Part shown: in pieces, positions 1 to 51,743 of the stretch
How the letters are laid out: every line of letters starts with the position of its first letter
Numbering within the stretch: the first letter of the stretch is position 1
From: Hellea sp.
GTDB taxonomy: Bacteria; Pseudomonadota; Alphaproteobacteria; Caulobacterales; Maricaulaceae
Length of the DNA: 51,743 bases
NCBI GenBank assembly: GCA_020631215.1
Contig: JAHDHS010000012.1
Span: 1-51,743 of the forward strand
Direction: 5' to 3'
Translations under genes and position numbers: made by a program
The notes under the pieces: model-generated
Databases searched by the model: none
What the model saw: only the letters and a program-made list of their open reading frames with translations
Told to the model about the DNA's origin: nothing

Positions 1-1032
1 GGTGATTATGAAGGCGCTCTTCCATTTTGGACTACCTATCGCGACTTGGGAATCCGCCTCTATAAAAAAGACCCGAGTAATATAGACTGGATTATGGAAG
101 CGGGATGGGGTGAAAACAATCTTGGAAGCATTGCCTTACAATTAAATCAACATGATGCTGCACTTGATTGGTTCGAAAAGGCTTCTGGTTACTTTGGAAA
201 AGTTTTATTGATTGATCCCGACCACTCATCAGCTCTCTATTCACAAGCCGATGCTTATGCTGGGGCCGCTCGTGCTGCCGCCGTAAATTCAAACGTAGAT
301 CAAGTTCGTAACTATCGACTTGAACAAATAAAAATATATGAAACTATGCTAGCCAAAGATCCACAAAATTTTATTGTCAAATTCCGGATTGCAAATGTTC
401 AGTTCCTGATCGCCAAAAATCTGGACTTCTATAAGCCCGATGATGACGTCGCGCAATACATGCGAAAACCCATCAGCTATATCGAAGATTTAATCGTTTA
501 TGAGCCAGATAATAAAGCGTGGATGTTATCCAGAAACAAGAATAAATTTTATTATTTAACTTTACTGTCAAGCCAGCAAGAGGCTGACACCGTGGCCGTA
601 TTTTTCAAAACATATATCGATTCAATTAAATCAATGTGGCCAAATAAAAACAATCAAGATATTTTGGAGTTAGCCGCAATAAATTATTTTTACTACAACG
701 GAAATCAAGCAAAGGCCAAAAACCTTCTCAATGAGGTGAACCGCAAATATCTTTCAGCTGGAGAAGCTGCTGGATTTGACTCCATAACATTACGACATTT
801 ACTTGATATAAATGCCAAATTTGAAACCACTCAGCAAACCGAGAATATAGCTAAAAAAATTACTAAGATGGACATGAAGGATAGTGAGGCTAGACTTCCG
901 CACAATGTCTTTCTTAAATTAAAAGCTTATGACCAACTTGGAGTATGTGCCCAAGTAAGAGAGCTATATAGCTCTCTTACGTCACGTGGATATACTCCTG
1001 ATTTAACAAAATTAAAATGTTCGCGAATCTAA
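1..1032 (+). CDS. TPR-like protein, C-terminal fragment (5' end outside window)
   Basis: The frame is open from the first base, so the true start lies upstream; a TTG at 46 is only an internal Leu codon. About 343 residues are visible. The first part resembles tetratricopeptide helices (alternating Ala/Tyr/Leu patterns such as NNLGSIALQL and AALDWFEKASGYF, then LLIDPDHSSALYSQADAYAGAARAA-type helices), followed by a mostly helical tail without a recognisable catalytic motif. The base composition is clearly more AT-rich than the next genes (many AAA, AAT and ATA codons), which suggests a horizontally acquired or fast-evolving gene. Such C-terminal repeats are common in kinase-TPR or winged-helix-TPR signalling proteins, but the effector part, if any, is not in the window. 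It converges on the next gene with a 19-base gap and no obvious terminator. Confidence 0.7.
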   Translation, partial: GDYEGALPFWTTYRDLGIRLYKKDPSNIDWIMEAGWGENNLGSIALQLNQHDAALDWFEKASGYFGKVLLIDPDHSSALYSQADAYAGAARAAAVNSNVDQVRNYRLEQIKIYETMLAKDPQNFIVKFRIANVQFLIAKNLDFYKPDDDVAQYMRKPISYIEDLIVYEPDNKAWMLSRNKNKFYYLTLLSSQQEADTVAVFFKTYIDSIKSMWPNKNNQDILELAAINYFYYNGNQAKAKNLLNEVNRKYLSAGEAAGFDSITLRHLLDINAKFETTQQTENIAKKITKMDMKDSEARLPHNVFLKLKAYDQLGVCAQVRELYSSLTSRGYTPDLTKLKCSRI

Positions 1033-1051
1033 GCGTATATATCTTCCAAAT

Positions 1052-1645
1052 TTAAAACGGCGGATCATTTCTCTGACCAGGGTCGATGATAATCGGTGTC
1101 GTCATTCTCTTTCCATCGATTGTTTGATTTATGTCGACATGTAGGTTGAATTTCAAACCTGTAGGGCCGCTGCGATGCGCATTTAAAAGCAGAAATGCAT
1201 TGCGATTATCGAGTGTGCAAATCTTGGAAAAATTTCGCAACATGTCATCGCGATCATTGACAGTGCTGTACTGACAATTTTTTGAAAACTTCCAACTGCG
1301 CTTCCTCAGATAGTATAATATCCACACAGGCATTTTCGCCTGAAGATCGAGGGGGCTGGGCACGCCTGGGCCCTGTACGCCGTCTATTTTAGAAAAATAG
1401 CTGACATAATCTTTGAAAATTCTCTCAGGGTTTACGCCGCTGAATTTTCTGTCGAACATATAGTCTGGAATTTCGTCTTTGCATTTTATATAGAGGCTTT
1501 TAACGTCGGGTGCGATCATACGTTCACGCACCAGTTCACCTTTTTCATTAATATCAATGATGACTGGGCAAAGAATCGGGCCCTTGCCCAGACGCGCCTC
1601 TTGGTAATCATCCCAGTGTTCGAGATATTTGTGGTTCTTGCTCAT
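1052..1645 (-). CDS. Hypothetical protein, 197 aa
   Basis: I do not recognise the family with certainty. The ATG is preceded by a strong Shine-Dalgarno (AGGAGG about 8 bases upstream), so the start is well supported. There is no signal peptide and no membrane segment. The sequence is mixed alpha/beta with a basic middle (YYLRKRSWKFSKNC) and a C-terminal stretch containing FNLHVDI, then PIIIDPGQRNDPPF. It lies 65 bases downstream of the protease gene on the same strand and may share its transcript. A small family of uncharacterised alphaproteobacterial proteins has a similar ending, but I assign no function. Confidence 0.75.
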   Translation of the reverse strand: MSKNHKYLEHWDDYQEARLGKGPILCPVIIDINEKGELVRERMIAPDVKSLYIKCKDEIPDYMFDRKFSGVNPERIFKDYVSYFSKIDGVQGPGVPSPLDLQAKMPVWILYYLRKRSWKFSKNCQYSTVNDRDDMLRNFSKICTLDNRNAFLLLNAHRSGPTGLKFNLHVDINQTIDGKRMTTPIIIDPGQRNDPPF

Positions 1646-1710
1646 GGCTTTATCCTCCTATTTCACCATCCCTGTTTGAAGTCTAATTCAATCCTGCGCC
1701 GTGATCCGCG

Positions 1711-3615
1711 TCACGCCAATTTATGTTTTAAGTCATCAAGCGCGACCGCCGCTTCAATCATTGGGACCGCCATGGCGAAATTCGCCGCTTCGGCCCAATC
1801 GAATGCCACGTCAAAGCCAAAATGCACGCCGAGCAAATCACCGCTTTGCTTGTCCAAAACCGGAGAGCCTGAACTGCCGCCTGTGGTCGAGGCATTATGG
1901 CAAAGCGCGGTCATTTCTTCATCCTGATGAATAATGTCAGAGACTGGCACACTTACGCCCAGCGGGTCATCCTGATCGCTGCTGTGGCGGAAGATATGAC
2001 CTTCGGAAAGACGCTTCACAGCAAAGATCGGATTTTCTTCAACCACGGCTGCGATTTTATCTGTGACATTGCGCGGGCACGGATAGCCTATCACGACAAT
2101 CTCGCGGTCCTGAATACCATTAACATCAAACACATTTAATGAGATTGGCTTGCGTTTACGCACAGATTTCGCGAGCCGAAAGATCGCCACATCCAGACCC
2201 GGTAGAAAGATCGGGTCATCCTCTGTAAATGCATGAAATTCTGACTTGTCCTCATCCTTTTCGGCCCAAAATTCGATCCCGCCGCCTTGTTTGATATCCT
2301 CCAGATACATTTCATAGACATGGCGGTTGGTCAGCACATGATTAGGCGAAATCAGAAAGCCTGTCCCCATGGCGACATCTTCATTCGTAGGCACGCCGAT
2401 TTGAGGGTACCCAATACGCCCGGTCGCGTGATAGGCACGGCGCACTGGCGCATAGACGCCTGACAAATTCCCCAGCTGTCCGGCCGCTAATTGTCCGCCA
2501 ACGCCGCCCGTGGGCACAGAACCGGGCACCATGACACTGCCGGCAAAAACAAGACCTTTGTCCTCCGGCCGTTCCAGTTTTGGCCGCAGATCCGCTGCCT
2601 TCTCTACAATTTCAGCCACTTTGGACTGCACGATAGTCTGAGCGGCGGCTTTACCGCCTCGTTTAATCAGAACGACAAGCAAACCTAAATTTGCCAGTCC
2701 AAGCAACCCTGCCAAATATGGCCATACACCTGATCCCTGATTTGCTTTCAGCCGATCAATTTCGCGCTGCAATCTATCGAGTTCACTCGCAACAGAGTTC
2801 GGTGTGGTAGCATTGCGCAACTGCTCAAGCTCCTGTGACTGCGCTGCCAAACTGGCCGTTAAAGCCTGAATATCTTTTTCAAGTTGAGTGCGTCTTGCCT
2901 GTTCGACTAATTTTTGACGACTGGCCTCAACCAAAGCCTCTTCCAGCAAGGTCGTGCGGTCTGTGTCTGTCTCTCCCGAAACCACAGGCGGCAATTCCAC
3001 TTCCGGGGCAGCAACATCTGAGCATAAAGCCAATCGCAAATATTCAAGCTGCGTCGGCGATTCTATATAATAGGTTAGACTCCCATCAAAACTTGAACTT
3101 CTAAGATAAGTCAAAACATCTTCCGATAAGGACGGATTGTGATCCTGATATCTAAAGCCTGCTAAGTCGAGCGTTCTTTTAAACTCCTGACTGCTGGCCG
3201 CAGACGATAAATATGCCGCGCCATCTTCCACATAAGGGCTGTGGTGCATGGGCCAGCGATTTACAAAATTCCCTAATTGAACGCTGCCAATGCCTTGGCT
3301 TGGAGAAACCCGCTCATATATCGCCCCGCTCGTGATCTCCTGCGGCAGGTTTGAGAAATCTGCGACCCATAAATCTGCACCGCCATCAACACTATCCACC
3401 CATAACTCGGCATTGGGCAGCCATTGCCCGCCATTCATCGCATCTGGCAGCGTTAAAGCGCCCCTGTCACCGAGTTCGTAAATCCATAATGTTTGATCCG
3501 CGCCACATGCTAAATTCGTCAGGTCCTCCCGCGGCTGCGCGAAGGCAAGCGTCGACCGCATGCCGACGAGTAGCAAAATAAATAAGACTAAAAAATTACG
3601 CGCCAGCCCCGGCAT
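1711..3615 (-). CDS. Membrane-anchored trypsin-like serine protease with coiled coil
   Basis: This 634-residue protein begins with a signal peptide (residues 1-26). Residues 27-220 are an unrecognised extracytoplasmic region, 225-294 a predicted coiled coil, 298-316 a hydrophobic membrane segment followed by IKRGGK, and 400-634 a trypsin-like (S1C/V8-type) peptidase. The probable triad is His432 in TNRHV, Asp475 in GLDVAIF and Ser582 in GGSSGSP. The start is supported by GGGGAGAG upstream of ATG. If the signal peptide is used, positive-inside logic puts the peptidase in the cytosol and the sensor-like N-terminus in the periplasm. There is no PDZ domain, so this is not DegP/HtrA. Targets are unknown. 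Confidence 0.87.
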   Translation of the reverse strand: MPGLARNFLVLFILLLVGMRSTLAFAQPREDLTNLACGADQTLWIYELGDRGALTLPDAMNGGQWLPNAELWVDSVDGGADLWVADFSNLPQEITSGAIYERVSPSQGIGSVQLGNFVNRWPMHHSPYVEDGAAYLSSAASSQEFKRTLDLAGFRYQDHNPSLSEDVLTYLRSSSFDGSLTYYIESPTQLEYLRLALCSDVAAPEVELPPVVSGETDTDRTTLLEEALVEASRQKLVEQARRTQLEKDIQALTASLAAQSQELEQLRNATTPNSVASELDRLQREIDRLKANQGSGVWPYLAGLLGLANLGLLVVLIKRGGKAAAQTIVQSKVAEIVEKAADLRPKLERPEDKGLVFAGSVMVPGSVPTGGVGGQLAAGQLGNLSGVYAPVRRAYHATGRIGYPQIGVPTNEDVAMGTGFLISPNHVLTNRHVYEMYLEDIKQGGGIEFWAEKDEDKSEFHAFTEDDPIFLPGLDVAIFRLAKSVRKRKPISLNVFDVNGIQDREIVVIGYPCPRNVTDKIAAVVEENPIFAVKRLSEGHIFRHSSDQDDPLGVSVPVSDIIHQDEEMTALCHNASTTGGSSGSPVLDKQSGDLLGVHFGFDVAFDWAEAANFAMAVPMIEAAVALDDLKHKLA

Positions 3616-3764
3616 TCAAGCTCTCCCCGCTACACTATCTAATAAATTCTGATATTATGAAAGTGTTTTCTTAGGCCGCCATGACGCTCATCACGCTTTT
3701 GGTTTTTTTCACAGAATAAGAATGGCTTGTTTTCTTTTATCTTTTTGCGGCCTATATATTTTTC

Positions 3765-5273
3765 ATGACCACATCTGCGGAACATAATTACATAGCCAAT
3801 TATGAAGCCGCTCTGGTTGGATTGAAAAACAAGCCGGACGATAAACTTTTACAATATCAGGCCGTCCTGAGCTTGGCGCGCGCTGGATCACTGGACTTCG
3901 CGATTACAGAATATAAGCGCTATGGCCTGGACAAAGTCAAAAACCATGAAGAAATCATGGCTCTGGGTGGGCGGCTCTCTAAAGATCAATATTTACGCCG
4001 TTCAGGCAAAGCGGCATTAAACCACGCCCGCGATGCCGCACACAAATATGAAACCGCTTTCCAAGCCACAGGCGGATATTTTTCCGGTGTGAATGCGGCC
4101 ACTATGGCGTTGATGGCGGATATGCCTGACGCGGTGATCAAGGATCGGGCTAAGACTATTTTGGATCTTTTGCCCGCAACCGATGATTTATCTTCTGAGG
4201 ACAAATATTTCACCGAAGCGACCCGAGCGGAATGCCAACTGCTGTTGGGCAGCTCAGCCAAATCCTATGAAGATTTACGGGCCGCCTTTGATCACGATCC
4301 GCTCAATTACAGTGCTCATGCGACGACGCTGAAACAATTTCGTATGATAACCGCCAAGCAAGGCGTGGACGGCGATTGGCTGTCCGATTTCCGCACCCCC
4401 AAAGCCATTCATTATGCGGGACACATATTTGGCACTGATAAAGCGCAAGAGCCTTATCTCGAGCGGCTTCATATCGAATTATCGGATATCATTCAGAAAC
4501 AGGATATCGGCTTTGGCTATGGCGCCTTGGCGGCTGGCTCTGACATCTTAATTGCTGAGGCCTTATTGGCTGAAGGCGCCGAACTTCATGTAATTCTGCC
4601 TTGCGATGAAGCCAGCTTTATAACCCAATCAGTGGCTCCGTTTGGACAAATATGGATGGATCGCTACCAAAGCTGCCGGGATCAAGCCGCAAGTGTGACA
4701 CCTCTATCATCGGCGGCAAGCTGGCCTGATCCCGTGCAAAACCGCATGACAGGCCATGTTGCGATGGGTCAGGCCGTGCTCAGAGCCCAGACCTTGGCAG
4801 CGCCAACCATGCAGCTTTTGATATGGAATGAAAACTCAGGACACAGCTACACCGCTACCCATGCTGGCGACTGGGCGGAGACCGGCCGCGAGCAGGTCAT
4901 TGTACCTTACCCGCTCAAACCAAATGGCTCAAAACCCTCATCCCAATCCATTACGGACATCTATGAAATTCTTCTTTTAAACGATGAAAAGACAGAACAC
5001 ATAAAGCTGACTGCGTTCTTCCAACTTGCTCATGTAAAGGATAGCTACCGCGAAGGCATGGCGGTTCATCTAAAAACAAATCTTGAAGAAGATCATCAAA
5101 TCCTGGCCGCCCTCTCAGAGGCGGCACGACCCTATGAAATTTTGATCTCTGAAAGTTTGGCCAGTATTTTGGCGTTTTTAAATGAAGCAGAATTTAAGCC
5201 CGTTTACGCAGGACAAATCACATCTGAAACCGGCGCTATAATTCGCGCCTATACATTATCAATCCAAAATTGA
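3765..5273 (+). CDS. TPR-like / SLOG-like signalling protein with class III cyclase-like remnant
   Basis: The 502-residue protein has a helical TPR or TRAFs-binding-type N-terminal half (about 1-200). A Rossmann-like module follows (about 212-380): IHYAGHIFG, then GFGYGALAAGSDILIAEALL, then GAELHVILPCDE, resembling SLOG/LOG-type nucleotide-binding folds. In alphaproteobacterial relatives I know, this TPR-SLOG pair precedes a class III adenylate cyclase. Here only about 75 C-terminal residues (REGMAVHL, SEAARPYEILISESLASIL) look like the end of such a domain, and the metal-binding Asp-containing core is missing, so cyclase activity is unlikely. Residue matches come from memory of the family; the remnant is inference. 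No Shine-Dalgarno is visible before the ATG. It ends directly against the convergent Crp/Fnr gene. Confidence 0.8.
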   Translation: MTTSAEHNYIANYEAALVGLKNKPDDKLLQYQAVLSLARAGSLDFAITEYKRYGLDKVKNHEEIMALGGRLSKDQYLRRSGKAALNHARDAAHKYETAFQATGGYFSGVNAATMALMADMPDAVIKDRAKTILDLLPATDDLSSEDKYFTEATRAECQLLLGSSAKSYEDLRAAFDHDPLNYSAHATTLKQFRMITAKQGVDGDWLSDFRTPKAIHYAGHIFGTDKAQEPYLERLHIELSDIIQKQDIGFGYGALAAGSDILIAEALLAEGAELHVILPCDEASFITQSVAPFGQIWMDRYQSCRDQAASVTPLSSAASWPDPVQNRMTGHVAMGQAVLRAQTLAAPTMQLLIWNENSGHSYTATHAGDWAETGREQVIVPYPLKPNGSKPSSQSITDIYEILLLNDEKTEHIKLTAFFQLAHVKDSYREGMAVHLKTNLEEDHQILAALSEAARPYEILISESLASILAFLNEAEFKPVYAGQITSETGAIIRAYTLSIQN

Positions 5274-5918
5274 TTATTTTATTCCGTCTTTCAGGCGCTC
5301 CGGCTGATCAACAATCAAGGCCCCCGGCGAGCGGGATAGAATGCCTTTTTTTTGCAATTCACTGACTGTTCGCGAGACAGTTTCCCGGGTTGAATTAATT
5401 CGTAGTGCTATATCAACAAACACCGGGCTGGGCCGGATGACATCACGCCCTGCATCAACCCCCATCGGACTGGAAAGGCGGGCCAGTTCTGCGCAAACCC
5501 GCCCCTTGGCAGACAATGTATAAGCCTCGACCAGGCGGCGCATCATCTGATCCAATCTCTGCGCCAAATCTTCTGACAAAGAATGACCAAATTCATCCGC
5601 CTCTTCTATTAGACGTTTCACAGCGCCTACGGGCATTAAAAGGGTTGATAATTCAGTTTCTGCTGAAATTTCATAATTAATCGGCAGCCCGGAAAAATAT
5701 GACATGTGACCTAAAAAATCACCTGGCTCAAAAAAACCCAACCAAGTTTCATCGCCGGACGCCGAATAAGATAAAGCCTTAGCTCTGCCTGATATTATCA
5801 GGCCAATATGTGAGCTAATTTCATCCTGCAATAAGATTGCATCACCGGCATGATAGACTTTGCGATTGCCAGCTTTCTCCAAAAGTGGATACCAAGGCTT
5901 ATCCGTGGGGCTCATCAT
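5274..5918 (-). CDS. Crp/Fnr-family transcriptional regulator with atypical ligand cassette
   Basis: This 214-residue regulator has an N-terminal cyclic-nucleotide-binding beta-roll (about 15-115), a dimerisation helix, and a C-terminal HTH_Crp winged helix with recognition region INSTRETVSRTVSELQKKGIL. The phosphate-binding cassette reads PGDFLGHMSYFSGLPINYEIS: the Glu and the Arg-Ser pair that bind cAMP in E. coli Crp are not at the expected places. No N-terminal Cys cluster for an FNR iron-sulfur centre is present. The ligand, if any, is probably not cAMP bound in the classical way. Two consecutive ATGs begin the gene and there is only a weak ribosome site. Its stop abuts the stop of the TPR/SLOG gene with no gap. 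Confidence 0.92.
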   Translation of the reverse strand: MMSPTDKPWYPLLEKAGNRKVYHAGDAILLQDEISSHIGLIISGRAKALSYSASGDETWLGFFEPGDFLGHMSYFSGLPINYEISAETELSTLLMPVGAVKRLIEEADEFGHSLSEDLAQRLDQMMRRLVEAYTLSAKGRVCAELARLSSPMGVDAGRDVIRPSPVFVDIALRINSTRETVSRTVSELQKKGILSRSPGALIVDQPERLKDGIK

Positions 5919-5924
5919 GAATTC

Positions 5925-5952
5925 TAGCTACCCGATTGCCCCTTTTTGTCAA
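5925..5952 (-). promoter_or_regulatory. Possible promoter of the Crp/Fnr gene
   Basis: On the minus strand there is a perfect -35 hexamer TTGACA, a 16-base spacer and a poor -10 (TAGCTA). If used, the transcript would begin at or very near the first ATG, giving a leaderless mRNA, which fits the weak Shine-Dalgarno. The -10 is too weak for a firm call. Confidence 0.3.
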
Positions 5953-6015
5953 AGTCTATTTTGATGGGTCTTGCCTCTATCTTTTAATGGCGAAACCCGT
6001 CAAAAGCCCTGCGTC

Positions 6016-8973
6016 ATGTCAGGTGATCCACATTCAATTATAAAGGCCGTTCTGGGCCCAACCAATACAGGTAAGACCCATTATGCGATCGATCGTATGC
6101 TCGGCCATGCCAGCGGTGTTATTGGTTTGCCCTTAAGACTTCTGGCACGTGAAGTTTATGACCGGATCGTCGCCCGCAAAGGCGAAAAGCTTTGCGCGCT
6201 GGTCACGGGCGAAGAGAAAATCATCCCTCCGACAGCGCAATATTATGTTTGCACCGTCGAAGCCATGCCTGTGGAGAAACGATTTAACTTTCTTGCCGTG
6301 GATGAGGTGCAACTCATGGGCCATCATGAACGCGGGCATATTTTTACTGATCGTGTCCTGCATTCCAGAGGTCTTTACGAAACGCTGTTTATGGGCGCAG
6401 AGACGTCACGCGATGTATTGGCGGCCTTGGTGCCAAATATAAAATTCGATCACAGGGAGAGATTTTCAACTCTTTCATATACTGGCCCTGCGAAACTGAC
6501 CCGCCTGCCGAAACGATCCGTGATCGTGGCCTTTTCGGCTGCAGAAGTATATGCTCTGGCAGAATTATTACGCCGGTTTCGCGGCGGGGCGGCCGTTGTC
6601 ATGGGCGGCCTTTCCCCGCGCACCCGAAACGCACAGGCTGAGTTATTTCAAAATGGTGATGTCGATTTTCTAGTCGCCACGGATGCCGTAGGCATGGGAC
6701 TAAACTTGGATACCGATCACGTCGCCTTTGCCGCTCTATCAAAATATGATGGCCGGAGACGACGTATGCTAACGCCAATGGAAGCTGCGCAGATCGCTGG
6801 GCGTGCTGGACGGTTTCGCAATGATGGCACTTTTGGCGTGACAGCTGATTGCGTAGAACCAGATGAGGAAATGGTCCGGCGCATTGAAGCCCATGAATTT
6901 GAGCCGCTGCATTATGTTGAATGGCGCCATTCTGATCTTGATTTTAACTCGCTCGACAGACTCCTGGACAGCCTGCATACCAAGCGCCCGACCAAACGTT
7001 TACGCCGAATAAAAGGCGCAGAAGATGAGGCTGCATTGGAACGGCTCATCGCTATTCCAGAAATTCGCGAGGCGATGAAAACCCGCGCCCAAGTCCGGCA
7101 ACTTTGGGACATATGCCAAATCCCGGATTTCCGAAATTTGACAATCGATACCCATGTGAAGCTATTACAGGATATATATCGCATGTTGGTTGCCCATGGC
7201 GGTCGCCTGCCGGATGATTTTATGGCAAAACGCATTGCGCGCTGTGATGACTTAACCGGTGAAGTGGAACAACTATCCGCCCGGCTGGCCCATATTCGCA
7301 CCTGGACTTATTGTGCTGGTAAATCCAGTTGGATGAGTCAACAAAAACATTGGGTAAATGCAGCCCGTGAGGTTGAAGACCGCCTATCAGATGCGCTACA
7401 CGAAAAATTGACTGCGCGATTTGTGGACCGCCGTACAAGCAAATTAATGAAGGGCATAGGAGCGGATGCATTTATGGGCGCCACTATAAAAGATAATGGC
7501 GAAGTTTTCGTCGATGAAATCCTAATCGGACGGTTGGAAGGCCTCCGCTTTACGCGCGATGAGAACGGATCGAAGTTAGAAGCCAAAGCTATCGACGCTG
7601 CCGCCCAGAAAGCCGTCGGTCCTGAAATCGACCGCCGCCTAACATCGTTGTGTGGGGGGACGCATGCTATCTTTACTTTATCCGATCAGGGCGAGGTGAT
7701 GTGGGGCGGGCAGGCTGTTGGAAAGATTGCGCCATCCGGCACCGTTTTCACGCCTGACGCGACCCTGATTGGCGGGGAACTCGGCCATGAAAATCTGCGG
7801 CATATGGCCGAGGATCGGATGCGGGAATTCCTGCGGGCTGAAGTCCAAACTCATCTACAGCCGCTGATCAAATTGAAAGAGTTCCAAGAGGCTGAGGGCA
7901 CCCTGCCCGAGGCCAAAGGTTTTGCTTACACCTTGGCCGAAAATCACGGCGCAGTCACCAGACGCCATTATGGTCAGGTTCTAAGAAACCTGCAGCAGGA
8001 ACCCAGACGACAGCTGCGCGGGGCCGGCGTAACTTTCGGACATTTCAATATCTATATGCCCGAGCTTATCAAACCCAAACCCGCAAGGCTGCTGAGTTTG
8101 CTGGTCGCTTATGGCGCGGGGGGTGATGGGAAACCCTTTATTCCATTTGCCGGAGTCACATCCATCCCGAATGAAGGCGATCTGGCCTCATTTAACTTCA
8201 ACGGCAAAACTTTATCGCTGGCGGGGTATCGGGCAGTTGGACCACGCATTGTGCGCTTTGATATTCTCAACCGCCTGTCCAATCTTATACGGGATGCCGT
8301 GGATCAATTTGACGAGGATAAAAAAGACGATACCGAAGGCGGCAAGTTCCAGATTATGCAGGAAATGCTCGCATTATTGGGATCGTCCTATGAGGATACG
8401 CGGGGGGTGTTACAGTCACTGAACTATGTGCCTGTGAAGGCAGATGAGCCTTTAACCAAACCCGCGCCCAAGCCTGATCCTGCGCCCGAACCCGCGCCTA
8501 AACCCGCCTCTCAACCCGAAAACAAAGATGACGCTTCCGGCCCGGAGGCAAAGCTTGACGCAGGGGCTGAGACAAAGACCCCTCCCAAGCCGGATGAACC
8601 TGAACTTACCAATATTGAAGGCGTCTCCAAAAGACAGATCAAGAAATTAACGCGGCGCAAGCGGCTGAACGTCTATAATCACCGCGTGACACATGAGGAC
8701 GGCACGTCAGAAGAGCTGCCCAATCTGGAATATTGGGTGCGAAAACAAAACAACCGTAAAGGCGGCGCTCCAAGAAAATTTGATAAAAAACCAACCAAAC
8801 GCCGCACGCGTAATTACACACAGGCCCCACCCAAAAAGGGTCCTTCGAAGCAGGCAAAAAAATTCGAGAATTCTCCTTTTGCGGCGCTCGCAGCCTTAAA
8901 GGGCGAGCCAGACAAACCTGCCGATAAAGCCAAGACGGAAACAACGAAAAAAGATGATAAGGCAGAGGATTAA
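6016..8973 (+). CDS. Suv3-type DEAD/DEAH superfamily RNA helicase
   Basis: This 985-residue helicase is of the Suv3 (mitochondrial/alphaproteobacterial) type that unwinds structured RNA with ATP. Motif I is GPTNTGKT (residues 14-21), Walker B is AVDEVQLMG, motif V region is DAVGMGLNLD, and motif VI is QIAGRAGRFR. A Suv3-like C-terminal region follows, then a Pro/Lys-rich, probably disordered tail from about residue 790 (KPAPKPDPAPEPAPKP, later TRRKRLNVYNHRVTHEDGT and many Lys). I chose the ATG at 6016, which begins MSGDPHSIIKAVLGP as in relatives; an in-frame TTG 45 bases upstream gives an unconvincing extension. It starts a helicase - S4 - fdxA - carD block that is conserved in many alphaproteobacteria. 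RNA-turnover function is by family. Confidence 0.93.
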   Translation: MSGDPHSIIKAVLGPTNTGKTHYAIDRMLGHASGVIGLPLRLLAREVYDRIVARKGEKLCALVTGEEKIIPPTAQYYVCTVEAMPVEKRFNFLAVDEVQLMGHHERGHIFTDRVLHSRGLYETLFMGAETSRDVLAALVPNIKFDHRERFSTLSYTGPAKLTRLPKRSVIVAFSAAEVYALAELLRRFRGGAAVVMGGLSPRTRNAQAELFQNGDVDFLVATDAVGMGLNLDTDHVAFAALSKYDGRRRRMLTPMEAAQIAGRAGRFRNDGTFGVTADCVEPDEEMVRRIEAHEFEPLHYVEWRHSDLDFNSLDRLLDSLHTKRPTKRLRRIKGAEDEAALERLIAIPEIREAMKTRAQVRQLWDICQIPDFRNLTIDTHVKLLQDIYRMLVAHGGRLPDDFMAKRIARCDDLTGEVEQLSARLAHIRTWTYCAGKSSWMSQQKHWVNAAREVEDRLSDALHEKLTARFVDRRTSKLMKGIGADAFMGATIKDNGEVFVDEILIGRLEGLRFTRDENGSKLEAKAIDAAAQKAVGPEIDRRLTSLCGGTHAIFTLSDQGEVMWGGQAVGKIAPSGTVFTPDATLIGGELGHENLRHMAEDRMREFLRAEVQTHLQPLIKLKEFQEAEGTLPEAKGFAYTLAENHGAVTRRHYGQVLRNLQQEPRRQLRGAGVTFGHFNIYMPELIKPKPARLLSLLVAYGAGGDGKPFIPFAGVTSIPNEGDLASFNFNGKTLSLAGYRAVGPRIVRFDILNRLSNLIRDAVDQFDEDKKDDTEGGKFQIMQEMLALLGSSYEDTRGVLQSLNYVPVKADEPLTKPAPKPDPAPEPAPKPASQPENKDDASGPEAKLDAGAETKTPPKPDEPELTNIEGVSKRQIKKLTRRKRLNVYNHRVTHEDGTSEELPNLEYWVRKQNNRKGGAPRKFDKKPTKRRTRNYTQAPPKKGPSKQAKKFENSPFAALAALKGEPDKPADKAKTETTKKDDKAED

Positions 8974-8975
8974 CC

Positions 8976-9305
8976 CTGCCCCGCCTGCGGAAATCAGAAC
9001 AGGATGACCGGGGACAGAGCCCTCCGGATGATGCGAGCCGGCTGGATGTTTGGCTTTACAGAACCCGCTTGTTCAAAACGCGGAGCGGAGCGTCCAAAGC
9101 GGTTTTAGCGGGGAAAATCAGGCTGACCCGGCACGGAAAGACTCAGCGGGTGAAGAAACCTCACGGGCTTATTCGCATCGGAGAGCAACTGACCTTTATG
9201 CGGGGTTCCAAATTGCTGCAGGTGGAAATGGTCAAGCCGGGGAAACGCCGCGGCCCTGCCCCAGAGGCGCGCTCGCTCTACCGGATTATTGAAATCGAAG
9301 ATTAG
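8976..9305 (+). CDS. S4 RNA-binding domain protein, probable CTG start
   Basis: The frame encodes a complete S4 domain of HslR type: RLDVWLYRTRLFKTRSGAS, then GKIRLTRHGK and IRIGEQLTFM, with a C-terminal basic stretch KPGKRRGPAPEARSLYR. The family binds structured RNA, for example stalled 50S peptidyl-tRNA complexes in HslR. There is no ATG, GTG or TTG between the upstream in-frame stop (8958-8960) and the middle of the first S4 helix. The best initiation site is CTG at 8976, 7 bases after CAGAGG within the end of the helicase gene, giving 109 residues; CTG at 8985 is an alternative. The TTG at 9069 would delete the first helix. Only 2 bases separate it from the helicase stop, so translational coupling is likely. 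Confidence 0.8.
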   Translation: MPRLRKSEQDDRGQSPPDDASRLDVWLYRTRLFKTRSGASKAVLAGKIRLTRHGKTQRVKKPHGLIRIGEQLTFMRGSKLLQVEMVKPGKRRGPAPEARSLYRIIEIED

Positions 9306-9318
9306 GCAGATCGCCTTA

Positions 9319-9347
9319 TTGACATTCGCCGCCGATAGCGCCAAATC
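9319..9347 (+). promoter_or_regulatory. Possible fdxA promoter
   Basis: A perfect -35 TTGACA is followed by 17 bases and CAAATC, a weak -10. It lies 25 bases upstream of the fdxA start codon, so fdxA could be transcribed separately from the helicase genes. Only the -35 is convincing. Confidence 0.3.
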
Positions 9348-9371
9348 GCGCGGGACTAAAGGAGCCATCAC

Positions 9372-9716
9372 GTGACCTATATCGTCAAGGACGAATGTAT
9401 CAAATGTAAGTTCATGGACTGCGTTGAAGTCTGCCCAGTAGACTGCTTCTATGAGGGTGAAAACATGCTCGTGATCCACCCGGATGAGTGCATTGATTGC
9501 GGCGTGTGTGAGCCTGAATGCCCGGTGGATGCGATTGTGCCGGATACTGAGGATGACCCGGACGGCAAATGGTTGGAAATAAACTCCAAATATGCGGAGT
9601 TATGGCCGGTCATAACCGTGAAAAAGGACCCGCCCGAAGACCGTGAACAATATGAGTCTGAGACGGGGAAATTCGAGAAATATTTCAGCGAAAAACCCGG
9701 AACCGGCGACGAATAG
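9372..9716 (+). CDS. fdxA: Ferredoxin FdxA (7Fe type)
   Basis: The 114-residue protein carries the FdxA signature [25 protein letters not shown] and a second cluster motif [16 protein letters not shown], matching the [3Fe-4S]/[4Fe-4S] ferredoxins of alphaproteobacteria. The C-terminal extension ([18 protein letters not shown]) is also typical, and the length is usual (about 110-115). The start is GTG, supported by AAAGGAG 8 bases upstream. It is a small cytosolic electron carrier. Its place between the S4/helicase pair and carD is a conserved alphaproteobacterial arrangement. Confidence 0.95.
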
Positions 9717-9730
9717 GCCTGTTTTTGGGA

Positions 9731-9760
9731 CAATTTTCGGCGATTTTCGGCGATTTTCGA
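9731..9760. repeat. Three 10-bp direct repeats upstream of carD
   Basis: Three adjacent decamers read CAATTTTCGG, CGATTTTCGG and CGATTTTCGA. Each places a TTTT tract one helical turn after the last, an arrangement that can bend DNA. They lie in the 217-base fdxA-carD gap, about 175 bases before carD. Confidence 0.6.
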
Positions 9761-9853
9761 TGCATTTATGGTTAATTTTTACGCCTGAAATCCGGAATAA
9801 ACAGGACGGGTAGATTTTTGCGCATTTTTGTGCTATGTTAGCAAAGATACCAG

Positions 9854-9889
9854 ACGGTGCGGCTCCCAAACTCCGCACCGTTTGTTTTT
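9854..9889 (+). terminator. Hairpin with T-tract between fdxA and carD
   Basis: A perfect 9-bp stem, ACGGTGCGG with CCGCACCGT, encloses a 10-base loop and is followed by TTGTTTTT. It looks like an intrinsic terminator or attenuator. It sits 45 bases before the carD ATG and 137 bases after fdxA, so it may end the fdxA transcript or act in the carD leader. Confidence 0.65.
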
Positions 9890-9933
9890 GCGAAAATGTC
9901 CCGCAAATGGGCGATATAAAATAAAGGTTCTTT

Positions 9934-10545
9934 ATGGCTACCAAAAAGAAAACCCCGGCAAAAAAGAAAACATCCAAGAAGCTCAGCTTTAAGGTTGGAC
10001 AGCATATTGTCTATCCGGCTCATGGTGTGGGCCTGGTGATCGGGATTGAAAAAGAAATCATCGCCGGTTTCGATATCGAAGTCTATGTCGTCAAATTCGA
10101 CCAAGACAAAATGACTCTGCGTGTGCCGACCGCCAAAGCCGACACATCCGGCATGCGGGCGCTGTCAAATGAACTGGTCTTGAAAGACTCTTTCACGACC
10201 TTGAAAGGCCGCGCGCGCATTAAGCGCACAATGTGGTCACGCCGGGCGCAGGAATATGAAGCGAAAATCAATTCCGGCGATCTGATCCTGGTCTCTGAAG
10301 TTGTGCGCGACCTGCACCGCACAGACACGCAGCCCGAGCAAAGCTACTCAGAGCGTCAGCTTTATGAAAGAGCGCTGGACCGTATGGTACGCGAAGTCGC
10401 GGCCATCAAGAAAACGGATCACGGCCCTGCCATGGACGAAGTTCTGGAAACCTTAAGCAAGGCGCGCTCCCGTCAGGCTGCCAAAGCCGCAAAGGAGGCT
10501 GAGGCCAATAAAAATGACAATGGCGAGGATACTGCCGCTGCGTAA
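9934..10545 (+). CDS. carD: CarD-family transcriptional regulator
   Basis: The 203-residue protein has a Lys-rich N-terminus (MATKKKTPAKKKTSKK), then the CarD/CdnL RNA-polymerase-interaction domain (FKVGQHIVYPAHGVGLVIGIE and AGFDIEVYVVKFDQDKMTLRVP), then the helical DNA-binding part (SRRAQEYEAKINSGDLILVSEVVRDLHR, YERALDRMVREVAAI). CarD/CdnL proteins bind the RNA polymerase beta lobe and stabilise open complexes, especially at rRNA promoters. Length and domain order are normal for alphaproteobacteria. The start ATG has AAAGG upstream, and the gene ends in a bidirectional terminator. Confidence 0.95.
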   Translation: MATKKKTPAKKKTSKKLSFKVGQHIVYPAHGVGLVIGIEKEIIAGFDIEVYVVKFDQDKMTLRVPTAKADTSGMRALSNELVLKDSFTTLKGRARIKRTMWSRRAQEYEAKINSGDLILVSEVVRDLHRTDTQPEQSYSERQLYERALDRMVREVAAIKKTDHGPAMDEVLETLSKARSRQAAKAAKEAEANKNDNGEDTAAA

Positions 10546-10569
10546 TTCACGACGCAAATGTCGAACAAA

Positions 10570-10596
10570 GCCTCCGCTTCGCCGGGGGCTTTTTTA
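10570..10596. terminator. Bidirectional terminator between carD and the nuclease gene
   Basis: GCCTCCG pairs with CGGGGGC (one G-T wobble) across a short TTCG-containing loop, flanked by AAAG on the left and TTTTTT on the right. The T-tract runs into the stop codon of the convergent nuclease gene, so it can serve both transcripts. Confidence 0.8.
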
Positions 10597-11415
10597 TGTC
10601 AGAACTTCCAGCCTTTCGGGATGATCGAGCCAGATAGACGGCCCGTTGACCAATTCAATCCAGCCCCGCACGCGCACCCGTGCGCCTTCGAGCGTGACCG
10701 GATCAAGCCCTTTCGCGGTAAAGCGTTTAAGATGTTTGCGCGCAATGACCACGGTAAAATCCGTTTTGTAATCCGCCCCGAAATTCAAATAGACCTGCCC
10801 CCTTACATTGGCGGTTGAGGTGATGATGCCTTCGACGATTTGAACGCTATCGACAAATTGTGCGAGGCTATTGGGCTCCGGCCCGCGCACCGCATAAAAC
10901 GGGTCTGACCAGATTGCGCGGTTCTTCTCCCGCGCCGTGACTTCCAAAGGATAGAGACGCGTGATATCCAGATATTCATCCGGCCAGCTCATAACCCGCG
11001 CCAGACCTAACCGCACCATTTCCGCCTGCACCCAAATATCGCGCTGCCCTGCCCCGTCCAGAGAATAGACCTGCGCAACGGCGCGGTCATAGCGGTCCCG
11101 TTCCTGCCCGCCATAATAAAGCTGCACAGACCGGTTCTGTATCAGGCCGGACAAAGCCGCCCGCGCTTCATCGGCAAAGGGCCAGGCTTTCCGCCCCCGG
11201 GATTTGACGGCGGATTGCGGCGCTTCAATCCCGGCCAGCCGGATATTCAAGCCGCTGTCTAAAATAAATGTATCACCATCCAAGACTTTGGCGACCTTGC
11301 CGCTTTCCCCTGGCCGAAGGTCAGAGGCCCGCAGCCCGGTTGCGCCAAATACAGAAACGCCTGCCGCCCCCAAGACCAATGCATGGCGGCGAGTCATAAA
11401 ATTTGGCTTGTGCAT
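10594..11415 (-). CDS. Thermonuclease-family (SNase-like) exported protein
   Basis: The staphylococcal-nuclease fold is recognisable: VLDGDTFILDSG (calcium-site Asp), IRLAGIEAPQ (the catalytic Arg and Glu), and RDRYDRAVAQV (second Arg). A twin-arginine-like signal follows the start (TRRHALVLGAAGVSVFGATG), so export is likely. A C-terminal region of about 80 residues (GIITSTANVRGQVYLNFGADYKTDFTVVIA) resembles an OB-type module. I use the ATG at 11415, preceded by GGAAGGG; GTG at 11427 and ATG at 11397 are alternatives. The key catalytic residues are present, so nuclease activity is plausible. Confidence 0.88.
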   Translation of the reverse strand: MHKPNFMTRRHALVLGAAGVSVFGATGLRASDLRPGESGKVAKVLDGDTFILDSGLNIRLAGIEAPQSAVKSRGRKAWPFADEARAALSGLIQNRSVQLYYGGQERDRYDRAVAQVYSLDGAGQRDIWVQAEMVRLGLARVMSWPDEYLDITRLYPLEVTAREKNRAIWSDPFYAVRGPEPNSLAQFVDSVQIVEGIITSTANVRGQVYLNFGADYKTDFTVVIARKHLKRFTAKGLDPVTLEGARVRVRGWIELVNGPSIWLDHPERLEVLT

Positions 11416-11484
11416 TGACCCTTCCACAGCTTTACTATGACAAAGAACGCCATTGACGTCGAATCCATTATAACAGGAGCCACA

Positions 11485-12123
11485 ATGCCAACCCCTATTG
11501 ATTTATACTGGTCCTTTCGCTCCCCATATTCCTACCTCGCCCTGAAACAGATTTTGGAGATCGAAAAAAAACGGGACGTTATTATCCATCCAAAAATTGT
11601 TTTACCCTTGGCGGTGCGGCAACCGGATTTCTTCGAAACGCGCGGCCCGGAATGGGCCATATATCTGCTAAAAGACGTGTTTCGCTTGGCACATATGACG
11701 GATCAGACCATGGCATGGCCCAACCCTGATCCCATCGTTCAAGATATGGCAACACAGAAAATTGCGGACGAACAACCTTATATTTGGCGGCTGTCACGTC
11801 TGGGGCTGATTGCCGCCGAACAAGGCAAGGGGCTGGCTTTCATGTCAGAGGCCAGTCAGATCATTTGGAGCGAAAAAAACTGGCATGACGGCACAGCTCT
11901 GGCCGAGGCGGCAGGCCGGGCCGGATTGACCCTATCTGATATGGACACAGAAGCCTCCGAGCGGGCCGAGGCACTGGATGCAAAGCTGGCGCAACATGAC
12001 AAAGAGTTACGGGCCGCTGGTCATTGGGGCGTTCCGACCTGCGTGGTCAATGGCGAGCCGTTTTTCGGTATGGACAGGTTAAGCGTTCTGGAATGGCGGC
12101 TGGATCAAATGGGCGTTGCTTGA
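11485..12123 (+). CDS. 2-hydroxychromene-2-carboxylate isomerase / DsbA-like (kappa GST fold)
   Basis: The 212-residue protein begins IDLYWSFRSPYSYLALKQ, the hallmark of the HCCA isomerase/DsbA-like thioredoxin family in which Ser replaces the CxxC cysteines. The C-terminus has GHWGVPTCVVNGEPFFGMDRLSVLEWRL, the conserved cis-Pro region and substrate end. Family members use glutathione for isomerisation of aromatic intermediates, but substrates vary. The ATG at 11485 has AGGAG 7 bases upstream; the longer TTG/ATG frame start is less likely. It is divergent from the nuclease gene and convergent with selO. Confidence 0.88.
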   Translation: MPTPIDLYWSFRSPYSYLALKQILEIEKKRDVIIHPKIVLPLAVRQPDFFETRGPEWAIYLLKDVFRLAHMTDQTMAWPNPDPIVQDMATQKIADEQPYIWRLSRLGLIAAEQGKGLAFMSEASQIIWSEKNWHDGTALAEAAGRAGLTLSDMDTEASERAEALDAKLAQHDKELRAAGHWGVPTCVVNGEPFFGMDRLSVLEWRLDQMGVA

Positions 12124-12137
12124 TAATGTCTGGCACC

Positions 12138-13466
12138 CTAGTTAAACGTCGCCAGCTTCGCCTCGAAGAGTGACCAATCATCCACTTGATCGATGGGTTT
12201 CCATAATTCGCCGATTTCATCATAGAGCAGACTTGCCGGTTTGTCGGTCTTGGGCGGATGACCGGAAACCTCAAAGGATTTTAGCTGACCATACCATGTC
12301 TTGAAGTCCGGTCCTTCATAGCTCTCTAATTGCGGGCCGTCATGGCGCCCTGCCCCGCCTTGCCAGTCATGCCAGAAATTCGGCCAGTTGACCTCTGAGG
12401 CCTGTAGGTATGTGTAGGTCGCATTTATAAATTCGGTATTCGTTTTTGGGTCTTTTGGCTCGATGCCGAGCTTTGAAAATACGCCCCTGATCTGCGCCGC
12501 CTGAAACTTTTCCGCATAGCTATCCAGCGCGTCAATTAAGGGCTGATCTTCGCAAATCAAAGACAGGCTTTGCGCCAGCTGAGCCAGATTCCAGCCCATG
12601 GCTTCGGGTTGCCTAGCAAAGGCATATAGCCCGTGATGGTCGAAATAGGCAGCTGTAAATCCGGGGTGATAAACCGGGAGAAAACGATATGGGCCGTAAT
12701 CGAAACTCTCCCCCGTGATGTTCATATTATCGGTATTCATCACGCCATGAACGAATCCGGCCGCCATCCAGCTGGCCACCGCTTCGGCGCTTTTCGTCAC
12801 CACCTGATCAAACAGCTCATGCGCATTATCGGCTTCTGGATAGAAATGCCGGATGCAGTAATCCACTAATGTTTCAAGATTATCGCGCTTGCCGAAAAAG
12901 GCCTGCCGCTGGAATGTGCCAAAGCGGATATGCGAATGGGATAGGCGGGTCAGGACGGCCGAGCGCGTGGGCGACGGTTCGTCATGACGCTGTAACGCCT
13001 CCCCTGTTTCGATCAGACAAAAGCTGCGCGATGTATTGACGCCAAGATGCTTTAGATAGCGCGTGGCCAGCACTTCCCGCACGCCGCCCAATAAAGTCAG
13101 CCGCCCATCGCCCTGCCGGGAATAAGGCGTTTGCCCGGAGCCTTTGGTGCCAAGATCAAGCAGCCTGCCGTGATCGTCATAGACCTGCGCGAATAAAAAC
13201 CCCCGCCCATCCCCAATGTCCGGATTATAATGGCGGAATTGATGACCATGATATCGCAGCGCCAAAGGCTCGGGCAGGTTATCCGGCAGTGGCTCGAACC
13301 GCCCGAAATGGGCGGCCCAATCATGCTCTGTCAATGTCAGGCCAATTGAGTTTGCCGCGGCCTCATCTTTGTAGCGCAATTTGGTTTCAGGAAATTCCGC
13401 AGGCGAGACCGGGTCATAGAAATCCCCGCCCAGTGACTGAATAGCTTTTGACGGCTTATAGGCCAC
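12138..13466 (-). CDS. selO: SelO/YdiU protein adenylyltransferase (short form)
   Basis: The pseudokinase-like SelO family transfers AMP to Ser, Thr or Tyr of proteins and is linked to oxidative stress. Conserved blocks include LRYHGHQFRHYNPDIGDGRG, LGTKGSGQTPYSRQGDGRLTL, GGVREVLATRYL, and the metal-binding region VHGVMNTDNMNITG. At 442 residues it is the short form common in alphaproteobacteria; it ends LFEAKLATFN and lacks the C-terminal Cys/Sec motif of other SelO proteins. The start is GTG, overlapping the last G of the GST stop codon (TAGTG), so translation is probably coupled. It is the last gene of a five-gene operon. Confidence 0.93.
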   Translation of the reverse strand: MAYKPSKAIQSLGGDFYDPVSPAEFPETKLRYKDEAAANSIGLTLTEHDWAAHFGRFEPLPDNLPEPLALRYHGHQFRHYNPDIGDGRGFLFAQVYDDHGRLLDLGTKGSGQTPYSRQGDGRLTLLGGVREVLATRYLKHLGVNTSRSFCLIETGEALQRHDEPSPTRSAVLTRLSHSHIRFGTFQRQAFFGKRDNLETLVDYCIRHFYPEADNAHELFDQVVTKSAEAVASWMAAGFVHGVMNTDNMNITGESFDYGPYRFLPVYHPGFTAAYFDHHGLYAFARQPEAMGWNLAQLAQSLSLICEDQPLIDALDSYAEKFQAAQIRGVFSKLGIEPKDPKTNTEFINATYTYLQASEVNWPNFWHDWQGGAGRHDGPQLESYEGPDFKTWYGQLKSFEVSGHPPKTDKPASLLYDEIGELWKPIDQVDDWSLFEAKLATFN

Positions 13467-14095
13467 TACATTCCTAACTCGGCTCCGAAATGGCTGTGAA
13501 TATTAGTATAGAATGTCTCGCTACGACGGGCTTTCAACCATTTGGTCAAATTCGGATAAGGCGAAAGATCAAGCCGGGCTGTGTTTTCAGGCTCCAGCGC
13601 CGCAATCAAAGACAGGTCAGCCAATGTCATGGCATCCCCGCATAGAAACGGCGATTCAGCTAATCTGTTTTCGACATGCGGGAGATTATCACTGATATAT
13701 TTCAAGCCCAGCTGAATTGAATTTTCATCGACGGGCGCGCCAATGATCGGTGCAATAACCCGGTTATACTGCACGCGCGCCACATTACTACGAACATGGT
13801 GCACGGCGAAATCAAACCATTGATCAATCTGCCCCTGAGATTTGGCGTCATTTGGATACAGATCTCTGCCGCGCGCGAGATAGCGCATAATTGCGCCGCT
13901 TTCCGCCAGCTTATAGTCTCCATCAACCATGGCAGGCACACGGCCATAGGGGTTGATCGCCAGATAATCCGGCTGTTTATTCGCCCCGCTTTGTAAATCA
14001 ACCATGACTTTCTCATAGTCCCGCCCGGCGGCCTCAGCGGTAAATAACGGCCCCATAGATGGGAATGACATGGGGTGATAATAAAGCTTTAGCAT
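13466..14095 (-). CDS. Glutathione S-transferase family protein
   Basis: The 209-residue protein has an N-terminal thioredoxin-like half (LKLYYHPMSFPSMGPLFTAEAAG, NPYGRVPAMVDGDYKLAESGAIMRYLA) and an all-helical C-terminal half ending with the GST N-capping region (GDAMTLADLSLIAALEPENTARLDLSPYPNLTKWLKA). The exact class is unclear. It overlaps the upstream hydrolase by 7 bases and abuts selO, so it belongs to the same operon. Glutathione-conjugating or reducing activity is inferred from the fold. Confidence 0.88.
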   Translation of the reverse strand: MLKLYYHPMSFPSMGPLFTAEAAGRDYEKVMVDLQSGANKQPDYLAINPYGRVPAMVDGDYKLAESGAIMRYLARGRDLYPNDAKSQGQIDQWFDFAVHHVRSNVARVQYNRVIAPIIGAPVDENSIQLGLKYISDNLPHVENRLAESPFLCGDAMTLADLSLIAALEPENTARLDLSPYPNLTKWLKARRSETFYTNIHSHFGAELGM

Positions 14096-15072
14096 GGCTT
14101 GCTCTCCAAAGACTGCAAATGTTTCCGTAAGAAATCAGAGGCATCGAGCGGAATTTTCCGGGCCTTAGGGAAGGCTTTGGAAAAGTTTAAAAATCCGTGC
14201 GGCAATAATTTCTCATGGGCGTATATCACAGGCACGCCATGCGCGATCAGGTTATCTGCGTATAGCTTCCCTTCATCTCTTAAGGGGTCAAGGCCGCAGG
14301 TTAGAATATAAGCAGGCGGGACGCCTTTGAGGTTTTTCTCCAGCAGGGGCGAAAGCCGCGTTTCTTTCGGGTCGGCGTCACCGACATAATGCTCGTCAAT
14401 AAATTTCAGCGCCATGAACCCAAGCTGCAACCAGTCCTGCGGCCCCGGCTTTGGGGGTTTGAAATTGACGAGCTGCATGAGGGGATAAAACAAGATTTGG
14501 CAATGCAAATCATCCCGATATTTTTGCGCCAGATAAGCCGTCATATTCCCGCCCGCGCTGTCACCGCCCAGGGCCAGGCTGCGGCGGTCAATGCCATATT
14601 CATCCTGCCCGTAACCTTCCAAAGCCCATTGCAAAACGGTTTCACAATCTATGGGCCCGGCCGGATAAGGATGTTGCGGGGCCAGACGATAATCAACGGA
14701 CAGAACGCGGTAACCTGAGCCGGACGCCACACGGCGGGCAATGCCTTCATGGCTGTTAATGCTACAGGTGACAAAGCCGCCGCCATGTAAATAAATCATG
14801 GTCGGGCCCGGCTCTTCGCTGGCTTGGTGCGGAACATAGAGCCGGACGGGGATATCCTCCTCCGGCCCAGGGACATTGAAATTTATGACCCGGCGCATAT
14901 CCGGCCCTGGCATTTCAAACTGATTGGTCACACGCAGGACATTATTATGCGCATTCAAAAACGCATCCGGCTCCGGCTTTAGCTTTTCCATTTGCGAACG
15001 GAGTTTCTCGCCCATGTCTTCGGCGAATTCTTTGGCTTTGAAATTTGGTTTTCTAAAATTTGGTTTTTTCAT
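14089..15072 (-). CDS. Alpha/beta hydrolase, hormone-sensitive-lipase family
   Basis: The 327-residue esterase-like protein has the oxyanion-hole motif HGGGF, the nucleophile elbow GDSAGGN, and downstream acid and histidine candidates (LDPLRDEG, LPHGFLNF). This matches the bacterial HSL (family IV) esterases. There is no signal peptide; the N-terminus is basic and helical (KKPNFRKPNFKAKEF), so it is cytosolic. Its ATG overlaps the stop of the DUF924 gene as ATGA. Neighbouring acyl-CoA synthetase suggests an ester or lipid substrate, which is inference. Confidence 0.9.
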   Translation of the reverse strand: MKKPNFRKPNFKAKEFAEDMGEKLRSQMEKLKPEPDAFLNAHNNVLRVTNQFEMPGPDMRRVINFNVPGPEEDIPVRLYVPHQASEEPGPTMIYLHGGGFVTCSINSHEGIARRVASGSGYRVLSVDYRLAPQHPYPAGPIDCETVLQWALEGYGQDEYGIDRRSLALGGDSAGGNMTAYLAQKYRDDLHCQILFYPLMQLVNFKPPKPGPQDWLQLGFMALKFIDEHYVGDADPKETRLSPLLEKNLKGVPPAYILTCGLDPLRDEGKLYADNLIAHGVPVIYAHEKLLPHGFLNFSKAFPKARKIPLDASDFLRKHLQSLESKPC

Positions 15073-15617
15073 GGGGCATAGCCTCCGCTTTTTAAAAAGC
15101 TGATTTCTTCGGGTGTACTGTGTCGGCCTAGAATGTCATTTCTGTGCGGGAAGCGGCCAAAACGGTCTATCACTTTGCGATGTTCTTTGGCGTGGTGAAG
15201 CGTGCTGCTGTCATTCAGGCGGGCATCCACCAAACGCACACATTCATTTTGCGCTTTGATATCTTCTGCGTGCATGAAGGGCATATAGACAAAAGCGCGG
15301 CGGGCTTGATCGATTTTCACATCCCAGCCTTTATCCACCATGCGACCAGCCACAGCCAACGCCAGATGATCCCAAGCAAAAGCCGCAGGCGTATCGCGGT
15401 ACATATTGCGTGAAAACTGATCCAGCGCGACAATCAAAGCTAGTGAGCTTTCCGCGTCGCTTTCCCATTTATGCGGGAACGGGTCTGCCGCCAAGGCAAT
15501 GGCGGCGCTTTCAAAACGGGTTCGGATTTCGGCATCAAAGGCATCGCTTTTTTGATACCAACGTTTCGGCCCGGCTTCGTCAAACCAGAAGGTCAGAATG
15601 TCAGTCGGTTTGACTAT
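15069..15617 (-). CDS. DUF924-family protein with non-canonical start
   Basis: The DUF924 signature is clear: ILTFWFDEAGPKRWYQKSDAFD near the start, ALDQFSRNMYRDTPAAF, FVYMPFMHAED, HRKVIDRFGRFPHRNDILGR and STPEEISFL at the end. A complete family protein is about 180 residues. The conserved N-terminus lies upstream of the first TTG (15494), and no ATG, GTG or TTG exists between it and the in-frame stop further upstream. GGGGGAG lies 7-8 bases before an ATA at 15617, which overlaps the acyl-CoA synthetase stop as ATAG and would give 182 residues. ATT three codons inside DIL is another option. Function is unknown; the gene is translationally embedded in the operon. Confidence 0.8.
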   Translation of the reverse strand: MVKPTDILTFWFDEAGPKRWYQKSDAFDAEIRTRFESAAIALAADPFPHKWESDAESSLALIVALDQFSRNMYRDTPAAFAWDHLALAVAGRMVDKGWDVKIDQARRAFVYMPFMHAEDIKAQNECVRLVDARLNDSSTLHHAKEHRKVIDRFGRFPHRNDILGRHSTPEEISFLKSGGYAP

Positions 15618-17407
15618 AGCCGGATCTCCCCCTTTTTGATTTTATCAAACACCGTTTTGGTCAGCTTTTCATAGGCGCCTGTCTTCGGGTCGGCATAATA
15701 CATCGGATCCGAGACTTTAGCCGGATCAAAGCCTGCTTTGACCAGATTGGTTTTCTTAAATTTGAATGTGCTGGTGGTGTCGGACTCTTTGGACAGACGC
15801 AAAAAGACCGGCCGCGCATAATGCGGCAAGTCATGATTGACCAGATCTTTTAAGGCTTTCAAATCAAGAGAGGTTTCAGATACGATTGAGGCCATGCCCG
15901 CGCGGCCATCATAGCCCGGCACATCCACGCCATAGACATTGGCCTGTGTCACGCCTTCAAATTTTGACAAAACCGCCGCGACTTCGCCCGTCGCCACATT
16001 TTCGGCCTTCCAGCGGAACGTGTCACCGACCCGGTCCATAAAATAATAATATCCGTGCTCGTCCCGTTTCATCAAATCACCCGTGCGGAACCAGGCATCG
16101 CCTTTCTTGAAAACATTGCGCAAAATCTTTTTCTGCGTGGCTTCTTTTTTCTCATAGCCTTCAAAGCGAAAACGCGGATTGTCTGCTTGGATTTCGCCGA
16201 TCATTTCGCCGATCTCGTCCGAACCCGTCCGAATGCAAAATCCATCCGGGCCGCGCGGATTGGTATTGTCCTCAACGTCATACTGAATGATATCAATATT
16301 GAACATGAACTTCAGATAATTCGGCACGCGGCCAACCGCGCCCACCGGGCCGTCAACATTGATCAAGCTGACATTGCCTTCGGTCGCGCCGTAAAATTCG
16401 ATAACATGGTCAATATTGAACCGCTCAATGAAGGCCGTCCAGACTTCAGGGCGCAGGCCGTTGCCGATGATCCATTTTATCTTATGTTTGCGCTCCAGCG
16501 GATGAGGGTCACAAGAGAGCAGGAAGCGGCATAATTCCCCGACATAGGTAAACATAGTCGCGTCATGTTTGACGGCTTCGTCCCAGAATTTGGTCGCCGA
16601 GAATTTCGATTGGACGATAACCGCGCCGCCATTTGTCAGCGCCGCGCCACAGCCGACCAAGCCGCCAGTCGCGTGATACATGGGCAGCACCATCAACATG
16701 CGGTCTTTGGCGCTGGCTCTGGCCCCCGTGCCGATGCCGCGCATATAATTTTGCGCGCGCACATGGGTGACCTTGGCCGCCTTGGGCAGACCCGTCGTGC
16801 CGGAGGTGAACATTTTCATACATTGCTCACCGGCTTTGATGCCTGCACGCGTCTCTTTGGACGGGCGGCGTTTGTCCTGCTTGGCAACCGCCTCGTCGAA
16901 ACTCTCATAACCTTTTAGCGCGCCGTAAGCCGCCCAGGCTTTGACGTCGCCCTCGACTTTAGCTTTGGCGGCAGTCCATTGCTTGGCCATTTCGTGATCC
17001 AGGATCAAATGATCCGCGCCGGAAATATTCACACAATGGGCCAGCGCCGCACCCGCGAGTTGATAATTTAATAGCGCCGGAATGACCGCCACTTTCGACA
17101 GGCCAAACCAGAGCGGGATATATTCCATCCGGTTGCGCACAAAGACGGCGACCGTATCGCCGGGCTTTAGGCCTTGCTCAGTGGCCCAAGCCGCGACTTG
17201 ATTGGCATAGTCATCCATCTGCTGATAGGTCCACTGACGATCATCTTCGATGAAAGCGGTGTTGGATCCAAATTTATCCACCCGCATCTCAAGCTCGTCA
17301 GCAATTAAGTGATGACCCGACGCGTCGACCGTTTTAACGGACTTCAGCATCCGCCTAACATCGCCAAGGAATTTGGCTTCGCGTTTAATGGTTTTAATCA
17401 GGCCCAT
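15614..17407 (-). CDS. Long-chain acyl-CoA synthetase (FATP/FadD6-like)
   Basis: The 597-residue adenylate-forming enzyme has the AMP-binding motif MFTSGTTGLPKAAKVTH, the conserved FYGATEGNVSLIN, DAWFRTGDLMKRDEHGYYYF, and a C-terminal VYGVDVPGYDGRAGMA block typical of the SLC27/FATP-like long-chain acyl-CoA synthetases. It activates fatty acids to acyl-AMP and then acyl-CoA for uptake or degradation. There is no signal peptide and it is probably peripheral to the inner membrane. The ATG follows AAGAGG with good spacing. It heads the five-gene operon with overlapping downstream genes. Confidence 0.92.
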   Translation of the reverse strand: MGLIKTIKREAKFLGDVRRMLKSVKTVDASGHHLIADELEMRVDKFGSNTAFIEDDRQWTYQQMDDYANQVAAWATEQGLKPGDTVAVFVRNRMEYIPLWFGLSKVAVIPALLNYQLAGAALAHCVNISGADHLILDHEMAKQWTAAKAKVEGDVKAWAAYGALKGYESFDEAVAKQDKRRPSKETRAGIKAGEQCMKMFTSGTTGLPKAAKVTHVRAQNYMRGIGTGARASAKDRMLMVLPMYHATGGLVGCGAALTNGGAVIVQSKFSATKFWDEAVKHDATMFTYVGELCRFLLSCDPHPLERKHKIKWIIGNGLRPEVWTAFIERFNIDHVIEFYGATEGNVSLINVDGPVGAVGRVPNYLKFMFNIDIIQYDVEDNTNPRGPDGFCIRTGSDEIGEMIGEIQADNPRFRFEGYEKKEATQKKILRNVFKKGDAWFRTGDLMKRDEHGYYYFMDRVGDTFRWKAENVATGEVAAVLSKFEGVTQANVYGVDVPGYDGRAGMASIVSETSLDLKALKDLVNHDLPHYARPVFLRLSKESDTTSTFKFKKTNLVKAGFDPAKVSDPMYYADPKTGAYEKLTKTVFDKIKKGEIRL

Positions 17408-17436
17408 GCCAACCTCTTATTCTTTGACTCGCGCGG

Positions 17437-17464
17437 ACAATAGACACGCCATAGGCAGCGTCAA
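17437..17464 (-). promoter_or_regulatory. Candidate promoter of the acyl-CoA synthetase operon
   Basis: On the minus strand TTGACG (5 of 6) and TATTGT (4 of 6) are separated by 16 bases, about 30 bases before the start codon. It fits a housekeeping sigma-70 promoter with a short leader carrying AAGAGG. Confidence 0.45.
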
Positions 17465-17490
17465 GCAATGCTGTGCAGGGGGCAAAAGAA

Positions 17491-17524
17491 AACCCCGCAG
17501 TGGGAAGCTGCGGGGCGGTTTTGA
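17491..17524. terminator. Hairpin terminator downstream of the Arg/Pro-rich secreted gene
   Basis: CCCCGCAG pairs with CTGCGGGG around a 7-base loop. Read on the minus strand it is followed by TTTTCTTTT, so it can terminate transcripts coming from the gene at 17730-19175. On the plus strand it is followed by CGGTTTT and may work weakly too. Confidence 0.75.
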
Positions 17525-17535
17525 CTAACTTTTTA

Positions 17536-17565
17536 AAACTGACCGGTGGGAACTATGGTCAGTTT
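17536..17565. repeat. 9-bp inverted repeat
   Basis: AAACTGACC and GGTCAGTTT flank a 12-base centre. No T-tract follows, so a protein-binding site or a weak hairpin is more likely than a terminator. No partner gene is identified. Confidence 0.5.
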
Positions 17566-17729
17566 CGTGGGAACCAGAGATGCCTCTCTTATGTTCGAAT
17601 TATAATTTGCAATGCCCGTGCCAACTCGCCTGACAGGCGAAAACGGCGATTTTCTACCCTTTTAGCGCCGATTATCAGTCATTGCCCCGTCCTGACGCAC
17701 CTATCTGTCCCAAAGCGGGACAGACATAG

Positions 17730-19175
17730 CTATGGGTAGCGATTGCCTGTTTGCAAACATGTCCCGTCGGGCTGCAAGACAGTGCCTGCCGGACAGTCTA
17801 CCCTTTGCGGCGCAGGACTGTGGCCGCGCCGGTAATCAGGCCGCGATGCGTTGGGCACTGCGGAATATGTCCGGCCAGATTGGGCCAGACGGAAACCTTC
17901 GATATAATTTGGCGGGACAAAGATCGGATATTCCTGCCCTTGCCTGTCCAAAGCAATCACCGTCATGCCGTCAAAGCGGGCAGCCTCCAGTCGTTCATTG
18001 GAAATGAAAACAGACAGCCGCTCTTCCCGCGCGCAGTCTACATCGACCGTAGTGACCACGTCGCGCCCGCCATAATAGCTACGGCGGTAGTCATCGGGAA
18101 AGAACTTCATACGACCCATGTCCCGCTTGCTCGGGCGGCGAGAAACCGGCTTGTCGATTTTTCGTTTGGCTCTGCGCTCAGGCCGCCGGGGCTCCGGTCT
18201 GGGCCGCGGCTTAGTCACTTTTCTTGGCTTGGGCGCAGGCCTGCTCACCTCGGGCCGCGGCGCGGGGCGATCAACTTTAGGCCTTCTGCGTTCAGGCCGG
18301 TCCAAATCCGGACGGGGCCGGGACACGACCTTTGGCGTTTTAGGCTTGGCGATTCCGCTGCCGGGCTTTTTGCGCTTGCGGTTTATACCACGCGCTTCTT
18401 CCAGATTGGGCGGATTGCGGCGATAAATAATCGGATCACCCGACACCCATTTTCCGCCGGGGCCCGAGCGGCGCTCGGAGGGCGGCACATAATCATCATC
18501 TCTGTCTCTATCTGTGTCAGGACGACGATCCGGTCGGCGGTCCGGTCTGCGTTTCGGGCGGCGTCTGCGCCAGCCATCCCCGTGACCATAGCCATAACCG
18601 CCCCGTCTCCATGACGGACTATCCCACCAGCCATAACCGAAATGACCGCCATAATGACGATAAGGTCTGAACAAGCTATATGACCGCCTGGGGGCATAGT
18701 AATATTGGTGATCATAGACGATTTCGCGCACATTTTGCGAACATTCCAACACCCGGCTGTCCCGCAATAGAGCGGGCGCATATTGGCCGTTCACATGAAT
18801 GGCATCTTCAAAGCCGCGCATGTCATAAGGGTCACGGCTGGGGGCGTTATAATAAAAAGCCATTTCCAACACCGCCCCGCCGCGTAAATCCTCTCCGTCA
18901 ATACTGACGGCGCGGTCAACTGAGCGCAGTGTAACGGAGCCTGCCATCTGGCTGTCCTGCTCGAAGGGATCAAAGCCAGGAGCAATATATTCGCGCTGGC
19001 CGGTTCGGTTATTATATTCGGTTCTGACATCCATAGCGATCTGACTTGGGGACATATCCGGCATATAGGCCGGTTGTGAGTCCGCAAAAGCGGCGGCAGG
19101 CATCAGGGCCGAAACGGATAAGCAAGCCGCTAAATAGCCTGCGCGAAGGAACATCTGTTTAGTCATCATATGCAT
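17730..19175 (-). CDS. Secreted Arg/Pro-rich low-complexity protein
   Basis: I do not recognise a family. The protein (about 481 residues from the ATG at 19175; ATGs at 19169 and 19166 follow) has a signal peptide (FLRAGYLAACLSVSALMPAAAFADS). A globular N-terminal region with EYNNRTGQREYIAPGFDPF and two Cys follows, then a Tyr/Gly/Arg segment (YGGHFGYGWWDSP), then long Arg-Pro-Lys/Asp low complexity (RRPDRRPDRRPDTDRDRDD and repeated RPRPRPE-type stretches), a second small domain (VDVDCAREERLSVFIS), and a C-terminal CPAGTVLQPDGTCL motif. It is strongly cationic and probably cell-envelope located. No clear Shine-Dalgarno is seen. It lies downstream of gloB on the same strand. Confidence 0.8.
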   Translation of the reverse strand: MHMMTKQMFLRAGYLAACLSVSALMPAAAFADSQPAYMPDMSPSQIAMDVRTEYNNRTGQREYIAPGFDPFEQDSQMAGSVTLRSVDRAVSIDGEDLRGGAVLEMAFYYNAPSRDPYDMRGFEDAIHVNGQYAPALLRDSRVLECSQNVREIVYDHQYYYAPRRSYSLFRPYRHYGGHFGYGWWDSPSWRRGGYGYGHGDGWRRRRPKRRPDRRPDRRPDTDRDRDDDYVPPSERRSGPGGKWVSGDPIIYRRNPPNLEEARGINRKRKKPGSGIAKPKTPKVVSRPRPDLDRPERRRPKVDRPAPRPEVSRPAPKPRKVTKPRPRPEPRRPERRAKRKIDKPVSRRPSKRDMGRMKFFPDDYRRSYYGGRDVVTTVDVDCAREERLSVFISNERLEAARFDGMTVIALDRQGQEYPIFVPPNYIEGFRLAQSGRTYSAVPNASRPDYRRGHSPAPQRVDCPAGTVLQPDGTCLQTGNRYP

Positions 19176-19272
19176 GTAGCATAGCAAATTTAGCGCCAGT
19201 CTGAAAGCGCTGTTCACACAAGGTTCAGAAACGCTGAGATTTTGCTGGCTTTGGCCTGTCGGTTTATGGCGA

Positions 19273-20001
19273 CTAAAAACTGTCTTTCAGCGCACGTCTG
19301 CGCCCGAGCTCTATAGCATTACCAGCCGTCACGAACGGGTTGGTCGCCCTTTCCGCCGCAACCGTTGTCGGCACGGTGGGCAGGCCCGCCTCGCGTTTGG
19401 CCTTTGCGGCGTCAATCGCCTCTTTCAACCGCTCATTTTCCGGATCGACATGAATGGCGAATTTGGCATTGGACAGCGTATATTCATGCGCGCAATAAAG
19501 TTTTGTCTCATCCGGCAATGCCATGATTTTTGACAGGCTTTGATGCATCTGCTCAGGCGTGCCTTCAAAGAGCTTGCCGCAGCCCATGACAAAAATCGTA
19601 TCCCCGACAAAGGCGGCATTCGCCTCCGGGACATGATAAATTATGTGCTCATCCGTATGACCGGGCGTGTGGAAAATATGAACGTCATGCTGCCCGAACT
19701 GAAATGTGTCGCCCTCCGTAAGGCCTTTTTGCAAACCGGGGATACGGCCTTCAATATAGGCCGGGCCATAAATGGTCAGATCATATTGCTTTGCCAGCGC
19801 CGCATTGCCGCCTGTATGATCCGGATGCCAATGCGTATTCCAAATTTCTGTCAATCTCCAACCGCGCTGCTCGCATTGGCGGGCTATTTCAGCCCCGTCC
19901 GGCGTATCAATACAGGCCGTTCGACCACTCTGCGGGTCATGAATGAGCATGCCGTAATTATCCGACAGGCAGGGAAATATCTCGATCTGAATGTCGCTCA
20001 T
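19273..20001 (-). CDS. gloB: Hydroxyacylglutathione hydrolase (glyoxalase II)
   Basis: The 242-residue metallo-beta-lactamase-fold enzyme hydrolyses S-lactoylglutathione to lactate and glutathione. Metal ligands are visible: THWHPDHTGG (His57, His59, Asp61, His62), TPGHTDEHIIY, VGDTIFVMGCGKLFEG and CAHEYT. The C-terminal domain NPFVTAGNAIELGRRRALKD with conserved Arg/Lys is typical. It is slightly shorter than the usual 250-255 residues but complete. It follows the TonB-type gene by 43 bases and may be co-transcribed. Confidence 0.95.
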   Translation of the reverse strand: MSDIQIEIFPCLSDNYGMLIHDPQSGRTACIDTPDGAEIARQCEQRGWRLTEIWNTHWHPDHTGGNAALAKQYDLTIYGPAYIEGRIPGLQKGLTEGDTFQFGQHDVHIFHTPGHTDEHIIYHVPEANAAFVGDTIFVMGCGKLFEGTPEQMHQSLSKIMALPDETKLYCAHEYTLSNAKFAIHVDPENERLKEAIDAAKAKREAGLPTVPTTVAAERATNPFVTAGNAIELGRRRALKDSF

Positions 20002-20044
20002 AGAGCCATTATAAACCTTAATGGCTCGACGTCACTTGGAAATC

Positions 20045-23005
20045 TTATTCCGCTCTGAATGAGACTTTCTTAGTATGGCCCGAGGAATAGACAGCCGCGC
20101 CATTTTCAGTACGCGGTTCAAATCGATATTTTTCGACGGCTTTAATCGCCGTCTCTGTAAAAGCCTCCGACATGCGGCCTGTATAATCCGTGCTGGCTAA
20201 TGTCACATTGACTGGCTTACCGGTACTATCGACATCATAGTTGACGATAACGTTGGCGCTGACCCAGATTTCACGGCGCTCAGCCGCACGCGGATAAGCG
20301 ATTTTAGACGATTTGATAAGCTTGGCTTCAACGGTCTCAATGGCAGCGGCAGGTACGACGGACAGTTCCGATATGATCGGTGCACTCGCTACGGCAATTG
20401 GATCTGGCTCCGTTACCGCTGTCACAGGCTGGGCCTCTGGAATGGTTTCCACATATGGCGGATTGATTACATTAATGTCGGGCTGAACTGTGCTGCTTGT
20501 TGAGGCTTCATAACTGATATTTTGGCTGGTATTTTGGAAGCTCGGCTCTGCCACTAGGGTAGCATCATAATACGTCACTTGTTGTGGCGCGGTTACAGGC
20601 TCATTTATGACAAGGCTGCTGGCTGGCAAAACCTCTAACTCAACCGTCTGAACAGGCTCTGTGATTTGCGCTCTCCCGGCCCGGCGTAAGCTATTTAAAA
20701 ACGGGCCCGTGATGTCTTCATTCACAGGTAAATCCTGTACGTTTTTAAAAGCTTTGATGGCGTCATGCGTGGCAGTGGTTTGTTTGCCATCTATATCGCC
20801 ATTGTAAAAGCCGAGTGACATCAGGCGCGTTTGTACGTCGCGCGTCAGTTCCACATAGGCCTCAGTCTCAAATTTAGACTGTTCGGCTTTAGTTTCCGCC
20901 TTGATATGATCGGCAGGTTTAGGAACTGAAACCAATTGGCTCCTCGGTTTCTGCGATGAGCTTTTCTCTATCGCAGCCTCCTTTTTCGGCTGACTCGGCG
21001 TTGGCGCATCAATGGAAACATCGCTGCTTTTTACCGCCTCTAAATTGTCGCTGTTGTCAGGTGACGTCTCAGAAGCATCTAATTCACTCACAATTTCCGG
21101 AGTTGCCGCCTTAATTTCGATGGCCGGAATGTCCAGTTTAGTCGTTTCAGCTGCCGTTAAATCAGCGGCACTTGTTTCGACGACCGCACTGGCCACCTTA
21201 GGGGTTAGCGGTTTCTTGCTTGTCGCGATCGGTTTGGGATTATTGGATGCTTGATAGGCTGCAAACACACCTGTCCCTAAAATTGCAGCAACCGCCAGAG
21301 CCGCCACACCTTGCTTGACGGGCAAATCCTCGGCCTTGATTTTCGGCACGGAAGCTTTGGGCATATCCACTTTAGGTAAAGATGGCTTAGATATTTTTGG
21401 CGTTTTGATTGCCGGCATTTTTATGCGGTTTTTGACCTTTTTCTTGGGTTTATGCATCACCTTGGAAAATACGGTCGGCACAGGTTTCTGTTTCAACGCA
21501 GCTCGGCTTGTCACTTCGTTAGAGAGCGCAGAGATATCTAGCTGGTCAATCTCTTCCGCATCACCGCCGGACTCAAGGTGTTTGATCACAGCCAGATGTG
21601 ATATTTCGCGTGCATCTAATTCTTCTATGCCCTGGCGCGCTGTCTCGAGCTTAAGGTTTAGTTGATGTTGATCAGCTTTTGCCTGCTCAGCGCTTTTCTT
21701 AAGCTCATCCATTTGAGTTTGGAGACTGGCGATCTCTGAAACAATTGTCTCATGCTCGATTTGCCGCTTTTGAGCCGTGTTTTTCTTGGCCCCATGCGCT
21801 TCTTGCGTAATTTCAAGCGTGCTCGCGGTTTGAGTTAATTGATCCAATATGTTTGATTTCTGAGCGGCAACATCGCTCAGGCGTGCTTGCTTTTCCTCAG
21901 CTACGGCAATGGCTTCATCCGCAAGGCGCTGGGCTTTGGCATGTTCAGCTTTGGCGTTCGCATATAATTGTTCCAGTGTGGCATTTTCAGCCTTAGCTTC
22001 TTCGGACCTAAGCTTCGCTGTGCTGAGCGCCTGTTCGGCTGATTGCAGGGCGGCTTGCGCCTTGGTCAAGCCTGCTTCTTTGCGGGAGGCTTTGGCTTCA
22101 GTTTTAGCCAGGGTTTCTGTCAGCTTTTCAAGACTCGCCGCTTTCTGTCCCGTGCTTTCAGAGGCCGCAACTGCCTCATCTTCCAGTATTGTCAAATGAT
22201 CCGACAGGGTCTGTCTTTCCTCTAATGTCAGTTCAACAGCGGACTGGTAACGCTCGATAGCCGCTTTACGTTCGGCTGCTTTGCGCGCGGCAATTTCACG
22301 CTGCCGGGCGGCTTCAATTCTGCGGGCTTCTTCGGCCTTGCGCTCTTCTTCAATGCGGCGCTCATTTTCCAATCGGCGCATTTCATCTTGTTTCAGACGT
22401 TCTGCCTCTTCGAATGCCATGGCGGCACGTTCCATCTCGGCTATGCGGTCCATTTCCAGCTTTAAGGCCTTTTCGGCTTCTTTGGCGGCCTGCAAGGCTT
22501 TGCGCTCAGCTTCAGCTTTCGCATTGGCCGCGGCATCCATTTTAGCTTTATAGCTCGCGGCCACGCGTTCCGCTTCCTGAGCGCGTAATTCTGTTTCACT
22601 AAATTCGCTTTTGACATCGGGCTTTGATTGTTTGCGCTTGAAGCGGTCAAGCAGCCCGGCTGATACTGTCTTTGCCGCTTCGTATGAAGATGCAGCGCCG
22701 GCTGCCGTCACAGCTTGCCATTTCACATCTTGAACCAGGGCTAATTCCGGGCACTGCACATTTAAAGTATCATCTGGCTGAATATTTGACGCGAATTGCG
22801 CCGGAATATCCAGTTCCGTCATACCATTGACGGAGCGGCAATCCAGCAGCGTGCCTTTTTCCTCTTCAGACCACCCAATCGGTGAGAGCCATTCCGTCCC
22901 ATTACGGCAAAGTTTCACCAAAATCTGGCTGGAATTCAGTGCCTGATTAATGACCAGACGGTTTGCGCCATCTGCTTGATGTATTGTGATTCCCTTACCG
23001 CCCAT
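20045..23005 (-). CDS. Coiled-coil, peptidoglycan-binding, TonB-C-domain membrane protein
   Basis: This 986-residue protein has an unusual order. Residues 1-100 form an unrecognised N-terminal domain, 140-470 a long Ala/Glu/Lys-rich coiled coil, 505-562 a Lys/Pro-rich linker, and 566-584 a single membrane helix (VAALAVAAILGTGVFAAYQ). A Pro/Thr-rich stretch follows, then 718-778 a peptidoglycan-binding-1-like domain (TRLMSLGFYNGDIDGKQTTATHDAIKAF), and 903-985 a TonB C-terminal domain (YPRAAERREIWVSANVIVNYDVDSTGKPV, AVEKYRFEPRTENG). The topology suggests a cytosolic coiled coil and a periplasmic wall-binding and TonB part. Start ATG has GAGGGGG upstream. TonB proteins normally lack such a large cytosolic coiled coil, so the function is not assigned. 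Confidence 0.88.
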   Translation of the reverse strand: MGGKGITIHQADGANRLVINQALNSSQILVKLCRNGTEWLSPIGWSEEEKGTLLDCRSVNGMTELDIPAQFASNIQPDDTLNVQCPELALVQDVKWQAVTAAGAASSYEAAKTVSAGLLDRFKRKQSKPDVKSEFSETELRAQEAERVAASYKAKMDAAANAKAEAERKALQAAKEAEKALKLEMDRIAEMERAAMAFEEAERLKQDEMRRLENERRIEEERKAEEARRIEAARQREIAARKAAERKAAIERYQSAVELTLEERQTLSDHLTILEDEAVAASESTGQKAASLEKLTETLAKTEAKASRKEAGLTKAQAALQSAEQALSTAKLRSEEAKAENATLEQLYANAKAEHAKAQRLADEAIAVAEEKQARLSDVAAQKSNILDQLTQTASTLEITQEAHGAKKNTAQKRQIEHETIVSEIASLQTQMDELKKSAEQAKADQHQLNLKLETARQGIEELDAREISHLAVIKHLESGGDAEEIDQLDISALSNEVTSRAALKQKPVPTVFSKVMHKPKKKVKNRIKMPAIKTPKISKPSLPKVDMPKASVPKIKAEDLPVKQGVAALAVAAILGTGVFAAYQASNNPKPIATSKKPLTPKVASAVVETSAADLTAAETTKLDIPAIEIKAATPEIVSELDASETSPDNSDNLEAVKSSDVSIDAPTPSQPKKEAAIEKSSSQKPRSQLVSVPKPADHIKAETKAEQSKFETEAYVELTRDVQTRLMSLGFYNGDIDGKQTTATHDAIKAFKNVQDLPVNEDITGPFLNSLRRAGRAQITEPVQTVELEVLPASSLVINEPVTAPQQVTYYDATLVAEPSFQNTSQNISYEASTSSTVQPDINVINPPYVETIPEAQPVTAVTEPDPIAVASAPIISELSVVPAAAIETVEAKLIKSSKIAYPRAAERREIWVSANVIVNYDVDSTGKPVNVTLASTDYTGRMSEAFTETAIKAVEKYRFEPRTENGAAVYSSGHTKKVSFRAE

Positions 23006-23076
23006 GACGACCCCCTCTAATTAGGTTTTTACGAAAACCCGCTGTGAGGAATTTGGCAAGAGCAGCCGCTTAAATC

Positions 23077-23113
23077 TGTGGATGGAACAGGGTTATCCAC
23101 AGAGTCGTCCACA
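23077..23113. promoter_or_regulatory. Cluster of DnaA-box-like sequences
   Basis: TTATCCACA at 23093-23101 is a perfect match to the DnaA-box consensus. TGTGGATGG at 23077 (inverted, CCATCCACA) and TCGTCCACA at 23105 are two-mismatch relatives. All three fall in 37 bases in the 174-base gap between the TonB-type gene and the GIN-domain gene, followed by an AT-rich stretch. This could be a DnaA-responsive regulatory region. I see no oriC neighbours (hemE, dnaA, parAB), so an origin is not claimed. Confidence 0.5.
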
Positions 23114-23179
23114 TCAATTTATATAAGGGGTTTGACGGGACAGTCGCCCGTCAATTTCCACTCAATGACTTAAGCGATA

Positions 23180-23845
23180 TTATTTGATCTTAACCTTGGA
23201 CATGAAGTTATCGCTTTTGCGAACTGTGTCCGGCTTTCCATAGACCGTAATTTGCCCCATGCCCGCCGCGTCGGCGTCAACTGATTCAGATGCATAGACT
23301 GTGGCTTCGCCCATACCGGCTATGTCGACATCGACATTATCACATTTTAGCGCTTCGGCATCCACTTCGCCCATACCGGCAATATCCAGATCCAGCGATC
23401 CGCAGCTGCCCGTGAGCGTAAGCTCGGCAATTCCGGCCACATCGACGTCCAGATCAGACGTATCAATGTCATTCACATCACCTGTGGCCACGCCGGCCAC
23501 TTCCATAGCGTTTAGCTTGGGCAGGGTAATCACGGCATGGATGCCTTGCTTATTTCCGATATTCCAGCTTTTCTTGCCCTTTTTGGTCGCCAGTTTCAGG
23601 ACACCCTCTTCGACAGAGATTTCCATAAATTCGATTTCTTTATCAGACCCCGAAGTCGTGACGGAAAAATCCTCACCGACGGTGACATCTAAATTGTAAA
23701 CACCAGACACAGAAATTTCTGTAAAACCCGACAAGTCATGTTGGGTCAGATTTTCGCCGTCAACGTCGTGAGCCGCCGCAGAAAAAGCGAGGGCTCCGCA
23801 AAGGGCGGTGGCAATGAGTGTTTTCGTTTTCATGCTGGCACGCAT
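23180..23845 (-). CDS. Exported GIN-domain (DUF2807) protein
   Basis: The 221-residue protein has a signal peptide (MKTKTLIATALCGALAFSAAA) and a head-like beta-solenoid domain of the GIN/DUF2807 type, starting FTEISVSGVYNLDVTVGEDFSVTTSG. Four short near-repeats are visible: DVDVAGIAEL, DLDIAGMGEV, DVDIAGMGEA and DADAAGMGQI. The ATG follows AGGAGAG. It is probably periplasmic or outer-membrane attached; the family function is unknown. It is divergent from the CoA-transferase and has a promoter surrounded by palindromes. Confidence 0.88.
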   Translation of the reverse strand: MRASMKTKTLIATALCGALAFSAAAHDVDGENLTQHDLSGFTEISVSGVYNLDVTVGEDFSVTTSGSDKEIEFMEISVEEGVLKLATKKGKKSWNIGNKQGIHAVITLPKLNAMEVAGVATGDVNDIDTSDLDVDVAGIAELTLTGSCGSLDLDIAGMGEVDAEALKCDNVDVDIAGMGEATVYASESVDADAAGMGQITVYGKPDTVRKSDNFMSKVKIK

Positions 23846-23871
23846 AAGTCTCTCCTTTATTTAACGCCTTA

Positions 23872-23924
23872 ACGATAACGACAATCGTCGTGGAGTCAAT
23901 AATAATTATCGAAAAACGATAATT
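23872..23924 (-). promoter_or_regulatory. GIN-gene promoter with two palindromic operators
   Basis: On the minus strand TTGACT, a 16-base spacer and TATCGT form a promoter about 27 bases before the start codon. The spacer contains ACGAC-N4-GTCGT. Directly upstream of the -35 lies AATTATCG-N5-CGATAATT, an 8-bp perfect inverted repeat. The two related TCG/CGA palindromes around a promoter look like sites for a dimeric regulator that would repress or modulate the gene. The regulator is not identified in the window. Confidence 0.5.
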
Positions 23925-23967
23925 GCTTAATGTCCATCTACGCTCTAGGTTACACGTCGGAGGGCCT

Positions 23968-25146
23968 ATGAGCATACAGCCATTACGCGGAATTAAAGTC
24001 GTTGAATTGTCCAATATGGTGACGGCCTCACTCGCCGCGATGACTTTGGCGCAACAAGGCGCAGAGGTGATCAAAGTCGAACCTTTGGGCATCGGCGACA
24101 AACTCCGCCATTTCGGGAGCCAAAAAATGGGCGTGTCCGGCGTGTTCAATAATTGCAATCGCGGCAAGAAATCACTCGCTATCAATTTAAAGGACCCCAC
24201 TGGGCAAGAGGTCGTGCGCAAATTGGCGCTGGATGCCGACATCCTGATTCACAATTACCGGCCGGGCAAAATGAGTAAATTAGGCCTTGGCAGCGAAGCT
24301 TTACGCGCCGCCAACCCCCGTTTGATTGTATGTTCACTGACAGGTTTTGGACGAACCGGCCCGCTGAAAGATGCCCCAGCCTTTGATCACGTCATACAGG
24401 CCTTGTCCGGCATCACAGGCGCGCAGGGTAAAAACGGAAAACTGGAATTTATCAATATGCTCGTCTGCGATAAGATTACAGCTTACACAGCCGCGCAAGC
24501 CGTCACCGCTGCGCTGCTGCATGCCGCACGCACGGGCGAAGGGCAGCATATTGATATCTCCATGCTCGCAGCCAGTCTTGCCTTTATGTGGCCGGACGGC
24601 ATGATGCATGAAACATTGCAAGGCGACGGCGTGGTTCACCTGGCGCCCATGAAAGCCTATTATCAGACGATTAAAACGGCGGATGGTTTCATATCACTCG
24701 CGCCATTTGGCGATGATGAATGGGCAAGGGTTTTCAATATTTTCGGACGGCCCGATCTGGCGGAACATCCTAAATTTAAAACCTTGAAAGCCAGAGGGCT
24801 TTACATTTCTGACCTCTTCGAAGAGCTGAAAAAGAAACCGCTGACGCAAAGCAGCGAAGACCTTCTGACGGCTCTACGAGACGCAGACATTCCCTGCTCG
24901 CCTTGCCTGCCAACGGAAGAGATCGCAGACCATCCTCAGGTTCAAGCGATTGGCGCGATTGAGACTCAAAATCACCCTCATCTTGGGGAGCTGCAAATGG
25001 CCGCCGCGCCGGTGCATTTCGGCGGGCAGCCGCAAAACTCTCTCGGGCCCGCGCCTTTATTGGGCGAACATTCGGAACTGATATTAGGCCAATACGGGTT
25101 CTCACCGGATAAAATTCAGGACATGAAAGATTCTAGCATCATTTAA
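23968..25146 (+). CDS. CaiB/BaiF-family (class III) CoA-transferase
   Basis: The 392-residue enzyme starts MSIQPLRGIKVVELSNMVT with the family block GAEVIKVEPLGIGDKLRHFG, followed by NCNRGKKSLAINLKDPTGQ, and the domain LIVCSLTGFGRTGPLKDAPAFDHVIQALSG; the conserved Asp after PAF is consistent with the catalytic Asp of the formyl-CoA-transferase group. It transfers CoA between carboxylic acids. The ATG at 23968 is preceded by GGAGG with good spacing; a 15-codon upstream extension lacks this support. It is divergent from the GIN gene. The substrate cannot be predicted from sequence alone. Confidence 0.92.
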   Translation: MSIQPLRGIKVVELSNMVTASLAAMTLAQQGAEVIKVEPLGIGDKLRHFGSQKMGVSGVFNNCNRGKKSLAINLKDPTGQEVVRKLALDADILIHNYRPGKMSKLGLGSEALRAANPRLIVCSLTGFGRTGPLKDAPAFDHVIQALSGITGAQGKNGKLEFINMLVCDKITAYTAAQAVTAALLHAARTGEGQHIDISMLAASLAFMWPDGMMHETLQGDGVVHLAPMKAYYQTIKTADGFISLAPFGDDEWARVFNIFGRPDLAEHPKFKTLKARGLYISDLFEELKKKPLTQSSEDLLTALRDADIPCSPCLPTEEIADHPQVQAIGAIETQNHPHLGELQMAAAPVHFGGQPQNSLGPAPLLGEHSELILGQYGFSPDKIQDMKDSSII

Positions 25147-25174
25147 GGTTCAAATGTGCTATCGTGGTAAATGT

Positions 25175-25214
25175 GGCACCCATGTTTCCCCTGTCGAGTT
25201 AAACCATGGGTGCC
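25175..25214. repeat. 10-bp inverted repeat after the CoA-transferase gene
   Basis: GGCACCCATG and CATGGGTGCC flank a 20-base centre; with one bulge the stem extends by TTT/AAA. There is no T-tract, so it may be a rho-independent element of low strength, a transcript-stabilising hairpin or a protein site. Confidence 0.55.
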
Positions 25215-25293
25215 TGTCAGAAATCATGCATCCCACATCTCGATATGCCCCGCAGGATTTCACAACAGTGAAGGCCTAAAACCAATGCGACTA

Positions 25294-25322
25294 TTGTCAA
25301 CTTCGGTATACCGAAGTAAACA
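25294..25322 (+). promoter_or_regulatory. luxR-type operator inside its promoter spacer
   Basis: ACTTCGGTATACCGAAGT is a perfect 18-bp palindrome (25300-25317), the length of LuxR/TraR-type boxes. It begins directly after a -35 TTGTCA and the -10 candidate TAAACA follows it, so the palindrome fills the 17-base spacer. The ATG of the LuxR-family gene lies 6 bases further, so the mRNA would be nearly leaderless. Binding here by a dimer would repress its own transcription. The -10 is weak. Confidence 0.5.
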
Positions 25323-25327
25323 AATCT

Positions 25328-26047
25328 ATGGATGTCAATTATTATCGTGATCTGAGGGGCCTGATCGGGAAGCGGAATTCTATCAGAGGGGCCTTGTTCT
25401 CCCTGAAGAATATTGTCCCAGAATTTGAAAACTGCCATCTGGGATATGAGTATTTTATCCAGCCCAGTTCCTATAAGCGCGGCGATATCATAGCTGTGAC
25501 AACTTTGCCCTCAACGCTGACAGACAAATACAAACCCAGCGGGGGTGAAAACGCGGATCCTGTCGTTGAAAATATTGTAGGCATGGATGATATGCTGACA
25601 ATCGAATTGCCTAAGATTACAGGAAATAAGCGTTCCAAATATTATAAAAATCCGTTCTTTCTGGATATGCAAAGCTTAGGCTATCCAATTATCACGGCCT
25701 ATAATCTGCTTCCAAAAGGGGAGTTTGGGTTTGGGGCTTTGTCCGTCATGAAACCCGACCTATTGACGGGCCGTCAGCACCCGCCTTCACATTACACGGT
25801 TATCGGTTATGCCTTTCATTTGATGATGAAAACCCATGGTTACATAGAGCGTTATCTAGAAATCACCCCCAAGGAAAAAGAGGTTCTAAAACGCATGGCT
25901 GCCGGCCGCACAGCTCATGATGTGGCGGCAAAGTTTGAGGTAACGCAAAGGACAATTGAAATGCGGCTCGCCTCCGCCCGTAAAAAACTCAAGGCCAGAA
26001 CAACAACCGAAGCCGTGTTTAAATGTGTATGCTACGGAATATTGTGA
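25328..26047 (+). CDS. LuxR-family transcriptional regulator (LuxR solo)
   Basis: The 239-residue protein has an autoinducer-binding-like N-terminal domain (about 10-160) and a C-terminal LuxR HTH: ITPKEKEVLKRMAAGRTAHDVAAKFEVTQRTIEMRLASARKKL. In the ligand pocket the DPVVE pair (Asp70-Pro71 in TraR numbering) and a Tyr are retained, but the Trp residues that pack against acyl-homoserine lactones are not at the expected positions (LPSTLTDKY). No luxI homolog is in the window. It may sense another ligand or none. Pocket mapping was done by eye. Confidence 0.85.
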   Translation: MDVNYYRDLRGLIGKRNSIRGALFSLKNIVPEFENCHLGYEYFIQPSSYKRGDIIAVTTLPSTLTDKYKPSGGENADPVVENIVGMDDMLTIELPKITGNKRSKYYKNPFFLDMQSLGYPIITAYNLLPKGEFGFGALSVMKPDLLTGRQHPPSHYTVIGYAFHLMMKTHGYIERYLEITPKEKEVLKRMAAGRTAHDVAAKFEVTQRTIEMRLASARKKLKARTTTEAVFKCVCYGIL

Positions 26048-26131
26048 TCTTCGGTCAGCCCTTAGAGCAAGTAGAGCTGACATTAAAATCTTAGATTGAT
26101 CAGTTTGCAGGATCATGTTCAAAGGTTAATT

Positions 26132-26878
26132 ATGACTGATCTTTTGGAAGCTGCTCACACAGTTGCAAACTGTCTAGTTCAATCCGCTGAAAACGGGATG
26201 CACGATAAAGACGATTATGTTTACGCCAGAGGGGTACTCAAGTCAGGAGTACCACATGGTCAGTTACCTAAAATTTTACGAGTATGTCCTTCAGGTGAAG
26301 CTGTAGATGCCTATCTTCGCCGTATTGCAACAGGTAGCGGTTCGTGGGGAGAGCGTCGTAACGCTGCCAATGAGGAAATGGAGGCGCTTTTTGAGTTTTT
26401 AGAATTCGGCGGCGGGGCAATGAATGTCATTGCAAGTCCTTCGGACTTTGCTGACAAGGGCGCTGTACATGCAGCTGAGACTTGGGAAAAAATTACTGTT
26501 CGAGTGACTGACGACCCCGAAGGTGCGGTGACACTAGCATCAAAACTGCTCGAAGATGTTTGTATTGCAATCATTGAAGCCAGCGGTGCTAAACCGAAAG
26601 GACTAACATTGAAAAAATTATACGATGAATGCTCGCAGATTCTTGGTCTCAAAGTGAAAGACTATGAAGATCCTAACATACAAGCGCTCATTGGTTCCAT
26701 CGCGCAGGTGGCTCAACGTATCTGAAGCTTGCGTAATTCCGCTAGTGATTCTCATGGCACTCGGTCAGGAAGTTATCGCCCCGCACCACGCCACGCTAAG
26801 CTTGCAGTAAATGCTTCGGGTGCGACTGCAGTATTTTTACTTGAAACAGCAAAAGCTCGTGGGCTAATTTCGTCTTAA
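26132..26878 (+). pseudogene. Abi_C (abortive infection C-terminal) protein interrupted by in-frame TGA
   Basis: The first part (26132-26725, 197 codons) ends in TGA at 26723-26725. The same frame then continues for 50 codons to TAA at 26876-26878 and reads SLRNSASDSHG...RPAPRHAKLAVNASGATAVFLLET. This is the conserved end of the Abi_C domain (PF14355), whose first half TVRVTDDPEGAVTLASKLLEDVC lies before the TGA. In relatives a Gly or Ala stands where the TGA is (GALRN), so a single GGA-to-TGA change is enough. The ATG at 26132 has AAAGG upstream. Abi_C proteins are tied to phage abortive infection. It is either a recently inactivated gene or a readthrough case. Confidence 0.82.
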
Positions 26879-26931
26879 ATAAAATGCAAAATAGCTATAT
26901 TAGTTAATTTCCGCTTTCAGATAACCTTTCA

Positions 26932-26959
26932 AATAAAACCCGGCTACGAGAGCCGGGTT
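26932..26959 (-). terminator. clpA terminator
   Basis: AACCCGGCT and AGCCGGGTT form a 9-bp stem with a 5-base loop; on the minus strand it is followed by TTTTATTT. It sits 8 bases past the clpA stop codon. Confidence 0.85.
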
Positions 26960-26966
26960 AAACTAC

Positions 26967-29303
26967 TTAAGCATCTTCCTTCGGCTTATCTTCCGGCGCG
27001 GGCAATCCTTTGCCGCCCTTGCCGCCTTCGATCTTAAGCTTGGGCGGGGGGACGATTTTGAAGGTGAGGTTTTCCTTCTTGCGGTCCACGCCGACTTTGA
27101 CCAGACCGCCTGCCTTGAGCTTGCCGAACAGGATTTCATCGGCCAGCGGCTTTTTGATATATTCCTGTATCGTGCGGGCCAGCGGACGCGCGCCGTAACG
27201 CTTGTCATAGCCTTTACTGGCGAGCCAGAGATTGGCACCTTTGGAGAGTTCAAATTCGATCTTGCGATCGGCGAGTTGCGCTTCGAGCTGGATAACAAAT
27301 TTGTCCACGACCTTGGCGATGTCTTCCGGCGAGAGCGCTGCGAATGAGACAATCGCGTCCAGACGGTTACGAAACTCCGGCGTGAAGCGGCGCTTGATCG
27401 CCGCGTCCTGCTCGTCATCGCGCATACCGCGCCCAAAGCCGATCTCGGCCTTGGCGGCATCGGCCGCGCCCGCATTGGTCGTCATGATAATGATGACATT
27501 GCGGAAATCGACCTTGCGGCCATTGGCATCCGTCAGGAAGCCATTATCCATGACCTGCAACAGTATATTGTAAATATCCGGATGGGCCTTTTCGATCTCA
27601 TCGAGCAGCAGCACGCTATGCGGGTTCTGATTGACCGCATCGGTCAGCAAGCCGCCCTGATCATAACCGACATAGCCCGGAGGCGCGCCGATCAGGCGGG
27701 AGACGGTATGCCGTTCCATATATTCGGACATATCAAAGCGCAGCAATTCGAGCCCTTGCGTCATGGCAAGCTGCCTTGCGACCTCGGTCTTGCCCACGCC
27801 CGTTGGTCCGGCAAAGAGGTAAGAGCCAATCGGCTTGTTCGGCTCGCGCAGACCTGCCCGGGCGAGTTTGACCGCCGCGGCGACTTTTTCAATCGCATCA
27901 TCCTGTCCGAACACAACCCGTTTCAGATCCATCGGCAGAGATTTCAGCGCCTTCTCATCATCGCGCGAAATGCTCTTTGGCGGGATGCGCGCAATCTTGG
28001 CGATCACGGCTTCGATTTCTTGAATACCGATCTTCTTTTTGCGCTTTTTCTCTGTCACCAGTTTCGTGCGAGCCCCGGCCTCATCGATGATGTCGATGGC
28101 TTTATCCGGCAGCTTGCGATCCGTGATGTGACGGACGGATAAATCCACCGCGCCTTGAATCGCTTCATTGGTATATTTGACATTATGAAATTCCTCAAAA
28201 TAGGATTTCAGCCCCATCAGGATTTTCACCGCATCTTCGGAGGTTGGCTCGCCGACATCAATTTTCAAGAAGCGGCGGGAAAGCGCGCGGTCTTTCTCAA
28301 AATGCTGGCGGTATTCCTTATAGGTGGTCGAACCCATGCAGCGTAGCTTGCCGCTTTGCAAAGCCGGCTTCAGTAGGTTGGAGGCATCCATCGCCCCGCC
28401 GGAGGTCGCGCCCGCGCCGATGATTGTGTGGATTTCATCAATGAACAAGATCGCGCCTTCGGTTTCCTGCAGCTTGTTCATGACCGCCTTTAGGCGTTCT
28501 TCAAAATCACCGCGATAGCGCGTGCCCGCCAGAAGCGCGCCCATATCCAGCGAGAAGATGGTCGCGTCCTGCAAGACTTCCGGTACTTTGTCATTGACGA
28601 TGCGGCGGGCAATCCCCTCCGCGATAGCCGTTTTGCCAACGCCCGGGTCCCCGACCAATAGCGGATTGTTCTTGCGGCGGCGAGACAACACCATGATACA
28701 GCGTTCGACCTCATCATCGCGGCCAATCAGCGGATCAATATCGCCATCACGGGCTTTTTGGTTCAGATTGACTGTATATTCCTTCAGAGGGTCTTTCTGC
28801 TTGGCCTCATCGCCCTGCGCCGCGTCATCTGCGCCCTGAATAGGTTTGGAGACAGATTGATCGCCATTTTTGGAAATGCCGTGGCTGATATAATTGACCG
28901 CATCATAACGGGTCATGTCACGTTCCTGCAGGAAGTAAACCGCATGGGATTCGCGTTCGGCAAAGAGCGCAACTAGTGCATTCGCGCCAGTCACTTCCTC
29001 GCGGCCAGAGCTTTGGACATGAATCACGGCGCGCTGAATCACGCGGTGAAACCCGGCTGTCGGGCGGGCTTCTTCAAAATCCTCGACAATAAGTGAGACC
29101 AGATCTTCATCTAGGTAGCGGGTCACATCCGCGCGCAGGGGCTCTATGTCGACGTCGCAGGCCGCGATGACCGCTGCCGCGTCTTTATCGTCCAGCAAGG
29201 CCAGCAATAAGTGCTCCAATGTCGCCAGCTCATGCTTGCGATCAGAGGCCAGCGTCAGCGCGCGGTGGATGGTTTCTTCCAGAACCGGTGAAAATGATGC
29301 CAT
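26967..29303 (-). CDS. clpA: ATP-dependent Clp protease ATP-binding subunit ClpA
   Basis: The 778-residue AAA+ unfoldase starts MASFSPVLEETIHRALTLASDRKHEL (Clp N domain, residues 1-150). D1 has the Walker A GDPGVGKTA and Walker B ILFIDEIHTIIGAG. D2 has GPTGVGKTEVARQLA and LLLDEIEKAHPDI. The C-terminal ClpB-D2-small domain follows, then a GGKGGKGLPAPED tail. ClpA feeds N-end-rule and other substrates to ClpP (not in the window). The ATG at 29303, with AAAGGA upstream, matches relatives; a longer open frame of 68 codons has no family match and was not used. It lies downstream of clpS. Confidence 0.97.
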   Translation of the reverse strand: MASFSPVLEETIHRALTLASDRKHELATLEHLLLALLDDKDAAAVIAACDVDIEPLRADVTRYLDEDLVSLIVEDFEEARPTAGFHRVIQRAVIHVQSSGREEVTGANALVALFAERESHAVYFLQERDMTRYDAVNYISHGISKNGDQSVSKPIQGADDAAQGDEAKQKDPLKEYTVNLNQKARDGDIDPLIGRDDEVERCIMVLSRRRKNNPLLVGDPGVGKTAIAEGIARRIVNDKVPEVLQDATIFSLDMGALLAGTRYRGDFEERLKAVMNKLQETEGAILFIDEIHTIIGAGATSGGAMDASNLLKPALQSGKLRCMGSTTYKEYRQHFEKDRALSRRFLKIDVGEPTSEDAVKILMGLKSYFEEFHNVKYTNEAIQGAVDLSVRHITDRKLPDKAIDIIDEAGARTKLVTEKKRKKKIGIQEIEAVIAKIARIPPKSISRDDEKALKSLPMDLKRVVFGQDDAIEKVAAAVKLARAGLREPNKPIGSYLFAGPTGVGKTEVARQLAMTQGLELLRFDMSEYMERHTVSRLIGAPPGYVGYDQGGLLTDAVNQNPHSVLLLDEIEKAHPDIYNILLQVMDNGFLTDANGRKVDFRNVIIIMTTNAGAADAAKAEIGFGRGMRDDEQDAAIKRRFTPEFRNRLDAIVSFAALSPEDIAKVVDKFVIQLEAQLADRKIEFELSKGANLWLASKGYDKRYGARPLARTIQEYIKKPLADEILFGKLKAGGLVKVGVDRKKENLTFKIVPPPKLKIEGGKGGKGLPAPEDKPKEDA

Positions 29304-29376
29304 TATGTTTTCCTTTCGAACTCTAGATTTGGGGAGTTCGTTCCTGAATTCAAGACCGCATATGCTTGCGGGCGCA

Positions 29377-29742
29377 TCACGCTTTCTCGAGCGTGCATTG
29401 CAGCGGATGCTGGGCCCGCTTGGCGGCGTCCATGACCTGCGCGACTTTGGTCTCAGCGATTTCGAATGTGTAGATACCGCAAGTGCCGATGCCCGTTTGG
29501 TGCACATTAAGCATGATTTTAGTGGCCTCTTCCTGCGATTTTTTGAATATTCCCATTAGGATGGACACGACAAATTCCATAGGTGTGTAGTCATCATTCA
29601 TCAAAATGACCCGGTACATAGACGGCTTTTTCGTCTTGGGCCGCGTTTTGGTGGCGACGCCGCGTTCTTCCTCGCCGCCCGGCGGAGGGGCATCACCTTC
29701 CTTATCAGGTCCGGCCACTAAGATATGTTCAAAGTCCAGCAT
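29377..29742 (-). CDS. clpS: ClpS adaptor protein
   Basis: The 121-residue adaptor has an extended, Pro/Glu-rich N-terminus and the ClpS core [27 protein letters not shown], with the N-degron pocket Asn/Asp and Met/Val, then [21 protein letters not shown], and a C-terminal [10 protein letters not shown]. It delivers N-end-rule substrates to ClpA. The gene is 73 bases upstream of clpA on the same strand, the usual arrangement. Confidence 0.97.
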
Positions 29743-29831
29743 GACCCTAAACTAGGTCTTATTTTGCGGAATGCAAAGGGTGTCCAGACGCCAAAAATCA
29801 ACTGAACCATAAAAGCTGTGAGTATCATGGC

Positions 29832-31127
29832 TTAAGAATAGGCTGGTCTGGCCTGTGCGTTTCGGACGTAATTTGACATTTTATACCAGAATATGGCCAA
29901 ACCTGATTGCGCATCCAGCGCCGTCCTTTGCCTAACCATTTTTGCCAATATCAAGATCAACATGATGCTGCCGAAATTTGTCCCTGCCGCAAAAGTTGAT
30001 TCGAAAGAGCCAATGACAATGGCTGATCCTAAAAACGGTATCGCGAAATATGCGCCCGCACTGTGACGGATTTTCGCCAAGGACAGCAGCAAAGCCGCCG
30101 ACGCTCCGACGACTAATAGGCTGGCACCGAACTTACCCAAACTCAGCCATAATTCCAAAACACTATTATGCGAGTGGTTGGCTGTGTAGCCCAATTGTTC
30201 AAAGATCAATGAGCGGTTGCCAAAATCATAATCTTCAGACCAATAGGCGTTAAAACCATAACCAAGGGTGCCTGCACCCTCTAAGCTATATTGTCTTACC
30301 GCCTCCCAAATTTGCGCCCGTCCGGTGAAAGTTGAATTTCTTCCAAGAAGCTTTAGCACAGTTTCGGTGTCAAAAATCACCATGGCCGCCATGGGCACAA
30401 CGCAGAATATCGTTAGCCACAGACTGATAACAAAAACGGGCGTGTTCCGGCGCATAGCGAACACCCAAACCGCCAAAGCCAAAGAAAATAACAGCGCGAC
30501 CAAGGCCGTCGCCGAGGTCGAAAGCAGGGTCACTGCCATAAATACCATCAAACCTAACAAAGATGACAGCGTTTTGGTCGGCACCATGGCTATTCTGGCA
30601 ACCGTCAGTGCGGCCCCGAATACGCCAACCTGACCGGCGTAGTTTTTCTCCATCCACATACCTGACAAAGCGCCCACATGGACCTCTTGCATCTGGCCTA
30701 ACTTTGGCACCGCAAAATATAGAAATAACGATATCAGAGACACACAGACAAAGGCCAACCAGGACATTCTAATGATGTCCCGCCAATCAAACAAATAGGC
30801 TGCCATGACAACATAGACGCCTGAAACCAGGAATATGACCGCATCATTCAAAGTTTCCTGAGGGGAATAGGACCAAGTATAAGACGCCAAAGCCAGTAAT
30901 ATCAGCAACATGAAGGGCAGCGCGCTAAACACGCCAAAGACTGCCTCCCTGAGCCGGTAGACAATATTTAAGATCATCAGACCCATAATCGGAAGCTGAA
31001 CAACAATATTTGGTAATGGCGGGGCGTAGTTGAATAGTTTCACGTAAAGCGCAGATGGCCCAACCGACAGCATAAGCGCTGCCAAAAAGAGGATAAAACA
31101 TTCCAGCTTTGATGCACGGGATACCAT
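29832..31127 (-). CDS. O-antigen ligase/polymerase-like membrane protein
   Basis: The 431-residue integral membrane protein has about ten to twelve hydrophobic helices and a large periplasmic loop near residue 285 with GFNAYWSEDYDF and NHSHNSVLELWLSLG, the Wzy/WaaL family feature around a conserved His. It would polymerise or attach polysaccharide repeat units at the periplasmic face. Which of the two reactions is not clear, and no wzx or glycosyltransferase genes are adjacent. It is divergent from the GH5 lipoprotein, which may act on the same polysaccharide (inference). Confidence 0.8.
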   Translation of the reverse strand: MVSRASKLECFILFLAALMLSVGPSALYVKLFNYAPPLPNIVVQLPIMGLMILNIVYRLREAVFGVFSALPFMLLILLALASYTWSYSPQETLNDAVIFLVSGVYVVMAAYLFDWRDIIRMSWLAFVCVSLISLFLYFAVPKLGQMQEVHVGALSGMWMEKNYAGQVGVFGAALTVARIAMVPTKTLSSLLGLMVFMAVTLLSTSATALVALLFSLALAVWVFAMRRNTPVFVISLWLTIFCVVPMAAMVIFDTETVLKLLGRNSTFTGRAQIWEAVRQYSLEGAGTLGYGFNAYWSEDYDFGNRSLIFEQLGYTANHSHNSVLELWLSLGKFGASLLVVGASAALLLSLAKIRHSAGAYFAIPFLGSAIVIGSFESTFAAGTNFGSIMLILILAKMVRQRTALDAQSGLAIFWYKMSNYVRNAQARPAYS

Positions 31128-31149
31128 GGGTCTTCATCGGCAAACATGG

Positions 31150-31164
31150 TTAATGACGCCTTAA
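31150..31164. promoter_or_regulatory. Putative CtrA-binding site
   Basis: TTAA-N7-TTAA followed by C matches the full CtrA consensus of Caulobacterales. It lies in the 84-base gap between the O-antigen-ligase-like gene and the GH5 gene, and could control one or both in the cell cycle. The site is seen directly; its use is inferred. Confidence 0.55.
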
Positions 31165-31211
31165 CTTACGCTGTTTGGCGCAGTTAAATTTAGGGTTTCA
31201 TTAGGCCTGTC

Positions 31212-32246
31212 ATGTTAGGCAGGGGTATGAAAAACTGGCTTATTCCAATCGTTGCTGGTCTCTCGGCTTTGGCAGTTAATAGCTGCACAGAGACAGAAGC
31301 CCAAATCCAAACTGTTCACGCCCCCATTGCGCATGGCAATTTCCAAGTGCGGCGCTGCATTAATCTTGGCAATGGTTTGGAAGCCGAAACCGAAGGCGCT
31401 TGGGGTTACACAGTCAGGCATGAGGATTTGAAGCGCATCAGAGCCGCCGGATTTGACACAATCAGACTGCCGGTACGCTGGGATAACAAAACCTCCCGTC
31501 GCGCGCCATACCGGATTGATCCGGCCTATATGGCCCGGGTCAAGCAGATCATTGATCAGGCCCATGCCCTAGGCCTCGGAATCATACTGGATGTGCATCA
31601 TTACGAAGAGCTATATAGCCATACGGACAGGGAATTGCCGCGTTTGATGGCTATTTGGGATCAAATTTCGCGCACATTTCACGGCTTCCCGGGCCGCCTC
31701 TATTTTGAGCCTGTCAATGAGCCCTTCCCTTACGGTGACATGGCGAGCGTGAACCGCGTTTATCAAGCGGTCATTCCTGTGATAAGGAAATTCCACCCTG
31801 ACCGTCCGATCATTTTGGGCGGCAATAATTGGAACTCTGTTCAAAGCCTATCCGAGATCAACTGGCCTCACGACCCAAATATTGTCGCAACATTCCATGA
31901 TTATGTGCCACATGAATTTACCCATCAGGGCAATAGCTGGGAAGGTTCACCGCCGCCTCTCGGACGTCGTTGGGGCAGCCGAAAAGACATCCGGGAAATG
32001 CGCCATGAATATGCACAGGCCAAGGCATTTCAAAACCGCACAGGCCTGCCCGTATTCGTCGGTGAATTCGGCGTTATCAACACAATCCCTGACAGGCCAA
32101 GGGCCGAATGGTTGGCGGAGCGACGGCGGATCATTGAGGCCAATGGATTTTCCTGGTGCGCTTGGAGCTTTAGCGGATCTTTCGACATTTATGATACCAG
32201 CCGTGAAACATGGCGAACGCCTTTGCTGCGGGCGCTCATTCCATAA
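31212..32246 (+). CDS. Glycoside hydrolase family 5 lipoprotein
   Basis: The 344-residue protein has an N-terminal signal with a possible lipobox (LAVNSC, Cys25) and a GH5 (beta/alpha)8 barrel. Landmarks are GFDTIRLPVRW, GLGIILDVHHY, the acid/base YFEPVNEPF (Glu170) and the nucleophile PVFVGEFGV (Glu285), with NWNSV and WCAWSF. It would cleave a beta-glycan such as cellulose or another polysaccharide. ATG at 31212 and at 31227 are both possible. It faces the O-antigen-ligase-like gene across the CtrA-type site. Confidence 0.9.
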   Translation: MLGRGMKNWLIPIVAGLSALAVNSCTETEAQIQTVHAPIAHGNFQVRRCINLGNGLEAETEGAWGYTVRHEDLKRIRAAGFDTIRLPVRWDNKTSRRAPYRIDPAYMARVKQIIDQAHALGLGIILDVHHYEELYSHTDRELPRLMAIWDQISRTFHGFPGRLYFEPVNEPFPYGDMASVNRVYQAVIPVIRKFHPDRPIILGGNNWNSVQSLSEINWPHDPNIVATFHDYVPHEFTHQGNSWEGSPPPLGRRWGSRKDIREMRHEYAQAKAFQNRTGLPVFVGEFGVINTIPDRPRAEWLAERRRIIEANGFSWCAWSFSGSFDIYDTSRETWRTPLLRALIP

Positions 32247-32314
32247 TACAAGAAACTGTAATTTCTTAACCTCCGTTAACCATAGGTAAACGAACTGCCC
32301 CCTATCCCGCCTCT

Positions 32315-33469
32315 ATGTGGCGAATGCTGTTCATATCTCTTTGCTTATGGCTTGTGTCGGCCGGATTCGCTTTGGCCGAAAACCGCTATGCCTCAATCAT
32401 AGTCGATGCGGACACGCAGGAAGTACTTCACGCCCGCCAAATCGACGAGCTTCGCTATCCTGCCTCATTGACGAAGGTCATGACGCTTTATTTGACATTT
32501 GACGCGCTGGACTCAGGCCAATTGCGATTGGATCAAAAACTGATTGTGTCTAAATCGGCTGCCCGTACACCGCCAGTGAAAATGGGTTTGCGGGCGGGGC
32601 AAAGCGTTTCAGTCGATACGCTGATCCAAGCTGTCGCCGTGCGGTCTTCCAATGATGCCGCCGTCGTGCTGGCCGAAGCTCTGGGCGGATCAGAGGCGGG
32701 CTTTGCTGATATGATGACCGCCAAGGCCCAACAATTAGGTATGCAGCGCACGACCTTTAAAACCGCCAATGGCCTGCCGCATCCCGACCAAAAAACGACT
32801 GCCCGCGATATGGCCAAGCTGGCCCATGCCACGCTACTCAATCACAAGCACCGCTATTATTATTTTGGACAGAAAAGCTTTCGCGGAAAGAAAAATACGA
32901 ATAAGCTGCTAGCCACGCGGGATGATGTTGACGGATTTAAAACCGGATACACCCGTGCCAGCGGTTATAACTTAATGGTCTCAGCCACACGTGATGGGCG
33001 GCGAATTATCGCCATCGTCTTGGGCGGCGCCAGCACGGATAGCCGCAATCAGCACATGTCGGATTTGATTGATCGGGGCTTTGATGTGATAGGAAAACAG
33101 CCCCCACCCGTTTTAATCGCTGATCGTGCGTCTGTCCCGACTACCGATGCGCCTGTGATCGTGAATCTTCGCGGCACAAACTCTGCCCTGACGCCGATAC
33201 AAACATCCGGAGCATTTATACCGTCAGTGAATACGGCAAATGGCTGGACGGCGCAGGTCAGAAGCCTGCCGAGCGAAGCAGAAGCTAAGGAGATAGCCCT
33301 GTCCCTGCAAAAGCTGGCCGGTGGCGGCACCATCATGGCCCGCAGCGGATTTGGTGCAAGCGGCCCGGTTCACCATGCGCAGGTCACAGGCCTGTCAGCA
33401 AAATCTGCCCGAGCGGCCTGTAATTCCCTTGCTTTACCCGGCAGACGGTGTTTGATTATCGCTCCATAG
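32315..33469 (+). CDS. D-alanyl-D-alanine carboxypeptidase with C-terminal SPOR-like domain
   Basis: The 384-residue S11-type penicillin-binding protein has a signal peptide (1-21) and active-site motifs SLTK (Ser51, Lys54), SSN (111-113) and KTG (209-211). It trims the terminal D-Ala from peptidoglycan side chains in the periplasm. The last 80 residues (WTAQVRSLPSEAEAKEIALSLQKL) look like a SPOR domain, which binds denuded septal glycan; this suggests a role in division. It starts a plus-strand run with panC 13 bases downstream. Confidence 0.93.
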   Translation: MWRMLFISLCLWLVSAGFALAENRYASIIVDADTQEVLHARQIDELRYPASLTKVMTLYLTFDALDSGQLRLDQKLIVSKSAARTPPVKMGLRAGQSVSVDTLIQAVAVRSSNDAAVVLAEALGGSEAGFADMMTAKAQQLGMQRTTFKTANGLPHPDQKTTARDMAKLAHATLLNHKHRYYYFGQKSFRGKKNTNKLLATRDDVDGFKTGYTRASGYNLMVSATRDGRRIIAIVLGGASTDSRNQHMSDLIDRGFDVIGKQPPPVLIADRASVPTTDAPVIVNLRGTNSALTPIQTSGAFIPSVNTANGWTAQVRSLPSEAEAKEIALSLQKLAGGGTIMARSGFGASGPVHHAQVTGLSAKSARAACNSLALPGRRCLIIAP

Positions 33470-33482
33470 CAAGGGCGAAAGC

Positions 33483-34349
33483 ATGACTGACACACTTCGT
33501 ATCGTTCGCACAGAACGGGCCTTACGCGGACAGGTTTGGGAATATCGCGGTCATGGGGAAACCACTGCTTTCGTGCCCACTATGGGTGCGCTGCATGAAG
33601 GGCATTTGACCCTTGTCAGATTGGCGAAAAAAAAAGCAGACAGGGTTGTCGTTTCTATTTTCGTCAACCCGACCCAATTCGCGCCGGGTGAAGATCTGGA
33701 CGCTTACCCACGGACGGAAAAAGCGGATGTGAAACTGCTGCGCGCCGAGGGGGTCGATCTTGTTTACATCCCCAAACCAGACTCCATGTATAATGCCCAC
33801 CACGCAACTACGATCAAAGTCGGCGGCGTGGCCGACGGTCTGGAGACGGATCACCGCCCGACATTTTTTGATGGCGTGGCGCTGGTCGTGACCAAACTGT
33901 TTAATCGCGTCGCCCCGGATATCGCGGTCTTTGGGGAGAAGGATTACCAACAACTCGCTACGATCCGCCGACTGGTGGAGGATCTGGACATGCCGATCAA
34001 AATCATCGGCGCGCCCATTGCCCGGGATGAGCATGGTCTCGCTCTGTCGTCACGCAATGCCTATTTTGACGAGGAGGGCTTAAGGACTGCACGCCGCTTA
34101 AATGAGATCATGCGCAACTGTGCGGCGCAAATGGCGCGCGGGGAAAATGTTGATGTCGCGCGCGATATTGCCAGGAAGTCCTTACTCGCGGCCGGGTTTA
34201 GCGGCGTGGATTACATAGAAGTTCGCAGCCCAAATTCCCTGACGGTATTGGAAGGCGGCGTGCTTAACGCCCCTGCCCGCCTGCTTGTGGCCGCACATTG
34301 CAAAGGCGTGCGCCTAATCGATAATTTTCCGGTGAAAGTCAGCACTTAA
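33483..34349 (+). CDS. panC: Pantothenate synthetase (pantoate-beta-alanine ligase)
   Basis: The 288-residue enzyme condenses pantoate with beta-alanine using ATP, the last step of pantothenate synthesis. The HIGH-like motif is MGALHEGHL, followed by VSIFVNPTQFAPGEDLDAYPRT, FGEKDYQQL and ALSSRNAYF. One family block is slightly altered (HRPTFFDGVALVV instead of the usual RPGHFDGV), but no catalytic landmark is missing. Its ATG follows AGGG. It lies between the carboxypeptidase and the DUF1444-like gene in a close same-strand run. Confidence 0.96.
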   Translation: MTDTLRIVRTERALRGQVWEYRGHGETTAFVPTMGALHEGHLTLVRLAKKKADRVVVSIFVNPTQFAPGEDLDAYPRTEKADVKLLRAEGVDLVYIPKPDSMYNAHHATTIKVGGVADGLETDHRPTFFDGVALVVTKLFNRVAPDIAVFGEKDYQQLATIRRLVEDLDMPIKIIGAPIARDEHGLALSSRNAYFDEEGLRTARRLNEIMRNCAAQMARGENVDVARDIARKSLLAAGFSGVDYIEVRSPNSLTVLEGGVLNAPARLLVAAHCKGVRLIDNFPVKVST

Positions 34350-34352
34350 CCT

Positions 34353-35675
34353 ATGAACCCGACTATCTTACTTATCGTATCTTTTACTTGTATTGCCGTC
34401 GGTTTATTCATGTTGTTCTGGCACAACCGGTCTGAAAGCCGGGCGATTTCACCCCATGAGACTTCAACTGATGACTTTGCCTCTGACATGCTGACAGCGC
34501 TGTCAGAATATTATCCTGATGTGCCTTTTAATTATGATTCCAAAACGGATATGATCACGCCAAGTGATCATTATGAAGGCGATCATCAATTCCGCTTTTT
34601 CCTGGGAAATTTGCGTAACCGTACACTGGATATGGGTACGGAGGACCGCACCGCCTTTATTCGCGAATTTATACTGTCTGTGACAGATTCAAGTGAAGTG
34701 ACCGAAGAGGAATTGAAAGCCAATTTATTCTTGCGGGCCCGCACACCATCGGAATTATTGATGCGGGAAATTTTGTTAAATGATCAGCGCGAGAAACCCT
34801 CCACTGTTGGCGCAGTTCAGCGAGGAGATCTGATACTGGAGACGGTTCTAAACTTACCGCTGGGCGTCAGTATGGTCGATATCGAAACGCTGGCAGAACA
34901 CAAATTTGATTTGGATAAAAGCATAAATATGGCAGCGAATAATCTGCTGAGGGTCACACCCGAAAAAAGCGAGGACATTTGGGAAAGGGTGGATAATGAC
35001 ATTTGGATATCCAAATTAAATGATGATTTCGATGCGGCACGATTGATCTCATTTCCCGAAGAAATGCGTATGCCGTTTGAAGGTCCGGTGACCGCTTTTG
35101 TCCCGTCTCACAGTATTGCCTTGATCACAAATTCATCGGATGACGAGGTTCTTGGTAAAATGGTTCAGTTTGGAATTTCGGCTTCGGCGACGCATCGCGG
35201 CCTCTCCAGAGCCTTATATCAGCAGACAGATACAGGTTGGAAACGCCTCAAATCCACCGACCGAAACAGCGCCATAGGATTGGCGGATCTGGATGAAACG
35301 CTCGCCGCTTACGGCAATCAAAAGGAAATTCTGGATCAGGTGCTTGAAAGAAACGAAAAGGATATTTTCGTCCCGACAATTATGACCGTCACCATGAAAG
35401 ATGAGAGTGCTCCGCCGCAAATGCTCGCCGTTTTTTTGGGGCATGACACATATCTTCCCGAAGTGGATTACATCATTCCGGCCTTTGAGGATTTGAGTAA
35501 AGAGGAAGGTCATACCAATGTTGTCGATTGGGACACATTCAGCGATATTGTCGGCTTGGATAATATTCCGCCCGTGAAAGGCGTGAAGCCGATCCGGTAT
35601 GATTTTACCGAAGATATTGGCGATACCAAGAAAACCAAACTAACCGAAGCCGCTAAACCCCTTCCGTCAGAATAG
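34353..35675 (+). CDS. Membrane-anchored DUF1444 (YtpQ/UPF0354)-like protein
   Basis: The 440-residue protein has one N-terminal membrane helix (ILLIVSFTCIAVGLFMLFW). The soluble part resembles DUF1444/YtpQ: YYPDVPFNYDSKTDMI, FFLGNLRNR, and WERVDNDIWISKLNDDFDAARLISFP with following PVTAFVPSHSIALI, comparable to the NDGYDASRIL and VPHQDVLIL blocks of YtpQ. The comparison is from memory. The C-terminus adds about 70 less conserved residues. It starts 3 bases after panC, so the transcript is shared. The role is unknown. Confidence 0.72.
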   Translation: MNPTILLIVSFTCIAVGLFMLFWHNRSESRAISPHETSTDDFASDMLTALSEYYPDVPFNYDSKTDMITPSDHYEGDHQFRFFLGNLRNRTLDMGTEDRTAFIREFILSVTDSSEVTEEELKANLFLRARTPSELLMREILLNDQREKPSTVGAVQRGDLILETVLNLPLGVSMVDIETLAEHKFDLDKSINMAANNLLRVTPEKSEDIWERVDNDIWISKLNDDFDAARLISFPEEMRMPFEGPVTAFVPSHSIALITNSSDDEVLGKMVQFGISASATHRGLSRALYQQTDTGWKRLKSTDRNSAIGLADLDETLAAYGNQKEILDQVLERNEKDIFVPTIMTVTMKDESAPPQMLAVFLGHDTYLPEVDYIIPAFEDLSKEEGHTNVVDWDTFSDIVGLDNIPPVKGVKPIRYDFTEDIGDTKKTKLTEAAKPLPSE

Positions 35676-35684
35676 GAACCTCTC

Positions 35685-35897
35685 ATGCTTCAAATGCGTC
35701 CCAATTGCGAAATTTGTGACAAGGATTTGCCTGCGGACATGGCCGGGGCGTTGATTTGTTCCTTTGAATGTACCTTTTGCACGGACTGTGTTGATGGCCC
35801 CTGTCCCAATTGCGGCGGCTTGTTGACACCTCGGCCGACGCGGGTGGGCAAAGCCCTTGAAACCCATCCTGCCTCAACGAAACGCGTCCTGAAATAG
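35685..35897 (+). CDS. DUF1272 zinc-ribbon-like small protein
   Basis: The 70-residue protein has the DUF1272 pattern: MLQMRPNCEICDKDLPAD, ICSFECTFCTDC and CPNCGGLLTPRP, with four Cys pairs suited for zinc binding. ATG has GGAAC upstream. It sits in the panC - DUF1444 - DUF1272 - GST run. Function is unknown. Confidence 0.9.
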   Translation: MLQMRPNCEICDKDLPADMAGALICSFECTFCTDCVDGPCPNCGGLLTPRPTRVGKALETHPASTKRVLK

Positions 35898-35907
35898 GCC
35901 TGAAACC

Positions 35908-36579
35908 ATGATCACATTACACCATCTTGAAAATTCTCAATCCATCCGCATTCTCTGGCTGCTGGAGGAGCTTGGTATCGATTACGGCTTTAAGATGTAT
36001 GACCGCGATGAAAAAACCATGCTCGCGCCGGAAGACTATAAAGCTCTATCACCGCTGGGTACTGCGCCCGTTATTACAGATGGCAACGTGGTTCTGGCCG
36101 AGAGCAATGCCATCATCGATTATATTCTGGATAAAGCGAAGGGCAATAAGCTCCGCCCGGCTATGAGCGCGAAAGACCGCGCGCCCTATTTGTTCTGGTT
36201 TCATGCAGCCCAAGGCAGCTATCAACCTGCACTGACGATGAGCTTTGTTTTGTCGATCACTGTTGCAAAAACGCCCGCCCTGATCCGGCCTTTGATCCGC
36301 AAGGTTTTGGGCATGACGCAAAAGCTGTTTTTAAAACCGCGCTTAAAGGCCCTCATGGATAAAATGGAAGCAGATTTATCGGCGCATGATTTCCTGGCCG
36401 GAGACCGCTTCACCGCAGCCGATATTGCCATGGGTTACACGCTATACATGGCCGATTTGAGAGGAGAATTGCAGGGCACCTATCCCGAAACGAAAGCCTA
36501 TCTGGAGCGAATGAACGCCCGCCCAGCCTGGCAGGCGGCGCTTGAAAAAGACGGCAAGTTTCAAGGCATACCGAGTTAA
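35908..36579 (+). CDS. Glutathione S-transferase family protein
   Basis: The 223-residue protein has the thioredoxin-like half (ITLHHLENSQSIRILWLLEELGI, LSPLGTAPVITDGNVVLAESNAIIDYIL) with the Ser that can activate glutathione, and a C-terminal helical domain (FLAGDRFTAADIAMGYTLYMADLRG). It is 11 bases downstream of DUF1272 and overlaps the convergent GNAT gene by 4 bases. The substrate class is not predictable. Confidence 0.9.
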   Translation: MITLHHLENSQSIRILWLLEELGIDYGFKMYDRDEKTMLAPEDYKALSPLGTAPVITDGNVVLAESNAIIDYILDKAKGNKLRPAMSAKDRAPYLFWFHAAQGSYQPALTMSFVLSITVAKTPALIRPLIRKVLGMTQKLFLKPRLKALMDKMEADLSAHDFLAGDRFTAADIAMGYTLYMADLRGELQGTYPETKAYLERMNARPAWQAALEKDGKFQGIPS

Positions 36580-37109
36580 AGGCGTTTCACCATAGTGCAT
36601 AAAGGCACGGGCACAGCCCCGTTCTCATCCTGCCATTCGCTTTCAATGTGATATCCGCAGCGCTTGTAAAAGGGCACGCCCGCCATGGTCGCAGCCATTT
36701 CCAGCGATGTAAACCCGGCCTCTTTAGCCGCCATTTCAGAGGCATTAATAATCATCTGACCGATGCCATTGCGAACATAATCAGGGTGGGTGTACATGGC
36801 GCGAATACGGGCCCTATCCAAAGCCGGATCAAGGCGTTTCGCGCTTCGGCCCGCTGAGTGGTTACCGCCATAGAGTGTCGCGCGATAAGACCACCCCCCG
36901 CAACCCACCAAAATATCTTCATCCCACACGCAAAAATATGTCCCGTCATCAATCAATTGTGTATCCAGCCCCATGCCTGCAAAAGAGGCCTCTATTTGAG
37001 CTTCTGTTAGATAGCCTTTCTGGAGCTGTCTTATGGCAAGTTCCATAAGCGGCTTGATAGTTGCTATGTCCTCTGTCGATGCTGTTGTCAGTCGGAAAGT
37101 ATCAGGCAT
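36576..37109 (-). CDS. GNAT-family N-acetyltransferase
   Basis: The 177-residue protein shows the acetyl-CoA-binding region RIRAMYTHPDYVRNGIGQMIINASEMAAKEAGF (motif A, R/Q-x-x-G-x-G) and the end PFYKRCGYHIESEW, both typical GNAT. The N-terminal half, FRLTTASTEDIATIKPLMELAIRQ, is also family-like. The substrate is unknown. The ATG lacks a clear Shine-Dalgarno. The gene converges with the GST and is upstream-divergent of the TonB-dependent receptor. Confidence 0.88.
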   Translation of the reverse strand: MPDTFRLTTASTEDIATIKPLMELAIRQLQKGYLTEAQIEASFAGMGLDTQLIDDGTYFCVWDEDILVGCGGWSYRATLYGGNHSAGRSAKRLDPALDRARIRAMYTHPDYVRNGIGQMIINASEMAAKEAGFTSLEMAATMAGVPFYKRCGYHIESEWQDENGAVPVPLCTMVKRL

Positions 37110-37303
37110 TTTTTACGCTATCTTCAAGGAGTCTCTATCGGCTAGAGGTTGGTGTGTCATAAAAGTCACAGCCTCGTATTATAATACCTAATCATAGCAA
37201 ACAATCATTGCGTCACCCAATGAATATATTAGCTTGCAGCCGATTTTGCTGACCTCTCCCAAGGCAGAAAATTATCAAACTAACCTATCAAGGGGATAAC
37301 TAC

Positions 37304-40141
37304 ATGAAAACTCTAAACCTTAAATCATGGTTGGCCGTCACGGCATCAACAGCCATGGTTGCCGGCATGATCGCCACACCAGCTTACGGGCAATCAGCCG
37401 ACACATCTGTCAATGATGATGAGATCATCACAATTGGTACACGCCGTACACAGCGCTCAGCCGCTGACACGCCTGCACCCGTCGACGTCATTTCAGGCGG
37501 CGAATTCGTAAATCAAGCCTCCAGCGATTTAACAGAATTGCTACGCGCCTCTGTACCATCTTATAATGTTAACACACAGCCAATTTCCGATGCAGCGACA
37601 CTGGTACGTCCGGCAAACTTGCGCGGGCTATCTCCGGATAACACGCTGGTTCTGATGAATGGTAAGCGCCGTCATCGCGCTGCCGTGATTTCTTTCCTAG
37701 GCGGCGGTTTGGCTGACGGGGCGCAAGGTCCTGACGTTTCAGTCTTCCCTTCCTTGGCCCTAAAGCAAGTCGAAGTCCTGCGTGACGGTGCGTCCTCACA
37801 ATATGGTTCAGACGCGATTGCAGGTGTGATGAACTTCGTGTTGAAAGACGACACCGAAGGCGGATCTATTGTTGCAAAATATGGCTCCACCTATGAAGGC
37901 GATGGCGATAATTTCATGATCTCTGCCAATAAAGGTTTTGCTCTGGGGGACCGCGGTTTTGTCAATGTAACAGCTGAGTATCGCGATGCAGACGGCACTA
38001 TCCGTTCTGAGCAGCGTGATGACGCCGCGGCTTTGATTGCGGCTGGAAACGACGCAGTAGGAAACATTGCTGTCAACACAGTGACAGATGAAGTTGTTCA
38101 ATATTGGGGTCAGCCTGACATCAAAAACGACATCAAACTATTCGTCAACACAGCTTTAGAACTGTCTGATAATGTCGAGCTCTATGCCTTTGGTAATTAT
38201 GCCGAGCGTACAGGCGAAGGCGGCTTCTTCTTCCGCAACCCTACAAACCGTCCGGGTGTTTATCAGGGACCGCAATATAATACTGCGACTGGTAATGTTG
38301 TAGTTTTGAATGATGGCGGCACTCCAGATGATGAATCAGACGATTATTTCTATGACACGGGCCGCAGCACAACCGGTACTGCCCCTCTCGGCGATCCGGG
38401 GATGGCAGGCGCAATCGACCCAGCTTTAGTTGCCGACTCAGTTCTTGTTGGTGACCTAGATGGTGACCAAAATGGTGCCGTTTGCCCCCTATATATACCT
38501 TTAACTGCAGCTGGGGCAGACACAGCTAGCGCTCCGGCTCCAGGCATTGGCACCGAAAACTGTTTCTCTTTTGTTGAAACTATTCCTGGTGGTTTCACGC
38601 CTCGCTTTGGTGGTGATTTGAGAGACTTCTCTGTGGTGGGCGGCCTCCGTGGTGAACTCGATATTGGCAACGGATTGGCTTATGACATCAGCGTTAGCCA
38701 TGGTGAAAACAAGGCTGATTTCTTTATCAAGAACACAGTCAATGCGTCTCTCGGGCCGGATAGCCCGCGTGACTTCAAGCCTGGTAGCTACACTCAAGCA
38801 GAAACCAATTTCAACGCTGACTTTGGTTACGCCGTGCCTATGGACGGCCTCGCAAGCGATCTGAACATCGCAGCCGGCTTTGAATGGCGTGAGGAGACAT
38901 TTATTGTCGATGCCGGCGATCCTGCTTCTTACACCGACCCGGCCACAGTGACCCAAACACAGCGCAACTTGCTGGCTCAAGGCTTCGCACCGAACTCTAA
39001 CGGGTTCGGCGGCTTTACCCGCGCAAGTGCTGGCAGCAACAGCCAGTCAAACATTGCACTTTATACAGAACTTGAAGCTGATGTGACCGAAGCCTTGACA
39101 TTGCAAGGTGCCGTACGCTGGGAAGACTTTGATGCCTTTGGCGATACATTCAACTACAAACTCGGCGGCCTCTACCGTCTGGGCAATGGCATGCGTCTGC
39201 GGGGTACATACTCCACGGGCTTCCACGCCCCGACAGCAGGTCAAGCCAATGTTGTGAACGTTTCAACCGTCTTTACAAACGGCGCTCTGGTTGATCGCGG
39301 TACACTGCCTGTGACATCAGCCGCAGCTCAACTTGTTGTGCCTGGCGCGACACTCGATGCCGAAGAGGCCGAAAACATCTCACTCGGATTTGCCGCAGAT
39401 GTTTTAGGCGGATCACTGACAGTTGATTTCTTCAACATCACAGTGGATGATCGTATTTCACAAAGTGACGATCTGAACTTCTTCGGAACTTTGCAAACTC
39501 TTGCAGCTGACAATGGCGTCACTGTTCCGGCAGGTCAGCCTGTCAACACCAACAACCTGTTACAGGCTCTGGACGGTGCTGGCGTTCTGAATGCTAACGA
39601 CTTTGCTGGGTTTGAAGGCCTGACAACATTCCGTATCTTCGCCAATGATTTTGACACGCGCACACGCGGTGTGGACGTCGTCTACAATCTGCCATTCGAA
39701 TTTGCGAATGGTGACTCCAAACTGACTGTCATCGGTAACTACACCCAGACAAAGGTGACGGATGCGGGCGGATTGGGCGCAACACGTGTGCGTCAACTCG
39801 AAGAGAATCTGCCGCGCTACCGCGCAAGTGCCACATGGTCACATGACACAGGTGGTATGTTTAGTGGTCTGCTGCGTGGTAATTACTACGGTAAGTTCTA
39901 CGAAGCGCATTTGGATGACGGTACGCTTCCAATCGAAGCTGGTTCCGAATTCACATTTGATGCTGAAATCACAGCTGAGGTTCGCGAAGGTGTAAAACTG
40001 TCTGTCGGTGGTGAAAACATCCTGGACAACTACCCGGACAGAAACCCTTGGGTTGGTATTGTAGGGGCATCCTACCCTGTGACATCACCCTTCGGGTTTG
40101 CTGGCGGTCAGTATTATGTCCGCGCACGGATCGATTGGTAA
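37304..40141 (+). CDS. TonB-dependent outer-membrane receptor
   Basis: The 945-residue receptor has a signal peptide (1-30), a plug domain (about 50-170; DTPAPVDVISGGEFVNQASSDLTELLRASVP, then VEVLRDGASSQYGSDAIAGVMNFVL), and a long beta barrel ending in VRARIDW with a C-terminal aromatic residue. Codons are biased towards those of highly expressed genes. GGGGATAACTAC precedes the ATG as ribosome site. Upstream, GTATTATAATAC (37176-37187) contains a TATAAT-like -10. The substrate is unknown; the downstream JmjC/cupin-like gene is often near such receptors in this group, which is inference. A perfect terminator follows. Confidence 0.95.
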   Translation: MKTLNLKSWLAVTASTAMVAGMIATPAYGQSADTSVNDDEIITIGTRRTQRSAADTPAPVDVISGGEFVNQASSDLTELLRASVPSYNVNTQPISDAATLVRPANLRGLSPDNTLVLMNGKRRHRAAVISFLGGGLADGAQGPDVSVFPSLALKQVEVLRDGASSQYGSDAIAGVMNFVLKDDTEGGSIVAKYGSTYEGDGDNFMISANKGFALGDRGFVNVTAEYRDADGTIRSEQRDDAAALIAAGNDAVGNIAVNTVTDEVVQYWGQPDIKNDIKLFVNTALELSDNVELYAFGNYAERTGEGGFFFRNPTNRPGVYQGPQYNTATGNVVVLNDGGTPDDESDDYFYDTGRSTTGTAPLGDPGMAGAIDPALVADSVLVGDLDGDQNGAVCPLYIPLTAAGADTASAPAPGIGTENCFSFVETIPGGFTPRFGGDLRDFSVVGGLRGELDIGNGLAYDISVSHGENKADFFIKNTVNASLGPDSPRDFKPGSYTQAETNFNADFGYAVPMDGLASDLNIAAGFEWREETFIVDAGDPASYTDPATVTQTQRNLLAQGFAPNSNGFGGFTRASAGSNSQSNIALYTELEADVTEALTLQGAVRWEDFDAFGDTFNYKLGGLYRLGNGMRLRGTYSTGFHAPTAGQANVVNVSTVFTNGALVDRGTLPVTSAAAQLVVPGATLDAEEAENISLGFAADVLGGSLTVDFFNITVDDRISQSDDLNFFGTLQTLAADNGVTVPAGQPVNTNNLLQALDGAGVLNANDFAGFEGLTTFRIFANDFDTRTRGVDVVYNLPFEFANGDSKLTVIGNYTQTKVTDAGGLGATRVRQLEENLPRYRASATWSHDTGGMFSGLLRGNYYGKFYEAHLDDGTLPIEAGSEFTFDAEITAEVREGVKLSVGGENILDNYPDRNPWVGIVGASYPVTSPFGFAGGQYYVRARIDW

Positions 40142-40163
40142 TCATCCAAATATGATTTGAATG

Positions 40164-40189
40164 AAACCCCGCCTTGTGCGGGGTTTTTT
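40164..40189 (+). terminator. Terminator of the TonB-dependent receptor
   Basis: AAACCCCGC pairs with GCGGGGTTT around a 5-base loop and is followed by a T run. It ends 6 bases before the stop of the convergent DUF1489 gene and may serve both directions, although A-rich sequence upstream is short. Confidence 0.88.
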
Positions 40190-40194
40190 ATGGC

Positions 40195-40629
40195 CTACCA
40201 AACGCCAAGTTCGACAAGTTTACGGCGCAAATCGGGCGGTAAATCTTCACCGCTATCCGGCCCGGACAAGTCAGCAGGCGCATCTTCAGCCTTTAGATAT
40301 CGCCATCCCTGAAAAGGGCGGCGGGGCGTGGGCACCACAGGGATCAGCTTTGGTTTCATAATGATGGCACAGGCTTTACGTCCATCACGTGTTCGGGTTT
40401 CCTGTAAATCTATGATCCGGTTGCGGCAGATCATCTGTCCTTTGATGACCCAATAAATTGAACCACCATCCAGCAGCGCATCCTTTTGCTTAGGGAACAT
40501 GCGCGTGACATGTTGATGAAGTGCAGGTTCGCCCTTGGCTTTCCGGCGGCGTACCACCAATTTCTGCCACTCGCGGAGGGTTTGTATCGATTCAGACCCA
40601 ACTGATAATTTTTGTAAATGCAGTGTCAC
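40195..40629 (-). CDS. DUF1489-family protein
   Basis: The 144-residue protein has the DUF1489 pattern: MTLHLQKLSVG, then KGEPALHQHVTRMFPKQKDALLDGGSIYWVIKGQM and PFQGWRYLKAEDAPADL, with a C-terminal LPPDLRRKLVELGVW. It is an alphaproteobacterial family of unknown function. The start is GTG. It converges with the receptor gene. Confidence 0.88.
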   Translation of the reverse strand: MTLHLQKLSVGSESIQTLREWQKLVVRRRKAKGEPALHQHVTRMFPKQKDALLDGGSIYWVIKGQMICRNRIIDLQETRTRDGRKACAIIMKPKLIPVVPTPRRPFQGWRYLKAEDAPADLSGPDSGEDLPPDLRRKLVELGVW

Positions 40630-40689
40630 CCGCGCAAGCTAGCGCGGTTTTCTCTTCGCGGCGATAGGCAGAGATCGATAAGCTTGGGA

Positions 40690-41652
40690 TTAAAAATCCC
40701 GCTTAACCGGATCCGTATCAATAATGAAATTGGGCGATTTCGGATCAATTTTGAAAGTCACTAAATCTTCCATATTGTCTTCCGGCACAAGGCCGACCTT
40801 TTTGATCACACGCCCAAACACAGATTTGATCTGGCGGTTCACAGGGCCAGCCGAGCTGTAGTCAGAGGTAATACCAAATCGGTGGCGCAAGGTCGCATTG
40901 GCAATCATAGCGGCGTTTTTCATCCCGCTCTGACGCGTTGAATATTCCGTTGTTACAGAAACACAGAATTCCTGATTATCCACGCGATGCGGGGAATTAA
41001 GAGGCCATGAGATGGCTTGATCCGGCTGGAGGTCAAAGACTTGAGCATGGTCATCAAATTCACTTTTGTAAGGCAGGTCGTCAGACAAATAACTCAGCAA
41101 GGTCGACTCATAAGCCCGATCTGGAATAAATTTCTGTGTGAGCGGATAGATATAAATCCGTTTCTTACCACGGACATGCCACAGGATCGTTTCGGTCTTA
41201 TCAAAATGATATGGCACTTTGGCAACAGGCGAAGAAATCAGAATCCCGCCATTCGCATTATAGGCCTTATTGCCCGTTTGCTGCGCAATGCCGCCATACA
41301 TTTCATCCAAGGCCTCTTTATACTCCGGATGAATATTCATACCACGGCGCACATTAATCCAAACTTTACCTGCCTTTGCCGCGTCAAGCAGGACTTGACC
41401 GTCCACATTTCGAAAATCACCTGTCCTAAACCTGTTCGGGTAAAGCGGATGCTCAGGGTCGCCCATAGTACAAACATCGAGCATATTTGAGGGATGTTTG
41501 TTAAGCAGTGCAATCAACGCCTCATCTGTGAACAAACCCGTTTCGTTCAGACGATGCCCAAATGTCATGATATCTTTTTGGAACCTCTGCGTATGAGTCT
41601 GATCCCAATCGCTCAGCATGTCGCGTTTCAGCTTATTTTCCACAATATTCAC
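40690..41652 (-). CDS. JmjC/cupin-like (Fe(II)/2OG oxygenase-type) protein
   Basis: The 320-residue protein has a double-stranded beta-helix core with a probable metal triad His149-x-Asp151 (PYHFDKTETILWHVRGKKRIYIYP) and His222 (WPLNSPHRVDN). This matches the JmjC/cupin-8 fold used by 2-oxoglutarate hydroxylases. No signal peptide is present. The start is GTG. Its substrate (protein or other) is not predictable. It is downstream of, and opposite to, the TonB-dependent receptor, with DUF1489 between. Confidence 0.72.
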   Translation of the reverse strand: MNIVENKLKRDMLSDWDQTHTQRFQKDIMTFGHRLNETGLFTDEALIALLNKHPSNMLDVCTMGDPEHPLYPNRFRTGDFRNVDGQVLLDAAKAGKVWINVRRGMNIHPEYKEALDEMYGGIAQQTGNKAYNANGGILISSPVAKVPYHFDKTETILWHVRGKKRIYIYPLTQKFIPDRAYESTLLSYLSDDLPYKSEFDDHAQVFDLQPDQAISWPLNSPHRVDNQEFCVSVTTEYSTRQSGMKNAAMIANATLRHRFGITSDYSSAGPVNRQIKSVFGRVIKKVGLVPEDNMEDLVTFKIDPKSPNFIIDTDPVKRDF

Positions 41653-41724
41653 CTAATGTTTGTCGGTTATCCGATCTTAAACGTTCTATAACTTGTAAAG
41701 ATTGATATTCCGTTGCCAATGATC

Positions 41725-43017
41725 TCAACGTAAACTCGCCCGTATAGCGTAGATTAAGGCGGCCAACACTAAAACACCGCCTACAATCAAACCACTAAAG
41801 GCCACCAGAGGCCCCCAGCCTTGCAGCCAGCCTTCAACGCCGCGCAAAATTGCCGCGATACTCGCACCCAGAATTGCAAATCCAACCAACAAAGTCAGCC
41901 AATACCCCCAGCCCACTTTATTGTTTCGCAACATTGGCTCAGTGATTTCAATATATTTTGACGCGCTGTCACGGCTTTCACGGATCGCATCATCTGCGGC
42001 CATTTCGTCTATGACAATGTCTGCCGGTTTTTCATCAGACGTTGAGATCTCACTATCCTGCGGGGCCAGTTCAATGACATTGCGTTTTATCTCGTCAGAG
42101 TGACTATCAGCCTGAATAAAGTCATCCTTATCACCCGCTTTAATGAGAGATTCCGGCCAGCTAGCTATGTCTTCCTGTGTCGTGTAGGACGCATCATCAA
42201 TCAACGCTTCCAGTTTCTCACTAAGCTCTGAGGCGGCTTCTGCAATCATCGTTGAGGCACGTTCAGTTGCGACCTCACTTTCAATCTCGTCGGTCAAAGT
42301 TAGATCAAGAATAGCGTCATCCTCAGATCCCAATATAGTATCAGCCTCTAAATCTCGTTCGCTTTCTGCCATGTCGCTGACATCATCCCGGCGGCGGCTC
42401 TGGTTTAATTGTGGATAGGCCGCACTATAAGGGACCGTTGCCACCACGCCCGCAGCTTTATCCTGCGTAAAGACAGGCAAAGCGTCCTCGGTCGTCAACA
42501 AAGCGACAGCCTCATCTCGAACCGGCTCCAGATCCACCCGCGGGGCAGCAAAGGGCTTGCCGTTTTCTGTTCGCAAAAACAGGGCTTTCTCAGCTGTGCG
42601 GCGGCGCAGCAGCGCATCTACAACATAGGTCTTCCCGTCAATTGTGCTTTTTCGCCAGATATCAAAACCGTTAGCGGCATCGAGTGGGCGGCCATTATTC
42701 AGCGCCCGTAAAACATCTGACTGCAAAAATGCCTTTGGCCCAATATTGAATGCAAAAGAGCACAGCGCGTCAAACTGGCTCTGATTAAGGGGCGTGTGCA
42801 CATTTTCATTGATCATGTCCTCGAAAGGCGCGAGATCTTTAATCAATAAGCTTTCCGCCTCTGACTTGTTTAAATGCCGTGCGTCATCATTGTATAGTCG
42901 GTGCCCATAACCGACGACGCGCTGGCCTGTAACCAGCTCGCGATCCACGGCGCGATAGCCTTCATAGGCCTTGATCAATTTCAGTCCCATATCGGAAATT
43001 TTATGGTTACGGCTCAT
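41725..43017 (-). CDS. spmX: SpmX-like muramidase-domain polarity protein
   Basis: The architecture matches Caulobacter SpmX (about 430 residues): an N-terminal GH24/phage-lysozyme-like domain (1-150; GLKLIKAYEGYR, VVGYGHRL, FDALCSFAFNIGPKAF, VVDALLRRRTAEKALFL), a long acidic intermediate region (about 190-360), and two C-terminal membrane helices. SpmX localises and activates the histidine kinase DivJ at the stalked pole; the lysozyme fold was co-opted for this. Glu19 in YEGYR is kept, but the Thr of the usual WTIGYGH is Val (RVVGYGH), and the Asp or Cys position holds Leu, so muramidase activity is doubtful. No signal peptide is needed. It is upstream-adjacent to mgtE on the same strand but with a 109-base gap. 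Confidence 0.85.
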   Translation of the reverse strand: MSRNHKISDMGLKLIKAYEGYRAVDRELVTGQRVVGYGHRLYNDDARHLNKSEAESLLIKDLAPFEDMINENVHTPLNQSQFDALCSFAFNIGPKAFLQSDVLRALNNGRPLDAANGFDIWRKSTIDGKTYVVDALLRRRTAEKALFLRTENGKPFAAPRVDLEPVRDEAVALLTTEDALPVFTQDKAAGVVATVPYSAAYPQLNQSRRRDDVSDMAESERDLEADTILGSEDDAILDLTLTDEIESEVATERASTMIAEAASELSEKLEALIDDASYTTQEDIASWPESLIKAGDKDDFIQADSHSDEIKRNVIELAPQDSEISTSDEKPADIVIDEMAADDAIRESRDSASKYIEITEPMLRNNKVGWGYWLTLLVGFAILGASIAAILRGVEGWLQGWGPLVAFSGLIVGGVLVLAALIYAIRASLR

Positions 43018-43126
43018 TTGCGTCCCAATTTGTTACAGCTGTGACTTTTGTTTAAATCGCAGTGCAAATGCCGCGCCGTTTACGCGTCATATCAGAGAAA
43101 AAATGAATTCAGTCGCCCGATAGGCG

Positions 43127-44488
43127 TTATAGCAGCATGAGCACCGCAACACCTAAAAAGGCAAAGAAACCGACAATATCAGTGACAGTCGTGACAAAGA
43201 CGGAGGAGGCCACGGCCGGGTCTGCTCCCACTTTTTTAAGACCCAAAGGCACTAAAATCCCTGCCAAGCCGGCAAAAATATGATTGATAATCATAGCGAT
43301 AAAAGCCACCAGCGCCAATTTGGGATCCTTAAACCAGATATAAGCAATCACTGCCAGCACCACCGCAAATATAAGGCCAATTATCGCCGCAGCCAGACTT
43401 TCCCGTTTGACCGCCCGCCAAGCGGTTTGCGAGGTTAAATCCCGCTCTGCCAGAGCTCTTACGGCCACGGCCAGTGCCTGTGTCCCCGCATTACCCCCCA
43501 TGGAGGCGACAATCGGCATAAGAATCGCCAAAGCGACTATCTGAGAGATCGCATAATCAAATTGGGCTATCACTAGAGAAGCCATTACTGCCGTCAACAG
43601 ATTGACAAAAAGCCAGGGCGCGCGGGACTTAACAGTGGATACAGCCGTATCGGTCAAACCTGCATCGCTGACACCGGCCAACGCCAGCATGTCTTCTTTA
43701 TTTTCGTCCTGAATGATTTCGATAATATCATCCACCGTCATCATTCCGATGATCCGGCCTGCTTCATCTACAACAGGTGCAGAAATCAGATTATACTTCT
43801 CAAACAGATAAGCAGCTTCTTCCTGATCTTGCTCTTGGGAAATCGGCACCAGATCAGTTTTCATTACTTTGGACAGACGTACCTGTCTTTGTGCCCGCAT
43901 TAGAAGACTGACAGGCAGATAACCGATGGGCACAAATTTTGTGTCCACGACATAGATATTGAAGAACAACTCCGGCAAATCTTCACCGGTCTCACGCATA
44001 TGATCGATCGTATCCCCAACTGTCCAAAACTCAGGAGCGGCCACAAACTCGCGTTGCATAAGACGGCCAATCGTCTCATCATCAAAGGACAGAGCCTGCT
44101 CAAGCTGCGCGCGGTCTCCAGGCTCAAGCGCTTGCATAATTTCGGCACGCTGCCCCTCTTCCATTTCCTCAATGATTTGGGTCGCATCATCATTGTCGAT
44201 ATCGCTGATGGCACCCGCAAGCTGCTCCGTTGGCATGAGAGGCAGAATATCTTCCACTACCTCATCTTCCAGTTCTGTCAGAACCTCACCAGTGATCAAC
44301 TCCGGCGCACGTTCGACCAGCGCCTCGCGCTGCGCATCGGTTAATTGCTCCAGTTGATCGGAAAAGTCAGCCGGATGCATTTCTGCCAATGCAGCCTGTA
44401 AGGATAAATCGGAGTCCAGAGTCAGCGCCTGTTCTATCTGATTGAGACGCTCATCTCCCAGGTTATATGTGCCGTCCACTTCACTCAT
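43127..44488 (-). CDS. mgtE: MgtE-type magnesium transporter
   Basis: The 453-residue protein has the MgtE N-domain (about 1-130; MHPADFSDQLEQL, LPLMPTEQLAGAISDIDNDDATQIIEE), a CBS pair (about 140-265; VGTIDHMRE-like region and APVVDEAGRIIGMMTVDDII), and a five-helix channel domain (about 290-453; PIVASMGGNAGTQALAVAVRAL, FVTTVTDIVGFFAFLGVAVLM). It imports Mg2+ and is gated by cytosolic Mg2+ at the N/CBS domains. I use the ATG at 44488; a longer TTG frame overlaps the folD upstream region. It is divergent from folD. Confidence 0.95.
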   Translation of the reverse strand: MSEVDGTYNLGDERLNQIEQALTLDSDLSLQAALAEMHPADFSDQLEQLTDAQREALVERAPELITGEVLTELEDEVVEDILPLMPTEQLAGAISDIDNDDATQIIEEMEEGQRAEIMQALEPGDRAQLEQALSFDDETIGRLMQREFVAAPEFWTVGDTIDHMRETGEDLPELFFNIYVVDTKFVPIGYLPVSLLMRAQRQVRLSKVMKTDLVPISQEQDQEEAAYLFEKYNLISAPVVDEAGRIIGMMTVDDIIEIIQDENKEDMLALAGVSDAGLTDTAVSTVKSRAPWLFVNLLTAVMASLVIAQFDYAISQIVALAILMPIVASMGGNAGTQALAVAVRALAERDLTSQTAWRAVKRESLAAAIIGLIFAVVLAVIAYIWFKDPKLALVAFIAMIINHIFAGLAGILVPLGLKKVGADPAVASSVFVTTVTDIVGFFAFLGVAVLMLL

Positions 44489-44649
44489 GCAGCCCACATA
44501 GGACAGAGTTGAGCGGGGGTCTATGGCCGAAGCCAAATCGAGCAAAATTTTCTATCACTTTTTCTAATATCTTTTTAATTTGTCCTTCGGGTCATTGCAT
44601 CCGGCGTATTCAGGATTTAGGCAACCACAGAGCTATGAGGGATTTTATT

Positions 44650-45537
44650 ATGAGCGTAGAGATCATAGACGGGAAAGCCGTCGCCACCAGTGTCAGAGAT
44701 GATGTCACTAAAGCCGTCTCCGGCCTGCCCTCTCAACCAACACTCGCGGTTGTATTGGTCGGCGATGACCCTGCCAGCCATGTCTATGTGCGCAATAAAA
44801 TTAAATTCACCGAAGAAACCGGTATGCGTTCATTGGAGCATCGCCTCTCAGCAGATGTCTCTCAGGAAGACGTTGTGAAAACTGTCCGCGCGCTAAACGC
44901 CGATGATGAGGTTGACGGGATTTTAGTACAACTCCCTCTCCCAAGCGGAATGGACAGCGACGCCGTGATTGCCGAAATTGACCCAGCCAAAGATGTGGAT
45001 GGCCTGACCGAGGCCTCTGCCGGGCGATTGGTTTTAGGGCAACCCGGCCTGCGCCCTTGCACACCGACTGGCTGTGTGATCCTCGCCAAATCTGCGCTAG
45101 GCGATTTAACCGGAAAACATTGTGTTATCATTGGCCGGTCTATACTGGTGGGCAAACCTGCTGCCTTATTATTTCTCGAACAGAACTGCACGGTCACCAT
45201 CGCACATTCCCGCACAAAAGACATCGCTGCGGTCTGCCGTGAAGCGGATATTCTTGTCCCGGCTGTGGGACGTCCAGAAATGGTCAAAGCGGATTGGGTT
45301 AAACCCGGAGCCTGTGTAGTCGATGTCGGCATTAACCGCGTGCCTCACCCGAAAAAACCGGGCAAGAGCCGTTTAGTGGGTGATGTGGACTTCAAAGCGG
45401 CGAGTGAAGTTTCCGGCCCTATCACGCCGGTTCCCGGCGGCGTCGGCCCTATGACCATAGCCTGCTTGCTGCGCAACACAGTTCTAGCCGCCTGTGACCG
45501 CCGAGGCTGGGACAGACCCGATATCCTTAGCGTTTAA
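44650..45537 (+). CDS. folD: Bifunctional methylenetetrahydrofolate dehydrogenase / cyclohydrolase
   Basis: The 295-residue enzyme makes and cleaves 5,10-methenyl-THF. The signatures are SHVYVRNKIKFTEETGM, VDGILVQLPLP, KDVDGLTEASAGRLV, PCTPTGCVIL, VIIGRSILVGKPAALLFLEQNCTVTIAHSRT and PITPVPGGVGPMTIACLLRNT. The catalytic Lys and Asp regions are intact. ATG at 44650 is preceded by AGGG; an in-frame ATG at 44635 is less well placed. Length is usual. It is divergent from mgtE. Confidence 0.96.
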   Translation: MSVEIIDGKAVATSVRDDVTKAVSGLPSQPTLAVVLVGDDPASHVYVRNKIKFTEETGMRSLEHRLSADVSQEDVVKTVRALNADDEVDGILVQLPLPSGMDSDAVIAEIDPAKDVDGLTEASAGRLVLGQPGLRPCTPTGCVILAKSALGDLTGKHCVIIGRSILVGKPAALLFLEQNCTVTIAHSRTKDIAAVCREADILVPAVGRPEMVKADWVKPGACVVDVGINRVPHPKKPGKSRLVGDVDFKAASEVSGPITPVPGGVGPMTIACLLRNTVLAACDRRGWDRPDILSV

Positions 45538-45569
45538 TTCAGCCTATTGAGAGTATCTATATAATGAAG

Positions 45570-45591
45570 GACCGCAACTATTTGTGCGGTC
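45570..45591. terminator. Hairpin between folD and the TerC-family gene
   Basis: GACCGCA pairs with TGCGGTC around an 8-base loop. It is placed where convergent transcripts of folD and the transporter meet, but no clear T-tract follows, so termination may be weak. Confidence 0.5.
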
Positions 45592-45638
45592 GTTCAGTTA
45601 ATTAAATTAGACAGATTTCTAACTTGGTCAGATGAACC

Positions 45639-46646
45639 TTAATGAAGGGAAGATTTTCTTTCGCCTTTTTTGAAAGCGTCGACAGCTTCGAGGCCTGCGG
45701 TTTCAGAATTGCCGCGAATTTCGGCTTCCTTTTGCGCCCACAGGCGTTTTTGGTAACGGTTTGACAGGATGTCGGTGACGACCAAGACGCCAACCACCAG
45801 GTAGAAGCTGGATTTGCTCATAGCGGCGATGGCAAATCCAAATATCTTCAGATGCGCCAGATGCGCGCCTTCAGTCACTAGTAGCACCCCAACCAGGAAC
45901 AAAATGAAAAGTCCCAAAACCTGATACATACGGTTCTTTTTCAAAAATTCTGTGACTTTATCCGCCAGCACTATCATGGCTACACCGGACAATAAAATCG
46001 CAATGACCATGAGTGGCACTTGATAAGTTTTCGTAGGTTCACATCCCACGGCCCCGGCGATCGGATTGGCTATCAGGCTTTTTTTGCATTCTGTCACAGC
46101 TCCCTCAAACTGCCCAAGAATGGCACCCGCATTATCAACGATATTGGAAGCATCAACACTGGCAATCGCCATAGCTGACAAAATAGAGTCAACGGAGAAG
46201 ACTAGGTTCATGGCCACGATCAGCGCAATAGCGCCCATAATAGACCGCGTGCCAGAGCCTTCGGAATGTTCGATATGATCCACCTGCAGCAAGTGATGAA
46301 TTTCTTTTATGGCTGTGTAGATAATAAAAGCGCCGCCGATCAGGGTGATTAACGCTTGTGCTGTAAACTCACCTTCAATGATCTTGCCCCAGTGAATGCC
46401 GAATAGCGGCTCTGCCAAAAGCGTGAAAAGATTGACGATCAGGAAGAGCAGGACGATCCGAAACATTACGGCCAGCCCAATGCCCCATTGACGGACTTTT
46501 TTGGCATCTTTAGCATTGCCAACCTTATTACTTTCTATGGCGATATATAGCAGATTGTCGAAGCCCAGCACGGCTTGCAATAATATCAGCATAAACAATG
46601 TAAACAGCGCCTCGATTGTAAATAGATCAGCCAAAATACCCTCCAT
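45639..46646 (-). CDS. TerC-family membrane transporter with Cys-containing insert
   Basis: The 335-residue protein has about eight to nine hydrophobic helices and the TerC-family motifs LGFDNLLYIAIES in helix 1 and NLVFSVDSILSAMAIA in a central helix, both with conserved Asp in the membrane. Relatives export metal ions such as Mn2+ or load metalloenzymes. Between these is an extra loop of about 25 residues with VTECKKS and VGCEPTKT, two Cys in a region likely on the periplasmic side, absent from relatives I remember. The C-terminus has a soluble charged tail. It is divergent from the HEAT-like gene. Confidence 0.85.
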   Translation of the reverse strand: MEGILADLFTIEALFTLFMLILLQAVLGFDNLLYIAIESNKVGNAKDAKKVRQWGIGLAVMFRIVLLFLIVNLFTLLAEPLFGIHWGKIIEGEFTAQALITLIGGAFIIYTAIKEIHHLLQVDHIEHSEGSGTRSIMGAIALIVAMNLVFSVDSILSAMAIASVDASNIVDNAGAILGQFEGAVTECKKSLIANPIAGAVGCEPTKTYQVPLMVIAILLSGVAMIVLADKVTEFLKKNRMYQVLGLFILFLVGVLLVTEGAHLAHLKIFGFAIAAMSKSSFYLVVGVLVVTDILSNRYQKRLWAQKEAEIRGNSETAGLEAVDAFKKGERKSSLH

Positions 46647-46748
46647 TGGTTTCGATTCGCTGGATAGCCGAAAATTAGCGTTGCGGCAAAGCTCAAATTA
46701 TGCGGGCGGTGCTTGTGCATAGCTTCATTCAGGCCTAAGTCCCTAGCT

Positions 46749-48665
46749 ATGAAATTTGGGACTGCAATAAACAGGTACATTGCCGCCTTTCTGGTGACGG
46801 CTGTGATTGGCTTTCCGGCACTGGCACAAGGCAGGTTTCAGCCAAAGCCATTAACTCAAACAGAGCGGCGCGTCTGTCAGGATTTGGACTTTTGTGTCGA
46901 TCTTCTGCTGCGCCACGGGCCGGATGAATTTGACTATCAGGTTCTGGCAGCGGAGTTTCAGCGCATGGGGCCAGCCGGTGCCAATAAGCTTCTGAAATAT
47001 GCTGCGGGCAAGAGTGAAACAAACACCACCAGAGCGCAGTTGATTTTATCTCAACCCGGCTGGCGGTTTACGCCTCAAGAGCAGCGTAAAATCGCGGCGC
47101 TCTGGCCTTCCGGGGATATTGGCGTGCAAGCGGATATGATGCGCCGTATAGGCTCACCCATGATGCGCAATAGCGTCGTGGCGACATTGTTACATGAAGA
47201 CCCGAAGATCAGGGAGACCTCCCGCGATATTCTGACGGGCATGAATTTGCATACAGATTTCGCCCTGCCCTCTACGGCTTTTAACACCTTGGTGCGGGCT
47301 TTGGTCAGTGACCCGACGCCTGAAATCATAACCTTGATCGGAACTTTTCCGGACCCGCAGTCCGGACCGATTTTACGGCGCACTTTGCTCTCCGGCGACC
47401 CTAACTCTGTGATGGCCGCCTATGACTCTCTTTATAAAAGTGATCCCAAGAACGCTTTCGGGGCCTTGATGAGCGCGCTTGAGAAATTGGAAACACCCGA
47501 CCAAGCCTTGGCGATTTCGGCGATGTTGCAGGCAAGGCATCAGAACCGACAAGACGGGTTTTACATGAAATTTGCCCGTGACCTCGCGGGTGATGCGGCG
47601 CAGCCAAAGCTTGTTCGGATGGTAGGCCTCGATGCCCTGATGAGTCAAAGCTCCAAACCAATTGTGGCCTTGCCTGATACGGAGGCGACACAGGCGGCCT
47701 ATGCGTATACGTTACAACAACCGAAAATCGCCTTGGACAAATATGCCTATGAGTTTCAAGCCAAAACAGGTCGTCAGTCAGCACCATATTTGGAATTAAT
47801 CTGGAAGAAATTAAAGCCGGGTGATGAGGCACGATATGTTTTCACCAAAGTTGCCGGACAAATCGGCGGGACACAATCAGCGGCGATATTGCAAGAGGCG
47901 TTGACGGATCAGGTAGACTGGCGAGTCACGCAGGCGGCCATTTTGGGCCTTAAGGATGAGATGACCGGCCCGCAAAAATCCGCCATTGAAAAACTGGCCA
48001 AGTCCCACCCGATCCGGCAAGTTCGCGTTGCCGCCAATGCGGCTGTCGACGCCGGCAAATCCGGTGAAATTAATTTGGCGAAATGGGAGAAATCTCTGGC
48101 GCCTAAAAGTCAATATTGTCAGGTCAAGCCCACAGACTTTGCATCCTTGGCGGATCAAATGCCCTATTTTGAGGATGGCCGAATAGCGGCAAGGAACGGC
48201 GAATTGAAAGCTGTGGCGCGAAAATGGCTGAGCACGGCGGTGGCCGTCAAAGATGGCTGGCTCGCAGGTTACCGGAATGGTGAGACCGGCGGTCTGCTCT
48301 TTTACGACTACGCGACCGAGGGCCATAAAAGATTTCTGGACGGGCCCATCACCGCCATCGTGCCAACGCGAAAAGTTAAGCTTGGGACGACGCCCGATGC
48401 AGTTTGGATCGTCGCAGAAACCGAGCGGTCGGGACGACTTTACAGACTTAATCTTACTCATCATTCCGCGCCTCAATTGCGTCTGCATGCCCAGCTTCCC
48501 GGCCCGCCCGCATCCATCCACCTAGCTCCGGATAATTCAGTTCAAATCGGCTTCGGTCCGGCCCCGGTAAATCATCCGCCGCTCCGGCTCTTGCCCGGCG
48601 GCGGCATAATTGATGGCTGCACAAAACCCGCACCTCTGCCCTCCAATGGGGCCTTGCCGAACTAA
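46749..48665 (+). CDS. Exported HEAT/ARM-like repeat protein
   Basis: The 638-residue protein has a signal peptide (MKFGTAINRYIAAFLVTAVIGFPALAQG), then CQDLDFCVDLLL with two Cys, then helical repeats resembling HEAT/ARM units through residue about 430 (for example RNSVVATLLHEDPKIRETSRDIL and GGTQSAAILQEALTDQVDWRVTQAAILGLKD). The C-terminal 200 residues are beta-rich (VAVKDGWLAGYRNGETGGLLFYDY). No catalytic motif is recognised. I use the ATG at 46749 rather than the upstream GTG-type frame. It lies 1 base before mrp, so the two are translationally coupled, though no functional link is obvious. Confidence 0.82.
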   Translation: MKFGTAINRYIAAFLVTAVIGFPALAQGRFQPKPLTQTERRVCQDLDFCVDLLLRHGPDEFDYQVLAAEFQRMGPAGANKLLKYAAGKSETNTTRAQLILSQPGWRFTPQEQRKIAALWPSGDIGVQADMMRRIGSPMMRNSVVATLLHEDPKIRETSRDILTGMNLHTDFALPSTAFNTLVRALVSDPTPEIITLIGTFPDPQSGPILRRTLLSGDPNSVMAAYDSLYKSDPKNAFGALMSALEKLETPDQALAISAMLQARHQNRQDGFYMKFARDLAGDAAQPKLVRMVGLDALMSQSSKPIVALPDTEATQAAYAYTLQQPKIALDKYAYEFQAKTGRQSAPYLELIWKKLKPGDEARYVFTKVAGQIGGTQSAAILQEALTDQVDWRVTQAAILGLKDEMTGPQKSAIEKLAKSHPIRQVRVAANAAVDAGKSGEINLAKWEKSLAPKSQYCQVKPTDFASLADQMPYFEDGRIAARNGELKAVARKWLSTAVAVKDGWLAGYRNGETGGLLFYDYATEGHKRFLDGPITAIVPTRKVKLGTTPDAVWIVAETERSGRLYRLNLTHHSAPQLRLHAQLPGPPASIHLAPDNSVQIGFGPAPVNHPPLRLLPGGGIIDGCTKPAPLPSNGALPN

Positions 48666-48666
48666 A

Positions 48667-49719
48667 ATGGCCTATTCCGAAGACAAGGCCATCAAGCGGC
48701 TCGCTCAGATCGCTGATCCCCTGATTGAGGGCGATATTATTTCGGCAGGCCGTTTGGCGAGCCTGACGGAAACGGACGGCGTGGTTCAGGGCGTCTTGCA
48801 AATTCCGCCGCCCGAAGCAGAGGCGTTTTTTCCAGTGCGGGAGGCGGCCCAAACAACGCTCGAGCAAATGGAGGGCGTCAAGCGCGCCTCCATCATCTTG
48901 TCCGCGCACAAAGCCGGGCCGGAGCTTGACGGCCAAAAACGAAAAGGCAATCCGCATCAACCCCGCCGCCCTGAGGGCTATCAGGGGGACAGCCAGATTA
49001 CCAAAGTCATCGCCATTTCCTCGGCCAAAGGGGGCGTTGGGAAATCGACGGTCGCGGTTAATCTGGCGATAGCGCTGGCAAAGCAAGGCAAATCCATCGG
49101 CTTGCTGGACGCGGATATTCATGGCCCGTCCTTGCCCATGCTGATTGGAAAATCCGGCGTCCGGGCGGAAACGAATGATATCCATGACCGCCGGTTGATT
49201 CTTCCCGTGACCGCCCATGGGATAGCGGCCATGTCCATCGGCTTTCTGACCAAGGATGACGGCCCGATTGTCTGGCGCGGCCCCATGGTACAGGGCGCCA
49301 TTTCGCGCATGTTATGGGATGTGGATTGGGGCAAGCTGGATATGCTTTTAATTGATATGCCGCCGGGAACGGGTGATCCGCAATTAGGCCTCGCGCAGGA
49401 CATCAAACCCGCAGGCGCGGTCATTGTTTCAACGCCGCAAGACCTGGCGCTTCTGGACGCACGAAAAGGCGCGACCATGTTTGGCAAGGTGGATATTCCG
49501 GTTCTGGGTCTCATTGAAAATATGGCTGTTTTCACCTGTCCTGATTGCGGAAGCACCCATCATATATTCGGCAAAGACGGCGCACGGCGTGACGCCGAAA
49601 ACCTTGGCATCCCCTATCTCGGCGCGATCCCGCTGGAGATGTCAATCCGCGAAAATTCTGATGCGGGCACGCCATCAGGTGACGGCGCTTTCGCCACGAT
49701 TGCCAAAGCGCTTATCTAG
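48667..49719 (+). CDS. apbC: Mrp/ApbC iron-sulfur cluster carrier ATPase
   Basis: The 350-residue P-loop protein has an N-terminal DUF59-like region (about 1-85), the deviant Walker A SSAKGGVGKSTVAVNLA, DADIHGPSLPMLIG, LLIDMPPGTGDPQL, and the cluster motif CPDCGS near the C-terminus. These are the hallmarks of ApbC/Mrp/Nbp35 proteins that transfer Fe-S clusters to apoproteins. The ATG begins 1 base after the HEAT-like gene. Its stop TAG overlaps the opposite gene's TAG in a shared CTAG. Confidence 0.95.
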   Translation: MAYSEDKAIKRLAQIADPLIEGDIISAGRLASLTETDGVVQGVLQIPPPEAEAFFPVREAAQTTLEQMEGVKRASIILSAHKAGPELDGQKRKGNPHQPRRPEGYQGDSQITKVIAISSAKGGVGKSTVAVNLAIALAKQGKSIGLLDADIHGPSLPMLIGKSGVRAETNDIHDRRLILPVTAHGIAAMSIGFLTKDDGPIVWRGPMVQGAISRMLWDVDWGKLDMLLIDMPPGTGDPQLGLAQDIKPAGAVIVSTPQDLALLDARKGATMFGKVDIPVLGLIENMAVFTCPDCGSTHHIFGKDGARRDAENLGIPYLGAIPLEMSIRENSDAGTPSGDGAFATIAKALI

Positions 49720-51287
49720 CCCACATTGCGTCCTTTTTCTTTCCAGTAAGGCTCCCGTAATTGCCGCCGTAGCACCTTACCCGACGGATTACGCGGCAGT
49801 GGCTCAGGGTGCACATCCACGGATTTCGGGCATTTATATCCGGCAATGCGGGTCTTGGCATGGGCGATAATATCCGCCTCTGACGGCGAGCATCCCGGCT
49901 TGGGCACGATGATCGCTTTGACCGCCTCGCCCCAGCGCTCATCCGGCACGCCGACCACAGCGCAATCGGCGACGTCCGGATGGCTGAATAAGGCGTTTTC
50001 CACTTCGGCCGGATAGACATTCTCCCCGCCTGAAACGATCATATCTTTGACGCGGTCATGGATATAAAGATAACCTTCCTCATCAAAATATCCGGCGTCC
50101 CCTGTATAGAACCAACCATCTCTCACGGCATCCGCCGTTGCCTCCGGCCGGTTCCAATAGCCCTTCATGACGACCGGAGATTTAATTGTAATTTCCCCCA
50201 CCTCTCCTTGGGGCACTTCGCGCCCGTCTTCATCCACACAGCGTATGTCGGTGCCGGGATAAGGAATCCCGCAAGAGCGTAATTTGCCCCGTGCGGGATC
50301 ATGATCTTCCGGCGGCATATAGGTCCCGACACCCGCCGTCTCGGTGAGGCCATAAACCTGTGTGAATTTACACCCGAACAGCTTTGCGGCCTCAAGCAAC
50401 AAACTCTCTGCAATGGGCGAGGCCCCATAGGTCATGATGTTGAAAGATGAGAAATCCCGCTTCTCCACACCGGGCACGTGGGTCAGCATCAGGATCACTG
50501 CCGGCACTAAAAACCCGTGCCGGATTTTCTGCTGCTCAATTAAATTCAAAATCTCGACGGGATGCACTTCGCGCAGGATCACAGCCTTCGCGCCCTGAAT
50601 GAAACTCAGCAAGCCGATATTCACCCCCGCAATGTGAAAAAGCGGCATCGCATCAATCACCGGATCGCCCGGATCATAAGCCGCCCAGAGCAAATTATTC
50701 GCCTGCGAGAAAAAGGCATGGAAATTCCCATTGGTCAGTTGCACCCCTTTGGGCAGACCTGTCGTGCCAGAGGTATAGAGCTGCAAGACATCATCATCCA
50801 CCTGATGCGGCAAATTCGGGTCATCCGTGGATTGCGCGTCCCGCCAATCGTGATAGGCCTGCCACTCCTTGTGGCCGCCATCAATCGCAATCACTTTGGT
50901 AATGCTGGGACATTTAGGCAGAACCTGCGCGGCCAGATCATAATATTCCTGTGAGACGAACAGAATGATTGATTGGCTGTCGGATAAAACAAATTGCAAC
51001 TCCGGCGCGGCCAAGCGGTTATTCATCGGGGCAAAACATCCCCGCGCCTTACAGGCCCCAAACATCATTTCATAAAACACATCCATATTCTTGCCCAAAT
51101 AGGCAATGCGGTTATCCGGTTTAACGCCCGCGGCGATCAGACCCTGCGCGACCTGACTGGCGCGCATATTCAAAGCCTCATAGCTGGTCTCCTGCCCTTC
51201 AAACCACATGGCAGGCTTCCCCGCGTAAATACCCGCCTGATGGCGCGCAATATCCGCCAGATATGGCATAGCTTTGGCATCAATCAT
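49716..51287 (-). CDS. AMP-dependent acyl-CoA synthetase / ligase
   Basis: The 523-residue adenylate-forming enzyme has the motif LYTSGTTGLPKGVQLT, the conserved VYGLTETAGVGTY, GWFYTGDAGYFDEEGYLYIHDR, and the C-terminal catalytic Lys in NPSGKVLRR. It activates a carboxylic acid (fatty or aromatic) to acyl-CoA; sequence does not settle the substrate. It is cytosolic. GGGGAGAAAAG precedes the ATG. It converges with apbC. Confidence 0.93.
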   Translation of the reverse strand: MIDAKAMPYLADIARHQAGIYAGKPAMWFEGQETSYEALNMRASQVAQGLIAAGVKPDNRIAYLGKNMDVFYEMMFGACKARGCFAPMNNRLAAPELQFVLSDSQSIILFVSQEYYDLAAQVLPKCPSITKVIAIDGGHKEWQAYHDWRDAQSTDDPNLPHQVDDDVLQLYTSGTTGLPKGVQLTNGNFHAFFSQANNLLWAAYDPGDPVIDAMPLFHIAGVNIGLLSFIQGAKAVILREVHPVEILNLIEQQKIRHGFLVPAVILMLTHVPGVEKRDFSSFNIMTYGASPIAESLLLEAAKLFGCKFTQVYGLTETAGVGTYMPPEDHDPARGKLRSCGIPYPGTDIRCVDEDGREVPQGEVGEITIKSPVVMKGYWNRPEATADAVRDGWFYTGDAGYFDEEGYLYIHDRVKDMIVSGGENVYPAEVENALFSHPDVADCAVVGVPDERWGEAVKAIIVPKPGCSPSEADIIAHAKTRIAGYKCPKSVDVHPEPLPRNPSGKVLRRQLREPYWKEKGRNVG

Positions 51288-51431
51288 TCTTTTCTCCCCA
51301 TTGTTACATTTGTTTTGAATAGAAATTTACAAGATAGCAAGAGGCGAGGTGTCAACACAGCCGCAACCCCGCTGCCATTCATGCGCTCATATCGCCAGCC
51401 GACTTCGCGGAAAACTGCGTCTTTTTTTCTG

Positions 51432-51541
51432 TGTCATCCCGGACAAAGGCTTTAGCCTGCGATCCGGGATCTCTTAACCCACAAACAGTCAAGAGGTCCC
51501 GCATCATCACGGCCTTAAGCGGCCGTTTGTGCGGGATGACA
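51432..51541. repeat. Intergenic palindromic repeat (two nested hairpins)
   Basis: The element begins TGTCATCCCG and ends CGGGATGACA. The left half forms ATCCCGGA/TCCGGGAT with inner AGGC/GCCT. The right half forms TCCCGCA/TGCGGGA with inner CGGCC/GGCCG. GGGATCTCTT and AAGAGGTCCC in the middle also pair. This GTCATCCCGG...CCGGGATCTC pattern is a widespread alphaproteobacterial intergenic repeat. The rest of the gap 51288-51662 shows no gene, only an AT-rich part upstream of the ligase gene that may hold its promoter. Confidence 0.75.
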
Positions 51542-51662
51542 GATAATTAGACAAAGACATGCGTTTTCTCCTGCTGGCGATCTGGCGCTCAGCCTTTAAG
51601 CGATAAGCGGGGCTGCCCGCGAAGCTCTGGCCCCCGATGGAACACCAAAAGGGGAAAATATT

Positions 51663-51743
51663 TTACGAAGGCATAAGCTTCGCGGCGACGTCTTCTACCA
51701 GCGGCCGAACTGGGCAGTCTTTTGTCCCAATCAGCTCGCGCTG
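51663..51743 (-). CDS. Possible C-terminal end of a gene beyond the window
   Basis: A minus-strand frame is open from the window edge and ends in TAA after 26 codons (QRELIGTKDCPVRPLVEDVA and a short tail). Codon use is similar to neighbours. It is too short to identify, and could be chance. Confidence 0.3.
   Translation of the reverse strand, partial: QRELIGTKDCPVRPLVEDVAAKLMPS

Follow-up and report, generated by a model that had tools for sequence, protein, structure and literature searches.

The window, by which we mean the whole 51,743-nucleotide stretch of Hellea sp. DNA that was analyzed (assembly GCA_020631215.1, contig JAHDHS010000012.1, positions 1 to 51,743), contains a reading frame of the Abi_C ('abortive infection family protein') type that is interrupted by a single in-frame TGA. 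The frame lies on the plus strand, 84 bp behind a LuxR-type regulator gene. The features discussed below are as follows.

25328..26047, plus strand: LuxR-type regulator gene (GerE domain, E 7.2e-9), separated by 84 bp from the Abi_C frame
26132-26878, plus strand: whole Abi_C frame, consisting of 197 codons, TGA, 50 codons and TAA, with no other stop in the translation
26132..26722, plus strand: open frame 5' of the TGA, 197 codons, comprising an N-terminal region and the first half of the Abi_C domain
26723-26725, plus strand: the in-frame TGA, at a position where relatives have Gly (78/80) or Ala (2/80)
26726..26878, plus strand: frame 3' of the TGA, 50 codons followed by TAA, comprising the second half of the Abi_C domain
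26732..26755, plus strand: predicted HEPN catalytic motif R201-N202-x5-H208, located behind the stop
1711-3615, minus strand: gene whose product has a trypsin-like C-terminal domain (PF13365, E 1.1e-14) and a weak PADLOC match to LmuA (E 3.9e-8)
3765-5273, plus strand: gene for a TPR-S domain protein (PF20308, E 4.6e-12), with no PADLOC match

The Abi_C frame starts with an ATG that, by eye, is located 3' of an AAAGG-like sequence, and it stands tail to tail with clpA, a gene named from its protein sequence. The original prediction, made from the DNA alone, was that one in-frame TGA breaks the gene and that no frameshift or other stop intervenes. This was confirmed by translation and by a tblastn comparison of 80 relatives with positions 26051-26950, in which all 80 matched in one frame and crossed the TGA. 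The same comparison ruled out a double frameshift before the TGA. The base following the TGA is A. TGA had also been described as a normal stop in the neighborhood and, when the window's open reading frames of at least 180 amino acids (overlap below 30%) were counted, 6 of the 36 were found to end in TGA, that is, 5 in addition to the Abi_C frame.

Pfam analysis of the joined frame, with the TGA entered as X, identified Abi_C (PF14355) at an E value of 1.6e-16 and 60.6 bits, compared with a cut-off of 24, and the match spanned positions 2-83 of the 83-position profile. A six-frame search gave 62.9 bits for this domain. These results bear out the proposal that this is an Abi_C defence-type gene with the remainder of its domain intact behind the TGA. 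The proposal had been staked on the alignment of the residues after the stop, and the 50 residues concerned did align, even by themselves (E 9.2e-12, 45.3 bits, profile positions 45-83). When the 197 residues 5' of the stop were searched alone, no Pfam family was matched at an E value of 1 or less, and at this threshold the complete Abi_C domain is absent from the normally decoded 197-residue product. The PADLOC model for AbiJ (PDLC02347) was matched at E 8.3e-18, through residues 130-239 only, on positions 167-276 of the 281 in the profile; an NCBIfam search of the frame returned no match. Thus, the joined frame resembles the Abi_C family in scoring well above the Pfam cut-off, but it differs in having one in-frame stop and in its half-domain 5' of the stop, whose agreement with the consensus is poorer than that of every one of the 80 relatives retained, a set selected for likeness to the profile of the family. 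Inspection of residues 161-197 (26612-26722), immediately 5' of the stop, revealed that only 6 of 17 highly conserved positions are kept there.

The source for the HEPN definition is the paper of Anantharaman and others, 2013. In a passage of this paper, Rx4-6H is given as the predicted HEPN RNase active site and AbiJ is listed as a HEPN family (PMC3710099). This definition, Rx4-6H with a polar residue after the R, describes the continued frame, in which the predicted motif R201-N202-x5-H208 begins three codons 3' of the TGA. Because the motif is 3' of the stop, the normally decoded product is without it. R201, N202, D206 and H208 were present in 80/80 relatives (the best 80 of 325), a count that is biased upwards near the motif, since LRN..D.HG itself served as one of the two search patterns. 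The likeness to the AbiJ HEPN family therefore consists of the PADLOC match and the Rx4-6H motif in the continued frame, whereas the differences are that the model is matched in the C-terminal half only and that the decoded product lacks the motif. For L067, an intact relative, the AlphaFold2 model (mean pLDDT 89.7, 37-sequence alignment) places Gly208, the equivalent of the stop, inside a helix of residues 191-218; the motif, R211-H218 in this protein, ends that helix, and a helix of residues 229-254 comes after. Foldseek comparison of the model with the PDB gave no match at an E value of 0.001 or less. Among the best 50 of 151 rows, the probability exceeded 0.5 only for 1ufb (0.99), 1o3u (0.82) and 1wol (0.82), with E values of 0.7-2.7. 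The entries 1o3u and 1wol are titled HEPN, and 1ufb presumably is a HEPN protein too. A sequence profile search of the PDB found nothing convincing, the best match being a designed helical bundle at E 0.011. The model comparison thus weakly suggests a HEPN fold.

The relatives were obtained by scanning genome contigs with a nine-sequence profile, which found 325, and the best 80 of these were kept. No stop was found inside the match in any of these best 80 of 325, and the TGA column was occupied by Gly in 78 and by Ala in 2. This agrees with the original prediction that the stop replaces a conserved small residue. Essentially the same was observed for 40 loci (31 distinct) from a viral collection, in which the column was Gly in 38 and Ala in 2; three of the 40 have a stop elsewhere in the matched stretch. 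The best matches to the gene have about 30-44% identity, and there being no close relative, a nearby ancestral state at the stop cannot be read.

The age of the stop was assessed from residues that are not seen at their column among the 80 relatives. Behind the stop, 2 of 41 residues were unseen in this sense, a number equaled or exceeded in 11/80 relatives; in the part before it, 31 of 153 were unseen, and in each of three blocks none of the 80 relatives reached the window's number. The raw contrast between the two parts has a Fisher p of 0.019, but it should not be pressed, since the relatives themselves have fewer unseen residues in the post-stop column range (43/3280) than before it (278/11669). 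By a cruder measure, agreement with the consensus, the tail is not typical either: it agrees at 23 of 41 positions, with no relative lower (0/80). Consensus match in blocks 108-160 and 161-197 also was at the bottom of the relatives' range, and in block 1-107 it was not, 4/80 relatives being lower. Neutral decay was simulated on the assumption that the starting sequence resembled a typical relative; the number of unseen residues was two or fewer in 4.7% of the runs with 10 substitutions and in 1.5% of those with 12. With 20 substitutions, 59% of simulated runs had no further stop, so the lack of further stops is a weak sign alone. The tail probably had little time to decay, which means that the stop is either recent or an error.

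Recoding of the UGA was examined at the genome level. The best match to SelB, in a 400-amino-acid frame, scored 198.1 bits against a cut-off of 242.25, and the sole tRNA-Sec match over the cut-off was a tRNA-Ser(tga) according to ARAGORN. The genome search found 24 tRNA matches, none with a UCA anticodon. ARAGORN confirmed a tRNA in 23 of these loci; the remaining one (L245) is cut by the sequence end and received no ARAGORN call, and its anticodon is TCT by eye. The genome is estimated to be 96.23% complete, and the 24 tRNA matches make up an incomplete set, so a recoding component may be missing from the assembly. The 100 nt from the UGA on showed no special fold (z +1.3; 182 of 200 shuffles equal or better), and none of the Rfam families reached its gathering score in the window. 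Selenoprotein-type recoding found no support on these grounds: no SelB over the cut-off, no confirmed tRNA-Sec match, no UCA anticodon among the 24 tRNA matches, no special structure in the 100 nt from the UGA on, and the use of TGA as a stop in other open reading frames of the window. UGA recoding is unlikely, and standard decoding is the simplest reading. Among the titles and abstract openings found in a literature search on read-through or premature stops together with defence, none concerned a stop codon in Abi_C.

The distribution of the gene is patchy. The pre-stop part was found in none of 59 other genomes of relatives searched (0/59). When it was used as the query, 8 of 384 other genomes of the class gave matches, with identities of 28-32% for seven of them and 26% for the eighth, and matches were obtained in 6 of 397 other genomes of the phylum. 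Of the 18 genomes of the genus that were searched, only the Hellea sp. genome of the window itself contained Abi_C, and in the class, 25 of 385 genomes did. Two of these 25 have an inner stop, the window gene and a remnant in another genome (G085, locus L167). The remnant resembles the window gene in combining an Abi_C match with one in-frame stop; it differs in that its stop is a TAA, lies elsewhere and interrupts a frame of 77 codons, and it looks like an older remnant. Relatives also were found on 64 plasmid and 4 phage records, all at below 60% identity, and plasmid records of Thalassospira, Roseibium and Roseomonas matched over at least 80% of the query. A single-sequence search of viral contigs confirmed no close relative, and three stretches fit a pattern. 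This patchy spread fits a horizontally moved gene. In a passage on Tn7-like transposons, Abi_C is listed as cargo of these elements (PMC8649781).

The base composition and the flanks of the locus were compared with its surroundings. The G+C content is 44-47% over the luxR-abi stretch and 51-58% in the flanking caiB and clpA genes, but this difference is weak evidence, because other parts of the 20000 to 32000 region also have 46-50%. Since clpA is present in the genus, it was used for an empty-site comparison. The 3' flanks of 14 clpA loci (up to 1.5 kb, 12 of them long enough) yielded 45 six-frame open reading frames, none of which matched the window at an E value of 1e-4 or less, and insertion boundaries therefore could not be drawn.

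Some features of the relatives' loci were recorded separately. A recombinase-family gene lies near Abi_C in 5 of 11 plasmid regions viewed (L146, L148, L150, L151 and L152; one region was unannotated) and in 6 of 80 genome loci (L067, L077, L079, L110, L116 and L134), the latter by tblastn with three recombinase queries. In three of eight aligned plasmid relatives (L147, L148 and L151), the C-terminal Abi_C half is the same but the N-terminal part is longer and different, which gives the impression that sensor parts have been swapped. The plasmid collection also includes NZ_CP141089.1, a 4.9-Mb Escherichia coli record that is probably a chromosome.

We consider it likely that the locus holds a horizontally acquired Abi_C (AbiJ-type HEPN) gene that was inactivated by a recent nonsense change. 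Judging from the family, the N-terminal part of the intact protein would sense infection and the HEPN site would cut RNA, halting the phage together with its host cell. Standard decoding would yield a 197-residue product that breaks off before one core helix is complete and has neither the R-N-x5-H site nor the last helix; with these losses it would be catalytically dead and probably unstable. This would make the gene a young pseudogene, in keeping with a costly suicide gene that is absent from the other genomes searched in the genus. Such a loss would agree with the established general view that abortive-infection genes, being costly, come and go rapidly. Broken members of the family occur elsewhere, in 2 of the 25 class matches (the window gene included) and in 3 of the 40 viral-collection loci. 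The locus can be regarded as a well-bounded case of a defence gene in which a single change probably caused loss shortly after the gene had been acquired, in itself an ordinary event.

The original prediction had allowed for loss, read-through or error alike. A tail without clear decay past the stop also fits an error or read-through. The main rival to loss is that the TGA arose by sequencing, assembly or strain-mixture error and that the gene is intact in the organism. The little-damaged tail is consistent with this, as is an assembly in 81 contigs, but a substitution-type error that creates a stop inside a conserved domain would have a low prior, and we regard an error as a minor possibility. 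Under low-level read-through of the UGA, whether by a near-cognate tRNA or through some unknown element, the cell would make small amounts of the full-length suicide RNase. In its favor, the catalytic motif survives in the tail, as do 16 of the 19 positions that are conserved in at least 80% of relatives, and the tail looks no more decayed than the pre-stop part (2/41 versus 31/153 unseen). However, this contrast is weaker given the relatives' own baseline; the next 100 nt are unstructured, SelB and a UCA tRNA were not found at the cut-off and among the 24 matches, respectively, and the base after the stop is A. In addition, there is no stop in the TGA column among either the 80 genome relatives or the 40 viral-collection loci (31 distinct). 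Read-through is accordingly unlikely, and we give it a slim chance, but it is the more interesting alternative: the locus would carry greater weight only if it were true, as the stop immediately precedes the predicted active site. A specific version, in which rare read-through of a UGA placed directly before the active-site motif would set the dose of a HEPN suicide RNase, seems highly improbable; here the bulk of the product would be a safe, inactive short form, and the active long form would appear only on failure of termination, for example, while a phage is taking over translation.

The same slim chance as for low-level read-through is given to the notion that the truncated 197-residue protein, or a pair of separate pieces, may have a function of its own, such as that of an inactive partner. 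The pre-stop part is long and open, and a TTG at 26729 could in principle allow translation to restart. However, no Shine-Dalgarno-like sequence was seen by eye at the usual distance before 26729, and a long-standing short product predicts a decayed tail, whereas this tail has decayed little. Recent loss of an acquired Abi_C gene is the reading that we prefer.

The original prediction held that the Abi_C gene is the only defence-like gene in the window. This is doubtful, given the trypsin-like and TPR-S genes at 1711-5273, which form a divergent pair and possibly represent a second defence-like locus. Closer to the Abi_C frame, the LuxR-type gene was matched in 11 of 39 other genomes, in every case only at the helix-turn-helix end, and it is possibly a co-acquired neighbor. 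Promoter-like sites between 25100 and 27100 numbered 6, compared with 2.8 (standard deviation, 2.2) in shuffled sequences, and terminator-like sites numbered 3, compared with 2.1 (standard deviation, 1.4). A perfect 18-bp palindrome is located at 25300-25317, directly 5' of the LuxR-type gene at 25328. It has no second copy in the genome at two or fewer mismatches, and it looks like a putative operator of the LuxR-type regulator.
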